64,000 bases of DNA from Geothrix fuzhouensis (GTDB lineage: Bacteria > Acidobacteriota > Holophagae > Holophagales > Holophagaceae): NCBI RefSeq assembly GCF_024609325.1, contig NZ_JANHMQ010000002.1, positions 808,310 to 872,309 of the forward strand, in the 5' to 3' direction. This document shows, piece by piece, positions 1 through 64,000 of this stretch. Below the pieces are notes generated by a model, which saw only the letters and a list, made by a program, of their open reading frames with translations, did no database searches and was not told the origin of the DNA. The position numbers and the translations under genes were made by a program. Numbering within the stretch: the first letter of the stretch is position 1; every line of letters starts with the position of its first letter.

Positions 1-110
1 CCCCACCCGGCGGCGCGCCGTACCCCGCCTCCCCCCCGCCACCCTCTCCCCGCTCCCCCCCCCACCTCTGTTCCCCTCCGCTTCTTTCCTTTCTTTCGCT
101 GGGCGTACTG

Positions 111-2153
111 CTACGCCTCGCCCTTGGCCTGGCGGCTGTAGACGACGACATAGAGGCATAGGGCCACCAGCGCCGCGACACCGAGCCACTCGCCAAGGGC
201 GCCCTCGGCCTGGTGGGCGGTGAGGATGGGGAAACCTTCGGTCCACTTCAGCTTGATGAAGCTGGCCACCACGCCCATGATCGCGCCGCCGGCCATGAGG
301 CCGCTGGCGATGAGCACACCGCGGTTCTCGCGAGCCTTGGCATCGGCCTCGCTGGTGCCGGCCTTGGGCCGGTTCACCCAGTGGGCCAGCAGGCCGCCGA
401 GAAACAGCGGCGTGTTCAGCTCGATGGGGAGGTACATGCCCAGGGCGAAGCCGAGGGCGGGCAGTTCCACCATGCGCAGGACGATGGACAGCATGACGCC
501 GAGGCCGAAGGCGTACCAGCGCAAGGGCATGGACACGGTGCCGAAGATGCCTTCGAGGATGGCCTTCATGGCGCTGGCCTGGGGCGCGGGGATGGAGGTG
601 CCCAGGGCCATGGTGCCGTCCAGGTTCACCTGCTTGGCCATGAGCCACATGGCGATGCCGGTGAAGATCGCCGCCACGAGGGTGCCCACGAACTTCCAGC
701 CAATCTGCCGGGCGGGGGTCGAGCCGATCCAGTGACCGATCTTGAGATCGGTGCTGAAAGCGCCGGAGGCTGCCAGAGCGGTGCAGACGATGCCGCCCAC
801 CATCATGGTGAGGAACATGCCGTAGCCGCCGGTGAAGTTCAGCTTGAGCATCAGCACGCCGGTGATGACGAGGGTCAGCATGGTCATGCCGCTGATGGGG
901 TTGGTGCCGATGGTGGCGATGGCCCGGGCTGCCACGGGCGCGAAGAAGAACGAGATGATCATGACGACGAGGGTGGCCACGAGAGCGGGCACGAAGGCGT
1001 GTTGGATGCCTACGCCGAAGCTCAGGAAGGCCATGGTGCCCACGGTGCAGGTGACCAGGCCCACGGCGATCATGGAGCCGGACAGGCTGCGCTCGGTGCG
1101 GACGGCCTTGGGTGATTCAGCCGCCGCGTCGCGGTTCATCAGGGCCTTCATGTTGCTGATGATGCTGCGGATCATGTTGGGCATGGAGGCCAGCACGCCC
1201 ATGACGCCCGCGCCGGCGATGGCGCCCACACCCACGATGCGGATGTAGGAGAAGAAGACCTGCTCCGGCGTCATGTCGGCAATGAGCTTGGTGCCGGGAG
1301 CCACGATCAGGGGCACGTACTGGCCGATGGCGTGGAAGAGGGGCACCAGCACGAACATGCTGAAGAACGATCCGGCGGCGATTACGGCGGAGTACTTCAG
1401 GCCGATGATGTAGCCGATGCCCAGCGTGGCCGCGCTGTTCAGGAAATTGAAGGACATGAACTTGTCGCGCAGCGCCCGGCCCACCCAGAGATGCTCCAGG
1501 CGCAGGTACTCACCCATGCCGCGGAAGATCGAGGTGATGCCGTCGTACAGCGCGCCGATGCCGGCAGCGACCGCCAGCTCCTTGGCCTGGTTGCCGGCCT
1601 TTTCGCCCGTCACCAGGATCTCGGCTGTGGCGGTGGCTTCGGGCCAGGGGAAGATGCCGTGGTTCTCCACCATGAAGTGGTGGCGCAGGGGCACCAGGAA
1701 CAGGATGCCGATGCAGCCGCCCAGGAAACTCACCAGCACCACCTGCCAGAGGGTGGGCGTGGGCACGCCGCTGCCGGGCGTCTGCGCCAGGATGTAGAGG
1801 GCCGGGATGGTGAAGGCCGCGCCGCTCACCACATGGCTGCTGTTGGCGCCAATGCTCTGGACGATGACGTTCTCCAGGATCGTGTTCTTGCGGGAGAAGA
1901 AGCGGCTGATGCCCACGGCCAGGATCGCGATGGGGATGGCGGCCTCGATGCCCTGGCCCAGCTTCAGGGCCAGGTAGGCGGCGGCCATGCTGAAGATCGC
2001 GCAGAAGATGAGGCCCATGGTGATGGCCCGGGGCGTGGTCTCCGGCACGCCGTCCTGGGGCACGAGCGGCACGTAGGCCTCGCCGGGGCTCAGGGGACGC
2101 CGCGCATTCAAGGGCAGACCCTTGATCTCCTGGGGTTCGGATCCGTGGGACAT
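111..2153 (-). CDS. OPT family oligopeptide transporter
   Basis: A 680-residue polytopic inner-membrane protein. About 14-16 hydrophobic segments run from residue 45 to the C-terminus, with polar loops between them. The N-terminal 40 residues are polar and proline-rich, ending in a LSPGEAYVPLVP stretch just before the first helix. Proteins of this length and pattern belong to the bacterial branch of the OPT (oligopeptide transporter) family, which imports short peptides, or metal chelates in the YSL branch, by proton symport. The ATG follows an AGGAG sequence. It is the last gene before the window edge. Its neighbours include M1, C69 and two M13 peptidases, so peptide uptake is the likelier role; the substrate itself cannot be read from the sequence. 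Confidence 0.93.
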   Translation of the reverse strand: MSHGSEPQEIKGLPLNARRPLSPGEAYVPLVPQDGVPETTPRAITMGLIFCAIFSMAAAYLALKLGQGIEAAIPIAILAVGISRFFSRKNTILENVIVQSIGANSSHVVSGAAFTIPALYILAQTPGSGVPTPTLWQVVLVSFLGGCIGILFLVPLRHHFMVENHGIFPWPEATATAEILVTGEKAGNQAKELAVAAGIGALYDGITSIFRGMGEYLRLEHLWVGRALRDKFMSFNFLNSAATLGIGYIIGLKYSAVIAAGSFFSMFVLVPLFHAIGQYVPLIVAPGTKLIADMTPEQVFFSYIRIVGVGAIAGAGVMGVLASMPNMIRSIISNMKALMNRDAAAESPKAVRTERSLSGSMIAVGLVTCTVGTMAFLSFGVGIQHAFVPALVATLVVMIISFFFAPVAARAIATIGTNPISGMTMLTLVITGVLMLKLNFTGGYGMFLTMMVGGIVCTALAASGAFSTDLKIGHWIGSTPARQIGWKFVGTLVAAIFTGIAMWLMAKQVNLDGTMALGTSIPAPQASAMKAILEGIFGTVSMPLRWYAFGLGVMLSIVLRMVELPALGFALGMYLPIELNTPLFLGGLLAHWVNRPKAGTSEADAKARENRGVLIASGLMAGGAIMGVVASFIKLKWTEGFPILTAHQAEGALGEWLGVAALVALCLYVVVYSRQAKGEA

Positions 2154-2182
2154 GGAGGTCTCCTGGAACTAGAGAAAACTGA

Positions 2183-2264
2183 TCACCACCAAGACACCAA
2201 GGCACCAAGAAAGGCAGAAAAGAAATCTTTTTCAGTTCTTGGTGTCTTGGTGCCTTGGTGGTGA
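2183..2264. repeat. Intergenic palindrome with CACCAAGR tandem-unit arms
   Basis: Two 29-nt arms (2183-2211 and 2236-2264) are reverse complements at 27 of 29 positions, around a 24-nt A-rich spacer. Each arm is made of short tandem units of the type CACCAAGG/CACCAAGA, and the two mismatches are an exchange of these two units. It fills the gap between the M1 aminopeptidase stop and the OPT start, so it could act as a terminator or an RNA-stability hairpin, but there is no clean T-run. Four other palindromes in this window have the same architecture with different units. Confidence 0.85.
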
Positions 2265-2268
2265 GACT

Positions 2269-4047
2269 TCAGGCGGGATAGGACTCGAGGACGGACTGGA
2301 CCACGCGGCGTGACAGGCCGTGGTAGCCAGGGCTGGCGGCGGTAAAGATCTCGCGAGCCAGGGCGCGGGTGCGGGCGTGCTGGCCCAAGGCGCCATAGAG
2401 GGGGCGGAGGTACTTCATGCGGCCCACGCGCGTCAGCACCTCGCGGATGCGCGGGAAGGCCACTTCGTAGTCCGCCGCCGCGGCCAGGGTGAGCCACTCC
2501 ACGAGGATCTCGTAGTTGCCCCGGCCCATGAGCTGGAGGTGGCCATCCAGCCAGGCGCAGTCGGCCTGGCTGAGCTGCCGGGGCAGCTTCTGGAGGTAGA
2601 CCAGTAGCTCCGAGGGCGTCCAGGCCGCGATCTGCTGCGGACTGGGCCGACCACCCGTGGTCCAGCTTTCCGCCAGGGCCGTGAGGCCATCCAGCTGCGC
2701 GCTACGGAACTGGGGCGCCGTCGCGGGGATTCCGGGCTCGTCGAGATAATCCTTGGCGTTCACGGCCACCAGGGCGCCGGGCAGCTTCTCGTCCACGAAG
2801 GCGCAGAACTGCTCCGTGGTGATGGAGGTGAACCGGAAGGCGTCCATGTACTCACGGAGGAAGCGCTGGAAGCGCGCCTCGCCGGCCTCGCGCTCCAGGG
2901 CGGCCACCAGGCGGGCACCCTTCTCGTAGGGGATGCTGGAGAAGGCGTCGTCGGGATCGATGCCTTCGAGGTGCATGCGCAGGACGGTGAGCTGGGGCTC
3001 ATTCTTGAAACGCTCCAGGCTGTCCTCCAGCGCCTTCTGGCCCATGGCCCAGCCCAGGGCCGCGGCATCATCACCGTGCAGGGTGCGCAGGATCTTGCGC
3101 TCGGCCCAGACGGTGAAGCCCTCGTTCAGCCAGAAGTGCTCCATGCTGGCGTTGGTGACGAGGTTGCCGGTCCAGCTGTGGGCCAGCTCGTGGGCCACCA
3201 CGTCCACCAGGCTGCGGTCCCCTGCCAACAGCGTGGGTGTGAGGAAGGTCATGCGGGGATTCTCCATTCCGCCGTAGGGAAAGGAGGGCGGCAGCACCAG
3301 CATGTCGTAGCGGTCCCAGGGGTAGGGCCCGAACAGTCCCTCGGCCTTCAGGATCATGTTCTCCACGTCCACGAATTCCCAGGCGGCGGCTTCGACTGTC
3401 TCGGGTTCAGCCCACACCCGGGCGCGCGGGCTCAGGTCCCGGGATTCCAGGCGCCCCACGGCCAGGGCCAGCAGGTAGCTGGGGATGGGCTGGGGCATGG
3501 TGAAGCGGAAGATGTGGCGGCCATCGCCGGTGGCCTCGTCGCCGTCCGGACCCGCGGACATGACGGCGGTGAGGCCTTCGGGAACCGTGACCTCGGCCTG
3601 GTAGGCGATGCGGGCCAGGGGCGTGTCCTGGCAGGGCACCATGGTGCGAGCGTGGATCTGCTGACACTGGCTGAAGAGGTAGGGCGCGACCTTGCCCTCG
3701 GTCTGCTCGGGATCCAGCCACTGGAGGGCCATGGCGTCCGCGCCGGTCCGGTAGGCGATGGCCACTTCCTGCGTGCCCGCGGGCACCTCCAGCCGCAGGC
3801 GCTGGCCCAGGATGGCGTCGGCCTCCCCCAGTTCCCAGGGGATCGGACCGTGGCCGGGCACCTGCACGGTGTGGATTTCCAGACCTTTGGTATCCAGGTC
3901 GAGTGGACCCGACACCGCGCCGCCAAACTCCAGCACCACTTCCCCATCGATGCGCTTGGCGGCGAAGTCCACCCCCAGCTTCAGGCGCAGCCTCCGAGTC
4001 TTCGGCTGGGCGGCATCGTAGTGGGAATGCGGATCAGGGCGGTGCAT
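2269..4047 (-). CDS. M1 family zinc aminopeptidase (LTA4-hydrolase type)
   Basis: Zinc aminopeptidase of 592 residues that removes N-terminal residues from peptides. The exopeptidase motif GGMENP is at about 259-264. The zinc site HELAH is at about 286-290, followed by the usual downstream glutamate in WLNEGFTVWAE. A SIPYEKGA stretch carries the transition-state tyrosine. The length and the helical C-terminal third match the leukotriene-A4-hydrolase-like subgroup rather than the 850-residue PepN type. No signal peptide is evident, so it is probably cytoplasmic. The reading frame is open 16 codons further upstream, but the ATG at 4047 (MHRPDPHSHYD) follows a GAGG box and starts at the family's usual N-terminus. 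It fits with the neighbouring peptide transporter. Confidence 0.95.
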   Translation of the reverse strand: MHRPDPHSHYDAAQPKTRRLRLKLGVDFAAKRIDGEVVLEFGGAVSGPLDLDTKGLEIHTVQVPGHGPIPWELGEADAILGQRLRLEVPAGTQEVAIAYRTGADAMALQWLDPEQTEGKVAPYLFSQCQQIHARTMVPCQDTPLARIAYQAEVTVPEGLTAVMSAGPDGDEATGDGRHIFRFTMPQPIPSYLLALAVGRLESRDLSPRARVWAEPETVEAAAWEFVDVENMILKAEGLFGPYPWDRYDMLVLPPSFPYGGMENPRMTFLTPTLLAGDRSLVDVVAHELAHSWTGNLVTNASMEHFWLNEGFTVWAERKILRTLHGDDAAALGWAMGQKALEDSLERFKNEPQLTVLRMHLEGIDPDDAFSSIPYEKGARLVAALEREAGEARFQRFLREYMDAFRFTSITTEQFCAFVDEKLPGALVAVNAKDYLDEPGIPATAPQFRSAQLDGLTALAESWTTGGRPSPQQIAAWTPSELLVYLQKLPRQLSQADCAWLDGHLQLMGRGNYEILVEWLTLAAAADYEVAFPRIREVLTRVGRMKYLRPLYGALGQHARTRALAREIFTAASPGYHGLSRRVVQSVLESYPA

Positions 4048-4106
4048 GGGGACCTCGGGAGACCGGCCATGATCCCACAGGGCATGGATTGGCAAGCGTC
4101 ACAACT

Positions 4107-4132
4107 AGGAGGCCCCGCGAGCGGGGCCTCCT
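4107..4132 (-). terminator. 12-bp GC-rich hairpin, probable terminator
   Basis: A perfect 12-bp stem (AGGAGGCCCCGC and its complement) with a 2-nt loop lies between the DUF2231 gene stop and the M1 aminopeptidase start. There is no T-tract on the minus strand, so intrinsic termination may be weak. Position and stability suggest an operon boundary. Confidence 0.5.
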
Positions 4133-4157
4133 GACGAAAAGGGTGGTGGTAGACGCT

Positions 4158-4712
4158 TCAGTGATCCTCACGCTCGTGGGATTCCTCCTGGCGTGCCTCC
4201 GGGCTCGGGGCCGGAACATCCGGTCCCGAGGTGGCCACGATCGAACGGACACCGAATTCGTGGACCAGCCGTCCCCCTTCATGGGCCACCCGAGTCAGTT
4301 GGCCCAGGCCGACGAGATAGGCGAACAGGAACACCACCGACACGGTCTGCCGGAGCCAGGCCTTGGGCTCCCGTTTGAGCACGAGCGGGACGAGCACCAG
4401 GATCGCGAAGGCGAGGGTGAGGAAACTGAACACCACCTGCCCGGTCTCCGCCAGGGACTCATGACGCTCCAGGGCGGCGGTGATCTCCGGCGTGCGTTCC
4501 GCCAGCCGGCCGGCGGCCTCCCCGGTGGCCACGGCCAGGAACAGGCTGAGGGTTCCGAGTCCCATCAAGACCAGCGCCGCCAGGAACCAGCCCTCCCGGG
4601 CCCGGCGCCAGAAGATCGCCACCAGGATGAAGAGGGGGGCGACATAGAGCAGTGCGATCGGGAAATGGATAATCAGGGGATGGAGGCTGGTCCAGGCGGG
4701 GATGGGAGGCAT
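4158..4712 (-). CDS. DUF2231 family membrane protein
   Basis: A 184-residue integral membrane protein with four predicted helices (about residues 10-35, 42-62, 92-115 and 122-142). The opening LHPLIIHFPIALL is the hallmark of the DUF2231 family, whose histidine-containing first helix is conserved; some members occur in haem or redox contexts. The C-terminus is a polar, acidic and histidine-rich tail. The ATG at 4712 has a GAGGGGG box upstream; the open frame before it overlaps the rubrerythrin gene and is not coding. It begins 10 nt after the rubrerythrin stop, so the two genes are very likely co-transcribed. Function is unknown; a role in oxidative-stress or redox homeostasis is inferred from the neighbour only. 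Confidence 0.85.
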   Translation of the reverse strand: MPPIPAWTSLHPLIIHFPIALLYVAPLFILVAIFWRRAREGWFLAALVLMGLGTLSLFLAVATGEAAGRLAERTPEITAALERHESLAETGQVVFSFLTLAFAILVLVPLVLKREPKAWLRQTVSVVFLFAYLVGLGQLTRVAHEGGRLVHEFGVRSIVATSGPDVPAPSPEARQEESHEREDH

Positions 4713-4722
4713 GGTGACCCCC

Positions 4723-5349
4723 TCAGCCGACAGTGAGGAAACGAGCGCTCGGGGTGAAGGAAGAGGGGCACTTCTCCTGCGGCCGGGTGGTGCTGGTGTA
4801 CCCGCAGACCGGGCAGACGAAGAAGCTGACGTTCTGGGTCTTCCAGCCATCCAGGTTGTCGAGGGCCTCCTGGTAGAGCCGGGCATGCTCCGCCTCGGCC
4901 GTCTTGGCGTAGTTGAAGGTGCGGATGGCGTCCACCTTGCCCTCCTTGCGGGCCTGGGTGAGGAATCCCGGATACATCACATCCCGCTCGTAGCTCTCCC
5001 CCTTGATGGCTGCCTGGAGATTCTCGCGGGTGGACTTGACCTCGGGCGCCTTGATGTCGGCCTTCGGTTCGGCGCCCATAGCCTTGATCACCTGGGCGTG
5101 GTTGGAAGCGTGGATCTCCTCAGCCTTCGCGGCCGCCCGGAAGAGCGCAGCAGCCTTGGCGTAACCTTCGTTCTGGGCCTTCGTCGCGTAGGCCAGGTAG
5201 GTGGCGCGGGCGTTGGACTCGCCGTTGTAGGCCGCCTGCAGGTTGCTCAAGGTGCCGGTCTGGGGCGCGGGGGTCGCGGGCCCGGCGGCCGACAGGAGGG
5301 TGGCGGTCAGGGCCAGGGGGCTGAGGAAAGCGGATCGGAATCGGATCAT
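4723..5349 (-). CDS. Exported rubrerythrin with incomplete rubredoxin-like site
   Basis: A 208-residue protein with an N-terminal signal sequence (MIRFRSAF then a hydrophobic run to about residue 28), then a rubrerythrin four-helix di-iron domain: ExxxR in GESNARATYLAY, EEIHASNH, GESYERD and AEAEHARLY supply the carboxylate and histidine ligands. Rubrerythrins reduce hydrogen peroxide. The C-terminus has the first half of a rubredoxin knuckle, CPVCGY, but the second half reads KCPSSFTP, so the fourth cysteine is replaced by serine and only three of four Fe ligands are present. Most rubrerythrins are cytoplasmic, so export is unusual. The start was chosen at the ATG with GGAGG upstream. An AT-rich palindrome lies about 80 nt upstream. 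It is followed by the DUF2231 gene. Confidence 0.92.
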   Translation of the reverse strand: MIRFRSAFLSPLALTATLLSAAGPATPAPQTGTLSNLQAAYNGESNARATYLAYATKAQNEGYAKAAALFRAAAKAEEIHASNHAQVIKAMGAEPKADIKAPEVKSTRENLQAAIKGESYERDVMYPGFLTQARKEGKVDAIRTFNYAKTAEAEHARLYQEALDNLDGWKTQNVSFFVCPVCGYTSTTRPQEKCPSSFTPSARFLTVG

Positions 5350-5430
5350 GGAGGTCCTCCGGTGTGGGGCACGGCCCGGACCGGATGGTGCAGGGCGCGT
5401 GCCAGTCATCCAAAAGGCCTGAATATATTG

Positions 5431-5449
5431 AAAATAAAGGTTTTATTTT
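5431..5449. promoter_or_regulatory. AT-rich 8-3-8 palindrome upstream of rubrerythrin
   Basis: AAAATAAA-GGT-TTTATTTT is a perfect inverted repeat in an AT-rich island inside otherwise very GC-rich sequence, about 80 nt upstream of the rubrerythrin ATG and just after the sigma54-regulator gene stop. It could be an operator (Fur/PerR-like sites are AT-rich palindromes) or simply part of the promoter. It does not match a Fur box well. Confidence 0.4.
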
Positions 5450-5500
5450 GTTATGTCCACGAGTCGTAACCCGACATCCGTCCCAATATTCGAACGGCCG

Positions 5501-6880
5501 TCAGGATCCTTGAACGCCGCGACGCTTCAGCCGGTAGTGCAGATCGCTCCGCGAGATGCCCAGGCGCCGAGCGGCTTCGGCCTGCACCCCCCGGCTTTCG
5601 AGAAGGGCCCGGTCGACCAGGTGTTCCTCCAGGGCCGAGACCAGGGCAGGCAGGTCCGTCGGGAGGGGAAGCCCCCCCGCGAAGGTCTCGAGGTCGGGCG
5701 GGCTCGGCGCGCCCAGGCCGGGCTCGAGGGGGAAATCTTCCGGTCCGATGTCGGGACCCTTCGCCAGGATGCAGGCCCGCTCGATGAGGTTCCGGAGTTC
5801 CCGGATGTTGCCGGGGAACGGATAGGCCTGGAGCCGGGCCAGGGCCTCGGGGGTCAGGGAACGGCGCGGCAGGCCCATGTCCCGGATGGCATGGTCGAGG
5901 AAGTGGGAACACAACTCCGGGAGATCCTCCAGATGCTCACGCAAGGGCGGGACCCGGATGGGCACCACGGCGAGGCGGAAGTAGAGGTCTTCGCGGAACA
6001 AGCCCTCCCGCACCCGCGCCGGCAAGTCGCGGTGGGTGGCCGCGATCAACCGGACGTCCACGTGGCGGGGGGTCCGGCTGCCCACGCGCTGGACCATCCC
6101 GTCCATCATCACGCGGAGCAGCTTGGCCTGGAGGGAAGGTGGCATCTCACCGGCCTCGTCCAGGAACAGGGTCCCGCCATGAGCGGCCTCGAACAGCCCC
6201 TCGCGAGCCCGGTCGGCTCCGGTGAAGGCCCCCCGCTCATGGCCGAAGAGTTCGCTCTCGAGGAGCGTTTCGGGCATCGCGGCGCAGTTCACGGCGACGA
6301 AGGGCTTCGGCGCCCGCGGGCTGAGTGCATGCAGGGCCCGCGCCACCAGTTCCTTGCCGGTGCCCGTCTCTCCGGTGATCAGCGCTGTCGCCTGGGTGGG
6401 GGCCACCCGCTGGAGGGTGTCCCGGAGCTCGGCCATGGGGGCGCTGAGGCCCAGCAGGCCGCGGAGTCCTTCCGGGTGGCCGGCCTGCCGGCGCAGGCGG
6501 CGGTTCTCCTTCAGGAGCCCGCCATGCTCGAGGGCGCGGTGCACGGCGGCCTGGATCCCCTCCGGATCGAAGGGTTTCTGCACCACGTCAAAGGCCCCTT
6601 GACGCATAGCCGCCACGGCCAACTCGACGGTGGCGTAGGCCGTGAGGAAGACAATGGGGACAGCATCCTCTGCCTGCCGAGCCGCCGCCATGACATCCAG
6701 GCCCTCGCCATCGCCGAGCTTCTGGTCCGTGATCACCAGGTCCGGGGCCTCGTCCTCCAGGCGCTGCCTGGCCTCGGCGACCGAAGCTGCCTCCACCACC
6801 CGGTGTCCTGCTTCCTGAAGCACCATCCGCAACAGACGGCGGAGGTTGGCCTCGTCATCCACGATCAGGATGGTGCCCAT
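5501..6880 (-). CDS. NtrC-family sigma54-dependent response regulator
   Basis: A 459-residue regulator with three domains in order. The receiver (about 3-115) has acidic pair D8/D9, phospho-acceptor D52, T80 and K102. The AAA+ sigma54-activation domain (about 140-375) has Walker A GETGTGKE at 170-177, the sigma54 contact loop GAFTGA at 217-222 and Walker B LFLDEAGE at about 238-245. A Fis-type helix-turn-helix (about 425-455) contains [17 protein letters not shown]. When phosphorylated it would activate sigma54 promoters. It overlaps the histidine kinase gene upstream by 16 nt, indicating translational coupling. Targets are not evident here; the adjacent peptidase genes are one possibility. 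Confidence 0.96.
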
Positions 6881-8178
6881 GGGGCCTCCTCCTCAGGGAT
6901 CCGCAAACCGAAGCGGACACAGCCCGCCCGATTCTCCTCCAGGAGCAGATCCCCCCCATGCCCACGCGCCATGGAGCGGGCGATTGCCAAGCCCAGCCCG
7001 GTTCCCCGGGGCTTGGTGGTGAAGAAGGGCTCCCCCAGCCGGGCGGCCACGGCAGGAGGGATCGCGTCACCTTCGTTTTCCACGAAGAAGACCACACGTC
7101 CTCCCTCCTGCCGGGCGCCCATGCGGATCCTACCTCCGCGGGGCGTGGCGTCGATGGCATTGAGGAGCAGGTTGAGCAGCGCCTGCTGGACCTGGAAGGG
7201 ATCAAAGCTGGCCAGCCGGTTTTCGGCGGGGGCGACCTCCAGCTGCAGCCCGGCCTCCTCGGCCCTGGCCCGGGCCAGTCCCGCGGCCGAACCGAGGGCC
7301 GTGGCGGTCTCCAAGCTCCTCCGCTCAGGCGGCCGCTGCCGGGCATAAGCCAGGAAATCCTCCGTGAGCCGCTCCAGGCGCAGGGACTCCTGGGCCAGGA
7401 TCGAGAAGAATTCATCCCGATTCTCGGGGGAGGCGTCGGGGCGGCTGGTCGCTGTAAGGGCTGTGCGGATCATGGCGACAGGGTTGCGGATCTCATGGGC
7501 GATGGCCCCAGACAGCCGGCCGATGGCCGCCAGCTTCTCTTCCTGGACCAGGCGGTCCCGGGTCCGGGCCAGTTCGGCCATGCCGGCGCGCACTTCGGCT
7601 TCCTGGTGCCACTGCTGGACCACGAGCAGGCGGACGATGATCGCGAACAGGAGAAAGGTGAGCGCCACGGTGGTGGCCTCGAAGTACTCGACGAGCACCC
7701 CTGCCGGTGTTGATCCAGCGGGGGTCCAGACCTGGAAGATGGTGAGGCCGCTGGCCACCAGCACCGTGGCTGCCAGACCGGCCAGGGAGAGCCAGAACGC
7801 CGAGGCCAGGACCGGGATGACGAGCAGGACCACATAGTGGCTCTCCTGCCCCGAGTTGATCCGGGCGAGGATGACCGCAAACAGGAGATGCACCGCCACC
7901 GAGACCCGGGCGAAGGTGGCGGGCCGCAGCCACTCCCGGCCGGACATGAGCCAGAGCTCGCCGAGGAGGAGCAGGAAGCGGAGGCAGAGCGCCAGCGCGA
8001 TGGCGAAGGGCAGGGGCCCGAGGAGGGGGCGGAAGACCAGGTGGATGCCGAGCAGGCAGAGCAGCACCCCCAGGCTGAGCAGGATGAGGGTGCTGTTCTG
8101 CCTGCGGAAGGCGGCGAGTTCCAGAGGAGGTGGAGATCCCCAGATGCCCGTGGCGAATTGGGATGTGTCGGGCGCCAT
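6865..8178 (-). CDS. Membrane histidine kinase (NtrB-like)
   Basis: A 437-residue sensor kinase. The N-terminal half (about 30-190) holds six hydrophobic segments with only short loops, so the signal is probably sensed within the membrane or through membrane energetics rather than a periplasmic domain. Then comes a short coiled coil and a HisKA domain with phospho-acceptor H228 in GAIAHEIRNPV. The HATPase domain follows, with N-box NLLLNAIDAT, G1 ENEGDAIP and G2 GTGLGLAIA. Its 3' end overlaps the sigma54 response regulator gene, its obvious partner. It starts 15 nt after the C69 dipeptidase stop, so the dipeptidase and the two-component genes may share a transcript. No strong ribosome-binding site is seen. 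Confidence 0.94.
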   Translation of the reverse strand: MAPDTSQFATGIWGSPPPLELAAFRRQNSTLILLSLGVLLCLLGIHLVFRPLLGPLPFAIALALCLRFLLLLGELWLMSGREWLRPATFARVSVAVHLLFAVILARINSGQESHYVVLLVIPVLASAFWLSLAGLAATVLVASGLTIFQVWTPAGSTPAGVLVEYFEATTVALTFLLFAIIVRLLVVQQWHQEAEVRAGMAELARTRDRLVQEEKLAAIGRLSGAIAHEIRNPVAMIRTALTATSRPDASPENRDEFFSILAQESLRLERLTEDFLAYARQRPPERRSLETATALGSAAGLARARAEEAGLQLEVAPAENRLASFDPFQVQQALLNLLLNAIDATPRGGRIRMGARQEGGRVVFFVENEGDAIPPAVAARLGEPFFTTKPRGTGLGLAIARSMARGHGGDLLLEENRAGCVRFGLRIPEEEAPWAPS

Positions 8179-8193
8179 GGGTTGATTTGAGCC

Positions 8194-9843
8194 CTATTCC
8201 TCGTCCGGCGCCAGCCCTTCCACCTTCTTCATCTGGATGACGTCGCCGTGGTCCTTGACGATGCAGCGCAGCCAGTCCTCGGGGGCCTTGGGGTGGGTGA
8301 CCTCGCCCTTCCCATTGCGCACGTTGCCATCGAGGTACTTCCAGATGAGGAACTCGCCCAGCTTCTTCCAGCGGCCCATGAGCTCCTCGGACTGGCTGGC
8401 GGCCCGCTGGGTGAGGAAGGCCTGGGCCAGGGCCGGATCCTTCTTGTAGAGTTCCAGGGCCTTGCGGTCCACCTCCGCCTGGTCGGCCAGGTAGCGGCCT
8501 TCGAACTCGCCCTGCACCTTCTGGACGTCTACGATCATGTCGCTCCAGCGGGTGTAGGTGTAGTTGCTGACGAAGTTGAAGGTCCAGAACGCGCTGTCCC
8601 AGCTGAAGGCATCGAAGTTGCCCGTGCCGATGGCGAAGGCCTTGGGGGGCGCCGTGATCGCGCAGGAGATGGGCTGGTAGACGGTGGTGTAGGTGTCGTC
8701 CACGCCGAACCAGAGCACACCACCCACGGGGCCGGGCATCCAGCCGCGGGCCTGGCTCACGAAGGAGAAGCCGGTCTGCTGGGTGCTGATGGCGCGCTCG
8801 TGGAGATACTCCTGCCCGTCCACCTTCCAGGTCATGGGCCGCCAGCGGTAGGGCAGCTTGTAGGGCCCGGCGCCCACGTCCTTGGTCATGTCGAACTCGG
8901 TGCCTTCGAAGTGGTCGCGCATGAGCTGCATGACGTCATGCACGCCCAGCTTCTGATCGGGCTTGATGAAGAGTGGCATGGGCTTGGCGCCCTTCACGGC
9001 CTTCACGTAGTCGATCGAGAGGTTCAGGCTGGGCGCCGCGCGGCGGAACAGGCTCCACACGCGGGCCTCGCAGGCGCGCAGGGCCCCGAAGCTGAGGGGC
9101 GCGTAGGTGTCCGCGAAGCTGAAGTCCTTGTCCGCGCCCTTGAAGTAGCCCTTCTCCCGGGCAAAGGGGATGAGGTCCTTGCTGTAGATGGCGGTGCTGG
9201 GATCGTTCAGGGGGAACTGGCGGATGCGGGACTGGTTGGCGTGGGCACTGATGGTGCCGTCTGGCAGGTGGTAGGCCACCCAGAGGGCGCCTGTCTGCCC
9301 CTTACCCTTGCCGATCATCTCGAGGATCCAGACTTCGTTGGGATCCGCGATGGAGAAGCTCTCGCCCTCGGAGGCATAGCCGTACTGCTCGGCGAGGGAA
9401 GTCATCACCTGGATGGCCTCCCGGGCGGTCTTCGCGCGCTCCAGGCCGATGTAGATGAGGCTGCCGTAGTCGATGATGCCGCTGGGGACCTGCAGCTCTT
9501 TGCGGCCGCCAAACGTCGTCTCGGCGATGGTGACCTGGTTTTCATTCATGTTGCCGACGCGGGTGTAGGTCACCGGTGCTTCGGGAATGCTGCCCAGCAC
9601 CTTGCCCGTGTCGAAGGTGAAGCCGCTGTCCCACTCCCGGATCACGCGCACCTCGCCGGGGCTGTGCTTCGCGCCGGGCTTGAAGTAGAGCTCGCCGTAG
9701 AGCGTGTGGCTGTCAGCGGCATAGGTGATCATCGTCGACCCGTCTTTGGTCGCGCCCTTGGTCACGAGCAGGTTGGTGCAGGCTTCCAGGGCCGCGCCGG
9801 CGGTCAGGAGGGTGGCGAGGAGAACGAGGGGGCGAAGATGCAT
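8194..9843 (-). CDS. Secreted C69 family dipeptidase (PepD-like)
   Basis: A 549-residue Ntn-hydrolase-type peptidase. The signal peptide (MHLRPLVLLATLLTAGAALEA) ends exactly before C22, which starts the conserved CTNLLVTKGAT motif; in this family the cysteine becomes the N-terminal nucleophile after processing. Members cleave dipeptides or short peptides. The rest of the chain is full length for the family, with the conserved TYTRVGNMNE and later segments. The ATG at 9843 has AAGGAT upstream; the open frame continues a further 104 codons but overlaps the upstream gene in another frame. It lies 23 nt after the upstream OMP gene, in a run with two M13 peptidases, consistent with extracytoplasmic peptide degradation. 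Confidence 0.94.
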   Translation of the reverse strand: MHLRPLVLLATLLTAGAALEACTNLLVTKGATKDGSTMITYAADSHTLYGELYFKPGAKHSPGEVRVIREWDSGFTFDTGKVLGSIPEAPVTYTRVGNMNENQVTIAETTFGGRKELQVPSGIIDYGSLIYIGLERAKTAREAIQVMTSLAEQYGYASEGESFSIADPNEVWILEMIGKGKGQTGALWVAYHLPDGTISAHANQSRIRQFPLNDPSTAIYSKDLIPFAREKGYFKGADKDFSFADTYAPLSFGALRACEARVWSLFRRAAPSLNLSIDYVKAVKGAKPMPLFIKPDQKLGVHDVMQLMRDHFEGTEFDMTKDVGAGPYKLPYRWRPMTWKVDGQEYLHERAISTQQTGFSFVSQARGWMPGPVGGVLWFGVDDTYTTVYQPISCAITAPPKAFAIGTGNFDAFSWDSAFWTFNFVSNYTYTRWSDMIVDVQKVQGEFEGRYLADQAEVDRKALELYKKDPALAQAFLTQRAASQSEELMGRWKKLGEFLIWKYLDGNVRNGKGEVTHPKAPEDWLRCIVKDHGDVIQMKKVEGLAPDEE

Positions 9844-9866
9844 GAATAATCCTTGAATCAGGTTGT

Positions 9867-10502
9867 TCAGAAGCGGACGGTGGCGCCGCAGGTCAGGAAG
9901 GATCGGGTGGCACCGTAGCGGACCTCGCGCTGCTGATGGAAGGTCAGGTCGCTGTAGACATAGCGGGCCTCCACCGAGAAGGTGGGGTTGAAGCGCCAGC
10001 CCGCGCCGCCGCTGAGGGTGAGGCCCCACTTGGTGTCGGTGTGGCTGCCGTCGAAAAGGTTGGGGGCACGCATGGTTTCGTTCCAGAGGGTCCCCCCCAC
10101 GCCGAAGATGCCGAACAGGCCGTGGCGGGCGGGCTCTTCCACATGGGGCATCCACTCGTAGGCCACGCTATAGGCCTCCATGCGGCTATCGGCCATCAAC
10201 GGGGAGTACACCCAAGCAGTGCCGTTCCAGGTGGTCAGGGCGCCCGCCAGCACGGGGCGTTTGGCATCCATGCGCAGGTAGTCCATGCGGAAGCGCCCCA
10301 GATGGCGACTTTCGCGGTTGAAGTGAATCTGGAAGCCCACCTGGAAGCCGGGATTGAACACCGACTCCAGGTTATCCACCGGAGCCAGGTAGGACACCCC
10401 GATCCCGGTGCGTTCCCCGCCAGGGTTGTCCTGGGCGCTGAGGGGCAGGGCCAAGGCGGACAGGAGCAGGAGGGAGAGGATGGATCGGGTCATGCGGATC
10501 AC
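9867..10502 (-). CDS. Small outer-membrane beta-barrel protein
   Basis: A 211-residue protein with a signal peptide (hydrophobic run then ALPLSAQ), followed by alternating polar/aromatic strands and a C-terminal ...CGATVRF ending in phenylalanine, typical of an 8-10 strand outer-membrane barrel recognised by BamA. No enzymatic motif is seen. The GTG at 10502 overlaps the stop codon of the upstream M13 gene (GTGA), suggesting coupling; an in-frame ATG three codons later (10493) is an alternative start. The specific function is unknown. Confidence 0.8.
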   Translation of the reverse strand: MIRMTRSILSLLLLSALALPLSAQDNPGGERTGIGVSYLAPVDNLESVFNPGFQVGFQIHFNRESRHLGRFRMDYLRMDAKRPVLAGALTTWNGTAWVYSPLMADSRMEAYSVAYEWMPHVEEPARHGLFGIFGVGGTLWNETMRAPNLFDGSHTDTKWGLTLSGGAGWRFNPTFSVEARYVYSDLTFHQQREVRYGATRSFLTCGATVRF

Positions 10503-12505
10503 CAGATGGAAGGTCGTTCGCCGAGGGGGCGCTTCATGAGATCTCCATCCTTACAGCCAAAAGCCTCATAGAACTCCGGAAGGTTGGCCAGAGGTCCGTT
10601 GACGCGGAATTTCGCAGGGCTGTGCGGATCGGTAATGGTTCGGAGGCGCAAGGACTCCTCGCGGGTGAGGGTGCGCCAGGTCTCGGCGTAGCCCAGGAAG
10701 AATCGCTGTTCAGGTGAGAAACCCCCGATCTTTCCGACGGGGGTCTTGCCCTTCTGGCTCAGCTTCCAGGCGCTCCAGGCGATCTTGAGGCCGCCCAGGT
10801 CGGCGATGTTCTCGCCCAAGGTGAGCCTTCCGTTGAGATGGAGGCCGGGCAGGGGCTCGAAGGCGTCGAATTGCTTCACCACCAGCTCAGCGCGGAGGTT
10901 GTAGGCCTTTTCGTCCTCGGGTGTCCACCAACTCTTGAGGTTGCCGTCGGCGTCGTATTGGCGGCCCTCGTCGTCGAAGCCATGGGTCATCTCATGGCCG
11001 ATGGTGGCGCCGATGTTCCCGTAGTTGACGGCATCGTCGGCCGTGGCGTCGAAGTAGGGCGGCTGGAGGATGCCCGCCGGGAACACGATCTCGTTCATGG
11101 TGGGGCTGTAGTAGGCATTGTTGGTCTGGGGCGTCATGCTCCATTCGTTGCGGTCGATGGGTTGGCCGAGCTTCGCCAGGCGCCGCTGGAACTCAAAGCG
11201 GTGGGTCTCGAGGTAGTTGAGGACGTACGGCTGGCGCTTGACTTCGAGCCTGGCGTAGTCACGCCAGACATCGGGGTAGCCGATTTTCACGCGCATGGCG
11301 GCCAGCTTCTGCCGGGCCCTTGCCTTGGTGGGAGCGCTCATCCAATCGAGGCCGTCGATGCGGGCCCCCAGTGCGGTGCGGAGGTTTTCGACCATTTCCA
11401 GCACCTTGGCCTTGCTTGTGGCTGGGAAAGCGCGCTGGACGTAGAGCTTGCCCAGGGCTTCGCCCAGGCCGCGGTCGGCGGCGAACATCACACGCTTCCA
11501 ACGGGGATGCTGGGCGGTGGTGCCTTGCAGTTTGGTGCCATAGAAGGCGAAGGCCTCCTGCTCGAAGGCCCTGGAGAGGGCGGGTGCGGCGTTGCGGAGA
11601 AGGGTCCAGCGCAGATAGACGCGCCATTGGTCTGCCGGCAAGTGCTGCATCATGCGTCCCAGCTCTGCCAGGAAGGCCGGCTGGCGCACCACGAAACGGT
11701 CTGGGGCCGGCACACCCAGCGCCTTCAGGTAAAGCTCCATGGGAAAGCCCGGCGCCGCGGACTTGAGCTGGGCCGGGGTCATGGCGTGGTAAGTGGCGTT
11801 GGGGTCCCGCTGTTCGACGCGGGTCATGCTGGCCTTGGCGAGGCGCGTCTCAAGAGCCAGGATGCGGTCGGCGTCCCCGGCCTGGAAGCCGGCCATGGCC
11901 ATCATCTTCGCCACGTGGGCCCGGTAGGCGGCGAGGAGTTCCTTGGACTTGGGGTCGTCCTTCACGTAGTAGTCCCGGTCGGGCAGGCCGAGGCCGCCCT
12001 GGGCCAGCGCCATGGAATAGCGGCTGCTCTCCTTGTCGTCCTGCTCGATGCTGAAGGAGAAGCCTGCGAAGGCACCCAGGCGATGCAGATCCGCCAGGAC
12101 ATCTGCGAGGGAGGCGGCATCCTTCACGCCGTCGATGCGGGTGAAAAGCGGCTTGAGGGGAGCGATCCCCGCGGCCTCGATGCCGGCCTCGTCCATCCCG
12201 CTGGCATAGAAGTCGCCGACTTTCTGGGCCTCGGAACCCGGAGCGGCCTTGGCGGCCGCCGCGGCTTCCATGATCTCCCGCAGGATCTGGTGAGTCCGGG
12301 TATCGATCTCCTGGTCCACGCCGTACCGCTCGTACTCGGCGGGAATGGTGGTGCGCTTGGCCCACCCGCCCACGGCGTATTGGAAGAAATCCTGGCAGGG
12401 CTTCACCGAGGGATCGAGGTTCGCCGGATTGAAGCCCTTGTAGGACACCTGGGCGGAGAGCGGCGCCATCAGCGCCAGTACGAGCAGTGCGGATCGCGTA
12501 TTCAC
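10499..12505 (-). CDS. M13 family metallopeptidase (neprilysin-like), copy 1
   Basis: A 668-residue secreted zinc endopeptidase. It has a short signal peptide ending LSAQ, the M13 N-terminal signature LDPSVKPCQDFFQYAVGGW, the substrate-binding NAYYSPTMNEIVFPAG segment (about 463-478), the zinc site HEMTHGFDDEG (HEMTH at 504-508) and the third-ligand motif GENIADLGG. It ends in tryptophan, as the family does. It would cleave peptides in the periplasm or outside the cell. The start is GTG at 12505 with AAGGA six nt upstream; the nearby ATG at 12510 is out of frame. It is a tandem paralogue of the next gene upstream and overlaps the OMP gene downstream. Confidence 0.96.
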   Translation of the reverse strand: MNTRSALLVLALMAPLSAQVSYKGFNPANLDPSVKPCQDFFQYAVGGWAKRTTIPAEYERYGVDQEIDTRTHQILREIMEAAAAAKAAPGSEAQKVGDFYASGMDEAGIEAAGIAPLKPLFTRIDGVKDAASLADVLADLHRLGAFAGFSFSIEQDDKESSRYSMALAQGGLGLPDRDYYVKDDPKSKELLAAYRAHVAKMMAMAGFQAGDADRILALETRLAKASMTRVEQRDPNATYHAMTPAQLKSAAPGFPMELYLKALGVPAPDRFVVRQPAFLAELGRMMQHLPADQWRVYLRWTLLRNAAPALSRAFEQEAFAFYGTKLQGTTAQHPRWKRVMFAADRGLGEALGKLYVQRAFPATSKAKVLEMVENLRTALGARIDGLDWMSAPTKARARQKLAAMRVKIGYPDVWRDYARLEVKRQPYVLNYLETHRFEFQRRLAKLGQPIDRNEWSMTPQTNNAYYSPTMNEIVFPAGILQPPYFDATADDAVNYGNIGATIGHEMTHGFDDEGRQYDADGNLKSWWTPEDEKAYNLRAELVVKQFDAFEPLPGLHLNGRLTLGENIADLGGLKIAWSAWKLSQKGKTPVGKIGGFSPEQRFFLGYAETWRTLTREESLRLRTITDPHSPAKFRVNGPLANLPEFYEAFGCKDGDLMKRPLGERPSIW

Positions 12506-12555
12506 ACCATTTCCTTTTATCTAGTTCCGGACGCCGCGGCCTTCCGGAGCAGGGG

Positions 12556-14580
12556 CTACCAGATGGCTGGCCGCACCTTGATGTCCCGCTTCAAGGGCTG
12601 GCCATCGGTGCAGCCGAAGGCGTCGTAGAACTCCGGCAGGTTGGACAGGGGGCCGATGACGCGCTCCCGGCCGGGGCTGTGGGGATCGGTCTTGAGACGC
12701 ACGGAGGCGGCGGCCTCGCGGATGTGGTTGCGCCACACCGCCGCGGCGCCCAGGAAGAAGCGCTGGGGCCCCGTGAAGCCGTCGATGGGGGCGGGGGCGG
12801 GCTTGCCCTTGAGGCTGTTCTGGTAGGCCGCGAAGGCGATCTTCAGGCCGCCGATGTCGGCGATGTTCTCGCCGAGGGTGAGCTTGCCGTTTACGTGCTC
12901 GCCCTTGAGAGGTTCGTAGGCGTCGTACTGCTTCACCACCAGGTCCGTGCGGGACTGGTAGGCCTTCTTGTCCGCGTCAGTCCACCAGTTCTTGAGGTTG
13001 CCCTGGGCATCGAACTGGCTGCCGCTGTCGTCGAAGCCGTGAGTCATCTCGTGGCCGATGACGTAGCCCAGCGCGCCGTAGTTCACGGCGTCATCGGCCT
13101 TTGCATCGAAGAAGGGCGGCTGGAGGATACCCGCCGGGAACACGATCTCGTTCATGGTGGGGCTGTAGTAGGCGTTCACGGTGGGCGGGGTCATGCCCCA
13201 CTCCGTGCGGTCGATGGGCTTGCCGAGCTTGGCCAGGTTTTCGTGGACGCGGAAGGCGACCGCGCGGCGCACGTTGCCGAAGAAATCATCCCGCTTCACG
13301 TCGAAGGCGTAGGTCTTCCACTTGTCCGGGTAGCCGATCTTCACGCCGAAGGCGTTGAGCTTCGTGAGGGCCTGCTGCTTGGTCTCAGGGCTCATCCAGT
13401 CCAGGTTCGTGATGCGCTCGCGCAGGGCGACGCGGAGGTTCTCCACCAGCTCCAGGACCTTCTTCTTGGATTCGGGCGGGAAGGCCACCTTCACATAGAG
13501 CTGACCAAGGGCCTCGCCCAGGGTGCCATCCGTCATGGCTTCGATGCGCTTGGTGCGGGGTTCCCGTTCGGGCGTGCCGTTCAGCACCTTGCCGTGGAAG
13601 GCGAAGGCCTCTTCGCCGAAGGCTTTCGGCAGCAGGTTGGCCGTGGCGCTGAGGGCGTGCCAGCGCAGGTAGGTGCGCCACTGGGGGGCGGGCACCTCGG
13701 ACGCCAGCTTGCTGAAGGCCTGGAAGAACGAGGGCTGGCTGAGGTTCAGGTCGGCGAGCTTCACGCCGCGGGCGGCGAAATAGGCCTTCCAGTCGAAGCC
13801 CGGGGCCTCTGTCATGACCTGGTCGAGGGTGCGCTTGTTGTAGGTTTTCTGGGGGTTCCGCAGCTCCACGCGGGTCCACTGGGCCTGGGCCAAGCGGGTC
13901 TCCAGATCCAGCACCACCTTGGCGCGGACCCGGGCGAGGTCCGGCGCGTCGCCCGCCAGCTCCAGCATCTTGGCGATGTGGGCTTCGTACTTGGCGCGGA
14001 TGTCGCGGCTGCGGGCGTCATCCTTCAGGTAGTAGTCGCGGTCGGGCAGGCCCGTGCCGCCCTGGCCCAGGTAGCCGAGGTACTGGGTGGAGGCCTTGGC
14101 GTCCTGGCGCACGTAAAAGCCGAAGCCACCGGGCAGGCCCTGGTTGTGCAGCTTCGCCAGCAAGGCGGGGAGCTGCTTCGTGTCCTTCAGGCCGTCAATG
14201 GTGGCGAAGATCGGCTTCATGGGCCCCAGGCCCCGCTTCTCAATGGCGGCTTCGTTCATGCCGGAGGTGTAGAAGTCACCCACCTTCTGCTGGACGCTGC
14301 CTTTGGCCCAGGTGGTCTTGGCGCTGGTCTCGGTCAGGATCTTCTGGAGAATGGCGCGGTTGCGCTCGCTCAGCTCCTCCATGGCGCCGTAGCGGGATTT
14401 GTCCGCAGGCAGGCTGTGGGATTTGAGCCAACCGCCGTTGGCGAACCGATAGAAGTCGTCGCAGGGCTTCACGGAGGTATCGAGGTTGGCGGGGTCCACT
14501 CCGGGCTTGGACTGGGCCACCAGGGTGAAGGCCGCCAGGCCCAGACAGAGGCAGACGGAGGCTCGAAGGGAGGATGCCAT
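12556..14580 (-). CDS. M13 family metallopeptidase (neprilysin-like), copy 2
   Basis: A 674-residue secreted zinc endopeptidase, paralogous to the gene just downstream. It has a signal peptide ending LVAQ, the LDTSVKPCDDFYRFANGGW opening, NAYYSPTMNEIVFPAGI, zinc motif HEMTHGFDDSG and GENIADIGG. The C-terminus KRDIKVRPAIW is nearly the same as copy 1. The two proteins share motifs but diverge clearly elsewhere, so the duplication is old rather than recent. The ATG at 14580 is preceded by an AGGTT-type box. With copy 1, the OMP and the C69 dipeptidase it forms a same-strand peptidase run with short gaps. Confidence 0.96.
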   Translation of the reverse strand: MASSLRASVCLCLGLAAFTLVAQSKPGVDPANLDTSVKPCDDFYRFANGGWLKSHSLPADKSRYGAMEELSERNRAILQKILTETSAKTTWAKGSVQQKVGDFYTSGMNEAAIEKRGLGPMKPIFATIDGLKDTKQLPALLAKLHNQGLPGGFGFYVRQDAKASTQYLGYLGQGGTGLPDRDYYLKDDARSRDIRAKYEAHIAKMLELAGDAPDLARVRAKVVLDLETRLAQAQWTRVELRNPQKTYNKRTLDQVMTEAPGFDWKAYFAARGVKLADLNLSQPSFFQAFSKLASEVPAPQWRTYLRWHALSATANLLPKAFGEEAFAFHGKVLNGTPEREPRTKRIEAMTDGTLGEALGQLYVKVAFPPESKKKVLELVENLRVALRERITNLDWMSPETKQQALTKLNAFGVKIGYPDKWKTYAFDVKRDDFFGNVRRAVAFRVHENLAKLGKPIDRTEWGMTPPTVNAYYSPTMNEIVFPAGILQPPFFDAKADDAVNYGALGYVIGHEMTHGFDDSGSQFDAQGNLKNWWTDADKKAYQSRTDLVVKQYDAYEPLKGEHVNGKLTLGENIADIGGLKIAFAAYQNSLKGKPAPAPIDGFTGPQRFFLGAAAVWRNHIREAAASVRLKTDPHSPGRERVIGPLSNLPEFYDAFGCTDGQPLKRDIKVRPAIW

Positions 14581-14612
14581 AAATAACCTCGTAAGATGAG
14601 GGTAAAAGCCTA

Positions 14613-15074
14613 TCAGGAACGGGTGCGAAGGGATATGTGGATCACTTTCTGGATTTCCGCATGGACCACCCCCTGGGCATCCCGCAGTTCTACTGGGTAG
14701 ATGCGGTCGACCTTTGGCTGGTCCTGGAGCAGGCGGTGGATCTCGGCCACCTCGGCCTCATCCACCCGGAAGGTGGCGAAGAGGGTGCTGCGGCCCGGTT
14801 TGCGGAAGCGGATGGAGGCGGCCTTGTCCCACACCACGTAGTCCGGCCCCAGCCGGTGGATCAGCATGAGCATGTAGAAGGGGTCCACCCCGGCGTAGAG
14901 GCTCCCGCCGAAGATGGTGCCGACATAGTTCCGGGTCCGCCACGAGAGGGGCAGACGCACGCGCACTTCCGACCAGTCCGAGGCGATGAAGGCCACCCGG
15001 GCGCCGGTGCCCCGGAAGCAGGGCCAGACGTTGAACGCCCAGCGGAAGAGGCGGGTGCGGAGGGATTCGCGCAA
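14613..15074 (-). CDS. DUF4442 hotdog-fold thioesterase-like protein
   Basis: A 153-residue protein of the DUF4442 family, predicted to have a single hotdog fold related to acyl-CoA thioesterases. The segment RTRNYVGTIFGGSLYAGVDP matches the family's substrate-loop region. The first third contains the typical amphipathic N-terminus, and the last third the strand pattern ending KVIHISLRTRS. The substrate is unknown. No ATG is available near the expected N-terminus; the assigned start is TTG at 15074, 15 nt after the glpX stop, with no good ribosome-binding site, so the start is uncertain. A second DUF4442 gene lies at 22035-22520. Confidence 0.8.
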   Translation of the reverse strand: MRESLRTRLFRWAFNVWPCFRGTGARVAFIASDWSEVRVRLPLSWRTRNYVGTIFGGSLYAGVDPFYMLMLIHRLGPDYVVWDKAASIRFRKPGRSTLFATFRVDEAEVAEIHRLLQDQPKVDRIYPVELRDAQGVVHAEIQKVIHISLRTRS

Positions 15075-15089
15075 GGGGATTCGCCGGGG

Positions 15090-16070
15090 CTAGAAGCGGA
15101 CCGTGACCTGTTCGCCTTCCTTCATGTGGACCGTGTCGATGAAGTGCACCTTCCGGTCCTGGTAGGTAAGGACAAGACTCTGGGTGCGGACGCCGTGGCC
15201 AAAATGCAGCACGCCCTTGAGGAGATTGCCATGGGTGACGCCGCAGGCGGCGAAGACGATCTCCTTGCCGGGGCAGAGGTCGTCCGTGAAATAGATGCGG
15301 TTGAAGTCGACGCCCATGGCCTCGGCCTTCTCGCGGCTGGCGGTGTTGGTGTCCACCTTGAGGCGGCCCTGGATCTCGCCGTTGAGGCACTTGAGGGCGG
15401 CGGCGGAAAGCACGCCTTCGGGCGCCCCGCCGGTGCCCATGACTGCGTGGATGCCCGTGCCGCTGACGGCGGCGCTGATGGCGGCGCTGAGGTCGCCGTC
15501 GCCGATGAGCTGGATGCGGGCGCCGGCCTTGCGGATGTCCGCGATGAGCTGGGCGTGGCGCTCCCGGTCGAGGACGGTGACGGTGATCTCCTCGACCTTG
15601 CGGTCCAGGGACTTCGCGATGATCTCCAGGTTCTCCTGGACGGGCGCGTCAAGGCTCACCTTGCCCTTGGCGGCCGGGCCCACGACGAGTTTCTCCATGT
15701 AAAGGTCCGGCGCGTGCAGCAGGCCGCCCTTCTCGGTGGCGGCCAGCACTGCGATGGCGTTGGGGGCGCCGGTGGCGCAGAGGTTCGTGCCTTCCAGGGG
15801 ATCCACCGCGATGTCCACCGCCGGGTGGTCTCCGTCCAGGTCCGCCCCCATGCCGACCTTCTCGCCGATGAAGAGCATGGGTGCCTCGTCCCGCTCACCT
15901 TCGCCGATGACGATGGTGCCGTCCATACGGACGGTCTCCATGGCGTGGCGCATGGCCTCCACCGCGAGCTGGTCGCTGTACTTCCGCCGGCCGTGGCCAA
16001 CGGAAGAGGCGCAGGCAATGGCGGCCTGTTCGACCACGCGCAGGAATTCGAGGGACAGGGTCTGTTCCAT
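15090..16070 (-). CDS. glpX: Class II fructose-1,6-bisphosphatase
   Basis: Full-length GlpX (326 residues), a metal-dependent phosphatase that hydrolyses fructose 1,6-bisphosphate in gluconeogenesis. Seen motifs are [23 protein letters not shown] (metal and phosphate site) and [10 protein letters not shown]. The ATG at 16070 is preceded by GGAG; the frame is open 12 codons further up only to a TTG. It follows cutA closely. Together with the NAD(P)-type malic enzyme further along, it fits growth on organic acids or amino acids with gluconeogenesis. Confidence 0.96.
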
Positions 16071-16102
16071 GGGGGGCTCCGGGGGAGGCTGGTCGGATGG
16101 GC

Positions 16103-16429
16103 TCAAGCGAGCCGGTTCACGCTCTGATGGATCCAGTCGAGGAAGCCCTCGGACCCGGCTTCCACCGGAAACATCAGGATCTCCGGGACTTCGTAGGTGT
16201 GGAGGTCCGCAATCACTTCCGACACCTGGGGGAACAGTTCACGGGTGGTCTTGATGATGAGCATCACCTCTTCGTCGAGGTGGGTTTCGCCCTTGAAGTA
16301 GTAGTAGCTCTTGATGCTGGGGACGATGTTCACGCAGGCGGCATAGGCCTGATCCACCAGGGCCGCGGCGATGGTCAGAGCTGTCTCCTCGCTGCCGCAG
16401 GTGGTCATGATGGTGCAGGCGTCGCTCAT
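16103..16429 (-). CDS. cutA: CutA1 divalent-cation tolerance protein
   Basis: A 108-residue protein matching CutA1 along its whole length: [28 protein letters not shown] and the C-terminal HTYEVPEIL are the family landmarks. CutA1 forms a very stable trimer with a ferredoxin-like fold and binds copper; its physiological role is debated. The ATG at 16429 has GGGTG-rich sequence upstream. The gene is followed at 33 nt by glpX. Confidence 0.96.
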
Positions 16430-16608
16430 CGGGTGGACTCCCCGCCCGGCGGGCGGAACCGGTCATTGTAGCTTGGGAGCGGGGATATCGCGGATCACGA
16501 AAGGCCAGGCAGCCTGTCTGGGGGGTTTGGGTGGTCTGACCGCAAAGCACACGTTTGGTTGCCCTGCTTCGTTGTTGGTGCTGATCAGCCTTGGCACCGG
16601 GTTTGAGC

Positions 16609-16802
16609 GCGTCTGGCTGCGCCGTGTGCCGGTCTCGCTCCGGCGTGCCAGCAAGCCACGCCTCGGGCGATCCCACTCGGAGGTTGGCCGCTTACCCTTC
16701 TGAGGTTTCGACCCACCTGGTCGGGATTCGAACTGCGTCTGGCTGCGCCAGCCGCCGGTCTCGTTCCGGCGCGACATCTAGTCGCGCCTCCACGATCCCA
16801 CT

Positions 16803-16810
<8 letters not shown>
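16609..16810. repeat. Two ~77-bp direct repeats (tRNA-flanking)
   Basis: Unit A (16609-16685) and unit B (16735-16810) share the opening GCGTCTGGCTGCGCC, the middle GCCGGTCTCG-Y-TCCGGCG and the ending ATCCCACTCGGAGGTT, with a variable stretch between. The spacing is 126 bp. Each carries an internal short hairpin (CCGG...CCGG). No open reading frame with family features spans them. The whole 16430-16868 gap otherwise holds only the likely cutA promoter side and the inverted tRNA fragment. Two units with a diverged middle do not make a CRISPR array. They look like decayed copies of a tRNA-linked repeat. Confidence 0.7.
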
Positions 16811-16946
<136 letters not shown>

Positions 16947-16956
16947 CGAAGGTTTG

Positions 16957-16985
16957 ACTTTACTGGAAACGGGCGGGGGCGTCCA
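16957..16985 (-). promoter_or_regulatory. Candidate sigma70 promoter for tRNA-Pro
   Basis: On the minus strand TGGACG (16980-16985) and TAAAGT (16957-16962) are separated by 17 nt and lie about 12 nt before the mature tRNA 5' end. Each hexamer matches the consensus at four of six positions. Confidence 0.45.
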
Positions 16986-16993
16986 GTCTGGCG

Positions 16994-17401
16994 CTATTCC
17001 TTCTCAAGGCCGAGGCGGACGCGCTCTTTGCGGCGGACGTCGAGGAGGTGCAGGGCGCGGCGCAGGGGGTCGGGATCCTCGGGCTGGGTGGGCGTTTCCG
17101 CGGGGGGATCGCAAGGCACGATCTGGAGGCCGGTCAGGCTGAGGTCCAGGGCCCGGTGGATTCGGTCGCGGATCTGTGGCCACACGGCTTCGGCGGCCTC
17201 ACGGAGGGAGCCGATGCGGGTGAGTTCCCAGCAGCCCATCACCAATACGTTCCGCTGCACGCGCAGGGGGCGGGTGCGGTCGGCCAGGGCGGGCCCGACG
17301 ACGAACGACCATGCCCGGCGGAGGCGGGCCAGGGCCTTCTGATCCGGCTGGCGGGCCCCGAGGGGCACCAGGCGAGGGGTGCGACGGCGGTTCGGGCTCA
17401 T
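16994..17401 (-). CDS. DciA-like (DUF721) protein
   Basis: A 135-residue basic protein resembling the DUF721/DciA family, whose members act as loaders or regulators of the DnaB replicative helicase. The domain (about 20-95) shows the expected pattern: a W-x-x-VVGPALADRTRP strand-helix opening, a short beta strand LRVQRNVLVMGC, a tryptophan-containing helix start and ILE/VAL-rich helices. Both termini are basic or charged tails of low complexity. The ATG overlaps the CoA-transferase stop by 4 nt (ATGA), so it is translated from the same transcript. Assignment is by pattern; residues are not conserved enough to be certain. Confidence 0.65.
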   Translation of the reverse strand: MSPNRRRTPRLVPLGARQPDQKALARLRRAWSFVVGPALADRTRPLRVQRNVLVMGCWELTRIGSLREAAEAVWPQIRDRIHRALDLSLTGLQIVPCDPPAETPTQPEDPDPLRRALHLLDVRRKERVRLGLEKE

Positions 17402-18516
17402 GACGTCCAGCGGGGCGGGGGAAGGGGCGCGCAGGCTCGTTCACCATTGAGCAGAAGGGGCGAGGCGAGGGTGGGCACCACGACGTTGGTCTCGGGTTCA
17501 AAGAGGGGCTGGAGCAGGTTGTGGAGCTCACCGCCGTGGCGGAACAGGACCTCGTCCACACTGCGCACCTGACTGGCGGGGATGGCGTTGGGTTCGCAGA
17601 AGGCGAGCACCTCGCCCACCGTGTTGGTTTGGGTGCGGGCCTCGATGAGGGCGATCAGCTCCTCGCGATCCTTCACGCGGCCCCGGTTTTTCCGCCACTC
17701 GGGGCGCGTTTCCAGGTCCAGGCCCAGCCACATGGCCAGCACCTCGAATTGCCGGTCGCTGCCTACGGCGATGGCCACGTCGCCATCGGTGCAACGGAAG
17801 GACTGGTAGGGCACGATCTGGGCATGAGCATTGCCCCACCGCTGCGGAGCCGTTCCGGTCATGAGGGCTCCCGCGGCGACGTTGGACAGGCCCGCCAAGG
17901 CGGCCTCCATGAGCGGCACCTCGATGTGGATGGCTTCGCCGGTGCGCTCGCGATGGAGCAAGGCGGCCTGAATGCCGTTGGCGCAGTAGAGGCCCGCCAG
18001 CACATCCACCAGGGCCACGCCCACTTTCATGGGGCGGCCTTCGGGTTCGCCGGTGATGGCCATCCAGCCGCTCTCCGCCTGGATGATGAAGTCGTAGCCG
18101 GCGCGGCGGGAGGCGGTGACATCCGAGGCGAAGCCGCGGATGGACGCCAGAATGAGCTTCGGAAATTTCGCGTGGAGCCGTTTCCAACCCAGGCCCAGGC
18201 GATCCGCGGAATCGGCGCGGAAGTTCTCCACCAGGACATCGGCCTCCTTCAGCAGGTCGAAGAGATCGGCCTTCCCTTCCTCGGTGTGGAGATCGATGGC
18301 CTGACTCCGCTTGCCTCGGTTCGCGCAACGGAAATAGGCGCTTTCGCCAGCGTCGCCATCCTCGAAGGGTGGGCCCCAGCCGCGGGTGGGATCCCCTCCG
18401 GGGGGTTCGAGCTTTTGCACCTCCGCCCCCAGGTCCGCCAGCAGCTGGGTCGAGAAGGGGCCTGCCAGCACGCAGGACAGATCCACGATCCTGAAGTGGG
18501 ACAAGGGCTTGAGCAT
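17398..18516 (-). CDS. Family III CoA-transferase (CaiB/Frc type)
   Basis: A 372-residue CoA-transferase that moves CoA between carboxylic acids through an aspartyl-CoA intermediate. The opening LSHFRIVDLSCVLAGPF and DLGAEVQKLEPPGGDPTR are diagnostic, and the catalytic aspartate lies in RRAGYDFIIQAESG. The C-terminal domain (about 190-330), with SFRCTDGDVAIAVGSDRQF, is also typical. The substrate cannot be told from the sequence. The ATG at 18516 follows GGAG; the frame is open six codons further to a TTG. The stop overlaps the dciA-like gene start. Confidence 0.93.
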   Translation of the reverse strand: MLKPLSHFRIVDLSCVLAGPFSTQLLADLGAEVQKLEPPGGDPTRGWGPPFEDGDAGESAYFRCANRGKRSQAIDLHTEEGKADLFDLLKEADVLVENFRADSADRLGLGWKRLHAKFPKLILASIRGFASDVTASRRAGYDFIIQAESGWMAITGEPEGRPMKVGVALVDVLAGLYCANGIQAALLHRERTGEAIHIEVPLMEAALAGLSNVAAGALMTGTAPQRWGNAHAQIVPYQSFRCTDGDVAIAVGSDRQFEVLAMWLGLDLETRPEWRKNRGRVKDREELIALIEARTQTNTVGEVLAFCEPNAIPASQVRSVDEVLFRHGGELHNLLQPLFEPETNVVVPTLASPLLLNGERACAPLPPPRWTS

Positions 18517-18559
18517 CGGGTTCTCCGGGTTCAAGCCTACTTCATGTCTTCGGGCGGGA

Positions 18560-18988
18560 TCAGCTTGCGGCGATGGTCTGGCGATAGGCCGCGGTCAGGG
18601 TCGCGGCGATCTCCTCGGGGCTGTGGGCGAGGAAATCCTGGCGCTGCATGAGGTGGACCAGCTGGCCGTCCTTGAAGATGGCGGCCTGGGGGCTGGTGGG
18701 CATGGCGCCCTCAAAGTATTCCCGCGCCTGGGCCGTGGCTTCCTTTTCCATGCCTGCAAAGACGGTCACCAGATGATCGAAGCGCAGATCCTGTGACCGC
18801 AGGGCCTCGGTGACGCCGGGTCGCGCGCCCGCCGCAGCGCATCCGCAGACGCTGTTCACCACCAACAGAGTGGTGCCGGGCCGCTGGAGGGCCTGGTCCA
18901 CCTGGGCGGGCGTCAAGAGCTGCTGGAAGCCCTCCCGCACCAATTCCTCACGCATCGGGGCAACCATGTATTCGGGGTAATTCGACAC
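18560..18988 (-). CDS. BrxA/BrxB family bacilliredoxin
   Basis: A 142-residue thioredoxin-fold protein with the family's CGC active site (NSVCGCAAAGARPG) in place of CxxC. In Bacillus these proteins remove bacillithiol from oxidised proteins; in organisms without bacillithiol they act as thiol-disulfide isomerases. The downstream elements TVFAGMEKEATAQAREYF and PPSP-like MPTSPQAAIFKDG match the family. The start is GTG at 18988 with a strong GAGGAGGAAG box. The divergent neighbour is an FMN reductase, so the shared 80-nt region may be redox controlled. Confidence 0.94.
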   Translation of the reverse strand: MSNYPEYMVAPMREELVREGFQQLLTPAQVDQALQRPGTTLLVVNSVCGCAAAGARPGVTEALRSQDLRFDHLVTVFAGMEKEATAQAREYFEGAMPTSPQAAIFKDGQLVHLMQRQDFLAHSPEEIAATLTAAYRQTIAAS

Positions 18989-19005
18989 AACTTCCTCCTC
19001 GGACA

Positions 19006-19044
19006 GTAAAGTTTACCGATTAAGTAAGGATTGATCCAGGTCAC
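19006..19044. promoter_or_regulatory. Divergent control region with FNR-like half-sites
   Basis: The gap between the bacilliredoxin and FMN reductase genes has a small palindrome GTAAA-G-TTTAC (19006-19016) and TTGAT-CCAG-GTCAC (19031-19044). The second resembles the FNR/ANR box TTGAT-N4-ATCAA, with a good left half and a partial right half. Both genes are redox-related, which makes an oxygen- or redox-responsive site plausible. Confidence 0.4.
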
Positions 19045-19069
19045 AATTCAGGGCTGATGAGGAGTGACC

Positions 19070-19612
19070 ATGCGGCTGGCCTTGATGGGTGGGAGTCTTC
19101 GTCCGGGTTCCCTGAATACCCGCCTGCTGCGCCAGCTGGCCGCCCAGTTGGAAGCCCGGGGCCATGAGGTGTCCACCTTTGCGGGAGAGGCCCTGCGTTG
19201 GCCGCTCTATGAGGAGGGTAATGTGGCCACGGCTGAGATCCTGGCGCTTCACGGAGCCCTTCAGGCCGCCCAAGGCCTGGTGATCGTCTCGCCGGAATAC
19301 AACGCGGGCATTCCGGGCCATCTGAAGAACGCGGTGGATTGGCTCAGCACCCTGAAGCCCAGTCCCTGGCACGGCCTGCCTGTACTGCTCTGCGCGGCGA
19401 GCCCCGGCGCCTTCGGCGGCGCCCGCGGCCTCGTGACCTGGCGGACCACCTTGGCAAACATGGGCGCCCTGGCCCTGCCCGAGGCCCTCACGGTGCCCCA
19501 TGCGGATCAACAGCTCGATGAGCAGGGGGCACCGAGAGACCCCCGCACCCTCGCCGCCGTGCCGAAGATCCTGGACAGCTTCCTGTCCCTGGTGACCCGG
19601 CTCCGTTCGTAG
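19070..19612 (+). CDS. NADPH-dependent FMN reductase family protein
   Basis: A 180-residue flavodoxin-fold protein. The phosphate-binding loop GGSLRPGSLNTRL at the N-terminus and SPEYNAGIPGHLKNAVDWLS, which contacts the flavin isoalloxazine ring, identify the NADPH-dependent FMN reductase/quinone reductase family. It would transfer electrons from NAD(P)H through FMN to flavins, quinones or metal/azo acceptors. The ATG at 19070 is five nt after AGGAG; the GTG two codons earlier overlaps that box and is less likely. It is divergent from the bacilliredoxin gene. Confidence 0.93.
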   Translation: MRLALMGGSLRPGSLNTRLLRQLAAQLEARGHEVSTFAGEALRWPLYEEGNVATAEILALHGALQAAQGLVIVSPEYNAGIPGHLKNAVDWLSTLKPSPWHGLPVLLCAASPGAFGGARGLVTWRTTLANMGALALPEALTVPHADQQLDEQGAPRDPRTLAAVPKILDSFLSLVTRLRS

Positions 19613-19653
19613 CCCCAGAGGTATGCGATCCTGAACTGTCTTCCGGAGCCGTC

Positions 19654-21426
19654 ATGAAGGACTTTTTCAAGAGCTTCTTCGCTACGCTGCTGGCCCTGAT
19701 GGTGGCCGGAGGTGTGGCCGTCTTCCTGTTCTTCGGCCTGCTGACCGTCATCGGCTCCGCGGGCAAGCCCACGGTGCCCAGCAAGGCCGTGCTGGTCTTC
19801 GACCTGGACACCAGCCTGTCCGATGCGGAGCGCGATCCTGAACCCAGCGAGGCCCTCAGCGAAGCCCTTGGCGGCGGGGGGGGCCACAGCCAGGCTCTGC
19901 CGGCGGCCATCGAGGCTCTGGATCGGGCGGCCTCGGACAATCACATCACGGCGCTGTTCCTCACGGGGAACCTCCAGGGCGCGGGTCCGGCTCAGCTGCG
20001 CGAGCTGCGCGAGGCCATCCAGCGGTTCAAGGCGAAGAAACCTGTGCTGGCCTACAACCTGGGCTGGAGCAAGCGGGACTACTACCTGGCGGCCGGCGCC
20101 ACCACTGTGTTCATCAATCCCTTCGGCCAGATGGAGGTGAACGGCCTGGCGAGCGAGCCGATGTTCTTCGGTGAGGCTTTCAAGAAGTACGGCGTGGAAG
20201 TACAGGTCACCCGCGTGGGCAAGTACAAGAGCGCGGTGGAGCCCTTCATCACCGACCACATGAGCGATCCCAACCGGGAGCAGGTGCAGAAGCTGCTGGA
20301 TGACATCTGGAGCGAGTGGAAGGAGACCGTCGCCAAGGACCGCAAGAAGACCCCCGCAGATTTCCAGACCATCGCGGATGAGAAGGGAATCGTGGAGGCC
20401 GAGGAGGCGAAGAAGCTGGGCCTCGTGGACCGCATCGCGCCCTATGACGAAGTGCTGGACGAGCTGAAGAAACTGGCCGGTAAGCAAGCCAAGGACAAGG
20501 ACTTCCCCCAGATCGCCTTGGCCACGTACGCCGGCATCGCTGGCGAGGCGAAGACTGGGCGGACGCGCATCGCCGTGGTCGTGGCTGAAGGCGAGATCGT
20601 GGATGGCGAAGGCAAGGCCAATCAGGTGGGCGGCGAGCGCCTCAGCCGCGAGCTGCGCCAGCTGCGCCTGGACGACCGCATCAAAGCGGTGGTGCTCCGC
20701 GTGAACAGCCCCGGCGGTAGCGCGGCGGCCTCGGAGCTCATCCAACGCGAAGTCATCCTCACGAAGAAGGTGAAGCCCCTCGTGGTGTCCATGGGCCACC
20801 TGGCGGCCTCAGGCGGCTACTGGATCAGCACCTACGGCGACCGCATTTTCGCGGAGCCCAGCACCATCACTGGCTCCATTGGGGTCTTCGGCCTGCTGCC
20901 CAACGTCAAGAAGCTGGCCAATGAGCACGGCATCACCTGGGATAGCGTGCAGACCGCCAAGATGGCGAATCCCATGACCTTGGCCCGGCCCAAGAACGAC
21001 TTGGAGCTGGCTCGCATCCAGGGCTTGGTGGACCGCATCTACGATCAGTTCGTCTCCAAGGTGGCGGACAGCCGGAAGATGAAGAAGGAGGCGGTCCATG
21101 AGATTGCCCAGGGCCGCGTCTGGTCCGGCCAGGAGGCCGTGAAGCTGGGCTTGGTGGACGAGCTCGGGGGGCTGGATGCCGCGGTGAAGTACTCCGCCGG
21201 CCGGCTCAAGGCGGGCGACAACTACCAGGTTGTGGGGCCTGAACGGGAGCCGGACACCCTCCGGGAGATCCTGAAGAATCTGGGCGGCAAGCCCAGGAAG
21301 CTCACCAGGACCGGCCCGGTGGATGGGCTGGTGGATTCGTTCCGCCATCAGCTGGACCTGCTGACCTCGCTGAACGATCCGCAGGGCGTCTACGCCCGGC
21401 TGCCCTTCGAACTTGAGCTGAAATAG
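19654..21426 (+). CDS. sppA: Signal peptide peptidase SppA, 67-kDa type
   Basis: A 590-residue inner-membrane serine protease with two tandem S49 domains, the long form found in Gram-negative bacteria. It has an N-terminal membrane anchor (about 8-33). The catalytic lysine is K192 in GKYKSAVEPF of the first domain and the nucleophile S386 in GHLAASGGYW of the second; together they form the Ser/Lys dyad. NSPGGSAAASE upstream of the serine is the usual oxyanion region. It degrades signal peptides left in the membrane. The ATG has GGAG five nt upstream. marC starts 3 nt after its stop. Confidence 0.96.
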   Translation: MKDFFKSFFATLLALMVAGGVAVFLFFGLLTVIGSAGKPTVPSKAVLVFDLDTSLSDAERDPEPSEALSEALGGGGGHSQALPAAIEALDRAASDNHITALFLTGNLQGAGPAQLRELREAIQRFKAKKPVLAYNLGWSKRDYYLAAGATTVFINPFGQMEVNGLASEPMFFGEAFKKYGVEVQVTRVGKYKSAVEPFITDHMSDPNREQVQKLLDDIWSEWKETVAKDRKKTPADFQTIADEKGIVEAEEAKKLGLVDRIAPYDEVLDELKKLAGKQAKDKDFPQIALATYAGIAGEAKTGRTRIAVVVAEGEIVDGEGKANQVGGERLSRELRQLRLDDRIKAVVLRVNSPGGSAAASELIQREVILTKKVKPLVVSMGHLAASGGYWISTYGDRIFAEPSTITGSIGVFGLLPNVKKLANEHGITWDSVQTAKMANPMTLARPKNDLELARIQGLVDRIYDQFVSKVADSRKMKKEAVHEIAQGRVWSGQEAVKLGLVDELGGLDAAVKYSAGRLKAGDNYQVVGPEREPDTLREILKNLGGKPRKLTRTGPVDGLVDSFRHQLDLLTSLNDPQGVYARLPFELELK

Positions 21427-21429
21427 CCA

Positions 21430-22038
21430 GTGGATTCGGCCTCCTTTGTTTCGGCCATCATCCTGCTGGTGCTGGTGACGGATCCCCTGGGCAACATCCC
21501 CGTCTTCATCGGGCTGCTGCGCCAGGTGGATCCGGCCCGGCGCCAGCGGATCATCGTCCGCGAGGTGCTGTTTGCCTTCGCCATCCTGCTCTTCTTCGCC
21601 CTCTTCGGTCAGACGGTGCTGCATCTCATGCACCTTACCGACACGTCGCTGGGCATCGCCGGTGGTGTGATCCTCTTCCTCATCGCCCTGAAAATGGTCT
21701 TCCCCCATCCCGAGGGACCCACGGACCTACCCGTCCACGGAGAGCCCTTCCTCGTGCCGCTGGCCATCCCCTTCATCGCGGGGCCCTCGGCCATCGCCAC
21801 CGTGCTGCTGCTCGTGAGCCGGGAGCCGCACCGGCTCTGGGAGTGGCTGGGCGCCCTGACCGTGGCCATGGCCATTTCGGCGGTGGTGCTGGGTTTCGCC
21901 GAGAAGATCGCGGCCTTCCTGGGCGAGAAGGTCACCCTGGCCTTCGAGCGGCTCATGGGCCTGGTGCTCACGGCCATGGCTATCGAGATGCTGCTGGCGG
22001 GCATCCAGAAGTTCGTGCTGCAGCTGCGCGCGGCCTAG
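21430..22038 (+). CDS. MarC family integral membrane protein
   Basis: A 202-residue protein with six predicted transmembrane helices, matching MarC/YhgN: the opening FVSAIILLVLVTDPLGNIPVF and the central PLAIPFIAGPSAIATVLLL are family signatures. Members have no firmly established transport substrate. The start is GTG, 3 nt behind sppA, so it is read from the sppA transcript. Its stop overlaps the stop of the convergent DUF4442 gene (sequence CTAG). Confidence 0.93.
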   Translation: MDSASFVSAIILLVLVTDPLGNIPVFIGLLRQVDPARRQRIIVREVLFAFAILLFFALFGQTVLHLMHLTDTSLGIAGGVILFLIALKMVFPHPEGPTDLPVHGEPFLVPLAIPFIAGPSAIATVLLLVSREPHRLWEWLGALTVAMAISAVVLGFAEKIAAFLGEKVTLAFERLMGLVLTAMAIEMLLAGIQKFVLQLRAA

Positions 22039-22520
22039 GCCTTTCGCTTCAGGCTCAGCTCCAGCGTGAACTCCGCCACGGGCTCGAAGGTGCCGTCCGC
22101 CAGCTTTACCGCCGCCTGGATGTGCATGGGCTCGGTGATGCGCTCCTCAGAGGCCAGGGTGCGGCGCACCTGGTCCCGGATGGCGGCACCTTCCTCGCAG
22201 ATGAAGTAGACATCGGCTTCGGGGCGCTTCAGGAAGGTGGCCTGGAAGGTCTTGAAGACCAGGGCCACGGCCTGCCCTGAGCGCTTGATCTGATCCATGG
22301 CCAGCAGCCCTCCGGCGCAGTCGGCACCGATGGCCAAGGCACCGAAATACATGGAACCGAGGTGGTTCTTCGTCCAGCGCCGGAGCGGGATCCGCACGAC
22401 GCAGCGGGCTTCCGTCAGCTCGACCACGCTGGGATGCACGGAGGCCAGGAGGGGGATCTTCAGCCACCCGAACAGGCGCATGCCGAAGGTCTGTTTCAGG
22501 CGTTCCAAGGAGGGGGACAT
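22035..22520 (-). CDS. DUF4442 hotdog-fold protein, second copy
   Basis: A 161-residue protein of the DUF4442 hotdog-fold family. It has TKNHLGSMYFGALAIGADCAG as the conserved loop and an N-terminal amphipathic helix with FGMRLFGWLK. Compared with the other DUF4442 protein in this window, the hydrophobic pattern is shared but sequence identity is low. It is the last gene of the rpsP-khpA-rimM line, where trmD and rplS would often be found. There is no Shine-Dalgarno before the ATG at 22520; the rimM stop is 11 nt upstream, so coupling is likely. Confidence 0.82.
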   Translation of the reverse strand: MSPSLERLKQTFGMRLFGWLKIPLLASVHPSVVELTEARCVVRIPLRRWTKNHLGSMYFGALAIGADCAGGLLAMDQIKRSGQAVALVFKTFQATFLKRPEADVYFICEEGAAIRDQVRRTLASEERITEPMHIQAAVKLADGTFEPVAEFTLELSLKRKA

Positions 22521-22531
22521 GGTTTCGATTG

Positions 22532-23083
22532 TCAGTCGCCCACCAGGTTCACGTCCAGCAGACCTTCCGGGGGATCCAGGTCCAGGCGGCGGTTCGGCAG
22601 GTCCAGCCTCCACCAGGCCTTGATGTAGGGGATGTCGCGCTGGCCCGTGCGGCCGGGCCGCAGGTCACGCATGACCACCATGTCGTAACCGGCAGGGCCG
22701 GGATCCAGGCGCAGCACCTCGCCCACCTTGCGCCCTCCCACGAAGACGTCACAGCCGATCCACTGGTGGCGGAAGGTTTCACCTTCTTCCAGCGTGGCGG
22801 CCGCTTCCGGCATCCACAGGGCCCAGCCCTTCAGAGGCTCGGCGGCGGTACGGTCGGGCACCTCGGCGAAGGCGAGGCAGGGCCGGTCCTGGTGCCAGCG
22901 GAAGCTTCGCAGCTTCACAGGCCGGGCCGGGGCAGCGTCCTGTCCGTGTTCCAGATCCAGCTGAGGCGGCGCCAGCACCAGGCCCGCCATGCCTTCCAGC
23001 CGTTCTGGCTCATCCATGACGGAATGAAAGAGGAACTCGCCCTTGAGTCCCTGGATCTTGGCCAGATGACCTGCCAGCAGCAT
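22532..23083 (-). CDS. rimM: 16S rRNA processing protein RimM
   Basis: A 183-residue ribosome maturation factor needed for 30S head assembly. It binds ribosomal protein S19. The N-terminal barrel opens with LAGHLAKIQGLKGEF, the typical GxI-x-x-x-GLxGE pattern. The C-terminal PRC-barrel contains FRHQWIGCDVFVGGRKVGEV and ends with the DLPNRRLDLDPPEGLLDVN segment. The ATG at 23083 is immediately preceded by the end of a 275-bp inverted-repeat element, which now supplies the translation start region. The usual neighbours khpA and rpsP lie beyond that element. Confidence 0.93.
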   Translation of the reverse strand: MLLAGHLAKIQGLKGEFLFHSVMDEPERLEGMAGLVLAPPQLDLEHGQDAAPARPVKLRSFRWHQDRPCLAFAEVPDRTAAEPLKGWALWMPEAAATLEEGETFRHQWIGCDVFVGGRKVGEVLRLDPGPAGYDMVVMRDLRPGRTGQRDIPYIKAWWRLDLPNRRLDLDPPEGLLDVNLVGD

Positions 23084-23358
23084 CTAGGGCCTGCCTTCAA
23101 AATGGATGCGAGCCGCGACGGGTCCAGCCGCGTGATCTAGGAAGGAAGCGCGCGCAGGGCGATGCGGGACATCGTTCAAGCGCGGTGACGCACCTGGGCG
23201 CGCGGCTGGGCCCGTCCCGAAGGGCAAGGGGCGGCGCCCGGCGCGAACCTGCGTCAAGCTCCTCGTCAATAGTGCCGCTATTGCCATCGTCGCTTTCCTT
23301 TTCTCGCTTGGGCGGCGCCCCTTGCGCGGCCGCGCCCCATTCTGAGGCCAGGCCCTAG
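23084..23358. mobile_element. 275-bp MITE-like element, copy 1
   Basis: Non-coding stretch bounded by CTAG on both sides and by imperfect terminal inverted repeats (CTAGGGCCTG inwards at both ends, then about 11 partly matching bases). It resembles 38491-38766 over its full length: same size (275 against 276 bp), same bounding CTAG, shared CATCGTTCAAG-n-GCG-n-TGACGC block and a GTCCCGAAGGGC-type block. It also has a small internal hairpin at the same place (CAATAG-TGCCG-CTATTG here) that has changed by compensatory substitutions in the other copy. It has no transposase gene, so any mobility would be non-autonomous. The right end overlaps the khpA stop codon and the left end abuts the rimM ATG. 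Confidence 0.75.
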
Positions 23359-23609
23359 ACCTCCCGTTCGTCCTCGTCATCCAGTTCGAGGTTCACCATC
23401 AGACCGGCCTTCTCGCCGGCGACCTTGCAGAGGGTGCGGAGGGCCGAGATCATGCGCCCATGCTTGCCGATAATGCGCCCGCGGTCCCGGGGATCGGCGA
23501 AGACCAGCACGTCGCGCTTCTTCCCTTCGCCGCTGACCTCGACCCGGAGCGCCTCCGGATGGTCCAGCAGGGGAGTCAGCACATCACGCAGGAAGGCTTC
23601 GGGGTTCAT
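23355..23609 (-). CDS. khpA: KH-domain RNA-binding protein KhpA
   Basis: An 84-residue protein with a single KH domain. GRIIGKHGRMI carries the GxxG RNA-binding loop, and the rest is the alternating strand/helix pattern of the KhpA/YlqC family, ending in an acidic tail. These proteins bind RNA, often with KhpB, and are usually encoded beside rpsP. Two consecutive ATGs are present (23612 and 23609); GGAG is 2 nt from the first and 5 nt from the second, so the second was chosen. Its TAG stop lies in the terminal CTAG of the adjacent 275-bp element. Confidence 0.93.
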   Translation of the reverse strand: MNPEAFLRDVLTPLLDHPEALRVEVSGEGKKRDVLVFADPRDRGRIIGKHGRMISALRTLCKVAGEKAGLMVNLELDDEDEREV

Positions 23610-23670
23610 CATCGCTCCACGAACAAAGAAAGCCGGACCAGGGCCCGGCTTTCGGACGTCGGAAACCGGA

Positions 23671-23913
23671 TTACAGGATCTGGTTCTTCTTGAACAGATC
23701 GAGCACGGTCTTGGAGGGCTGGGCGCCCTTCTGGAGCCAGGACTTCGCCTTCTCGGCGTCGATGCGGACCTCTTCGCCGGAACCGGCGATGGGGTTCACG
23801 AAGCCCAACACCTCCACGGCGCGGCCGGTGGGGATGCGGTCATTCTCGGAGACGACGATGTGGTAGAACGGGCGCTTCTTGGCACCATTGCGAGCAAGTC
23901 GGATCGAAAGCAT
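23671..23913 (-). CDS. rpsP: 30S ribosomal protein S16
   Basis: Full-length S16, 80 residues, a 30S assembly protein. MLSIRLARNGAKKRPFYHIV and GRAVEVLGFVNP are the family signatures, and the C-terminus ends with ALPS-like GAQPSKTVLDLFKK. The ATG at 23913 is preceded by AGGGAG. A good sigma70-like promoter lies just upstream, so this starts the rpsP-khpA-(element)-rimM transcript. Confidence 0.97.
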   Translation of the reverse strand: MLSIRLARNGAKKRPFYHIVVSENDRIPTGRAVEVLGFVNPIAGSGEEVRIDAEKAKSWLQKGAQPSKTVLDLFKKNQIL

Positions 23914-23933
23914 GGGCACTCCCTGAGCAGGAG

Positions 23934-23962
23934 AGTGTATCGCGGAATTCACCCGTTCCCAA
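23934..23962 (-). promoter_or_regulatory. Candidate sigma70 promoter of rpsP
   Basis: On the minus strand TTGGGA (23957-23962) and TACACT (23934-23939) have an exact 17-nt spacer and lie 21 nt before the rpsP ATG, with the ribosome-binding site between. The -35 matches four and the -10 four of six consensus bases. Confidence 0.55.
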
Positions 23963-23992
23963 GCGCAAATTTGGGCGTCTGGGCAGTGTCTC

Positions 23993-25477
23993 TCACGGCT
24001 CGAAGCTGGCGGGTGGGAAGCTGCCTTCGAGGACGGCCTGGCGTTCCCGGACGTTCCGCCGCAACGTCGGCCAGCGGGGATGGCTACGCATTTTCTCGAG
24101 GAAAGGCGAAGTCTCATACCAGCGGGCGCAGCTGAATCCCTGGACGAAAGCCCGCGTGGCGCAATCCACGGCCAAGCCCGCCTCGCCCAGCAGCGAGTAG
24201 GCCTCGGCTTGCTTGAAGGTCAATTCGCCATCGGGGATGCGCAACTTCCCTCGCACCTCGTCGATGCGTCGAAGCTCGGCCAGTCCCTCCGCCGTCCGCC
24301 CATCAAGGTACGCGCGATAGACCCGGCTGAGGCCCTGGAAAGGGCTGGAGCCCGCTGCCGCTTCGGCAGCCTTCATGTGCGTGAGGGCGGCCTGGCGATC
24401 GCCCTTCAGCAAGGCGAGGTAGCCCTGGTAGAACAGGAAGCTGGCATCTTCGCGCACAGCCTTGGCCTGCTGCAGGTCCTCCTCGAAGGCTGCCCAGTCG
24501 CCGAGGTAGAGGTTGGTGGTTTCGACAGTCCAGTAGGAGGTCGGGGGCAGCGGGGCGAGGAGGGCCTTCCGCCGGACCATGGCCGAGTGGGCGCCGGCCA
24601 GCAAGCCCGAGGTCCGGCCAGCATAGGTCAAGCCGAGGTAGAGATCAGGCACGCTCGGGCGTAGACGGACCGCCTCGCCGAGGATTCGCAGCGCCATGTC
24701 CTGGTTCCCCGTGTCGGTGAGCATCAGGGACCATAGAAAGGTGGCCCGGGGATGGCCCGGAACAAGGCTCACGGCCCGCTGGAACGCTTTGTGGGTGCGG
24801 GAATTAAGGCCAATGCCCGCCTTGGCGGGATCCACCCAGAGGCTGCGGTAGAGGTGGTCACCCAGGGTGGCCCAGGCGGTGGCACACATGGGTTCCGCTT
24901 CGGCCAGGGCCTGGGTCGTGGCCAGTTGCTCCGTGGCCTCCTGGTCATCCCGCACGGCCATGGCATGCAGGAGGCCCCAGAAATGGTCCGTCTGGCGGGG
25001 GTAGAGGTCTGCCGCAAAGCGATGGCGCCGCTCCATCGGCCAGTGCGCCAACCAGGTGTCCAGGGCCAGTGCAGGCTCCATGGGGGGTTGTCTGCTGCGG
25101 TTCCAGGGTTGGCCTGCCAGCAGTTTGGCGGGCGTGGTCCACTGGGTGGTCAAGGCCAGCCGTTGGCCATCCCGCCACCCCTGGAAACGGAACAGTGCCA
25201 TGTCGGCGGGGAGCTTCCGCAGCTCTGCCGGGGTGGGGACGGCGGGGGCTTGGGTGACTGTCAGACCGGCCAGCACCTCGAAGTGGTCCTTGATTAGGGT
25301 CTCCAGGCCGAGGTTCAGCTCGGTCTGCAGCGAAGGCTCGGGGCTGATCATGAGCACCCGCCTTGGGCTTGGGTAGTGGGCGTTGGATCGCCACAACCAC
25401 GCCCCGGCCAGGCTGATGCCCAGAACCGCGCCCAGAAGCATCCAGGTTCGGGCAGGGGTCAGGAGAGGACGTCGCAC
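23993..25477 (-). CDS. Membrane-anchored TPR-like protein of unknown function
   Basis: A 494-residue protein with one N-terminal membrane helix (about 12-30) and a large, mostly helical domain after it. From about 180 onward the helix pairs follow a tetratricopeptide-like spacing (for example AFQRAVSLVPGHPRATFLWS and ILGEAVRLRPSVPDLYLGL). The C-terminus SPFLEKMRSHPRWPTL is a motif seen at the end of TPR proteins. The segment at 35-110 resembles the FlgN-less periplasmic region of TolB-like/TPR fusions only loosely, so no function is claimed. The start is GTG at 25477, 12 nt after the ffh stop; an ATG at 25441 is an alternative. Confidence 0.75.
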   Translation of the reverse strand: MRRPLLTPARTWMLLGAVLGISLAGAWLWRSNAHYPSPRRVLMISPEPSLQTELNLGLETLIKDHFEVLAGLTVTQAPAVPTPAELRKLPADMALFRFQGWRDGQRLALTTQWTTPAKLLAGQPWNRSRQPPMEPALALDTWLAHWPMERRHRFAADLYPRQTDHFWGLLHAMAVRDDQEATEQLATTQALAEAEPMCATAWATLGDHLYRSLWVDPAKAGIGLNSRTHKAFQRAVSLVPGHPRATFLWSLMLTDTGNQDMALRILGEAVRLRPSVPDLYLGLTYAGRTSGLLAGAHSAMVRRKALLAPLPPTSYWTVETTNLYLGDWAAFEEDLQQAKAVREDASFLFYQGYLALLKGDRQAALTHMKAAEAAAGSSPFQGLSRVYRAYLDGRTAEGLAELRRIDEVRGKLRIPDGELTFKQAEAYSLLGEAGLAVDCATRAFVQGFSCARWYETSPFLEKMRSHPRWPTLRRNVRERQAVLEGSFPPASFEP

Positions 25478-25489
25478 CAGAGGTGGCCC

Positions 25490-26848
25490 CTAGAAGGGAA
25501 GGTTGGGGGCGCCGCCCATCTTGGCCATGCGCTGCATGCGAGCCATGAACTTGGGATCGTTCATCTGGCCCATCATCTTCTTCGTCTCCACGTACTGCTT
25601 GATGAGCTGGTTGATCTCGCTCACGGGACGCCCGCAGCCTGCGGCGATGCGGCGCTTGCGCTTGCCGTCCAGCAGGTTGTGGTTGGCACGCTCGGCGGGC
25701 GTCATCGAATTGATGATGGCCTCCAGGTGCTTGATGCGCTTGTCGGTGGCCACGCTCGCCAACTGTTCCTTCATCTGCCCCAGGCCCGGCAGCATGCCCA
25801 GGATCTTGTTCATGGAGCCCAGCTTCTGCACCTGCTGGAACTGCTTGCGCATGTCTTCCAGAGTGAACTGGTTCTTGGCCAGACGCTTGGCCATGACCTC
25901 GGCTTCCTTCTCGTCGATCTTGTCCTTGGCGTGCTCGATGAGGCTGAGGACGTCGCCCATGCCGAGGATGCGTTGGGCCATGCGATCGGGATGGAAGCGC
26001 TGGAAATCCTCTAGTTTTTCGCCCTCGCCTACGAATTTCAGGGGCTGGCCCGTGGCCTGCTTGATGCTGAAGGCCGCGCCGCCGCGGGTGTCGCCATCCG
26101 TCTTGGTGAGCACCACGCCGGTGATGCCCAGCTTCTCGTGGAAGGCCGTGGCGCTGCGGACGGCGTCCTGACCGGTCATGGCATCGGCCACGAAGAGGAT
26201 CTCATCGGGCGAGGTGGCGGCCTTGATGCGGGCCAGCTCCTCCATCAGGGTTTCATCGAGATGCAGGCGGCCGGCGGTGTCCAGCACCACCACGTCCCAG
26301 CCCTTCAGCTTCGCCTCGGCCACGGCTGCCGCGCAGATGGCAACCGGATCCTTTTCCTCGGTGCGGAAAGAGGGCACTCCGGCATCCTTGGCCACCACGT
26401 GCAGCTGCTCGATGGCGGCGGGGCGGTAGACGTCGGCCGGCACCAGCAGGGGCGAGCGGCCCAGCTTCTTGAGAAACACCGCCAGCTTGCCGCAGGTGGT
26501 GGTCTTGCCGGCCCCCTGCAGGCCCACCATCATGACCACCGTCGGCGGCTTGGCCGCGAAGGTGAGGGGATATTCCGGCGCCTGGCCGCCCATGATCTCC
26601 ACCAGTTCCCGGTGGACGATGTCGATGAAGGCTTGGGTCGGGTTGAGGCCCTGCAGGACCTCCGCGCCCAGGGCCTTCTCCTTCACCCGCTGGAGGAAGG
26701 TGCGGGCCACGCTCACGTGGACATCCGCCTCCAGCAGGGCCATCCGTACTTCGCGCAGCACGGCTTCGAGGTTGGCTTCCGTCAGCTTCGACTGGCCCCG
26801 GAGAGACTTCATCGCCTGGCTGAGTTTCTGGGTGAGATTGTCGAACAT
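25490..26848 (-). CDS. ffh: Signal recognition particle protein Ffh (SRP54)
   Basis: A 452-residue GTPase that, with 4.5S RNA, targets nascent membrane proteins to FtsY. The N domain (MFDNLTQKLSQAMKSLRG onward) is followed by the G domain with P-loop GLQGAGKTTTCGKLA, DTAGRLHLDE and TKTDGDTRGG. The methionine-rich M domain has the RNA-binding helix-turn RRIAAGCGRPVSEIN. The canonical GSG of that turn is GCG here, a mild variant. The ATG at 26848 has no strong ribosome-binding site. It is divergent from the YyaL-type gene. Confidence 0.97.
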   Translation of the reverse strand: MFDNLTQKLSQAMKSLRGQSKLTEANLEAVLREVRMALLEADVHVSVARTFLQRVKEKALGAEVLQGLNPTQAFIDIVHRELVEIMGGQAPEYPLTFAAKPPTVVMMVGLQGAGKTTTCGKLAVFLKKLGRSPLLVPADVYRPAAIEQLHVVAKDAGVPSFRTEEKDPVAICAAAVAEAKLKGWDVVVLDTAGRLHLDETLMEELARIKAATSPDEILFVADAMTGQDAVRSATAFHEKLGITGVVLTKTDGDTRGGAAFSIKQATGQPLKFVGEGEKLEDFQRFHPDRMAQRILGMGDVLSLIEHAKDKIDEKEAEVMAKRLAKNQFTLEDMRKQFQQVQKLGSMNKILGMLPGLGQMKEQLASVATDKRIKHLEAIINSMTPAERANHNLLDGKRKRRIAAGCGRPVSEINQLIKQYVETKKMMGQMNDPKFMARMQRMAKMGGAPNLPF

Positions 26849-26951
26849 GGGACTCCGGTACGTACCAAAAGGTCCATTCTACCGGCGGGGAAGGGGTTTC
26901 CCCGGTTCGGAAGGACATCCTGGGGCATAATCCTGACTAGCGGAGTCGGAT

Positions 26952-28946
26952 ATGCCGAATCATCTGGTCGGAAGCCTCAGCCCCTACCTGCTCCAGCACG
27001 CCCACAACCCCGTGGATTGGCATCCTTGGGGCGAAGCGGCCATGGCCAAGGCGAAGGCGGAACAGAAGCCCATCTTTCTCAGCATCGGTTACAGCGCGTG
27101 CCACTGGTGCCATGTCATGGAGCGGGAGAGTTTCGAGAATCCCGCCGTGGCCGAGGTCCTGAACGCCCACTTCGTGAGCATCAAGGTGGACCGCGAGGAG
27201 CGGCCCGATCTGGACGACCTCTACATGGACGCCGTGCAGGCCATGACCGGCCGGGGCGGCTGGCCCATGAGCGTGTGGCTCACGCCGGACCTGGAGCCCT
27301 TCTACGGGGGCACCTACTTCCCGCCGGAGCCCCGGGGCGGGATGCCGGGCTTCATTCCGCTACTCACCCGCATCGCGGAGGTTTGGCGAGAGGATCGGGC
27401 TGGGGTGGTGACCCAGGCCGGCAAACTGGCGGCGGAACTTCAGCGCCAGGCGGCCGTGGAACCGGGCGACGGCTTGCCGGACGCGTCGGTCTTCGAGGCC
27501 GCCTTTCAGCAGCTCCGCCAGGGCTTCGATGCCCGTTGGGGTGGCTTCGGCCCGGCGCCCAAATTTCCGCAGGCCATGGCGGTGGAACTGATCCTGGCCC
27601 GGGGGACAGTGGAGGATCGGGCCATGGCCCTCCGCACCCTGGACGCCATGCGGGAAGGCGGCATGTACGACCACCTGGGTGGCGGCTTCGCCCGCTACAG
27701 CGTGGACGGCCAGTGGCTGGTGCCCCATTTCGAGAAGATGCTCTACGACAACGCCCAGCTGGCTGCCTGCTACCTGGCCGCCTTCCAGGCCACGGGAGAG
27801 GTCCGCTACGGCCAAGTGGCGCGGGAGACGCTGGACTACCTCCTGCGGGATCTGCGCGGTCCCCAAGGCGGCTTCCATTCCAGTGAGGATGCGGACAGCG
27901 AGGGCGAGGAGGGAAAGTTCTACCTCTTTACACCCGCCGAGGTCCGCGAAGCCCTGGGTGAGGCCGATGGCGCCCGCTTCTGCGCCGCCTTCGGCATCAC
28001 CGAGCCGGGGAACTTCGAACATGGCCACAGCGTGGTCCACCGGTTCTCCTGCCCCGCCGGGGTGGGCCTGGCGGAGAAGGAGGACCGCGCCCTGCGCGAC
28101 AAGCTGAGGCTCTGGCGAGACCGGCGCGTGCGTCCTGGCAAGGATGACAAGGTGCTGACCGCCTGGAACGGTCTGACGCTGTCGGCGTTGGCCCGGGGGT
28201 TCCAGGTGCTGGGTGACCCGCGCTATCTCGAGGCGGCGCGGGAGTGTGCCACGTTCCTGCGCCGGGAGTTGTGGCCGGAGGGGCACCTCCTGCGAGTGTG
28301 GCGGCAGGGCCAGGCCCACACCCGGGGCTTCCTGGAGGATCATGCGGCGGTGGTGGAGGGCCTGGTGGACCTCTACGAGGCCGGCTTCGATCCGGCCTGG
28401 CTGCGCTGGGCCGAAACGCTGGCCGAGAGCCTGCTGGCCCGCTTCCAGGATCCGGCGGAAGGTGGTTTCTTCAGCACCGAGGCCGACCAGAAAGACCTGA
28501 TCTTCCGGCAGAAGCCGGGCTTCGATAACGCCCTCCCCAGTGGCAACACACTGGCCGCGCGGGCCCTGCTGCGCCTGTCGCGGCACCTCCAACGGGAGGA
28601 CTTCCGGCAGGCTGCCGAAGGCGCCCTCCGCTGCTTCACGCCTTGGCTGCAGCGGGCCCCGCGGGCCTTTCTGGGCATGCTCAGTGCGTTGGACCTGGCC
28701 TTGCGCGAGCCCGTGGAGGTGGCCATCTCCGGTGATCCGGAACACCCCAAGATGCGGGACCTGCTGGCGGAGGTCCATCGTCGCCACCTGCCTGGTCGGG
28801 TCCTGTCCGTGTCCGAGGATCAGTTCCTGCCGCTCCATGAGGATCGGGTGGCCTCGGGGGAAGGTCCCTTGGTCTTCGTGTGCCGCGGCCGCACCTGTGC
28901 CCGGCCGGTGAGCACCCCGGAGGATCTGGCCGCGCTCCTCTACTGA
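26952..28946 (+). CDS. YyaL-type thioredoxin/glycosidase-fold protein (DUF255)
   Basis: A 664-residue protein of the widely conserved YyaL/SPATA20 family. The N-terminal thioredoxin-like domain (1-160) opens with [21 protein letters not shown] and has the active-site-like CHWC in [16 protein letters not shown]. The long C-terminal region (about 180-600) is an (alpha/alpha)-barrel of the glycosidase type, with [14 protein letters not shown] and [13 protein letters not shown]. The biochemical role of the family is not settled. The ATG at 26952 follows CGGAG at 7 nt. Confidence 0.95.
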
Positions 28947-29057
28947 TCACCTGGATGTGACCCGATCCTCTGGGGTAGGAAGGCTACACTGGGACCACAC
29001 CACGCGGGCGTCCGCGGACTCCGTGGTCTGCGCATGGTCATGTAAAAAGGGGCTGCC

Positions 29058-30788
29058 ATGAAGACCTTTGTGTTGAACATCGACCCGCTGACGGGCGAGG
29101 AGTACTACGAGGTCTATGTCAGGGGCCGGCAGCTGCTGAACAATCCCCATCTGAACAAGGCTTCCGCCTTCACCAAGGAGGAGCGCCTGGGCCTGGGCCT
29201 GGATGGCATGCTGCGGCCTGGCATCTCCACCCTGGAATCCCAACTCGACCGGACCTATGAGGCATTCCTGCGGAAGCCCGACGACCTGGAGAAGTACATC
29301 TACCTGTCGGGGCTCCTGGACCGTAACGAGGTGCTGTTCTATCGCCTCCTGGTGGACCACCTGGACGAGATGGTGCCCATCATCTACACCCCCACCGTCG
29401 GCCAGGCCTGCCTCCAGTTGAGCCACATCCAGCGTCGGTACCGGGGCATCTACATCACGCCCGAGAACATCGCGAACATCGACCAGATTTTCCAGGGGCT
29501 CTCCCAGCCGCAGGTCAACCTCATCGTGGTGACGGATGGCGAGCGCATCCTCGGCCTGGGCGACTTGGGCTCCGACGGCATGGGCATCCCCGTGGGCAAG
29601 GTGAGCCTCTATGTGGCCGCCGGTGGGGTCCATCCTGGCGTCTGCCTGCCCGTCACCCTTGATGTGGGCACCAACAACCCCCGCCTGCTGGAGGATCCGC
29701 TGTATCTGGGCATCCGCAGGCCCCGGCTGCGTGGCGCCGAGTACGAGGAACTGGTCGAGAAGTTCGTGCTCGGCGTGAAGCGCAATTTCCCCGGCGCGCT
29801 GCTCCAGTGGGAGGATTTCGCCAAACACACGGCCTTCAAGAATCTCGACCGCTACCGCGAACGGATTCTCTCTTTCAACGACGACATCCAAGGCACGGGC
29901 TCCACAGCCCTCGCAGCCCTGATGACGGCCATGCGCATCAAGAAGAGCCGCTTCCAGGACGAGCGCTACGTCATCGTGGGCATGGGCCAGGCCGGCACCG
30001 GCATCGCCATGAACATCCGCGCGGCCCTGAAGGCGGAGGGCCTGTCCGACGAGGAGGCCCGCAAGCGCATCTTCGCCGTGGACATGCAGGGCCTGCTCAT
30101 CGAAGGCGATCCCCTGCTGGAGGGCCCGCAGCTGCCGCTAGCCCAGTGCCGGTCCGCGGTGGAGGGCTGGAAGCTGGACGATCCCTCCCGCATCAGCCTG
30201 CAGGACGTGGTACGCAACGCGCATCCCACCGTGCTCATCGGCGTCACAGCCCAGCCGAACCTCTTCGACGAGGCCATCCTGGCGGAGACCGCCAAGCATT
30301 CCGAGCGCCCCATCGTGCTGGCCCTCTCGAACCCCACCCACAAGTGCGAGTGCTCGCCTGAAGCGGTCTGGAAGGCCACCGACGGCAAGGGCCTGGTGGC
30401 CACGGGCAGTCCCTTCGCGCCCATGGACTGGAAGGGCCGCAAGCTCCAGGCCTCCCAGTGCAACAACATGTATATCTTCCCTGGCGTGGGCCTCGGCGCC
30501 CTGGTCTGCAAGGCCACCCGGATCACGGACAGCATGTTCCTGGCGGGCAGCAAGGCCATCAGCGCCTTCGTGACACCGGAACAGGAGGCCACGGGCCTGC
30601 TGCTGCCGGAGATGAAGGACATCCGCCAAGTCTCGGCCGCCGTGGCCAAGGCTGTGAGCAAGGAGGCGCGGGACGCGGGGCTCGGCCGGCTGCTGAATGA
30701 CGAGCAGTTGGACGCCATCATCGTCAAGGCCCAGTGGGATCCGCATTACACCGCCTATCGCGCGGGAACGCCTCGCCACTCGGATTGA
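29058..30788 (+). CDS. NAD(P)-dependent malic enzyme (large type)
   Basis: A 576-residue malic enzyme of the SfcA/eukaryotic length class, which oxidatively decarboxylates malate to pyruvate. The motifs are YTPTVGQAC with the catalytic tyrosine, GLGDLGSDGMGIPVGK, the metal-site NDDIQGTGSTA and the dinucleotide-binding VGMGQAGTGIA. It has NPTHKCE and GVGLGALVCKA near the C-terminus. The cofactor preference cannot be told reliably. The ATG at 29058 is preceded by AAGGGG. A 111-nt leader with a GACCAC...GTGGTC inverted repeat precedes it. It fits with glpX in gluconeogenic metabolism. Confidence 0.96.
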   Translation: MKTFVLNIDPLTGEEYYEVYVRGRQLLNNPHLNKASAFTKEERLGLGLDGMLRPGISTLESQLDRTYEAFLRKPDDLEKYIYLSGLLDRNEVLFYRLLVDHLDEMVPIIYTPTVGQACLQLSHIQRRYRGIYITPENIANIDQIFQGLSQPQVNLIVVTDGERILGLGDLGSDGMGIPVGKVSLYVAAGGVHPGVCLPVTLDVGTNNPRLLEDPLYLGIRRPRLRGAEYEELVEKFVLGVKRNFPGALLQWEDFAKHTAFKNLDRYRERILSFNDDIQGTGSTALAALMTAMRIKKSRFQDERYVIVGMGQAGTGIAMNIRAALKAEGLSDEEARKRIFAVDMQGLLIEGDPLLEGPQLPLAQCRSAVEGWKLDDPSRISLQDVVRNAHPTVLIGVTAQPNLFDEAILAETAKHSERPIVLALSNPTHKCECSPEAVWKATDGKGLVATGSPFAPMDWKGRKLQASQCNNMYIFPGVGLGALVCKATRITDSMFLAGSKAISAFVTPEQEATGLLLPEMKDIRQVSAAVAKAVSKEARDAGLGRLLNDEQLDAIIVKAQWDPHYTAYRAGTPRHSD

Positions 30789-31192
30789 TGCCAGGACAGA
30801 TTTTCCCCTTGAGGGTGCCGGGGGCTGGCCTAGCCTTTGAGGTCGGGAAGAGACTCTCTTTCCTCCCTCGGGGCGACCGTTTACGCCAGCCCCTTCCGGC
30901 CCATGCACCAACCGGCCGAGACACTTGGGCACCCTTCGGGGTGCCCTTTCTATTGTCCGGGGGTCCTCCCGGCAACGCATGCGTTGCCAGGATCAATGGG
31001 CGCGCTTGCGCGCACACCCCCGGGCCCCCGCGGCAAAACCCGGCAGAGCCGGGCTTTGCCTGGCTCCAGGTCCCTTGGGCCCTGCGCTGTTCTTTCGTCC
31101 GGGGGGCCTTGGGCTTCGCGCCTCCATGGATGGCAATGCCTTGCGTGGCTCCCTGGTTCTGGCCTTTTCCGCCAGGGCCTTCTGAGCAGGCC
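30789..31192. other. Non-coding gap with inverted repeats, possible small transcript
   Basis: No reading frame with family features is present in this 400-nt gap. The left part has a long-range pairing (GGGGCTGGC near 30820 with GCCAGCCCC near 30895) enclosing a purine/pyrimidine stem, and it ends at a clear intrinsic terminator (30927-30954). That terminator could serve the malic enzyme mRNA or a separate RNA of roughly 120-160 nt. The right part holds a perfect 18-bp palindrome GGCAACGCATGCGTTGCC (30971-30988) and GC-rich low-complexity sequence up to the blaI promoter. Confidence 0.4.
30927..30954 (+). terminator. Rho-independent terminator with TTCG loop
   Basis: An 8-bp stem GGGCACCC/GGGTGCCC closes a TTCG tetraloop and is followed by TTTCTATT. 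It lies 139 nt after the malic enzyme stop. Confidence 0.8.
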
Positions 31193-31241
31193 TTGACAAG
31201 GGGATGGAACTACACAAAATAGTCTACACAATCTTGTGTAG
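31193..31241 (+). promoter_or_regulatory. blaI promoter with BlaI/MecI-type operator
   Basis: A consensus -35 TTGACA (31193-31198) is followed by an AT-rich -10 area (31216-31222). Overlapping and just after it is a perfect palindrome CTACACAA-TC-TTGTGTAG (31224-31241), preceded by a second CTACACAA half at 31210-31217. TACA/TGTA palindromes are the known recognition pattern of BlaI/MecI repressors, so this is very likely the repressor's own operator. Confidence 0.8.
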
Positions 31242-31248
31242 GATTCTC

Positions 31249-31620
31249 GTGACACGCCCCCTCAAGCCAACTGACGTGGAGCTCAAGTTCCTGCGCATTT
31301 TGTGGGATTTGGGCCCCTCCACCGTGAAGGAAGTCCATGCCTGCCTGAACCGCAGGGAGGCCTACGCCTATACCGGCGTGTTGCGGATGCTGCAGGTGAT
31401 GCTGGACAAGGGGCTGGTGACTCGCGACGAACGGCAGCGCAGCCATGTCTATGCCCCGGCCCACAGCCGCGCGGCCATGGAAGGTGGCCTGGTGGCGGAC
31501 CTGACCGAGCGCCTCTTCGGAGGCTCCGCCGCGACGCTCGTGCTTGCGGCCCTCCAGTCCGGACCGGTCAGCCCCGAGGAGAAGGCCCGCATCCGCGACC
31601 TGCTGGGCAGGGAGGAGTGA
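31249..31620 (+). CDS. BlaI/MecI family transcriptional repressor
   Basis: A 123-residue winged-helix repressor. MTRPLKPTDVELKFLRILWD, the VKEVHACLNRR recognition region and VLRMLQVMLDKGLVTRDE wing match BlaI/MecI; the C-terminal helices form the dimer domain, ending at GREE. In the classical system the repressor is cleaved by, or through, the membrane protease BlaR1. The GTG at 31249 was chosen because AGGA lies six nt upstream and the protein then starts at the family's usual N-terminus; the upstream ATG at 31204 would put the operator palindrome inside the coding region. It shares one nt with the next gene (TGATG). Confidence 0.93.
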   Translation: MTRPLKPTDVELKFLRILWDLGPSTVKEVHACLNRREAYAYTGVLRMLQVMLDKGLVTRDERQRSHVYAPAHSRAAMEGGLVADLTERLFGGSAATLVLAALQSGPVSPEEKARIRDLLGREE

Positions 31621-33362
31621 TGGATTCCTTCATCCAGATGCTTGGGTGGGCCCTCATCCACGCGCTCTGGCAGGGCTGCCTGCTCGTGCTGGTGGCGGCC
31701 TGGGGTGGGCGTTCCCTACCTGGAAGGGCGCGTCACCGGTTGAACGGTCTGATCCTGCTTTTGTGCCTCGTGCTACCGGTCGCCACCGCCTGGAACGTCC
31801 ACGGGCCTGGGGGGGGACCCGGGATGGCCGACCGGACCCTGCCGGTTCAGGAAGTGTCCTCAACCCTCCGGCACCCAGCTCGGCCGGTTGCTGAACCTTG
31901 GCTCGAACGCCTGGAGGCATCGCTCCAGCCCAAGTTGCCAGGGCTGGTGCTTCTGTGGGCCGTGGGCGCCGGCCTCATGGCCCTGCGCCTGGTGGGCGGG
32001 TTCGCCCTCAACCTTCGCCGGCAGCGCCAGGGGCTTCCGGCGCCCGAGGAATGGCAGACCAGGCTGGGCACCCTGGCCCGGCGCCTGGGCATCCTGCGGC
32101 CCGTTCGTCTGCTGCTGGCAGCGCGGGGGCATACCCCCATGACCATGGGCCTGTGGAAACCCGTGATCCTCCTTCCAGCGGCTTTTCTCACCAGCCTCCC
32201 GCCGGCCTACCTGGAGGCGCTGCTGGCCCATGAACTGGCGCACGTGCATCGGCTGGACTACCTCAGCAACCTGCTCCAGGGCCTCGCCGAAACCCTGCTC
32301 TTCTTCCACCCGGCCATCTGGTGGCTCTCGGCCCGCATCCGGGCCGAACGGGAGGAACACTCCGACGACCTTGCAGCCCAGTGCCTGGGCGACCCGCGAC
32401 AGCTGGCCCTGGCCCTCAATGCGCTGGATGACCTCCAGCCTGCCAACCACCCCGTGTTCCCGGCCCTTGCGGCCCGTGGAGGAACCTTGCTCACGCGCAT
32501 CGAACATCTGCTCTCGCCTCGCCCCCGGGCGGGCTCCCCCTGGGGGCTACTCACCCTGCTGCTGATTCCCTGCGCCGCGCTGGCCTTGCGGGCGGCCCTG
32601 CCGGGCCAGCCCCCCATCGGCGCCCCTCCAGACGTGATCGCCAAGCTTGATGCCCTGGCGGCCAAAGAAGGCCTGGATCCCCAGCTGCTCCGCAGCATGG
32701 CCTGGGTGGAGAGTGGCTTCAACACCGCGGCCAGGAGCCCCAGAGGCGCCACAGGCCTGCTCCAGGTCATGCCCGAGACGGCCCGGAAATACGGGGCGGT
32801 GGATCCGGGCGATCCCGCCCAGGTGATGGCGGCGGGCGCGAAATACCTGCGGGTGCTCCTGGACCGTTATCAGGGAGATGTGCCGAAGGCCGTGGCGGCC
32901 TACAACTGCGGCGAGAAGGCCCTGGAGGAAGGGCGCATCACTGAGGAAGCCACCCGCTACCGGGCCCTGGTGTTGGATGTGCTGGCCGCGAAAGCCGTGC
33001 AGCCCGAGATCCCGTTGGCGGAAGGAGAAGTCCAGGGGGTCATCCGGCGCACGAGAGGCGACGAACTGATGATCCACCTGCGCGCCAACGGACGCGGGAA
33101 CCTGAAGGTGGACCTTCTGCCCGCAGATGGCTCCAAGGCCATCGGGACGGTCCGCATCGGGGGGAAGGAACCTGGTGGGACCTTCAACGTGGGTCCGTGG
33201 ATGGAATTCCGACCGAAGGTCGTGGTCAAGGCTCCCAAGGCCGGAGTGGCCCTGCTGATCCATTGCGAGGATCCCGGCACCGGCTGGAAGGGCGAAATCC
33301 TTGCGCCGCTGGATGGCCCCTGGAAGACGTTCACCTTCCGGATGCAGCCTTCCAAACCCTGA
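31620..33362 (+). CDS. BlaR1-like M56 protease fused to lytic transglycosylase domain
   Basis: A 580-residue protein. The N-terminal M56 membrane-protease part has hydrophobic segments at about 10-28, 42-58, 108-128 and 309-326, with the zinc site HELAH at 204-208 and a downstream EREEHSDD supplying the third ligand. After the fourth helix, where BlaR1 carries its extracellular penicillin-binding sensor, this protein has an SLT lytic-transglycosylase domain (about 337-455): LLRSMAWVESGFN with catalytic E364, GATGLLQVMPETARKYG and AAYNCGEKAL. A beta-rich tail of about 110 residues follows. SLT domains bind and cleave peptidoglycan glycan strands. With blaI directly upstream, the pair looks like a cell-wall-sensing anti-repressor circuit; sensing is inferred. 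No beta-lactamase gene is nearby. Confidence 0.92.
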   Translation: MDSFIQMLGWALIHALWQGCLLVLVAAWGGRSLPGRARHRLNGLILLLCLVLPVATAWNVHGPGGGPGMADRTLPVQEVSSTLRHPARPVAEPWLERLEASLQPKLPGLVLLWAVGAGLMALRLVGGFALNLRRQRQGLPAPEEWQTRLGTLARRLGILRPVRLLLAARGHTPMTMGLWKPVILLPAAFLTSLPPAYLEALLAHELAHVHRLDYLSNLLQGLAETLLFFHPAIWWLSARIRAEREEHSDDLAAQCLGDPRQLALALNALDDLQPANHPVFPALAARGGTLLTRIEHLLSPRPRAGSPWGLLTLLLIPCAALALRAALPGQPPIGAPPDVIAKLDALAAKEGLDPQLLRSMAWVESGFNTAARSPRGATGLLQVMPETARKYGAVDPGDPAQVMAAGAKYLRVLLDRYQGDVPKAVAAYNCGEKALEEGRITEEATRYRALVLDVLAAKAVQPEIPLAEGEVQGVIRRTRGDELMIHLRANGRGNLKVDLLPADGSKAIGTVRIGGKEPGGTFNVGPWMEFRPKVVVKAPKAGVALLIHCEDPGTGWKGEILAPLDGPWKTFTFRMQPSKP

Positions 33363-33373
33363 GCTTCCCCGTA

Positions 33374-33408
33374 CGCAGAACGGCCCGGCATCGCCGGGCC
33401 GTTCTGCG
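33374..33408. terminator. Bidirectional 16-bp hairpin between convergent genes
   Basis: A perfect 16-bp stem starting CGCAGAACGGCCCGGC with an ATC loop, placed 11 nt after the M56-SLT stop and 12 nt before the end of the convergent small gene. It has no T-run but is very stable. Confidence 0.65.
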
Positions 33409-33420
33409 CAGGAGCCGGCC

Positions 33421-33621
33421 TCAGGCCGCGAAGGTCCGGTGGCTCCGGTGCATGACTTCGGCTTCGAGCTCGGCCTCAAGGGCCTGGACCTGACGGAGGA
33501 CAGCGAGGCCGCGCGGGGACGCGCTCATCTGGCGCTCAAGCTGGTTGAAGACTTCGTGCAGCCGCTCAGCGGTGGTCCAGAAGGCCGGGTTGTGCTGTCG
33601 AACGCTGGTATCCATGTGCAT
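33421..33621 (-). CDS. Small predicted helical protein, unknown
   Basis: A 66-residue hypothetical protein (MHMDTSVRQHNPAFW...), mostly alpha-helical with an amphipathic stretch FNQLERQMSASPRGLAVLRQ and a Glu/Ala-rich helix after it. No family is recognised. The ATG at 33621 was chosen because GGAG lies exactly five nt upstream; three further ATGs (33645-33651) have no ribosome-binding site. A CRP/FNR-type palindrome lies about 54 nt upstream, so expression may be controlled by that regulator class. The base composition and codon pattern are like its neighbours. Confidence 0.6.
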   Translation of the reverse strand: MHMDTSVRQHNPAFWTTAERLHEVFNQLERQMSASPRGLAVLRQVQALEAELEAEVMHRSHRTFAA

Positions 33622-33674
33622 GGCGGCTCCGTGCTTGCTGGACATCATCATCGTCTTTGATGATCACCAATGCT

Positions 33675-33690
33675 AGTGATAGACATCACA
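33675..33690 (-). promoter_or_regulatory. CRP/FNR-family binding-site candidate
   Basis: Read on the minus strand TGTGA-TGTCTA-TCACT fits the TGTGA-N6-TCACA pattern with one mismatch. It lies in an AT-richer 130-nt gap between the small gene and ruvC that is crowded with GTGA/TCAC half-sites, including a perfect TGACC-TTCA-GGTCA at 33760-33773. Confidence 0.5.
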
Positions 33691-33785
33691 AGAAATGTCA
33701 CGAGTTACGCGACTTTTTGTCATGTCTTGCGTGACAATTTATCAAAGCCTTGAAAAACATGACCTTCAGGTCACGCATGGCGGGA

Positions 33786-34280
33786 TCAGGCCCGCCTGGA
33801 AGCCAGTAAATGGCCGATCGCCACGGCCGCCGCGTCGGCCGCATCGACCGCCAGGGGCTCCTTGAGGTTCAGCAGGGTCATCACCATCTTCCCCACCTGG
33901 CTCTTGTCCGCCCAGCCGTAGCCGCTCACGGCCTTCTTCACCTGCATGGGGTTGTAGTCGCCCACGGGCAGGCCGTGCAGGGCCCCCGTGAGCAGGATCC
34001 CCCCCCGGATCTGGCCCAGCTTCAGGGCGGTGGCGGCATTCTTTTCCACGAAGGGCGATTCCACGGCCATGAAGCCGGGGTGGTGAGCGGCGATGGCTTC
34101 CGTCAACCGTTCGTGGATGTGGAAGATCCGCTGGTCGAAATCGGCTCCCCGGGGGCTGCGGATGACACCGGCCTCGACCAGGGTCATCCGGGATCCGAAA
34201 CGTTCCACCACGGCCCAGCCACAGGCCAGGGAGCCCGGATCCACCCCCAGGCAACGGACCGGCGACGGTGCGACGATCAT
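33786..34280 (-). CDS. ruvC: Holliday junction resolvase RuvC
   Basis: A 164-residue endonuclease that cuts Holliday junctions with RuvAB. Acidic catalytic residues are in CLGVDPGS, AVESPFVEKNAATALKLGQ and DAADAAAVAIGH; the DNA-binding YNPMQVKKAVSGYGWADK is also conserved. Full length. The ATG overlaps the rnr stop by 4 nt (ATGA), so it is coupled to rnr. Confidence 0.96.
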   Translation of the reverse strand: MIVAPSPVRCLGVDPGSLACGWAVVERFGSRMTLVEAGVIRSPRGADFDQRIFHIHERLTEAIAAHHPGFMAVESPFVEKNAATALKLGQIRGGILLTGALHGLPVGDYNPMQVKKAVSGYGWADKSQVGKMVMTLLNLKEPLAVDAADAAAVAIGHLLASRRA

Positions 34281-36562
34281 CGGCCCTTCCGCTTGCCGAC
34301 GCCCCGGACACTGCCTTTCGGTGGCTTGGGGTGGGCTTCGCGGGTCTTCCCCCCCGCCTCGCGGGCCCTTTTGGGTGGCCGGCCTTTGGGCGCGGTGTCG
34401 CGCCGGCTCCGCGTCTCCTGTGTCTGGGACCTTCCCCGCCTCGGCTTTTCCAGGTCCCCCTCCTGCAGCATCGCGGGTGCCGCGAGCGTGGGCACGAACT
34501 GGAACGCCTTCCCATGCGCATCCTGCGCCTTCGCTTCCGTGACCCAGGCGCTGATGCGACGCAGGTCCTCGTCCACGGCGGTGATCTCCACCGCGACTGC
34601 GTCACCGATGGTGAGAACCACTGTGCCGCGCAGGCCCGTGGCCTTGGTGCGGTGCTCATCGATCCAGAAGTTGCCGCCCAGGGCCGCGAGAGGCACGCCG
34701 ACCTCCACGAACGGGGCGTCGAGCGTGATGAACACGACCTTGGCGGAGAAGCCCTGGATGCGGCCCTGGAATCGCTGGCCAATCCGGGACTTCATCAGCA
34801 GGCAGGCCTTCCACTTGTCGTTCTCGCGCTCGGCCTCGGTAGCCTTCTGCTCGGCGTCGCTGGCGCCCTTGGCCAGCACGGCCAGGTGGCTCTGCAGGGC
34901 CTCGGGCAGGAGCTCACCGCGCAGAACCTTCCGCAGGTAGCGATGGACGACGAGATCCGGGTAGCGCCGGATGGGGCTGGTGAAGTGAAGGTAATCCTGG
35001 AGCGCCAAACCCGAGTGCCCGATGTTCTCAACGCTGTATTCGGCTCGCTTAAGGCTGCGCAAGAGCAGGGTATTGATCATGGCCTCCAGGGGGCCGCCGC
35101 GGATCTTGTCGAGCATGGCGTTCAGGTGCTCGGGGGTAGGCACTTCTTTGGGCTTGAGCAGGCCGAAGGTGCGGGCGACTTCCGCGAAGATCTCCAGCTT
35201 GAGAGGGTCGGGTTCATCGTGGATGCGGTAGATGGTGGGGATCTTCTTCCGCGTGAAGAACCGCGCCACGTTTTCGTTCGCCAGCAGCATGAATTCCTCG
35301 ATCATGCGGTGGGCGTCGTGGCGGGGGTAGCGGCGGGCGTCCACCGGGCGGCCTTCGGCGTCGAAGATGAACTCGGCCTCTTCGGTATCCAGGTTCATGG
35401 CACCACGGCCCAGGCGGACCTCCGTGAGGCGGCGCGATAGCACCAGGGATTCGTCCAGCAAGGCGCAGAGTGGCTCGTCCAGCTCGGCGCGCTTGCGGGT
35501 CGACAAGTCGATGCTGGCTTCCTTCACTTCGTCGTAAGTGAGGCGCTTCGCGCTGCGGATGACGCTTTCGGAAAGCCGCGTCTCCACCACCTCAAGCTCG
35601 GGCGAGATGGTCATCCAGGCCGTCATGGTGAGCCGGTCCACCCCTTCGCGGAGGCTGCACAGATCACCGCTGAGGCGGTCCGGGATCATGGGGATGGCCT
35701 CGTCCGGGAAATAGACGGAGGTGCCCCGCAGTCGGGCCTCCTCGTCCAGGGGGCCACCCTCCTTGACGTAGTGGCTCACGTCCGCGATGTGAACGCCCAG
35801 GAGCCAGCCGCCGCCTTCAGACTTGGGAAGGACTTCGAGGCTGATGGCGTCGTCGAAGTCCTTGGCCGTGGGCGGATCCACCGTGCACGTGAGCGTACCC
35901 CGGAGGTCCTCACGGCCCTGGATCCACTCGGGAGGGATGGCCGTGGGGAAGGGCGCCAGCTCGCGCATGACGGCGTCCGGGAAGGCGGTGCGCAGGTTGA
36001 AGAGGGCCGCCGTGAGCTTGTTCTCGATCTTCAGGTCGGTCTTCTTCCCGAGCCGCGCCACCACGGTGCCGCGCAGTTGCTTGGCCGCGGGGTCGGCGTC
36101 CAGCTTCACGCTGACCAGCTCACCGTCCTGGGCCAGGTCCGTGGGCGGCACGGTGATGATCTGGGGCAGGCGGGGTTCGAGCGGCACCACGCGCCAACCC
36201 CAGGGCTGCTGCTGGAGCGTTCCGGGCAGGGGGATCTCGCCCCGGCCCTTGATCTCCAGCACCCGGGCCTTGAGCCGGCCATCCCAGCCTTCGCCGCTGA
36301 CCTCGGCCACCACGCGATCGCCATGGATGGCGCCATGGGCATCCCGCCAATCCACCAGCAGATCCATGCCCGGCCCCTTGCGGGCACCAGCCAACCTCAA
36401 AAAGCCGCCGGCGCCTTCCGGATGGCCCAGGAAGGTGGCCTCGAAGGTCTCGTACGGACGAAGCCCCGCGGCCTGGGGTCGCGGGGCTCGAGGTGGTTCC
36501 CGCCGGTCGGGCGTGCGCGATGGAGCACGGACGGGGATGCGGGGGGCGGAACGTCGGGCCAT
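34277..36562 (-). CDS. rnr: Ribonuclease R (RNase II family)
   Basis: A 761-residue 3'-5' exoribonuclease. The order is a basic N-terminal tail (Arg/Pro-rich, residues 1-35), cold-shock domains (about 36-200), the RNB catalytic domain with DPPTAKDFDDAIS (metal-binding aspartates) and GVHIADVSHYV, and an S1 domain near 590-680. The last 60 residues are a Lys/Arg-rich tail typical of RNase R, which helps it unwind structured RNA. The ATG at 36562 opens the gene. It is coupled to ruvC downstream. Confidence 0.95.
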   Translation of the reverse strand: MARRSAPRIPVRAPSRTPDRREPPRAPRPQAAGLRPYETFEATFLGHPEGAGGFLRLAGARKGPGMDLLVDWRDAHGAIHGDRVVAEVSGEGWDGRLKARVLEIKGRGEIPLPGTLQQQPWGWRVVPLEPRLPQIITVPPTDLAQDGELVSVKLDADPAAKQLRGTVVARLGKKTDLKIENKLTAALFNLRTAFPDAVMRELAPFPTAIPPEWIQGREDLRGTLTCTVDPPTAKDFDDAISLEVLPKSEGGGWLLGVHIADVSHYVKEGGPLDEEARLRGTSVYFPDEAIPMIPDRLSGDLCSLREGVDRLTMTAWMTISPELEVVETRLSESVIRSAKRLTYDEVKEASIDLSTRKRAELDEPLCALLDESLVLSRRLTEVRLGRGAMNLDTEEAEFIFDAEGRPVDARRYPRHDAHRMIEEFMLLANENVARFFTRKKIPTIYRIHDEPDPLKLEIFAEVARTFGLLKPKEVPTPEHLNAMLDKIRGGPLEAMINTLLLRSLKRAEYSVENIGHSGLALQDYLHFTSPIRRYPDLVVHRYLRKVLRGELLPEALQSHLAVLAKGASDAEQKATEAERENDKWKACLLMKSRIGQRFQGRIQGFSAKVVFITLDAPFVEVGVPLAALGGNFWIDEHRTKATGLRGTVVLTIGDAVAVEITAVDEDLRRISAWVTEAKAQDAHGKAFQFVPTLAAPAMLQEGDLEKPRRGRSQTQETRSRRDTAPKGRPPKRAREAGGKTREAHPKPPKGSVRGVGKRKGR

Positions 36563-36590
36563 GTCCTCAGGGTACAGGGCCCAGAGGGGT

Positions 36591-37484
36591 TCAGCCCTTC
36601 TTTCCCTTCCTGGCGGGCTTGGCGGCCTTGACGGGAGAGGCCGGAACCTTCCCCAACAGGACGTCCAACTGATGCTGAACCTTCTTGCTTTCGGGATCCA
36701 GGACCGCCAGGCGATAGAGGAAACGGGCCTTGCCGGCCTTGTCGCCCTGCGCTTCGAGGTAGGCGGGGCTGGACACCACGGCTTCGACCCACTTGAGCTT
36801 GTCGCCCTTGCCTGCCTTGTAGTCGGCTATCTGGTCGGCTTCACCCTTGAGCTTGCCCTCCATGACCTTCACGAGGGGATCGTAGGCCTCAGTCTCGCGC
36901 TTGGTTACTTCCAGGTAGGTCTGGAAGAACTTCACCCATTTGGTGTCGTCCACCAGTTCCTTCTCCACCCCAAGGGCCAGATCCAGTTCCTGGCGCTCGC
37001 CGGGATCCAGGACGCTCTTCCCCTTCAGTTCCTTGATGCGGGCGTCGTTTTCCTCAAGGACCTGCTTGGCCCGGGCCGCAGCCTGGGTGTAGTAGGCGGC
37101 CGTCTTGGTGAATGGGTCCTGAATCGCGGCGTAACTCTCGGCGCTCATGGCCTTGGCCGCCTTCGCATAGTCCAGGGCCTTCTCCCACTGGCCAGCCGCG
37201 TCGGCGGTTTCAACGGCCATCCGGTAGGCCTGGCAGATATCCATATAGACGGCACTGCTCTGGACCATCGTCTGGTTGTCGGTCTTGTCGAAGACCGGCT
37301 TCGTGGCGGGGAGCAGACTCTCGGCCCGCTTCAGCGCCTCGGGGTACTGGAGGTCCGCCATCAGCTTTTCCACGGCGGGGCGCTCGGCCTTCACGCGGTC
37401 CCCAAGGGACGGCGCGGGTGCCTGGGCCATCAGGGCGGCGGAAAAGAGAAGGGCGGGAAGAAGGGCTAGTGTGCGCATCAGCAT
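36591..37484 (-). CDS. Exported helical-repeat protein, unknown
   Basis: A 297-residue protein with a signal peptide (MLMRTLALLPALLFSAALMAQ) and a helical body with TPR-like helix spacing at about 30-130 and 190-270 (for example GQWEKALDYAKAAKAMS). The C-terminus is a short Lys/Ala/Pro tail, ending KPARKGKKG. No enzyme motif is present; it may be a periplasmic scaffold. Two ATGs (37484 and 37478) are possible and neither has a good ribosome-binding site. Confidence 0.7.
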   Translation of the reverse strand: MLMRTLALLPALLFSAALMAQAPAPSLGDRVKAERPAVEKLMADLQYPEALKRAESLLPATKPVFDKTDNQTMVQSSAVYMDICQAYRMAVETADAAGQWEKALDYAKAAKAMSAESYAAIQDPFTKTAAYYTQAAARAKQVLEENDARIKELKGKSVLDPGERQELDLALGVEKELVDDTKWVKFFQTYLEVTKRETEAYDPLVKVMEGKLKGEADQIADYKAGKGDKLKWVEAVVSSPAYLEAQGDKAGKARFLYRLAVLDPESKKVQHQLDVLLGKVPASPVKAAKPARKGKKG

Positions 37485-37659
37485 GACCCAAGATGAAGGG
37501 GGGAGACCCCGGGGGGAAACCTCCATTGTTCCGAGATCTACCAAACTTGGCTAGTCCCAGGATCGGATGTCGGCTTATCCCAAGGCTTCGGACTCCCGAC
37601 CGCAGGGACCCGGCGAGGAGGGAACCTCGCTTGAGTGGGTCGACCCGGCCTGGCGGGCG

Positions 37660-38481
37660 TCAGCCAAGAGCTTCAGACATCCCCCGGATCTCGGTCTTGA
37701 TCCGCTCCATCTCCTCCCGCTCGATCCTCCGCGCGGGCACGCCGCCCCAGGTCTCGCCCGCCCCTACCCGGCTACCTGGCAGCACCACGCTCTCCGGCAG
37801 GATGGTGGCGCCGTCCCCGATGACGACATCGCCCATGACGCAGCAGGCCAGGCCCAGGGTGGCCCGGTTCCCCACCGTCACTGGAGCGATGACCAGATTC
37901 CCCGCGCCACCATAGTGGGCGAAGATCCGCACGCTGCCGCCCAGAGCCGCGTCATCCCCGATGGTGATGAGTTGGGGATCGCTGATGTATTCCGTGTTGA
38001 TGAAGGCGTGGCGGCCAATCTTCATGCCCATGGCCTTCAGGAACCACACGCCGAAGGGAGTGAGCGTCACGAAGGGCAGGAAGGTGAACCGCACCAGGTA
38101 GAAGAGCCCGTTGTGCAGGAACCAGGGCAGAGCCTGCAGGGTGTAATAGCCACCTTTGAAAGGCTTGACGCGGGTGGGCAGCACCCAGTTGTAGATGGGG
38201 ATCACCACCAGCAGCGTCAGGCCGAAGACGAAGAAGCACAGGGCCAAGGCAAAGCCGGACAGGATCCAGGGCAGGGGCCCCGGTAATCCCGTAGACCACC
38301 GCTGGAAGATGGGCCAGGCCCACAGCGCCGGGGCCAGGGCCAAGCCCAAGGCCGTGGAGGCCAGGGTGTACATGAGCAGGACGGCCGCAGCGTAGGCGAA
38401 CCGGGAAAATCGCCGCAACAAGCGGTCCAGCCCGTTCGCGGGCGGCGGATTCTTGGACTGATCCTTGGCAAAGGGCTTCAT
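37660..38481 (-). CDS. Membrane-bound hexapeptide-repeat acyltransferase
   Basis: A 273-residue protein. Two or three hydrophobic segments occupy about 27-55 and 70-100, and the C-terminal 130 residues form a left-handed beta-helix with imperfect hexapeptide repeats (ITIGDDAALGGSVRIF, VTVGNRATLGLACCVMGDVVIGDGA). Such domains transfer acetyl or acyl groups from CoA or ACP to sugars or lipids. The pattern resembles the C-terminal acyltransferase region of large Pls-type proteins; the substrate is unknown. The ATG at 38481 follows GGAGG closely. It is divergent from the GT9 gene, with a 276-bp element between. Confidence 0.85.
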   Translation of the reverse strand: MKPFAKDQSKNPPPANGLDRLLRRFSRFAYAAAVLLMYTLASTALGLALAPALWAWPIFQRWSTGLPGPLPWILSGFALALCFFVFGLTLLVVIPIYNWVLPTRVKPFKGGYYTLQALPWFLHNGLFYLVRFTFLPFVTLTPFGVWFLKAMGMKIGRHAFINTEYISDPQLITIGDDAALGGSVRIFAHYGGAGNLVIAPVTVGNRATLGLACCVMGDVVIGDGATILPESVVLPGSRVGAGETWGGVPARRIEREEMERIKTEIRGMSEALG

Positions 38482-38490
38482 GCCTCCAGC

Positions 38491-38766
38491 CTAGGAGCCT
38501 GTCCAAGCATTCGAAAGCCCCGCGATGGCTCCAGGCGGGATGCGCCACAAGGAAGGGCCCGCAGAGCGATGTGGTGGCATCGTTCAAGGGCGCTGACGCC
38601 GCGGGGCGCCCGCCTGGGGCCATCCCGGAGGGCGTGTGGCGGCGCGCGTCTCGATGCGGCGTCAGGTTCGGATCGCGTAGTACCCGCTACGCTCACCTCA
38701 CCTTCCTGGCCTCGCTCGCGCGGCGCCACGCGCGCGGGGCCCTCCAATCCTTGGACAGGCTCCTAG
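38491..38766. mobile_element. 276-bp MITE-like element, copy 2
   Basis: A non-coding element with perfect 17-bp terminal inverted repeats, CTAGGAGCCTGTCCAAG at 38491-38507 and its complement at 38750-38766. It has the same length and internal order as 23084-23358, including CATCGTTCAAG-n-GCG-n-TGACGC and a CATCCCGGAGGGC block. The internal hairpin at 38675-38692 (GCGTAG/CTACGC) pairs at the same place as in copy 1, although three of six base pairs differ. It sits between two divergent genes, in the expected promoter area. It fills nearly all of the 310-nt gap; nothing else is seen there. Confidence 0.8.
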
Positions 38767-38791
38767 CGGCATCGGCAGGTAGCATGGGGGC

Positions 38792-39778
38792 ATGGATCTG
38801 GTGCTGCTCCGTCTCTCCGCCCTCGGCGACATCCTCCGTGTGCTGCCCGCCTGGGCGAACCTGCGGGAGGCCTTTCCGGAGGCACGGTTCCGGGCCGTGG
38901 TGGAGGACCGCCACGCCTTCCTGCTGGAGCCGCTCCCGTGGCTGGAGCCGGTGGTCGTGCGGCGGAAGCGGCTCTCCAACCCCCTGACGGCCCTGCCGGA
39001 ACTGCAGCGTGTGGCGGGCCTGCTCCGGGACGCCGAGGCCAGCCTGGACTTCCACGGCATCCTGAAAGCAGCCCTCATCCCACGACTGGCAGCCATCCCC
39101 GAGCGCTGGGGGGACGGGGTCACCAAGGAGTTCGCCGGTTCGCTCCAGACCCATCCGCTGCCCTTCCGGCACCAGACCCGGTACGACCAGGCTCTGGGGC
39201 TTGCCGAGGCCTTCGGGAGCAGTCGTGGCATCCAGGGATTGGGCCGATTCCGCCCCGTGCTGAAAGCGGTGGCCCTCCCGGAGCCCGGCCCGATCTGGCT
39301 TCAGGCCGCGAGGCCGCGAGCCGTGCTGGTGCCTGGTGCTTCCCGACGCGGCGCCATCAAACGCTGGCCCCTGCGCCACTGGATCACCTTGGCCCGGATG
39401 CTGAAGGACCGTTGGGATTTGCGGTGGTCCCTAGGTCCTGAGGAAGAGGATCTTCGCGGTTGGTTGCCGGAGCTGACGGGGGTGCCCGCGCTCCCGCGCC
39501 TGAGTTTCTGGCAGCTGGCCGCCGCGCTCAGGCAAGCGGACCAAGTGGTTGCCCCGGACACGGGCCTGCTGCACCTGGCCGTGGTGCTTGGCGTGCCTGC
39601 CCTGGGCCTCTACGGGTCCAGCGATCCTGTGGTGGCGGGCCTGCCGCCGGGTGTGGGACAGGTCCTCCGCACGGGCATCAGCTGTTCCCCCTGCCGGGAG
39701 CGCGCCTGCCAGCGTCGGCAATGCCTGGAGGACCTGTCGCCAGAGGTGGTCGGTGCGGCGTTGCCAGAGCGTGGCTAG
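38792..39778 (+). CDS. Glycosyltransferase family 9 (heptosyltransferase-like)
   Basis: A 328-residue GT-B fold enzyme of family 9, which adds heptose or a related sugar to the LPS inner core. The N-terminus LVLLRLSALGDILRVLPAW and the C-terminal VVAPDTGLLHLAVVLGVPALGLYG are the family's two signatures, and PGASRRGAIKRWP fits the nucleotide-sugar site. A CRERACQRRQCLED segment near the end has the cysteine pattern common in this family. The start ATG is preceded by GGGGGC. The stop overlaps that of the convergent tetraheme cytochrome gene (CTAG). Confidence 0.93.
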   Translation: MDLVLLRLSALGDILRVLPAWANLREAFPEARFRAVVEDRHAFLLEPLPWLEPVVVRRKRLSNPLTALPELQRVAGLLRDAEASLDFHGILKAALIPRLAAIPERWGDGVTKEFAGSLQTHPLPFRHQTRYDQALGLAEAFGSSRGIQGLGRFRPVLKAVALPEPGPIWLQAARPRAVLVPGASRRGAIKRWPLRHWITLARMLKDRWDLRWSLGPEEEDLRGWLPELTGVPALPRLSFWQLAAALRQADQVVAPDTGLLHLAVVLGVPALGLYGSSDPVVAGLPPGVGQVLRTGISCSPCRERACQRRQCLEDLSPEVVGAALPERG

Positions 39779-40131
39779 CGGATGTTGAACTTGAATTTGC
39801 CCTCGTGGCACTCCAGACACTTCACCTTGGGGGGCTGGTGCTGGCGGTGGCATTCCGTGCAGGGGATCTCCCCCAAGTGGGAATCGTGGGGATTGGGCTT
39901 CACATCCTTCGTCAGGGCTTTCATGGCGGGATAGTCGCCGTGGCAGGTCATGCATGAATCTGAAGCCACAGCCTTTTTGGTGGGTTTTTCCTCATGGTGG
40001 CAGTCGAAGCAGTGGACGCCGGCCTTGACGTGATGCTCAGGCAGCTTGCGGCCACCGGCTTCCTGGGCCTGGGCTGGCACCGCCAGGAGCAGGCCGCAAA
40101 GAAGATTGGCAATGCAACGGGCAGGGGTCAT
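39775..40131 (-). CDS. Periplasmic small tetraheme cytochrome c
   Basis: A 118-residue exported protein with four CxxCH haem-c sites: CFDCH, CMTCH, CTECH and CLECH. It has a signal peptide up to about residue 22 (VPAQAQ) and the sequence frame PHDSHLGEIPCTECHRQH, which matches the Shewanella-type small tetraheme cytochrome/flavocytochrome c haem domain (cytochrome c3 family 2). These carry electrons across the periplasm to terminal reductases in anaerobic respiration, including metal or fumarate reduction. The ATG at 40131 lies 133 nt from a CRP/FNR-type palindrome in the divergent gap, which suggests regulation by oxygen or energy status. Confidence 0.95.
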   Translation of the reverse strand: MTPARCIANLLCGLLLAVPAQAQEAGGRKLPEHHVKAGVHCFDCHHEEKPTKKAVASDSCMTCHGDYPAMKALTKDVKPNPHDSHLGEIPCTECHRQHQPPKVKCLECHEGKFKFNIR

Positions 40132-40263
40132 GGCGATTCCTCAATTCCTGGTGGTGGCAGCCACCAGATTCCAGAGCAGGTTACAAAAGGCACGGGCCTT
40201 GTCCGAGCAGCCTGCCTGGAGTGGCCTACGAGATCCAGGCCCTGATTGGGATTTTGGCAAACG

Positions 40264-40279
40264 CGTGACCTCAATCACG
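40264..40279. promoter_or_regulatory. CRP/FNR-type palindrome in divergent gap
   Basis: CGTGA-CCTCAA-TCACG is a perfect 5-6-5 palindrome of the GTGA-N6-TCAC class; the flanks AAACG/CGTTT nearly extend it. It lies in the 312-nt gap between the divergent tetraheme cytochrome and PstS-like genes and could control either. The rest of the gap shows a small GGTGGTGGCAGCCACC hairpin near the cytochrome start but no gene. Confidence 0.55.
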
Positions 40280-40443
40280 TTTGAGTCCACTTGGACGGAC
40301 CTCGAAGGTTCAGGTGTAGGATCATGACCCAGAAGGCATCTATGAAGGCATCTTTCCAGATCATTGCTAGTTAACCGATGAACTTTCAGGCGATCGACGC
40401 GGGGGCTATTCCCCCCGGCGCCCTGAATCAACAAGGGGTCCAT

Positions 40444-41442
40444 ATGAGAGGGAACCGCACGCACTTCGCCGCGGGTTTGGCCGTGGTGTTGGGGATGTCC
40501 AGTTTCACGGGGCTTCATGCCCAGACCGCCCAGACGCGGGCGAAGGTGCCGACCACCATCCCCCACTACCAGCCGCAGGTTGCGGTGAAAGGCCCCATCG
40601 ATCTACCGGGGGCGGACGAGCTCATGGACCTCGGCGACGAATGGTCGAGCGGATTCAAGAAGTTCCACCCTGAAGCCAACTTGATCTACCGGTCGAAGCT
40701 CACCAAGGATGCCGTGAAGGACTTCCAGGAGGGCTCCGCCCTGCTCATCCTCGCAGACCGGGAACTCTCGCCGGAGGAGACCAAGACCTTCCAGACCAAG
40801 TTCGGCTACATGCCGATGCGCATTCCCGTCTGTCTGGACGCCAACATTGTCTTCGTCAACAAGGCCAATCCCATCACCTCCATCTCCATGGAGCAGCTCG
40901 ACGCCATCTATTCCAGGACACGCCTCGGTGGCAGCAAGGCCCCCGCAATGGTGTGGGGCGACCTGGGCGTCAGGGGCGAATGGGCCAAGCTGCCCATCGT
41001 CGCCTACGCTCGGGCGGAAGGCACGAACACCCGCACCTCGTTCGCCGCCCAGGCCATGCTCAAGGGCGAGTACCGGCCCGGCATCCAGGAGCGCGGCGAT
41101 TCCTCCGCGCTGGCGGAAGCCGTTATGACAGATAGGGCGGGCATCGCCTTCGGCACGATGGCTTCCTGGTATTTCGCCAACAAGGTGCTCCCTGTGGTGC
41201 CCTATCACATCGAGGATGCCCGGTTCCCGAACCAGGAGGCCGTTACCACCAGCAAGTACCCCATGCCCCGCCTGTTCTACGCCTACCTGAACCGGACCCC
41301 CGGCCAGCCCCTGCCCGGGCCGGTCAACGAAGTCATCCACTTCCTCCTGACCCAGGAAGGCCAGAACGCCGTGGCGGATTCGGGGCTGCTGCCCGGCCCG
41401 CCGGAGTTCATCCAGATCGCCCTGAAGCGCCTCAGCCGCTGA
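40444..41442 (+). CDS. PstS-like phosphate-type substrate-binding protein
   Basis: A 332-residue exported protein of the PstS-like periplasmic binding-protein group. The signal peptide is about MRGNRTHFAAGLAVVLGM...LHA. The two-lobed fold shows DRELSPEETKTF, VNKANPITSISMEQLDAIYS, ARAEGTNTRTSFAAQAML (oxyanion-binding loop) and ADSGLLPGPPEF at the end. No pst transporter gene follows; a strong terminator ends the transcript, so it acts alone or with a distant transporter. The ATG at 40444 follows AAGGGG; an upstream in-frame ATG (40378) would add a non-signal-like extension. Phosphate as ligand is inferred. Confidence 0.87.
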   Translation: MRGNRTHFAAGLAVVLGMSSFTGLHAQTAQTRAKVPTTIPHYQPQVAVKGPIDLPGADELMDLGDEWSSGFKKFHPEANLIYRSKLTKDAVKDFQEGSALLILADRELSPEETKTFQTKFGYMPMRIPVCLDANIVFVNKANPITSISMEQLDAIYSRTRLGGSKAPAMVWGDLGVRGEWAKLPIVAYARAEGTNTRTSFAAQAMLKGEYRPGIQERGDSSALAEAVMTDRAGIAFGTMASWYFANKVLPVVPYHIEDARFPNQEAVTTSKYPMPRLFYAYLNRTPGQPLPGPVNEVIHFLLTQEGQNAVADSGLLPGPPEFIQIALKRLSR

Positions 41443-41448
41443 GGCCCT

Positions 41449-41494
41449 CGCGAAAAAAGGCCCTCGTGCGCAGGCACGAGGGCCTTTTTTCGCG
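41449..41494. terminator. Bidirectional intrinsic terminator
   Basis: A perfect 21-bp stem starting CGCGAAAAAAGGCCCTCGTGC with a GCAG loop, giving a T6 run on either strand. It separates the convergent PstS-like and cysS genes. Confidence 0.93.
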
Positions 41495-41502
41495 ATGAAA
41501 AA

Positions 41503-42951
41503 TCATCCTTTACGCCAGCCCACCGTGCCGTCCTTGCGGTCCTCCAGCACGATGCCCATGGCCTTGAGCTGGTCGCGCACCCGGTCGGCCTCGGCCCAGT
41601 TCTTTGCGGCTTTGGCGGCCCTCCGGGCCTCGATGAGCGCCTCCACCTCGGCGTCCAGGCTGGCCTCCTCGTGGGGCCAGGCGGCGAAGATGGTGTCGGT
41701 CTCGTTCAGGAAGGCCAGGACTGCATCACGCTCCTCCCGGGTGAGCGCCATGTGGTCATCCTGGGCGTTGAGATCGCTGATGAGGGTGAAGATCGCTGCC
41801 AGGGCCTCGGGGGTGTTGAGGTCGTCGGCCATGCCGGCCCAGAAGGCCTCGCGCGCTTGCTCCAGACGGGCCAGGGGATCGATGGCTTCCGCCCAGGGGC
41901 CGCCGCCGGCCTGGCCTTCGCCCTCCATGCGCTTGCGGAAGGCCCGGATGCGCTTGAGGGAGTTCTCGGCGGCGCGCAGGCCCTCGAAGCTGAAGTTCAG
42001 AACCTTGCGGTAGTGGTTGCTCTGGATGGCGTAGCGGAGCGCGATGGCGTCCACACCCTTGGCCACGAGGTCACGCAGGGTGAAGAAGTTCCCTAGGCTC
42101 TTGGCCATCTTCTGGCCTTCGACCATGAGGAACTCGCCGTGGACCCAGTGGTTCACCCAGCGGTGGCCCAGGCAGCCCTCGCTCTGGGCGATCTCGTTCT
42201 CGTGGTGGGGGAAGATGAGGTCCACGCCCCCGCTGTGGATGTCCACGCGCTCACCCAGCAGCTCCATGCCCATGGCGGAACACTCAATGTGCCAGCCGGG
42301 CCGGCCGGGGCCCCAGGGGCTGTCCCACCAGGGCTCGCCGGGCTTGGCGGCCTTCCACAGCACGAAGTCCGTGACGGAATCGCGTTCGTACTCGTCGGCG
42401 TCCACCGAGGCGCCCGCTTGCATGCCCTCCCGGTCCAGGTGGGCCAGGCAGCCGTACTGGGGCAGGCCAGCGATGCGGTAGTAGACGCTGCCTTCACGGA
42501 CGTAGGCCAGCCCCTTGGCCTCAAGGGCCTGGATGAGGTGGATCATCTGGGGAATGTAGGCCGTGGCTCGGGGCAGGAAGTCCGCCTGCTGGACGCCCAG
42601 CGTCTCCAGATCCTCAAGGAAGATGGCTGTGAACCGATCGGTGAGCGCCTTCATGGCCGCGTGGCGAGCCTCATTGGAGGCGTCCATGGGGAGGGCGACC
42701 TGAGAATCCCGGATGATCTTGTCCTCGACATCCGTGATGTTCATGCAATGGCGAACGTCGTGCCCGGCGGCCTGGAAGGTGCGCTTGAGCAAGTCCTGGA
42801 AGAGGAAGGTGCGCAAATTTCCAATGTGAGCATAGTTGTAGACGGTGGGGCCACAGGTGTACAAAGAGACTGTCCCGGGTACCACCGGCACCACCGGTTC
42901 GATCTTTCGGGTCAGGGTGTTGAAAAGGGAGATCTGCCGCCGCATCTTCAT
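41503..42951 (-). CDS. cysS: Cysteinyl-tRNA synthetase
   Basis: A 482-residue class I synthetase that charges tRNA-Cys. The HIGH-type motif is YAHIGNLRTF, the KMSKS motif reads KMAKS in GQKMAKSLGNFF, and the zinc ligands are C33 (YTCGPTVYN) with the later GWHIECSAMG and HHENEIAQ region. It is full length with a normal anticodon-binding C-terminus. ATG codons at 42951 and 42945 are both possible. It is divergent from a GAF-domain gene. Confidence 0.97.
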   Translation of the reverse strand: MKMRRQISLFNTLTRKIEPVVPVVPGTVSLYTCGPTVYNYAHIGNLRTFLFQDLLKRTFQAAGHDVRHCMNITDVEDKIIRDSQVALPMDASNEARHAAMKALTDRFTAIFLEDLETLGVQQADFLPRATAYIPQMIHLIQALEAKGLAYVREGSVYYRIAGLPQYGCLAHLDREGMQAGASVDADEYERDSVTDFVLWKAAKPGEPWWDSPWGPGRPGWHIECSAMGMELLGERVDIHSGGVDLIFPHHENEIAQSEGCLGHRWVNHWVHGEFLMVEGQKMAKSLGNFFTLRDLVAKGVDAIALRYAIQSNHYRKVLNFSFEGLRAAENSLKRIRAFRKRMEGEGQAGGGPWAEAIDPLARLEQAREAFWAGMADDLNTPEALAAIFTLISDLNAQDDHMALTREERDAVLAFLNETDTIFAAWPHEEASLDAEVEALIEARRAAKAAKNWAEADRVRDQLKAMGIVLEDRKDGTVGWRKG

Positions 42952-43002
42952 GGCTCTAGGTAACCATCTTTATCCGTTCTTCTGAAGGCTTCGTGTGTGC
43001 TT

Positions 43003-43647
43003 ATGGGCCTCTTCGGTGGAAAATCCAGGGACCAGGAGCCCATTGGGCGGGACGATCGTCTGCACCAACTAGAGGCTGAGAATCGGGCCCTCAAGAGCCG
43101 CCTAGAAGAAACCCAGGAATTGGTGCGCCACCTGGATGAAGACCGGGATCTCCTGTTGGGGGCCATTGAGCGGCTCCAACCGGGGCTTTCCCCGAAAGAA
43201 CTGGGGGCGGCCCTCCTGGAGGTCTGCTTCAAGCCCCTTGGCCTGGCCTGCTTTTATGTGGCCCTGGCGGACTGGGATCGCGATCAGCTGGAGTTCGTGC
43301 TCTACCACGAAGGTGGACGGGTCCGGCAGCATCCCTCCCGGAAACTCTCCGACCGGGCCGGCCTGTCCGAGCGGGTCCTCTCCAGTCGGCGGGCGATCTA
43401 CATTCGGACCCTGGAGGAAGGCTCCGCCGCCGGAAGCCTCCTGACGGCGGCAGAACAAGCCACAGGACTTATCCCCCATTCCTGGTACGGGGTGCCCCTG
43501 GGCGGCGAGCCCCGGCCAGCTGGGCTCGTGAGCTTCCAGAGCTTCCAGACTGACGCCTTCAGTGAGCGCCGCCGCCGGGTCATGGATGCCCTGGCAGCCT
43601 TGATGTCGACCTGCATGTGTACGCAGGAGATGGTTCAGCGGCACTGA
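43003..43647 (+). CDS. GAF-domain protein with N-terminal coiled coil
   Basis: A 214-residue cytoplasmic protein. Residues about 18-55 form a heptad coiled coil (DRLHQLEAENRALKSRLEET...), followed by a GAF-like domain (about 65-205), with PLGLACFYVALADWD as the first strand and WYGVPLGGEPRPAGLVSF as the characteristic late strands. There is no output domain, so it may dimerise with or regulate a partner. The ATG at 43003 lacks a close ribosome-binding site; a GTG two codons upstream is possible. It lies only 51 nt from the divergent cysS. Confidence 0.75.
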   Translation: MGLFGGKSRDQEPIGRDDRLHQLEAENRALKSRLEETQELVRHLDEDRDLLLGAIERLQPGLSPKELGAALLEVCFKPLGLACFYVALADWDRDQLEFVLYHEGGRVRQHPSRKLSDRAGLSERVLSSRRAIYIRTLEEGSAAGSLLTAAEQATGLIPHSWYGVPLGGEPRPAGLVSFQSFQTDAFSERRRRVMDALAALMSTCMCTQEMVQRH

Positions 43648-43655
43648 AGGGGTTG

Positions 43656-44048
43656 TCAGGTCCGTTGGACCAGGGCCAGCAGGTCGTCTGGCAGCACCCG
43701 TGCCCGGTTGTCGGAACCGGCGACCAGGTGGATGCTTTCGCCCTCGGCCAGAAGCACGCCGCCCCGCTCAATGCGGTAGCCGAAGACGATGCGGCGGCGG
43801 CCTGTCTCCCGCAGGAAAGTCCGGACTTGCACCAGTTCGTCGTAGTAGGCCGGTGCCCGGAAGCGCACGCGGATCTCATTCACCACGAGACGCACCCCTC
43901 GGGCTTCCCAGTCCGCGTAACTCTGGCCGAGTTCACGAAGGAAATCACTGCGGCCAAGCTCCATCCATACGGGATACGTCGCGTGGTGGACGATGCCCAT
44001 GGCGTCGGTTTCGGCGTAGCGCACCCGGAGTTCAGTCAAGGATTCCAT
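43656..44048 (-). CDS. YbgC/4HBT family acyl-CoA thioesterase
   Basis: A 131-residue hotdog-fold thioesterase. ELRVRYAETDAMGIVHHATY carries the catalytic aspartate and the GxVHHxxY signature of the YbgC family, which hydrolyses short-chain or hydroxybenzoyl-type acyl-CoA and in many bacteria works with the Tol-Pal system. No tol-pal genes are seen here. The ATG at 44048 has no strong ribosome-binding site. A truncated tandem copy of its first ~22 codons lies just upstream (44149-44215). Confidence 0.93.
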   Translation of the reverse strand: MESLTELRVRYAETDAMGIVHHATYPVWMELGRSDFLRELGQSYADWEARGVRLVVNEIRVRFRAPAYYDELVQVRTFLRETGRRRIVFGYRIERGGVLLAEGESIHLVAGSDNRARVLPDDLLALVQRT

Positions 44049-44071
44049 GGCTGGATTATCCACCACTCTGA

Positions 44072-44215
44072 CTACCCCCATATCGGACAGCGCCTCGCGC
44101 TGTCCTCCCGCTCCCGAGGCGCTGCGCTTGCGATCGCGGATGGGGCCCCGTGGTGGACGATGCCCATGGCGTCGGTTTCGGCGTAGCGCACTCGGAATTC
44201 GGTCAGCGATTCCAT
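44072..44215 (-). pseudogene. Truncated tandem copy of ybgC 5' end
   Basis: From the ATG at 44215 the first 22 codons repeat the ybgC start almost exactly (MESLTEFRVRYAETDAMGIV, with one Leu/Phe change), then the match stops at HH and the frame runs through unrelated sequence to a TAG at 44072. The copy is 167 nt from the real gene. The unrelated stretch contains a GACAGCGC-CTC-GCGCTGTC hairpin and a GCGCCTC...GAGGCGC pairing, which look like a short inserted repeat. The fragment is unlikely to be functional, though it could be translated as a 47-residue peptide. Confidence 0.8.
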
Positions 44216-44230
44216 GGCTCCAGCGTACAC

Positions 44231-44256
44231 AAAGAAGCCCCGCAGGGGCGGGGCTT
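44231..44256 (-). terminator. Intrinsic terminator downstream of the 44283-44630 gene
   Basis: On the minus strand a 9-bp stem AAGCCCCGC/GCGGGGCTT with a CCCT loop is followed by CTTTGTG. It follows the small exported-protein gene by 26 nt. Confidence 0.75.
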
Positions 44257-44282
44257 GTGGTGCGCGCGGACCGGGCTCCCGG

Positions 44283-44630
44283 CTACTCGATGGTGACGCG
44301 GATGTGATCGCCCTTGTCCGTGGTGACTTCCAGCAGCAGGTCGCCCGGCTTGGCGTCGGCGAGCAACTTCTGGAGCTGTTCGGGCTTTAGGCCCTTCTTC
44401 GATTCGCCGTTGATCTTGATCTCGCTCTCGCCCGCCATATCGAGGATGCCGCTGGCCAGGCTGATGGGCATGCGGATATGCACTTCGTTGGGACCATCCG
44501 CGCCCTGGCGCTTGACATGGTGATGGAAGGATTTGGAGACGATGTCCACCTTGAGGAACCGCGCGGTCTGTGCGGCCAGAGGGAGGGCGAGGCTGGCCAC
44601 CAGGGCCAGCGGGATCATGATGGCGCGCAT
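44283..44630 (-). CDS. Small exported protein, unknown
   Basis: A 115-residue protein with a clear signal peptide (MRAIMIPLALVASLALPLAAQ). The mature part starts with a histidine-containing strand (SKSFHHHVKRQG), has a central IRMPISLASGILDMAG segment and ends with LLEVTTDKGDHIRVTIE. No family is recognised with confidence. It has a strong GGAGG box at the ATG and its own terminator, so it is a monocistronic gene. It is divergent from the exported thioredoxin. Confidence 0.75.
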   Translation of the reverse strand: MRAIMIPLALVASLALPLAAQTARFLKVDIVSKSFHHHVKRQGADGPNEVHIRMPISLASGILDMAGESEIKINGESKKGLKPEQLQKLLADAKPGDLLLEVTTDKGDHIRVTIE

Positions 44631-44797
44631 GGGCGGCCTCCTTGGAAGGAACGGGTCGGCACTCGCCGGGTCGATAGAGATTACGGGGGGCTGATGTGGA
44701 GGATTAGCCCGGATATCCTGGAAGATGGAACGGAAAGCCGCCTGCTTCCATCCAAGGTCCAGGTGCGGCCAGTCCGCCCTCATTCCGGAGTCCCAGC

Positions 44798-45205
44798 ATG
44801 AAAGCTCTCGCCGCCCTCCTGCTCATCGCCGCGCCCCTGGTCGCCCAGGGCCCTGTGAAGTGGGAGCACAATTACCAGACCGCCCTCAAGCGCGCCAAGG
44901 CCGAAAAGAAGGTCATCTTCATGGACCTCTGGACCGAGTGGTGCCCGCCATGCCAGTACCTGCAGAAGAATGTCTTCCCCAGCGCCGAGGGCCAGGCCGC
45001 CCTGGCCAAAGTGGTGCCCTTCTCTGCCCTCGTGGAAAAGCGGGACCGCACGCCCCTGCCCGAGGGGAAGAAGCTGGCTGACAAGTTCGGCCTCGAAGCC
45101 TTCCCGACCATGGTGATCCTGGACGCCAACGGAAAAGAAGTTCGCCGCCAGGTGGGTGCTTTCCGCACCGGCGCTGAGTTCGCGACGTGGCTGGGGGCGA
45201 AATAG
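44798..45205 (+). CDS. Exported thioredoxin-fold protein (CPPC)
   Basis: A 135-residue periplasmic thioredoxin-like protein. A signal peptide (MKALAALLLIAAPLVAQ) is followed by a full thioredoxin fold with the redox motif WTEWCPPCQYL and the cis-proline segment FPTMVILD. The set of features resembles the C-terminal domain of DsbD and related thiol reductases, so it may keep periplasmic proteins reduced. The ATG follows CCAGC with no strong ribosome-binding site. A hairpin terminator nested in a palindromic repeat follows. Confidence 0.92.
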   Translation: MKALAALLLIAAPLVAQGPVKWEHNYQTALKRAKAEKKVIFMDLWTEWCPPCQYLQKNVFPSAEGQAALAKVVPFSALVEKRDRTPLPEGKKLADKFGLEAFPTMVILDANGKEVRRQVGAFRTGAEFATWLGAK

Positions 45206-45282
45206 CTATCAGCTATCAGTAAAAGCACGGCGGCCTGCGGGCCGCCGTTTCTTTAGCTGAAAGCCGAGAGCCGACAGCTGAG
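45204..45282. repeat. Palindromic tandem-unit repeat enclosing a terminator
   Basis: The left arm AGCTATCAGCTATCAG (45204-45219) consists of two 8-nt AGCTATC-type units; the right arm (45255-45282) is their degenerate inverted copy (AGCTGAAAGCCGAGAGC...). Between them is a 9-bp hairpin ACGGCGGCC/GGCCGCCGT (45227-45248) followed by TTTCTTT, a good intrinsic terminator for the thioredoxin gene. It lies between convergent genes. Confidence 0.75.
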
Positions 45283-45287
45283 AACGG

Positions 45288-46799
45288 CTAAAGATCCTTC
45301 ACTCCGCCCGGGGTTTTCGGTGGTTTGGGTAGGCGCTGTTTGAGGCCCTCCAGTTCGTCCTGTTGGGCACCCATGCTGGGGCGGGGCGGCGGAGGTGGCG
45401 GGGGTTTCTTGGGATCAGGAGGCGGCGGTGGGGTCGCGTCCTTCACCAGGGTCTGCAGGTCGTGGATGGCCTCGCGTTGGCCCGGCTGTTCCAGGAGGAG
45501 CCGTTCCAGCAGGGCGCGGGCCTCGGCCGGGCGCTGGGCTTCCAGGTGGGCGCGGGCGGCCAGGAGCAAGGCTTGGGCACGCCAGGGCGGCAGGGGGCGC
45601 GGGGCGCCTTGACCCACGAGAGGGGACAGCGTCTTGAGGGCATCCTCGGGAAACCCCGTCCGCAGGTCGATCTGAGCGGCCAGGAGCACATGGGAGGGCT
45701 TGGCATCCGCGGGCCGCCAGCGGCGGGCGCCAGGCAGGTCGCCATTCTCCAGGGCCTGCTGGGCGAACCAGGCTTTCACGCTGGGGGGGGCCCAGAGTTT
45801 CCCAGCCTGGGCCTGGAGGGGGGCCGCCAGGCCCAGCAGGAGGAGCAGGGCGGGGCGCCAGCGGGCCATGGGTTTCCCGGCAAAGGCCAGCCACAGGGCC
45901 AGCCCCGCCAGGGCCAACCAGGCCCCCACCTCGGGATGGGCCGGCTGGAGGGAACGTTGGGTCGGCAGAGGGAGTTTGCCGGCGGCCAGGGCCTGGAGGC
46001 CCACGGCGGCGGTTTCGCCATTGGTGAAGACCTGACCCCCAGTGGCCTGGGCCAGGCGCGCCAGAAACTCAGGGTGGGCGGTGCTCACGGCGGGTTCCCC
46101 CGCCGGAAGTTGACCCTCAGGGCCGGGTTTGGCCGGAACGGCATGGGGTTGGCCGTCGCCGAAGGCCAACACGCAGACCGGTAGCTTCGCCTTCTTCAGG
46201 GCTGAGGCAGCTCGCTCCAGCGCCGCCTCGGGGGTCTCCCAGGTCTCCTCGCCATCGCTGAGCAGCAGGATCACGGCGGGGGCGTCCCGGTCGGCCTGGG
46301 CGGCCACCTGGGGCAGGCCCCGGCCCAGGCTCGTGCCGGGGGAACCCACCTCGCCGGGCACCACGGCCCGCAGCGCCTCGCGCAGCAGGGTGCGGTCCTC
46401 GCCCGGCGGCTGGAGAGGGATGTCGTCGCCCGTGAGCAGGTCCAGGCTCCAGCGGAGACCCGTCTGGGGTTGGGACCAGAGGCGGTCCAGGGCGGCCACG
46501 GCGGCATCCCAGCGCGGGCGTCCACCGGCGTCGGGCACGGTCATGGAACGGCTGGCATCCAGCACCACCTGCACCGTGAGCCGAGGAAACTCCGGCAGGC
46601 CCCAGCGGGGTTCCGCCAGGCCAAGGCCCAAGCCTGCCAGCATCAGGGCCATGCCCAGGCCCTGCCAGAGCGGGCGCTGGCCCACGACCTGCACGCTCTG
46701 GCCGGTCCGGAGGTGGGCCCGGAAGCCCAAGGCCAATACGACGACCGCCGCCGCCGCAAAAGGCGCCAGCAGCCAGGGATGGGTGAAGGGCAGGCTCAT
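45288..46799 (-). CDS. BatB-like VWA-domain membrane protein with TPR and proline-rich tail
   Basis: A 503-residue membrane protein. Two N-terminal helices (about 5-25 and 45-62) precede a von Willebrand A domain with the metal-binding DASRS and later TSL and LLSDGEE positions. Two more helices follow at about 300-340, then a periplasmic or cytoplasmic TPR-like region (LEAQRPAEARALLERLL) and a tail with Pro runs (PPPPPDPKKPPPPPPPR). Such BatB/BatC-like proteins work with MoxR ATPases and DUF58 proteins in envelope stress responses. The ATG overlaps the BatA stop. It ends the cluster. Confidence 0.88.
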   Translation of the reverse strand: MSLPFTHPWLLAPFAAAAVVVLALGFRAHLRTGQSVQVVGQRPLWQGLGMALMLAGLGLGLAEPRWGLPEFPRLTVQVVLDASRSMTVPDAGGRPRWDAAVAALDRLWSQPQTGLRWSLDLLTGDDIPLQPPGEDRTLLREALRAVVPGEVGSPGTSLGRGLPQVAAQADRDAPAVILLLSDGEETWETPEAALERAASALKKAKLPVCVLAFGDGQPHAVPAKPGPEGQLPAGEPAVSTAHPEFLARLAQATGGQVFTNGETAAVGLQALAAGKLPLPTQRSLQPAHPEVGAWLALAGLALWLAFAGKPMARWRPALLLLLGLAAPLQAQAGKLWAPPSVKAWFAQQALENGDLPGARRWRPADAKPSHVLLAAQIDLRTGFPEDALKTLSPLVGQGAPRPLPPWRAQALLLAARAHLEAQRPAEARALLERLLLEQPGQREAIHDLQTLVKDATPPPPPDPKKPPPPPPPRPSMGAQQDELEGLKQRLPKPPKTPGGVKDL

Positions 46800-47752
46800 G
46801 GACCCTCCACCCAGGCGGGCCGGGGCTTGCCCCGCTTGAAGGCGAGGTCGGCGGCCAGAGGCAGGGCCACGAGGGCGGCCACGAGGAGGCACCAGGGGGC
46901 CAGGGGCTGGCCTTCGGTGGGCTGATCCACCGGCAGGAGCGTCTTCTCCAGCTGATCCACGGCGGCGAGACTGCGGGCCAGGCCGCCGGGGTCCTCGGCG
47001 CTGAAGGACTCACCGCCCGTGAGGTGGGCCACCTGCTGCAGGGTGGCATGGTCCACTTCCACCCGAAGGCGAGCGAAGCCGCCGCCTTCCAGGGGCACCA
47101 GACTCTCGCCGTCGGTCCCGAGGGCCACAGCGTGGATGCGGATGCCGTTTCGGCGGGCCTCCTCGGCAGCTTCCATAGGGGTAACCCGGCCCCGGTTCTG
47201 CACACCGTCCGTGATGAGCAGGATCACGCGGCTGCGGGCCGGGCTGTCCTCCAGGCGGCGCACGGCGGTCATCAGGGCCGAGCCGATGGCGGTACCGTCG
47301 TCGCGGCTGTCCAGGTCGAGCCGCGCCAGCATGCGCAGCAGCCGTGTGTGATCGGCGGTGAGGGGGCTGAGGGTGACGGGATGGGCGCTGAAGAGGATGA
47401 GGGCGAAGCGGTCGTCGGGGCGGCGCTGGACGAATTGGGCCAGGGTGCGACGGGCCGCGTGCCAGCGGTCCTCCTCGGGCCGGTCGAGGATCTGCATGCT
47501 GCTGCTGCCATCCAGCACCACTGCGAAGTCAACCACGGGTGCCTCGCCGCGCACAGGGCGGCGCCATTCAGGCCCGGCAGCGGCCAGGCCCAGGGCCAGG
47601 GCCAGCACCGGCGGCAGCCAGTGGGAGCTGAGGCGCGCCAGGGCGCTCGATGGTCGGGAGGAGGGGATGCCCCAGCGGTAGACCACCCGCCAGGCCCAGA
47701 TGAGCAGGGGCACCGCCACCAGCAGCAGCAGGGGATGGCGCAGGGCGATCAT
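46796..47752 (-). CDS. BatA-like VWA-domain membrane protein
   Basis: A 318-residue protein with two N-terminal helices (about 6-24 and 42-60), a von Willebrand A domain (about 70-260) with the MIDAS motif LDGSSSMQ, DGTAIG and LLITDG, and a C-terminal membrane helix near 290. This is the BatA arrangement. The ATG at 47752 has AAGGGG upstream and overlaps the preceding stop by 4 nt; the open frame extends far upstream, but only as an overlap with the neighbouring gene. Confidence 0.92.
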   Translation of the reverse strand: MIALRHPLLLLVAVPLLIWAWRVVYRWGIPSSRPSSALARLSSHWLPPVLALALGLAAAGPEWRRPVRGEAPVVDFAVVLDGSSSMQILDRPEEDRWHAARRTLAQFVQRRPDDRFALILFSAHPVTLSPLTADHTRLLRMLARLDLDSRDDGTAIGSALMTAVRRLEDSPARSRVILLITDGVQNRGRVTPMEAAEEARRNGIRIHAVALGTDGESLVPLEGGGFARLRVEVDHATLQQVAHLTGGESFSAEDPGGLARSLAAVDQLEKTLLPVDQPTEGQPLAPWCLLVAALVALPLAADLAFKRGKPRPAWVEGP

Positions 47753-48585
47753 GCGTTCCCCTTCCGGTCGCCGCGGGCGTCCAACGCGGCCACCAGGGGT
47801 TCCGGGGCCGGGAAGGGCGGTTCGGTGCGGCCGAAGCGGGCGGCGTCGAGGCTCTTCGTCCACTGGTCCCAGGGGTCGAGGTTGCGGGCCTGGAACTCGG
47901 CGGGTCCCCAGGCGCGGGCGGCGTCCCCGAAGCGGGCGGCCAGCAGGTCGCGTCCCAGGGCATGGGCGGCGTCGAGGGTGGCGCGGTCCCGCCGGGCCGG
48001 AGGCCAGTGTCGACGGAAGGTGTGGGCCACATGGTGCAGGTGACGCCTGGCCGAGCTCTTCCGCCAGCGGCGAATGGCCCAGGCGGCCAGGCCCAGGGGC
48101 GGCAGCAGCAGCAGGCTGGCCCAGGCCCAGGGGAAGGGGATGGCCGGCAGGAGGTCGTCGTTGCCGCCCCCGAAGCCCACCCACGGGCCGCCGAAGGGGA
48201 TGGTGCGGGGCACCTCGATGCGCAGCTCAGGGCTCCGCTGCCCGTTGCCCAGGTCCAGGGCCGGGATCACCGCGGACCCGGGCTCCAGGGCCTGCACCTG
48301 GAACCGCCAGCCGCGGCCATCGGGCAGGGGCTCCATGGAACGCAGCCGCAGCGGCCCCAGGCGATCCTCCACCGTGGGCCGCGGCGGTGCGGGCAGGGCG
48401 GGATCCGCCTCCCGCAGCTCCAGCACCTGCAGTTCCCCAAGCTTCAGCTGAGCCGGTGCCTTCCAGGTGGGGGCGGCCTCGGCCAGCAGCCCCATGGCGG
48501 CCATGCAGACGGTCCTGCCAAAGCTGGGAATTCGCGAACGGATTCCTGGCAAGGCCGGGCGATGAATGGAACCACCTGGCCTCAT
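47749..48585 (-). CDS. Membrane protein of the Bat cluster (DUF4381-like position)
   Basis: A 278-residue protein. An N-terminal hydrophobic run (about 24-38) may be a signal, then comes a beta-rich region (about 45-140), one transmembrane helix (FPWAWASLLLLPPLGLAAWAI) and a helical cytoplasmic domain of 110 residues. In Bat operons this slot, between DUF58 and BatA, usually holds a BatD- or DUF4381-type protein; the topology fits but the sequence is not clearly recognised. The ATG at 48585 overlaps the DUF58 stop (ATGA). Confidence 0.75.
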   Translation of the reverse strand: MRPGGSIHRPALPGIRSRIPSFGRTVCMAAMGLLAEAAPTWKAPAQLKLGELQVLELREADPALPAPPRPTVEDRLGPLRLRSMEPLPDGRGWRFQVQALEPGSAVIPALDLGNGQRSPELRIEVPRTIPFGGPWVGFGGGNDDLLPAIPFPWAWASLLLLPPLGLAAWAIRRWRKSSARRHLHHVAHTFRRHWPPARRDRATLDAAHALGRDLLAARFGDAARAWGPAEFQARNLDPWDQWTKSLDAARFGRTEPPFPAPEPLVAALDARGDRKGNA

Positions 48586-49346
48586 GCGCCTCCCGCCCGC
48601 AGCCAGGCGTTCAGCTTCACCACGGGATCCTCGATCAGGTCCCAGCGCTGCCGCTCGATGGCGGGAGAAAAGCCTGGATCGGGCCAGGCTGGAGCATTGG
48701 GGCCCTCCTGGGCCTCCGGTTGGAACCACACCAGGCGATGTCGCGTAGCCAGGGGTTTCAGCAGCGGCGCCAGACCTTGCAGGCCCGCGCCGTTGCTGAA
48801 GAGCCAAAGACGATGCCCTTTCCCATGCTGGCCCCAGAGGCCCAGGGCTTCCCGCCAGCTGGCCTCCGTGGGGATGGCTGGGCCCCGCTCGGCCAGCGTT
48901 TCCAGGATGCGCAGGCCGTGGATGCGGCCCCGCTTGGGAGCGATGCGCAGGGCCGGCGTGCGGCCGTCCCCGGGAACGATGAGCCCCAGCCGGTCGCCCG
49001 TGGCCTGGAGCGTGGCAAAGGCCGCGCCGCAGAGTTCCATGGCCCAGCGCAGGGGCGAGACGGGGTCGCCCAGGAACATGGAGGGCGAGGGATCCACCAC
49101 CAGCCACAACACCAGGTCACGGCTGCTTTCGAAGCGCTTCATGATCGGCTCGCCCATGCGGGCCGTCAGAGGCCAGTTGATGAAGCGCGGATCATCGCCC
49201 GGCACATAGGGCCGGTTTTCCACGAAAGAGAGCCCAGAACCCATGAGCTTCGAGGGATGCAAACCCTCGGTCCCGCCACTCAGGCGTCCGCGCAGGCGCA
49301 GAGGCAGGCGACGCAAGCGGGCGAGGAAGCGGGCGGGAAGGGGCAT
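48582..49346 (-). CDS. DUF58 family protein
   Basis: A 254-residue protein. The segment SFVENRPYVPGDDPRFINWP, then RMGEPIMKRFESSRD, is the DUF58 signature. The following LVVDPSPSMFLG is a degenerate VWA-like MIDAS. DUF58 proteins are encoded with MoxR and Bat proteins and are thought to be part of that chaperone-like system. Here it is the first gene of the cluster; there is no moxR upstream. No Shine-Dalgarno is visible at the ATG (49346). Confidence 0.92.
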   Translation of the reverse strand: MPLPARFLARLRRLPLRLRGRLSGGTEGLHPSKLMGSGLSFVENRPYVPGDDPRFINWPLTARMGEPIMKRFESSRDLVLWLVVDPSPSMFLGDPVSPLRWAMELCGAAFATLQATGDRLGLIVPGDGRTPALRIAPKRGRIHGLRILETLAERGPAIPTEASWREALGLWGQHGKGHRLWLFSNGAGLQGLAPLLKPLATRHRLVWFQPEAQEGPNAPAWPDPGFSPAIERQRWDLIEDPVVKLNAWLRAGGA

Positions 49347-49376
49347 GGAGGTTCAGTATGGCGGAATCTTTAGGTT

Positions 49377-49542
49377 GGAGTCTGGAGACTGGAGACCGGA
49401 GGTACCGATTCCTGCGGCGGCCTTTGGCCGCACGTGTCTTTACCTTTGAGCGAGGCCGCTCCCCATGGGGCGGCGCCAGATAAAAAACAGGCGCGGCGCA
49501 AAGCGCCGCACCAGAAAACCGTACCTCCAGACTCCAGACCGA
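49377..49542. repeat. Palindromic repeat with GGAGNCTGGAG units and nested hairpins
   Basis: The left arm (49377-49405) is built of GAGTCTGGAGACTGGAGACC-type units ending GGAGGTAC; the right arm (49521-49542), GTACCTCCAGACTCCAGACC, is its inverted copy with a few differences. The 115 nt between hold GCGGCC-TTT-GGCCGC (49417-49431) and GCGGCGC-AAA-GCGCCGC (49493-49509). It occupies the whole gap between the DUF4139 and DUF58 genes, both on the minus strand. Confidence 0.8.
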
Positions 49543-49551
49543 GTTCCTTAT

Positions 49552-50982
49552 CTACCACCGCACCCGCACGCGGTAGGTCAGCATGGCCTTGCCTTCTGCC
49601 GGGACGGTCACCTGGAACTTCCCGGTGCCGGCGGCGGCCTTGGTGCAGGGGTGGCTGCTTTGGAGCACCTCCCAGTCGCCGGGCATGGGCTCCAGCACGG
49701 TGACAGTGATGGGCTCCTTCTTGGCGTTCTTCAGCTCGATCTCGAAGGCGGACTCATGCACGAAGCCGAACTTTCCCTGCTTGCCGAGGCTCTTGTAGTC
49801 GGTCTGCTTCCGCCTCGCCGTGACGTCGAAGGCATCGCCCAACTTCAGGCGAACCAGCTCGTTCTTCGGGGTGTGGTCCACGCTGTCCTCGCCCACGAAC
49901 TGCGCACGACCCTCGCTGTCCCGCTTGTAGACGCGGATGATGCCCTTGGGGAGCGGCATGCCCAGGCGGCTGGCCTCCTTGTTGTCGAACTCGACGAACA
50001 CGCCCACCTTCTGCTTGTCGCCCAGGTCGCCGTAGCTGCCGGTGTAATAGTAGGTCTGCCCCTGGAGCAGGTACTCCTTGCGGACGGGCACGGCGCTGGC
50101 GCTGAGCAGGGCCACCTGCTTGGTCTGGTTTACCGCCAGGGTGGTGGGGCGGTCCAGCGTGTAGAGGTGGTACTCGAAGAGGCTCTCCTCGGCCATGCGG
50201 GGAGCGGGAGGCGCGGCCTTCGGGGCCAGCCCTGCCATCTCATAAACTCGCTCGGCCCTCGGTTGGGTCCGGTTCACATCCCCCGCCACCAGCTGGAGGG
50301 TGGCATTGGGATAGGCGGCGCCGCTCTGATTGGTGAGGGTCACCCAGCCGCTGAGGTCGAGGGTCTTCTCGTCCGGTGCCAGGTTGGCCACGTAGTCCGC
50401 GCGCCAGGACAGGCCGCCCGTGAGGTAGCTCAGCTCCAGCTTCTGCTCCCGGTCGGCCCCGCTGTTGAGGCTGATCACCAGGGTGGGCCGGGCCCGCAGG
50501 TTGCCGGGCACCTTGGGGAAGATGAGGCGGCCGGGGATGCTGGTCTCGATGCGGTCTGCGAACTGGAGCACCGTGCCGTTGTTGGTGGCCAGCACCGTGG
50601 CCTCCTCGCGGACCTCCTTCGCCCCCGCGCCGGATTCGTTGGGCACGCTGCGCACCACGGTCACCTTCTCGCCCACATACTTCTCCAGCAGCTTCTGGGG
50701 CGTGAGCAGGTCGAAGTCGAAGTTCTGCTCCGCCACCCAGAAGTCCTTCGGGTGAGTGAGGTTCCGCAGCAAGGCCGTCTCGGGCCGGATCTGGGCCGAC
50801 ACTTCCTGGAAGGCCAGGCGGGACTCCCCTTTCGGCAGCCGCACCTCCCGGGTGTCCTTCACCAGGGCCAGGTTGTCGTTGTAGATCGTGACCGCCAGGG
50901 CCTTCTGGTCCTTCAGCGTGGTGACGGATTCCTGGGCGACCAGAAGCGAGGGCAGGGCGGCGAGGAGCAGGGTGGGGCGCAT
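49552..50982 (-). CDS. DUF4139 domain exported protein
   Basis: A 476-residue exported protein of the DUF4139 family. It has a signal peptide (MRPTLLLAALPSLLVAQ). The N-terminal region NDNLALVKDTREVRLPKGES is typical, and the C-terminal half contains YLTGGLSWRADYVANL and the late EIELKNAKKEPITVTVLEPMP strand set. The body is predicted to be beta-rich, and function is unknown. It has a strong GGAGG box at the ATG (50982). Confidence 0.9.
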   Translation of the reverse strand: MRPTLLLAALPSLLVAQESVTTLKDQKALAVTIYNDNLALVKDTREVRLPKGESRLAFQEVSAQIRPETALLRNLTHPKDFWVAEQNFDFDLLTPQKLLEKYVGEKVTVVRSVPNESGAGAKEVREEATVLATNNGTVLQFADRIETSIPGRLIFPKVPGNLRARPTLVISLNSGADREQKLELSYLTGGLSWRADYVANLAPDEKTLDLSGWVTLTNQSGAAYPNATLQLVAGDVNRTQPRAERVYEMAGLAPKAAPPAPRMAEESLFEYHLYTLDRPTTLAVNQTKQVALLSASAVPVRKEYLLQGQTYYYTGSYGDLGDKQKVGVFVEFDNKEASRLGMPLPKGIIRVYKRDSEGRAQFVGEDSVDHTPKNELVRLKLGDAFDVTARRKQTDYKSLGKQGKFGFVHESAFEIELKNAKKEPITVTVLEPMPGDWEVLQSSHPCTKAAAGTGKFQVTVPAEGKAMLTYRVRVRW

Positions 50983-51070
50983 GGAACCTCCGGGGCGTGG
51001 GCGAGTACCCGGTACAGGGTCATGCCGGGATCGGGGACATCCTTTCACGAAAAGAAAGGAAATGAAGTAC

Positions 51071-51166
51071 GCGGAGGGAAGCGGAGGAACTGAGGAGAGC
51101 GGAAAAGGAAAGCCTTATCTGGATGTTTTCCTCCGCTTTCCTCCGCCTCACTGCTCTCCTCCGCTT
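51071..51166. repeat. Palindromic repeat with GCGGAGGAA units
   Basis: The left arm (51071-51106) has GCGGAGGGAAGCGGAGGAAC and GAGGAGAGCGGAAAA; the right arm (51126-51166) has TTTTCCTCCGCTTTCCTCCGC and CTCTCCTCCGCTT. The arms pair with gaps because the unit number differs. It lies between the SRPBCC and DUF4139 genes, 88 nt upstream of the DUF4139 start on the minus strand. Confidence 0.8.
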
Positions 51167-51185
51167 ATTCCCCTTCCGTAACCCA

Positions 51186-51608
51186 TCAGATCTGCCCGGC
51201 CCCCGCCAGCTCCTGGATGCGCGCCAGGCCGCTGTCCAGCTGGCCCTGGAGCAGTTTCTCGGCACCCATCATGGCCATCATCATGGGGATGTCGGCTTCA
51301 TCCACCAGGCGCAGGGTGCAGCCCTCGCCGGCGGGAGCGATCTCGAAGCGCAGCTCGTGGTCGAACATCTTCCGGGCGCCGGGCACCAGCACCACCCGCT
51401 GGCCGGGCACGCGCTCCTTCACCACCAGCTCCTGGGGCATCTTCATGCCCATGACCTCGATGACGTAGCTGTGCTTGTCGGCGTCGCCCTGGAAGGCCAT
51501 GGCGGCCGGCTCGAGGAAGGCCCGGTGCTTCGAGAGGTCCGAGAGGAAGGCATACAGCGCGTCGGCGGAGACGGGCAGCGAGGCCGTGGCGGTCTTGATG
51601 GTGGTCAT
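51186..51608 (-). CDS. SRPBCC-fold protein (CoxG/polyketide-cyclase type)
   Basis: A 140-residue START/SRPBCC domain protein. It opens with TATASLPVSADALYAFLSD, the usual first strand and helix, has EVMGMKMPQELVVKERVPG in mid-domain and a long C-terminal helix with MMMAMMGAEKLLQGQLDSGL. These proteins bind hydrophobic ligands in a deep pocket; the ligand is unknown. The ATG at 51608 follows GGAG. Confidence 0.87.
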   Translation of the reverse strand: MTTIKTATASLPVSADALYAFLSDLSKHRAFLEPAAMAFQGDADKHSYVIEVMGMKMPQELVVKERVPGQRVVLVPGARKMFDHELRFEIAPAGEGCTLRLVDEADIPMMMAMMGAEKLLQGQLDSGLARIQELAGAGQI

Positions 51609-51685
51609 GGAGGCTCCGGGGACGAAGGATCCATCGAACCACGAAGCGAGCGGGGCCGCGAGGCCCTACCTCCGGACAGGGTGGC

Positions 51686-52357
51686 TCACCGGGCGTACAC
51701 CCGCTCGCCGAAGAACGCCGTGCCGATGCGGATCTGGTCCGTACCGGCGGCGATGGCTTCTTCGAGGTCATCGCTCATGCCCATGCTGAGCCGCAGGGGC
51801 TGGCCGAGCGTCTGCTGGAGGCGCTCGCGGAGATCGGCCATCTGGCGGAAGGCGGCTTCCAGGCCGGGGGGCGGGATGGCCATGAGGCCTCGCAAGGGCA
51901 GGCGGGCATCGCCGCCCAGGCTTTCGATCAGGGCAGGCAGATCGGCCTCGGTGCATCCGCCCAGCTTGGTGGCTTCATCCCAGAGATCCACCTGGATCCA
52001 GACGGGACAGCTCACTTCCTGCTCCTGCGCCAGCCGACGCAGGCGTTCCGCCAGGTCCGGACGGTCCAGGCTCTGGATTTCCGCAAAGTGCTGGAGGGCT
52101 GGCTTGGCCTTGTTGCGCTGCAGGGGCCCCAGGAGCACGAAGGCCAGATCCGGGGCGGCAATGGCCTTGTCGGCACCTTCCTGGACGTAGTTTTCGCCGA
52201 AGCGCGTGAAACCCAGGACAGCTGCCTCCCGGATCAACGCCAGGGGCTGTTTCTTCGATACTGGCAGCAGCTCGATGCTTTCCGGATCGCGGTTCGCGGC
52301 CTCACAGGCGCGGGTGATGCGGGTCCGCAGGCCCTCGATGCGATCGGCCAGGTTCAC
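51686..52357 (-). CDS. PLP homeostasis protein (YggS/PLPBP)
   Basis: A 223-residue TIM-barrel protein that binds pyridoxal phosphate without catalysis and controls B6 levels. The PLP-lysine is in LLPVSKKQPL, with FGENYVQE and GLMAIPPPG further on and the phosphate-binding end SMGMSDDLEEAIAAGTDQIRIG. The family's usual HFIGxLQ is FVLLGPLQ here. The start is GTG at 52357, overlapping the zinc-ribbon gene stop (GTGA). Confidence 0.95.
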   Translation of the reverse strand: MNLADRIEGLRTRITRACEAANRDPESIELLPVSKKQPLALIREAAVLGFTRFGENYVQEGADKAIAAPDLAFVLLGPLQRNKAKPALQHFAEIQSLDRPDLAERLRRLAQEQEVSCPVWIQVDLWDEATKLGGCTEADLPALIESLGGDARLPLRGLMAIPPPGLEAAFRQMADLRERLQQTLGQPLRLSMGMSDDLEEAIAAGTDQIRIGTAFFGERVYAR

Positions 52358-53052
52358 GGCAGGAAGAGAATCCGCTGGCAGGATTCACAGGCCACGGCAC
52401 CCTTGGCTTCTTTCAACTGGAAGAGGAAGGGGCCTCGCAGCTTCACGTGGCATCCCGAGCAGGCGCCGTTCTCCACGGCTACCACCACACGTCCCTGCCG
52501 AGCGGCGGCGAGGCGATGGAAATGCGTCACCTCAGGTACGGCCAGCTTGGCCTCCAGGGCGGCCTGCTTGGCCTTGAGCTGCTTGCGTCCCTCGACCTGG
52601 TTGGCATGTTCCCCCAGGAAGACGGCATGGAGTTCATCGAACTGGGCCTTGAGCGTGAGGCGCTCGGCCTCAAGCGTCGCCAGGGCCTGCTCAAGGGCCA
52701 GGGCCTCGGTTTCCAGCGCCTTCAGAGGCCGGGCGATCTGAGCCCGCATGCGCTCCTTCTCATCCAGTTCGCGGATGGCGGAGGTGTACTGGACCTTCTG
52801 GCTGGTGGTCTTCACCGCGGCGCGGGCGCGGTCTTCGTCCTTCAGGGCCTGGGTCAGCTCCTTGGACTTGATCTGGATATAGTTCCGGGCAGTGTCCAGT
52901 GCCCTGGTCTTTTCTGCCGTCTGTTTCTCGATGGCCTTGAGCCGACTTTCCATGACCGCCAGATCCGGGGGCAGGGCCGACAGGTCGCGCTCGATGGTCC
53001 GAAGGTAGTCCAGTGTGGCTTGCAGGTCGCGCAGGATGGCAAGGTGTTCCAT
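52354..53052 (-). CDS. C4-type zinc-ribbon, coiled-coil protein (DUF164)
   Basis: A 232-residue protein with a long antiparallel coiled coil (about 5-170) and a C-terminal zinc ribbon with CSGCH and CESCQ. This is the DUF164/zf-RING_7 family, which is widespread and poorly understood. The motif QYTSAIRELDEKER in the middle is a family landmark. The ATG at 53052 has an AAGG-containing leader in the other direction only, so the ribosome-binding site is weak. Confidence 0.9.
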   Translation of the reverse strand: MEHLAILRDLQATLDYLRTIERDLSALPPDLAVMESRLKAIEKQTAEKTRALDTARNYIQIKSKELTQALKDEDRARAAVKTTSQKVQYTSAIRELDEKERMRAQIARPLKALETEALALEQALATLEAERLTLKAQFDELHAVFLGEHANQVEGRKQLKAKQAALEAKLAVPEVTHFHRLAAARQGRVVVAVENGACSGCHVKLRGPFLFQLKEAKGAVACESCQRILFLP

Positions 53053-53167
53053 GCCATAAGGCTACACCCACCCGAGGCCCGCATCTGGAATTTGGATATC
53101 TGACATTCTTGAGAAGAAAATATGAATCATTTGCACTAAAATTTGCAGAGACTTTGAAAAATCCTGC

Positions 53168-53222
53168 TTGACCAAGAGAAGGGCGGATGACAAACTTGGC
53201 ACTCGCTGTGGCTGAGTGCTAA
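53168..53222 (+). promoter_or_regulatory. groESL promoter with CIRCE operator
   Basis: A -35 TTGACC (53168-53173), a 17-nt spacer and a weak -10 (CAAACT, 53191-53196) are followed at once by TTGGCACTC-N9-GAGTGCTAA (53196-53222). This is the CIRCE element bound by the HrcA repressor, with a single mismatch (G for A in the left half). HrcA control of groESL is therefore expected; hrcA is not in the window. Confidence 0.93.
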
Positions 53223-53265
53223 CAGCTCCATCTGTCCCATTTCTCTATCTTTCCAAGGAGGTCCC

Positions 53266-55204
<1,939 letters not shown>

Positions 55205-55228
55205 TCAGCCGCGACTTGCGGTTCATGG

Positions 55229-55257
55229 AAAGGCCCCGCGGTTGCGGGGCCTTTTTT
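55229..55257 (+). terminator. Intrinsic terminator after groEL
   Basis: AAAGGCCCCGC-GGTT-GCGGGGCCTTT followed by more T residues, 24 nt after the groEL stop. Confidence 0.93.
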
Positions 55258-55367
55258 CTGGTGCAACTGGGGGAGAGTTTGGGGGGCCCTCACGGGTGTG
55301 ATTCGCTCCCTCTGGGGCCCCGCTTCGCAGGCTCCGCTGGAGCCTGCTTCGCGACCCACATGGTCGC

Positions 55368-55566
55368 GACATGGTGAGTTTGGCGTGGTTGATCCCGCCA
55401 AGGTGACCAAGTCCGCCCTGCGAAGGATGCCGTGTGCACCTTCGGCGCCGGTGCCTCCGTGGCCGCGATGATGCTGACCACCGAAGCCATCATCACCGAG
55501 CTCCCCGAGCCCAAGTCCGCGGCCCCCGCGGGCCCCGGCATGGGCGGCATGGAAGACATGTCTTAA
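55368..55566 (+). pseudogene. Degenerate copy of groEL 3' end
   Basis: The stretch copies the last ~180 nt of groEL (compare 55026-55203). Its second part (55452-55563) is almost identical, with only silent-type changes and a final TCT for TAC, and it ends in its own TAA. The first part has a 1-nt deletion that breaks the frame and, after CCGCCCTGCG, an unrelated replacement of about 33 nt (GAAGGATGCCGTGTGCACC...). It is preceded by two hairpins (GCAGGCTCC-GCT-GGAGCCTGC at 55327-55347) and followed by its own terminator. Without a start it cannot encode a chaperonin. Confidence 0.9.
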
Positions 55567-55597
55567 GAGCTCTCAGCTGACCGCTTTAAGGTCCAAA

Positions 55598-55627
55598 GAA
55601 ACGCCTCGCCTTCGCGGGGCGTTTCTT
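55598..55627 (+). terminator. Terminator after groEL-tail copy
   Basis: A 12-bp stem with one G-T pair, GAAACGCCTCGC/GCGGGGCGTTTC with loop CTTC, then TT. It parallels the terminator after the true groEL and may be part of the same duplication. Confidence 0.75.
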
Positions 55628-55629
55628 AT

Positions 55630-55956
55630 GGGTCGGGCCACCTGGGCGCCTCGCGAAAAGGGGACTTGGAGATCCAGTAAACACCCTCACGAAGTGATAA
55701 AAAAATACCCGCACGGGGGTTGAGGTCTAGAGAAAAAAACCTACCCGGGCCCGGCAGGACAACCCAGTGCAAGGACAGGCCTAACCCGCGTTGTTTCTGG
55801 GAAGTGTCTCGTACAAACGAGGCCTTTTTCTTATATACGACAACATAGTCATTTTTAATTCACACCAATGGGTTGACTATGGAATCAGCCGGGCGGATGC
55901 TTCCTGTCGAACCCCCGGGAATACCTCCCAGGGACCTTGAAAAGGCAGGGGAACCC
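55630..55956 (+). promoter_or_regulatory. AT-rich leader of the HybA-HybB operon
   Basis: There is no gene in this 330-nt gap. It is much more AT-rich than its surroundings, with several poly-A runs (for example near 55702 and 55732). A small hairpin CTCGT-ACAA-ACGAG followed by GCCTTTTTCTT (55808-55832) looks like an intrinsic terminator, directly upstream of TATATA and an A/T-rich segment that could be the operon promoter. A possible upstream RNA with a conditional terminator cannot be excluded. Alternative in-frame starts of the next gene (TTG 55873, ATG 55879) lie here. Confidence 0.45.
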
Positions 55957-56730
55957 ATGGGCATGGGCCTTCTCTTCGACGCCACGCGCTGCATTGGTTG
56001 CGGCGCCTGTAGCTCCGCATGCAAGGAGCAGAACAAGCTACCCGGCAAGGTAGAGGAGGTGTTGACGGCCTACACCTGGACGACAGTCCAGGAGAAGGAG
56101 GGCCTCAACGTGCGCCGGCTCTGCATGCACTGCGAGGTGCCCACCTGCGCCTCCGTCTGTCCCGTCGGCGCCCTGACCAAGACCCCGGAGGGCCCCGTGG
56201 TCTACGATGCCGAGCGGTGCATGGGCTGCCGGTATTGCATGATGGCCTGCCCCTTCGAGATCCCGAAATACCAATGGGATCGGCCTGTCCCCGTGGTCGG
56301 CAAGTGCATCCTGTGCGCCGGTCGCCTCAAGGAAGGCAAGCCCACCGCCTGCGCCGAGGCCTGCCCGGCGGAGGCCACCATCTTCGGGAAGAAGGAGGAC
56401 CTGATCTGGGAGGCCCGGACTCGCATCCGCCAGAAGCCGGGTGCCTATGTGGACCACATCTATGGGCTCACCGAGGCTGGTGGCACTTCGGTCCTGATGA
56501 TCTCCAACGTGTCCTTCGACAAGCTGGGCTTGAAGACCAATCTGCCGGGAGAACCGCCGGCCATGAAGACCTGGCAGGTGCTGTCCAACATCCCCGACTT
56601 TGTCGCGGTATGGGCTGTCTTCCTCTACGGAGTCCACTGGATCACCGCGCGGAGAGAGGTTGTGGCCAAGGCCGGAACCAATGGCAATGGCGGCCATGGA
56701 CAAGGTAATGGACGGGAGGACCGGTCATGA
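55957..56730 (+). CDS. HybA/DmsB-type four-cluster ferredoxin subunit
   Basis: A 257-residue electron-transfer protein with 4Fe-4S cluster motifs in the DmsB/HybA arrangement: CIGCGACSSACKEQN, CMHCEVPTCASVCPVG, CMGCRYCMMACPFEIPK and CILCAGRLKEGKPTACAEACP. There is a single helix near the C-terminus (about 220-240, VAVWAVFLYGVHW), so it is membrane-attached. There is no Tat signal at the chosen start. The ATG at 55957 (MGMGLLFDATRC) has GGGGA six nt upstream; ATG 55879 would add 26 residues with no signal-like features. It would pass electrons between a catalytic subunit, not encoded here, and the HybB-like subunit, whose gene overlaps by 4 nt. Confidence 0.93.
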   Translation: MGMGLLFDATRCIGCGACSSACKEQNKLPGKVEEVLTAYTWTTVQEKEGLNVRRLCMHCEVPTCASVCPVGALTKTPEGPVVYDAERCMGCRYCMMACPFEIPKYQWDRPVPVVGKCILCAGRLKEGKPTACAEACPAEATIFGKKEDLIWEARTRIRQKPGAYVDHIYGLTEAGGTSVLMISNVSFDKLGLKTNLPGEPPAMKTWQVLSNIPDFVAVWAVFLYGVHWITARREVVAKAGTNGNGGHGQGNGREDRS

Positions 56731-57896
56731 ATACCCTCGCCACGCTCGCACCCCGCCGGTTCCGTCCCGGCTTCTGGACTGGGGTTTTCGTCATCCTTTT
56801 CTTGGCCTTCTGTGCCGTGACCATCATTCGCTACACCAAGGGGCTGGGCGCGGTCACCAATCTCAGCGACCAGTTCCCTTGGGGGCTCTGGATCGGCTTC
56901 GACCTGCTCTGCGGTGTGGGCCTGGCGGCCGGCGCCTTCACCCTCACCGCCGTGGTGCACCTCTTCAACCTCAAGCGTTTCGAGCCCATCGTGCGTCCCA
57001 CGATCCTCACCGGGTTCCTGGGCTATGCCTTCGTGATCGTGGCGCTGCTGCTGGATCTGGGCCAGCCCTGGCGCATCTGGCACGCCATCGTCTACTGGAA
57101 TACCCATTCTGTCATGTTCGAGGTGGCCTGGTGCGTGATGCTCTACACCACGGTGCTGGCAGTGGAGTTTGCACCGGTGGTGCTGGAGCGGTTCGGCTTC
57201 CACGCGCCAGCTCGGCTCATCCACCAGCTCATCACGCCCCTGGTGATCCTCGGTGTGATCCTCTCGACCCTCCACCAGTCCTCGCTGGGCTCGCTCTACC
57301 TCATCGTCCCCAGCAAGCTCCACCCGCTCTGGTACTCACCGATGCTGCCGCTGCACTTCTACATTTCCGCCATCGGGGCGGGCATCGGCATGATCATCCT
57401 GGAGTCGTATCTCAGCAAGCGTGCCTTCCACCACCACCTGGAGATGGACCTGCTGGAGCCCTTGGCCCGCGGCATGGTGGTGGCCCTCGGCATCTACGGC
57501 CTCATGCGCCTGCAGGGGATCGCCCGCAACCACGCCTTCGGGACGATTACCAACCTCAGCTATGAGGGCCGGATGTTCCTCATCGAGTTCACGCTCGGTG
57601 TCGTGCTGCCGGTGATCCTGATGTCTTTCCGCCGCCTGCGCACCAACCAGGACTGGCTGGTGGGCGGCGCCTTCCTGGCTGTGCTCGGCTTCGTCATGAA
57701 CCGGCTGAATGTCAGCATCACCGGCATGGAAGCGGCCTCCGGCACCCGCTACCTCCCCTCCGCCATGGAGATCATCGTCTCGCTGGGCTTGGTGGGCACA
57801 GGCATGGCGGTCTTCGCCTTCGCGGTGCGGAACTTCTCCATCTTCCCAGAAGGCCCCGTGGCCGGTCGCCCCAAGGAACCAGCAGTAGGAGCCTAA
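56727..57896 (+). CDS. HybB/NrfD-type membrane subunit
   Basis: A 389-residue integral membrane protein of the NrfD/HybB family with about nine or ten helices. SDQFPWGLWIGFDLLCGVGLAAGAF is the family's second-helix signature, and HQSSLGSLYLIVPSKLHPLWYS and YISAIGAGIGMIILES further on are typical of HybB. Such subunits exchange electrons with quinones, in some cases moving protons. It is cotranscribed with the HybA-like gene (ATGA overlap) and followed at 3 nt by the sensor kinase. No hydrogenase or molybdopterin catalytic gene is present. Confidence 0.94.
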   Translation: MNTLATLAPRRFRPGFWTGVFVILFLAFCAVTIIRYTKGLGAVTNLSDQFPWGLWIGFDLLCGVGLAAGAFTLTAVVHLFNLKRFEPIVRPTILTGFLGYAFVIVALLLDLGQPWRIWHAIVYWNTHSVMFEVAWCVMLYTTVLAVEFAPVVLERFGFHAPARLIHQLITPLVILGVILSTLHQSSLGSLYLIVPSKLHPLWYSPMLPLHFYISAIGAGIGMIILESYLSKRAFHHHLEMDLLEPLARGMVVALGIYGLMRLQGIARNHAFGTITNLSYEGRMFLIEFTLGVVLPVILMSFRRLRTNQDWLVGGAFLAVLGFVMNRLNVSITGMEAASGTRYLPSAMEIIVSLGLVGTGMAVFAFAVRNFSIFPEGPVAGRPKEPAVGA

Positions 57897-57899
57897 GCC

Positions 57900-59420
<1,521 letters not shown>

Positions 59421-59430
59421 GAGGTTTTCC

Positions 59431-60558
59431 ATGACCGCCCTATTGATCATCTTCATGTTCGTCGCTTTTGTGGGCATCGACTTTTTGGTGCGCACGAGCC
59501 TTCGCCGAATGCGGGAGAAGAAGGAGCGGCAAGCTCGCGAGGCCGTGCTGAACACTGCCATCCACCTCGACTTCACCTACGAGGCCAAGAGCCTCAAACG
59601 CGTGGAGGTGCCCAATCCCAAGGCTCGCATTCTGGCCGTCGATGACGAGTCGGTGGTGCTCGATTCCTTCCGCCGCATCCTGGTGCTGGAAGGCTTCAGC
59701 GTCGATACCGTCGAGCACGGTCCCGAGGCCCTGGGGCTGATCCAGCGGCACGATTACGACTTCCTCTTCACCGATCTCAAGATGCCGGATATGGATGGCG
59801 TCGAAGTGGTGAAGGCGGCGAAGCACCTACGGCCGGACGTGGACGTGGTGGTGATCACGGGTTACGGCAGCATCGAGACGGCCGTGGAGACCCTCCAGCA
59901 CGGCGCCTGCGAATACATCCAGAAGCCGTTCACCGCCGACGAACTGGCGGACTTCGCGAAGAAGCTGCTCATCAAGCGTGAGGCCCGCATCGAGGCCCAG
60001 CGGCGACCCAACGTGCGCGTGGTGGCTCCGGAGATGGCCGAGGTGGTCTCTGCGAGCGAGTTCTGCGTGCCCGGCGGCGCCTTCCTGTCCCCAGGCCACG
60101 CCTGGGTGCGGATCGAGCCGGAAGGCCTGGTTCGCGTGGGCATCGATGATTTCGTGCGGAAGGCGCTTGGCACCGTGAAGGCCGTGGTGCTGCCGGAACG
60201 CGGGAAGACCTTCCGGCAAGGCGAGACCCTGTTCACGCTGAAGGGGCCCGAGGGGCTCGTGCACGTCGCCGCGCCGCTCAGCGGCCGCATCGAGCACGAC
60301 AACGCCGGTCTGCTTACGGAACCGGCCGAACTGATGCACAGCCCCTATGATCGCGGCTGGGTCTGCCTCATGACGCCGAGCGATCTGGCCGGTGAGCTGC
60401 CGGCCCTGAAGATCGGTCAGCCCGTCATCGACTGGTACCAGGATGAGATCACCCGGCTGCGGAATCCCGATTCACCCCAGGTGACCGGGGCTGGTGCCCT
60501 TGACTGGTCCATTTTCGAGCGGCAGTTCCTGGGCCAGAGCGAGCACGCCAAGGTCTGA
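59431..60558 (+). CDS. Membrane-anchored response regulator fused to GcvH-like domain
   Basis: A 375-residue protein in three parts. There is one N-terminal membrane helix (2-22). A receiver (about 66-182) has D71/D72, phospho-acceptor D115, T143 and K165. A C-terminal domain (about 218-340) resembles the glycine-cleavage H protein: SPGHAWVRIEPEGLVRVGID, LGTVKAVVLPERGKTFRQGE, APLSGRIEHDNAGLLTEPAEL and YDRGWVCLM. At the place of the lipoyl lysine (K-x8-P in GcvH) the sequence has a glutamate; a lysine lies three residues earlier, so lipoylation is doubtful. There is no DNA-binding domain. GGAGG box at the ATG. It is last in the HybAB-kinase operon. Confidence 0.92.
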   Translation: MTALLIIFMFVAFVGIDFLVRTSLRRMREKKERQAREAVLNTAIHLDFTYEAKSLKRVEVPNPKARILAVDDESVVLDSFRRILVLEGFSVDTVEHGPEALGLIQRHDYDFLFTDLKMPDMDGVEVVKAAKHLRPDVDVVVITGYGSIETAVETLQHGACEYIQKPFTADELADFAKKLLIKREARIEAQRRPNVRVVAPEMAEVVSASEFCVPGGAFLSPGHAWVRIEPEGLVRVGIDDFVRKALGTVKAVVLPERGKTFRQGETLFTLKGPEGLVHVAAPLSGRIEHDNAGLLTEPAELMHSPYDRGWVCLMTPSDLAGELPALKIGQPVIDWYQDEITRLRNPDSPQVTGAGALDWSIFERQFLGQSEHAKV

Positions 60559-60574
60559 TGGCCGGAAAGCCCTG

Positions 60575-60606
60575 GAGAGCTTCGAAGCCTAGGCTTCGAA
60601 GCTCTC
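60575..60606. terminator. 32-bp perfect palindrome, bidirectional terminator
   Basis: A 16-bp perfect stem (GAGAGCTTCGAAGCCT and its complement, no loop in the linear sequence) lies between the convergent response-regulator and lipA genes. It contains the lipA stop and the last four codons. It has TTTC on the plus side but no long T-run. Confidence 0.6.
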
Positions 60607-61473
60607 TTTCGCGTGGTAGCTGGACCGCACCAGGGGCGCGGATTCCACGCGCTGAAAGCCCATCTCGATCCCCTTCCGCCGGTACAGGTCGAACTCGGTC
60701 GGCTCCACGAAACGCTCAAGGGGCAGGTGCAGTTCCGAGGGCGGAAGGTATTGCCCGATGGTGGCGATATCCACGCGGGAGGCACGCCAGTCGGACATGA
60801 GCGCCAGCACCTGGTCCGGGGTCTCCCCCAGACCCACCATGATCCCGCTCTTCACGCGCATGGCCGGGGCGTGGGCGTCGCGCCACTCCGCCGTCCGGCG
60901 CAGTACCGCGAGGCTCTGGAGGTAGTCGGCATCGGGCCGCACCCGCCGGTAGAGGTGGGGCACCGTCTCGACATTGTGGTTCAGCACGTCGGGTCGGGCC
61001 TCCAGCACCGTGAGCAGCGCGGCTTCGCTGCCGCGGAAATCGGGGATGAGCACCTCCACGCCGCAGTGAGGCGACAGGGTGCGGATCCACTGGATGGTGG
61101 CGGCGAAGTGCGTGGAGCCCCCGTCCGGCAGGTCGTCCCGGTTCACGGAGGTGACCACGGCGAACTTCAGGCCCAGCCGGGCCACGGCTTCCGCCACACG
61201 CTGGGGCTCACCCGGATCCAGCTCGCCGGGGCGCCCTTTGCCCACATTGCAGAAGCCGCAGTGCCGGGTGCAGACGTCGCCCATGAGCATGAAGGTGGCC
61301 GTGCGATGCACGCCCCAGCACTCGTGCAGGTTGGGGCAGCGGGCTTCCTCGCAGACCGTCACCAGCCGCTGCTCGCGGATGAGGCTTTCAACTTCCGCCA
61401 CCACCTCCGGCGCCGGCACGCGGATCTTCAGCCAATCGGGACGGGGACCGGGGAGGACGGGGGGGCGGGCCAT
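60589..61473 (-). CDS. lipA: Lipoyl synthase
   Basis: A 294-residue radical-SAM enzyme that inserts two sulfurs into octanoyl groups on lipoyl domains. CEEARCPNLHEC holds the auxiliary-cluster cysteines, CTRHCGFCNV the SAM-cluster CxxxCxxC, and the C-terminal VRSSYHA the conserved RSSYxA. The ATG at 61473 starts the family-typical KIRVPAPE region; the upstream open frame is in the palindromic repeat. It is convergent with the GcvH-like response regulator; lipB is not seen. Confidence 0.96.
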   Translation of the reverse strand: MARPPVLPGPRPDWLKIRVPAPEVVAEVESLIREQRLVTVCEEARCPNLHECWGVHRTATFMLMGDVCTRHCGFCNVGKGRPGELDPGEPQRVAEAVARLGLKFAVVTSVNRDDLPDGGSTHFAATIQWIRTLSPHCGVEVLIPDFRGSEAALLTVLEARPDVLNHNVETVPHLYRRVRPDADYLQSLAVLRRTAEWRDAHAPAMRVKSGIMVGLGETPDQVLALMSDWRASRVDIATIGQYLPPSELHLPLERFVEPTEFDLYRRKGIEMGFQRVESAPLVRSSYHAKESFEA

Positions 61474-61497
61474 AGCCCTCCATTGTGGAGGGATTAG

Positions 61498-61586
61498 CCA
61501 CGGATAAACATGGATGAACACAGATGGGTTTGGCCGGGCATAGGGCATCTTTATTTTAATCAGTGTTTATCCGTGTTCATTCATGG
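61498..61586. repeat. Palindromic repeat with CGGATNAACA units
   Basis: The left arm (61498-61526) CCACGGATAAACATGGATGA...CAGATG and right arm (61559-61586) ATCAGTGTTTATCCGTGTTC...CATGG are inverted copies with a few differences. The units are about 9-10 nt with the pattern ACGGATNAACA. It lies in the divergent gap between lipA and scpA. Confidence 0.8.
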
Positions 61587-61642
61587 CAGATCCTGCTTCG
61601 TCCCGCAGGTTGAGGCCGCCTCGTCCCGGGTAGAATGAACGC

Positions 61643-62458
61643 ATGTCCGACACCCCCCAGGAAATCCCCGAATCGGTAGCTGAGGTTTCGCCTGCGCCAG
61701 AGGCCCCGAAAACCTTCGAGGCGCCCAAGGGCTTCGAAACAAAGTTCCGGGGGTTGGCCCTGCACTTGTCCGCTTTCGACGGTCCCCTGGATCTCCTGCT
61801 GCACCTCATCCATGAACAGAAGCTGGACCTCCTGAACCTGCCCATGGCGGATGTCACGCGGCAGTACATGGACTACCTCGCGCTCATGGAGGAGCTGAAC
61901 CTGGAGATCGCGGCGGAGTTCGTGGCCATGGCCGCCCAGCTGTTGCAGATCAAGTCGCGGCTCATGCTGCCTCGCCCGCCCCAGGAGACCGGCGAGGAGG
62001 ATCCCCGCGAGGCGCTGGTGCAGCGGCTGCTGGACTATCAGCAGGTGAAGGCCGCGGCCATGGTTCTATCGGATCGCGAATCCGACTGGCAGAAGATCGC
62101 CTTCGCGCCGGGCCTGGATCTGGAGGACCACAAGCGCGTGGAGGAGGAGCCCATCCGCGCCACCCTCTTCGATCTTCTGGGCGCCTACCGGGAGGCCCTG
62201 AAGCGCCTGCTGCCGCCGCCCCCCGTGGAGGTGCGAACCCAGCCCAAGACGCTGGAGCAGCGGGTGGTGGAAGTGCTGCGCGACTTGCAGGATGGCTTGT
62301 GGAAGCCTTTCCAGGGCCTGCTGGGACAGGCCCGCAGCCGGGAGGAACTGGTGCTCACTTTCCTCGCGCTGCTTGAATTGGTCCGTACGGGTCGCATCGC
62401 CTTGGTCCAGGGTGAGACCTTCGGGGAGATCCGCGTCAAGGCCGCCGAGGCCGCGTGA
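61643..62458 (+). CDS. scpA: Segregation and condensation protein ScpA
   Basis: A 271-residue kleisin that bridges the SMC heads. LALHLSAFDGPLDLLLHLIHEQKLDLLNLPMADV is spread over the N-terminal domain, which is preceded by a 40-residue Pro/Glu-rich tail. The middle has the family's EEFVAMAAQLLQIKSRLMLP, and the C-terminal winged helix holds RSREELVLTFLALLELVRTG. The next gene overlaps its stop (GTGA). scpB, which commonly follows, is not present. Confidence 0.94.
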   Translation: MSDTPQEIPESVAEVSPAPEAPKTFEAPKGFETKFRGLALHLSAFDGPLDLLLHLIHEQKLDLLNLPMADVTRQYMDYLALMEELNLEIAAEFVAMAAQLLQIKSRLMLPRPPQETGEEDPREALVQRLLDYQQVKAAAMVLSDRESDWQKIAFAPGLDLEDHKRVEEEPIRATLFDLLGAYREALKRLLPPPPVEVRTQPKTLEQRVVEVLRDLQDGLWKPFQGLLGQARSREELVLTFLALLELVRTGRIALVQGETFGEIRVKAAEAA

Positions 62459-62925
62459 ACGACGCGCCGATTTCGCTGCGCAGCGCCTGCCACCTGGCTC
62501 GGCTGGTGGGCTTGGCCCTTTGCATCGGCACGCCGGTGCTCATCGGCGGCCTGATTCTCGCCGGCCTGGTGCCCCCGGGGGAGCAACTGCCCGAGGGCAC
62601 CTATCTCCAGCTTGGTCACGTCTTCACGGGTCTGGTCTTCCTGTCGGCCGCCTGGGTGCTTTGGCGCCGCGGAACCATGTTGAAGGCCTTCCATCAAGTC
62701 TCCGAGCCTCGCCGGGCCGGCGTGGTGCTGCGGGAGACCCTGCTCTACGCAGCGCTGTTCGAGCTGAGCAGTATTTACGGTTTGGTCTACTGGGTCCTGG
62801 TGGGAAAGCATTCTGCGCGCCATGCGTTCGGCTTCATCATTCTCTCTCCGCTCCTGTTCCTGGTTCTCGCGCCCCGGCTCGGGCACTGGAGGAAGGCCTT
62901 GGAACCAGCCCCTGGGGAGGCCTGA
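62455..62925 (+). CDS. Small four-helix membrane protein, unknown
   Basis: A 156-residue protein with four predicted helices (about 15-40, 58-75, 95-115 and 122-142). Short polar loops separate them. No family is recognised. The start is GTG at 62455, overlapping the scpA stop, so its translation is coupled to scpA. It takes the position often used by scpB, but is clearly not ScpB. Confidence 0.7.
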   Translation: MNDAPISLRSACHLARLVGLALCIGTPVLIGGLILAGLVPPGEQLPEGTYLQLGHVFTGLVFLSAAWVLWRRGTMLKAFHQVSEPRRAGVVLRETLLYAALFELSSIYGLVYWVLVGKHSARHAFGFIILSPLLFLVLAPRLGHWRKALEPAPGEA

Positions 62926-62978
62926 TGAGGCAGCGGACGTTATCCTGTGGATTGTTGTTCTAGATCCCAGGGGGACCC

Positions 62979-63482
62979 ATGCGCGAAGGTGAGACCCGAC
63001 CAGGCCAGGAAGGTTCCCCGGATCAAACTCAGAAGCTGGTTCTGCCCATGACCTCGGATCCTGTCCAGCGGACTCAGAAGATCTCCATCCAGGCCGGAAC
63101 CTCCGGGCAGACCCAAGCCTCCGAGGCCCAGGAGGGTGCCTCCCGGCCGTGGACCTGGAAACTGCTCCTGGGCTTCGGAGGCATTCTCGTGCTGGGGGGA
63201 GCGGTCTTCCTGCTGTCCTCGCGGGGCCCGGAGGCCCGGGTGCCCAAACCTCAGGGTGAGGCCTCCAAGGTGGGGACGCCTGATGCAATCCGGGCCTACC
63301 TGGACCAGGCTCAAACGGGGGATGTCCACGCCATGCGGATGCTCGGCGTGATGTACTACTACGGCCTCAATGTGCCGCAGGACCGCGAGGAGGGCCTCCG
63401 TTGGTACCGACAGGCGGCGGAGAAAGGCAGCGACGCGGCCCGCGAGGATCTTGCCAGGCTCCAGGTGGGCGCCGCGAAGTAG
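62979..63482 (+). CDS. Single-pass membrane protein with Sel1-type repeat
   Basis: A 167-residue protein: a Gln/Ser/Thr-rich cytoplasmic region (1-57), one membrane helix (about 59-80) and a C-terminal Sel1-like TPR repeat, with GDVHAMRMLGVMYYYGLNVPQDREEGLRWYRQAAEKG giving the classic A-x-x-x-L-G-x-x-Y-x-x-G pattern. Sel1 repeats mediate protein contacts. The ATG follows AGGGGG. Confidence 0.87.
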   Translation: MREGETRPGQEGSPDQTQKLVLPMTSDPVQRTQKISIQAGTSGQTQASEAQEGASRPWTWKLLLGFGGILVLGGAVFLLSSRGPEARVPKPQGEASKVGTPDAIRAYLDQAQTGDVHAMRMLGVMYYYGLNVPQDREEGLRWYRQAAEKGSDAAREDLARLQVGAAK

Positions 63483-63485
63483 GCA

Positions 63486-64000
63486 TCAGAAGGTGACCAC
63501 CACCTGCAGGCTGCCACCCCAGAAGTGGTAGGTCGAGGCCTTCTCGCCCCAGGTGGCTTCCGCCTTCAAGGCCAGGGATGGGTTCAGCGGCCAGTGCCCC
63601 GTGAGGCTGGCGAGGCGTTCCTGGGGACGGGAGCCGAGAAGGGAGGTCGCGATGCTGGTCGTGCTGCCCATCATGGATGAGCCGGCGCCGCCATAACCGA
63701 ATCGGCCCCCATAGCCGCTGCCCCCCGTGGCCATGGCCGTGGTCGTGGAGGCGAGGCCCCCCCCGGAAGCGGTGCTCTCGATGATGCCCCGCCCCCAGGC
63801 CAGCCGGAGGTTGTGCCACGTGGCGAAGTCGTTGCCTCCGAACCTGAGGTTCAGGATGCAGCCGTTATCAGAATCCCCGTAGGGTTCGTACTGGAGCCGC
63901 TGGTACCAGGCAGAGGCGCTCCAGGACCGGCCCTGATAGCCAGGGCCAGCCTGGAGCAGCCGGACTTCCTGGTTCCCGTCGAAGCGGCTGAGCGCCCCTC
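63486..64000 (-). CDS. Outer-membrane beta-barrel protein, 3' end only
   Basis: The last 171 codons of a gene that enters from the window's right edge. Strands alternate aromatic and polar residues (SWSASAWYQRLQYEPYG, GCILNLRFGGNDFATWHNLRLAWGRG) and the chain ends GGSLQVVVTF with the terminal phenylalanine of outer-membrane barrels. A long Gly/Ser/Thr/Met-rich loop (from STASGGGLAST to STTSIATS) interrupts the strands. The start and identity lie outside. An ATG at 63734 within this frame is internal, because the frame continues upstream without a stop. Confidence 0.75.
   Translation of the reverse strand, partial: GALSRFDGNQEVRLLQAGPGYQGRSWSASAWYQRLQYEPYGDSDNGCILNLRFGGNDFATWHNLRLAWGRGIIESTASGGGLASTTTAMATGGSGYGGRFGYGGAGSSMMGSTTSIATSLLGSRPQERLASLTGHWPLNPSLALKAEATWGEKASTYHFWGGSLQVVVTF

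Follow-up and report, generated by a model that had tools for sequence, protein, structure and literature searches.

A BlaR1-type switch of the Geothrix family in which a lytic-transglycosylase domain replaces the penicillin detector and may read the state of the cell wall

Among receptors whose repressor-cutting protease is driven by an enzyme-like domain, BlaR1 has been studied most closely. SLT domains bind glycan strands, and Slt, MltF and MltC are free or lipid-anchored enzymes. In the staphylococcal bla/mec systems, as far as the available part of PMC9834060 describes them, a BlaI/MecI repressor is combined with an M56 four-helix membrane protease and with operators over the promoter, BlaR1 carries an enzyme-type extracytoplasmic domain after helix 4, and its EL1 loop is reported to fill the sensor site. 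The locus described here resembles these systems in all of these parts, with an EL1-like loop and, in genus g6, a divergent candidate effector. It differs from BlaI-BlaR1 in that an SLT domain replaces the penicillin-binding domain, the putative effector is a polysaccharide deacetylase, the operator is a different one, the Phe of the BlaI cut site is not kept, and the effector is unlinked or absent in the genus of the window. Nearest in logic is Sigma-V/RsiV, a lysozyme response controlled by proteolysis, which in C. difficile and E. faecalis, according to the accessible text of PMC9044953 and PMC4183432, switches on a peptidoglycan deacetylase; no family is shared with the present system. RsiV binds lysozyme and frees a sigma factor, whereas here a lysozyme-fold domain lies within the receptor and the repressor is the presumed substrate. 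In the part of PMC9662197 that is available, an M23 domain joined to M56 is mentioned as an architecture only, without regulator or target. This is likewise M56 with a peptidoglycan hydrolase domain, an M23 endopeptidase rather than SLT, and a union of M56 with a wall hydrolase is thus not without precedent. No description of an M56-SLT receptor was found in the portion of the open-access literature that was available; PMC7928374, a match for M56, transglycosylase, BlaI and BlaR1, treats unrelated genes in its accessible text.

The window, the whole stretch of 64,000 nucleotides that was analysed, comes from Geothrix fuzhouensis, whose genome is 3.3 Mb and 97% complete. Its features are collected in Table 1. 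The initial annotation had claimed a BlaI/MecI family gene with a palindrome at its promoter, followed with an overlap of one nucleotide by an M56 protease gene. The repressor was confirmed by Pfam (Penicillinase_R, cut-off 22.6 bits), the overlap was found as TGATG at 31618-31622, and the HELAH, Glu364, GATGLLQVMPETA and AAYNCG motifs were all present as given there. The palindrome proved to be exact and is kept across the promoters of the genus with a second site upstream; in the window the two predicted operators share 4 nt at a 14-nt step. A BlaI start at 31204, taken from the list of open reading frames, was rejected because it would place the palindrome inside BlaI, and relatives point to the GTG at 31249 behind it. 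The inverted repeat at 33374-33408, without a T run, is a possible terminator.

Table 1. Features of the BlaI-M56-SLT operon and its promoter in the window.
Feature	Position	Strand	Basis
-35 hexamer of the operon promoter, TTGACA	31193..31198	+	direct reading; TTGACA or TTGACG there in genus rows
Imperfect upstream operator, CTACACAA-N2-TAGTCTAC	31210..31227	+	direct reading; tandem also in relatives
Perfect palindromic operator, CTACACAA-TC-TTGTGTAG	31224..31241	+	direct reading, genome scan, related sites in genus
BlaI/MecI-family repressor, 123 aa, GTG start	31249..31620	+	PF03965 85.4 bits; start from relatives
M56-SLT fusion protein, 580 aa	31620..33362	+	Pfam, relatives, predicted structure
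Four-helix membrane part and M56 gluzincin domain, residues 3-326	31626..32597	+	Pfam, model
EL1-like loop, helices 2/3, residues 62-93	31803..31898	+	model; pLDDT <50 at 66-89
HELAH zinc motif, residues 204-208	32229..32243	+	reading, alignment A1
Fourth transmembrane helix, residues 308-326	32541..32597	+	predicted model
SLT lytic-transglycosylase domain, residues 337-457	32628..32990	+	Pfam, model, structure comparison
Glu364 codon, family-1 transglycosylase catalytic Glu by motif	32709..32711	+	reading; alignment A1
C-terminal beta-sandwich, residues 468-576	33021..33347	+	predicted model
Inverted repeat, 16-nt perfect arms, 3' of stop codon	33374..33408	.	direct reading

Peptidase_M56 (86.4 bits, cut-off 31) and SLT (77.2 bits, cut-off 21.3) were detected by Pfam in the single frame of 580 residues. 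The zinc-site residues H204, E205, H208 and E245 of the PF05569 protein were invariant in the 11-row alignment A1, as were E364 and S365. The SLT fold, the catalytic Glu-Ser and the AYNxG motif place the SLT part with the family-1 transglycosylases. A transpeptidase, beta-lactamase or penicillin-binding domain was not detected in the fusion protein by the Pfam scan, and the NCBIfam model blaR1_generic gave 48 bits against a cut-off of 400, well outside the BlaR1/MecR1 beta-lactam receptors. Such proteins presumably go under an NCBI architecture name of the type 'M56 and MltD domain-containing protein'. BlaI is cleaved at an Asn-Phe site with an almost invariant P1' Phe, as stated in the available part of PMC9834060. 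When the present repressor is paired with S. aureus BlaI, a weak match (E 0.81), its Ala-Ala stands opposite the cut-site residues Asn101-Phe102. Since the Phe is not kept, cleavage in the manner of BlaI is less likely, and the assignment to the family by domain is unaffected; the window BlaI could possibly be cut at another site than Asn-Phe.

An AlphaFold2 model was built from a 37-row alignment, with a mean pLDDT of 88 and a pTM of 0.67, a value that leaves the relative placement of the domains less sure. The comparison with BlaR1 and Slt proposed in the initial annotation gave clear matches to both. Residues 8-288 matched S. aureus BlaR1 8exs (Z 18.8, 4.9 A, 247 residues), and BlaR1 8ext matched the model with Z 18.6 at 2.8 A over 235 residues. 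By analogy with BlaR1 the M56 domain would be cytoplasmic. A 32-residue loop, mostly of low confidence, between helices 2 and 3 takes the place of the BlaR1 EL1. A complete SLT domain follows helix 4, the position of the BlaR1 sensor, as had been claimed, and this is borne out by the Pfam score, the model and Glu364. Residues ~329-463 matched Slt and MltF with Z 16-17 at about 2-3 A, with identities of 26-28% to Slt and 21-24% to MltF; Pseudomonas Slt 5ohu gave Z 17.0, 2.1 A, 129 residues and 28% identity. A spurious SLT match lacking the lysozyme fold was ruled out by the 5ohu comparison and the Pfam score. Slt, MltF and MltC thus share with the fusion a lysozyme-like fold (Z 16-17) and the motif of the catalytic Glu; unlike the fusion, they are not part of a signalling protease. 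The beta-rich tail described after the SLT domain was found in the model as a confident separate domain, a beta-sandwich. Foldseek gave no match for it below 0.001, and the VIA rows (Z 8-9) were a mixture of C2, Sec63-type and GH2 sandwiches, so no family is named for it.

The distribution of the fusion was followed in 77 genomes of the family, some of them fragmentary, and the counts are lower bounds among the matches listed. The fusion was found in at least 32 of the 77, comprising 30 loci from 30 genomes (L081-L110), a copy in G051 without the beta tail and a copy in G058 whose contig ends inside SLT. In 30 of 30 loci, including L101, a contig fragment containing N, the HExxH and AYNxG motifs share one frame. 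This contradicts the alternative raised in the initial annotation that M56 and SLT are separate genes in relatives, and a sequencing-join artefact was rejected on the same ground. The proposed check that such proteins always lie next to blaI came out positive in the family: BlaI is upstream of the fusion in all 29 loci containing upstream DNA (L086, which begins 6 nt before the gene, is outside this set), and in 27 it lies within 39 nt of the M56 start. Not among the 27 are L082, with a gap of 831 nt and an additional small ORF (seen in L013, same contig), and L101, where the M56 start is unreliable. Spread on plasmids was rejected: when 72,556 plasmid records were searched with the fusion by tblastn, 904 gave a match, and at no place did it cover 80% or more.

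Another type of M56-SLT protein, without the beta tail, was detected at E 1e-90 or better in three of 396 genomes sampled from the Acidobacteriota (G132, G288, G366), with a fourth copy in a Myxococcota MAG (L057). BlaI adjoins this type in L057, L146 and L149, and in L145 a TACGAA-type promoter lies upstream of the M56-SLT gene. In a 53-row tree of the M56 domain the family fusions formed a single group of 33 rows with support 97/86; the group includes the contig-cut L185 and L191, one gene is in the tree twice (L102, L150), and L145 and L149 were missed. A repeat with 43 rows, from which some non-SLT rows had been dropped by the motif filter and five near-copies or fragments left out, grouped the 28 family fusion rows at 92/90, with the four other M56-SLT rows outside on long branches. 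A single origin for all 32 M56-SLT rows was not rejected (p-AU 0.29), and two separate fusion events are therefore not claimed.

With up to 2 mismatches allowed, the 18-mer palindrome of the window matches its genome at a single place, and there exactly. The backward control matched 2 places at the same threshold, so exactness alone, and not the count, argues against chance. No second operator was found in this genome, whether up to 2 mismatches were allowed in the 18-mer or 1 in TAYACAANNTTGTRTA. The scan suggested in the initial annotation as a route to the regulon thus returned the operon's own promoter and nothing else. Across the genus, the promoters of the BlaI-M56-SLT operons carry pairs of CTACACAA-type sites with the 14-nt step. 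Fusion copies of g7, g8 and g9 have operator variants (CTACACCA / TTGAGTAG; TAGACAA), and those of g6 have TACAYCTTGCAATGTA with GTACA repeats at the same step. The class TACACAA-N2-TTGTGTA at the fusion operons contrasts with the TACGAA type at most other BlaI-M56 pairs compared, from which L140 and L138 deviate. Two other BlaI-M56 pairs in the window's own genome, with a tail of no Pfam domain in one and TonB_C in the other, have TACGAA/TTCGTA sites. The other M56-SLT proteins (G366, G132, G288) also have TACGAA-type sites, and the operator class is therefore not tied to SLT.

At up to 1 mismatch, TAYACAANNTTGTRTA was found at 31 places in 47 genomes of the genus, namely 23 at the fusion operons, 6 at the deacetylase gene and 2 elsewhere, and its backward control at 14 places in 13 genomes. 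In G011, G012 and G023 the operon's own sites have diverged and are not matched by the pattern; diverged target sites would escape in the same way, which leaves the scan short of exhaustive. Two stray sites, G006:C3:161480 and G040:C63:1318, were rejected as targets: a reading of both regions gave no repeated target, and no fusion was detected in G040. With 1 mismatch allowed, TACACMATCTTGTGTA matches outside the fusion operons only in G010, G020 and G033, each time before the same PF01522 deacetylase gene. In seven g7/g9 genomes the variant operator had three exact places, each at a BlaI gene of this kind (G066, G070, G067), and no other target was found there at exact match.

The candidate target is a secreted-looking polysaccharide deacetylase with the TFDDGP and HTVTH motifs. 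The operator was present in the promoter of six of the six close orthologs found in the genus (G008, G010, G012, G020, G033, G049). Among the matches listed, orthologs at 72% or more occur in 6 of the 21 genus genomes with the fusion and in 0 of the 26 without a detected fusion. A close deacetylase was not found in the other 15 of the 21, that is, the window's genome and 14 more. In the genus the gene is unlinked, lying elsewhere in the genome from the fusion operon. The six genomes represent about four lineages on the M56 trees, so the independent cases are fewer than six. The flanks of the site are ~45% identical and its 16-nt core 85%; because the pattern itself served to locate the core, the latter value is partly one of construction, and it is not used as evidence. 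In several of these promoters the right half-site touches a -10-like TATACT, which could account for its conservation instead; the left half-site, and the fully symmetric G010/G020 site, are independent of it. The deacetylase scored 53.4 bits with PF01522 and 45 bits with the best NCBIfam equivalog (cut-off 400), too far below the cut-off for its substrate to be assigned from family; the nearest solved chain was 5o6y (E 1.3e-9). Paralogs at ~44% had no operator by pattern, and most are without a literal TFDDGP and fall outside the close reading.

In a family-wide search, deacetylase copies 75-76% identical were found on the fusion contigs of genus g6, at L108 (G057), L110 (G059), L185 (G058) and L191 (second copy of G059). 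At all four loci the gene is divergent from BlaI-M56 across a shared intergenic region of about 120-155 nt containing the palindrome TACAYCTTGCAATGTA. The full fusion is visible at two of the four, the contigs of L185 and L191 ending inside SLT. At up to 3 mismatches in five genomes, this palindrome was found elsewhere only at the operon of G056, where the fusion is present without a divergent gene, and at one 3-mismatch place in G059. G055 has a 76% deacetylase ortholog; neither a fusion nor an operator was seen in it. The g6 layout resembles that of a bla divergon with both enzyme parts exchanged. In the window itself no deacetylase is divergent from BlaI. The suggestion that the repressor controls cell-wall genes thus holds in part: a candidate target of wall-sugar type is found in relatives (the six orthologs and g6), and the window's genome offers only the operon's own promoter.

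The anatomy of the fusion and the linked target favour, on the sequence evidence, a BlaR1-type receptor reading peptidoglycan. A proteolytic switch of the bla type, sensing through a lytic-transglycosylase domain that binds peptidoglycan, is considered slightly better than an even prospect. The SLT domain would bind, and perhaps cleave, peptidoglycan glycan in the periplasm, and, as in BlaR1, the EL1-like loop and helices 3/4 would relay its occupancy to M56. M56 would then cut BlaI, and loss of BlaI would induce the operon and, where present, the deacetylase, by which wall sugars would be altered and made a poorer substrate for muramidases or transglycosylases. A different account, doubtful but to be taken seriously, is that SLT is the output: a lytic transglycosylase anchored in the membrane, whose amount would be limited by its own repressor BlaI, with M56 cutting BlaI on another cue when more wall cleavage is needed. 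The transglycosylase motifs and Glu364 are kept beyond what mere binding requires, ~47% identical relatives of the SLT half occur in the family in proteins other than M56 ones, among the matches listed, and the operon's own operator is the only one found in most fusion-bearing genus genomes. Since the window's genome likewise has only this operator and no close deacetylase, a self-regulated transglycosylase retains its share of probability. It fits less well with the deacetylase sites of six genomes and the divergent layout of g6, which resemble a sensor with a separate effector, or with the location of SLT at the BlaR1 sensor position next to an EL1-like loop.

A mere tether is improbable, with SLT localising the M56 receptor to the wall and the beta-sandwich tail or the loop sensing: although the tail is a confident separate domain and glycan-strand binding is usual for SLT domains, the tail is missing from the G051 copy and from the other M56-SLT set, so it is not essential there, and the catalytic Glu is kept. 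That the locus serves as a beta-lactam switch, with SLT responding to murein turnover caused by these drugs, is very improbable. The M56 part and BlaI share families with the beta-lactam system, but by Pfam the fusion protein is without a penicillin-binding or beta-lactamase domain, and the targets found are the deacetylase and the operon itself.

The peptidoglycan-reading switch can be extended, tentatively and with less confidence than the switch itself, to a 'murein divergon', a receptor with its own lysozyme-fold, wall-cutting sentinel that would read, through deacetylase feedback, how far the wall is N-acetylated or whether it is intact. Digestible or digested glycan would engage SLT, the protease would inactivate BlaI, and the deacetylase would be made; the glycan would thereby be rendered indigestible and the signal turned off. 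If this is true, the M56-SLT proteins of two further Acidobacteriota families and of Myxococcota would be wider kin, arising from one or several fusions.

The operator class TACACAA-N2-TTGTGTA and the target it points to appear, from sequence comparison, to be new here. In the Geothrix family the penicillin detector of a BlaR1-type switch is replaced by an SLT domain, and the switch may read the state of the cell's own wall. The protease-repressor chassis of BlaR1 is thus joined to another wall-enzyme domain, together with an operator that can be defined and a candidate effector. It offers a concrete case for testing whether regulated proteolysis might let Gram-negative bacteria sense periplasmic peptidoglycan. 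It also suggests that M56-BlaI envelope sensors form a broader set, of which the beta-lactam systems make up one branch.

Sites resembling TACGAA/TTCGTA were found ahead of the BlaI genes at loci L111, L112, L132-L137, L139, L146, L148 and L149, a set which spans the Geothrix family and at least one other family of the Acidobacteriota. In these promoters the putative operator and the -35 element were often linked by TTCGTTGA. Judged by sequence, the TACGAA/TTCGTA-like sites are a broad class of predicted operators. TACGAA/TTCGTA was also present in the promoter of a second BlaI-M56 pair in genome G070 (locus L150), which directly follows the M56-SLT gene in tandem.

Two further variations were observed in the fusion loci. 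In only one of the 29 loci (L013, sharing its contig with L082), BlaI and M56-SLT are separated by an ORF of 214 aa whose C-terminus is rich in cysteine; a Pfam search with this ORF gave no match. In L105, L106 and L107, about 80-100 additional residues separate the beta tail from the SLT domain.

In the genus scan for the fusion-type operator, only two places (loci L182 and L183) lay outside the fusion operon and the deacetylase. A paralog of that deacetylase, at 44% in sequence comparison, was located upstream of a BlaI-M56-TonB_C pair, with another ORF intervening. A BlaI of this type was close to 7 of 23 deacetylase paralog loci, as judged by row order. There may be a wider linkage between deacetylases and BlaI-M56.

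Coordinates of the features described
Feature	Position	Strand	Remark
Paralogous PF01522 deacetylase	L180:4530-5654 (G000:C1:592000-600000)	same as BlaI-M56-TonB_C pair	PF01522, 49.5 bits
ORF between BlaI and M56-SLT	L013:3288-3932
M56-SLT gene and second BlaI-M56 pair	L150:3382-7268
Operator place, L183	G040:C63:1318
Operator place, L182	G006:C3:161480
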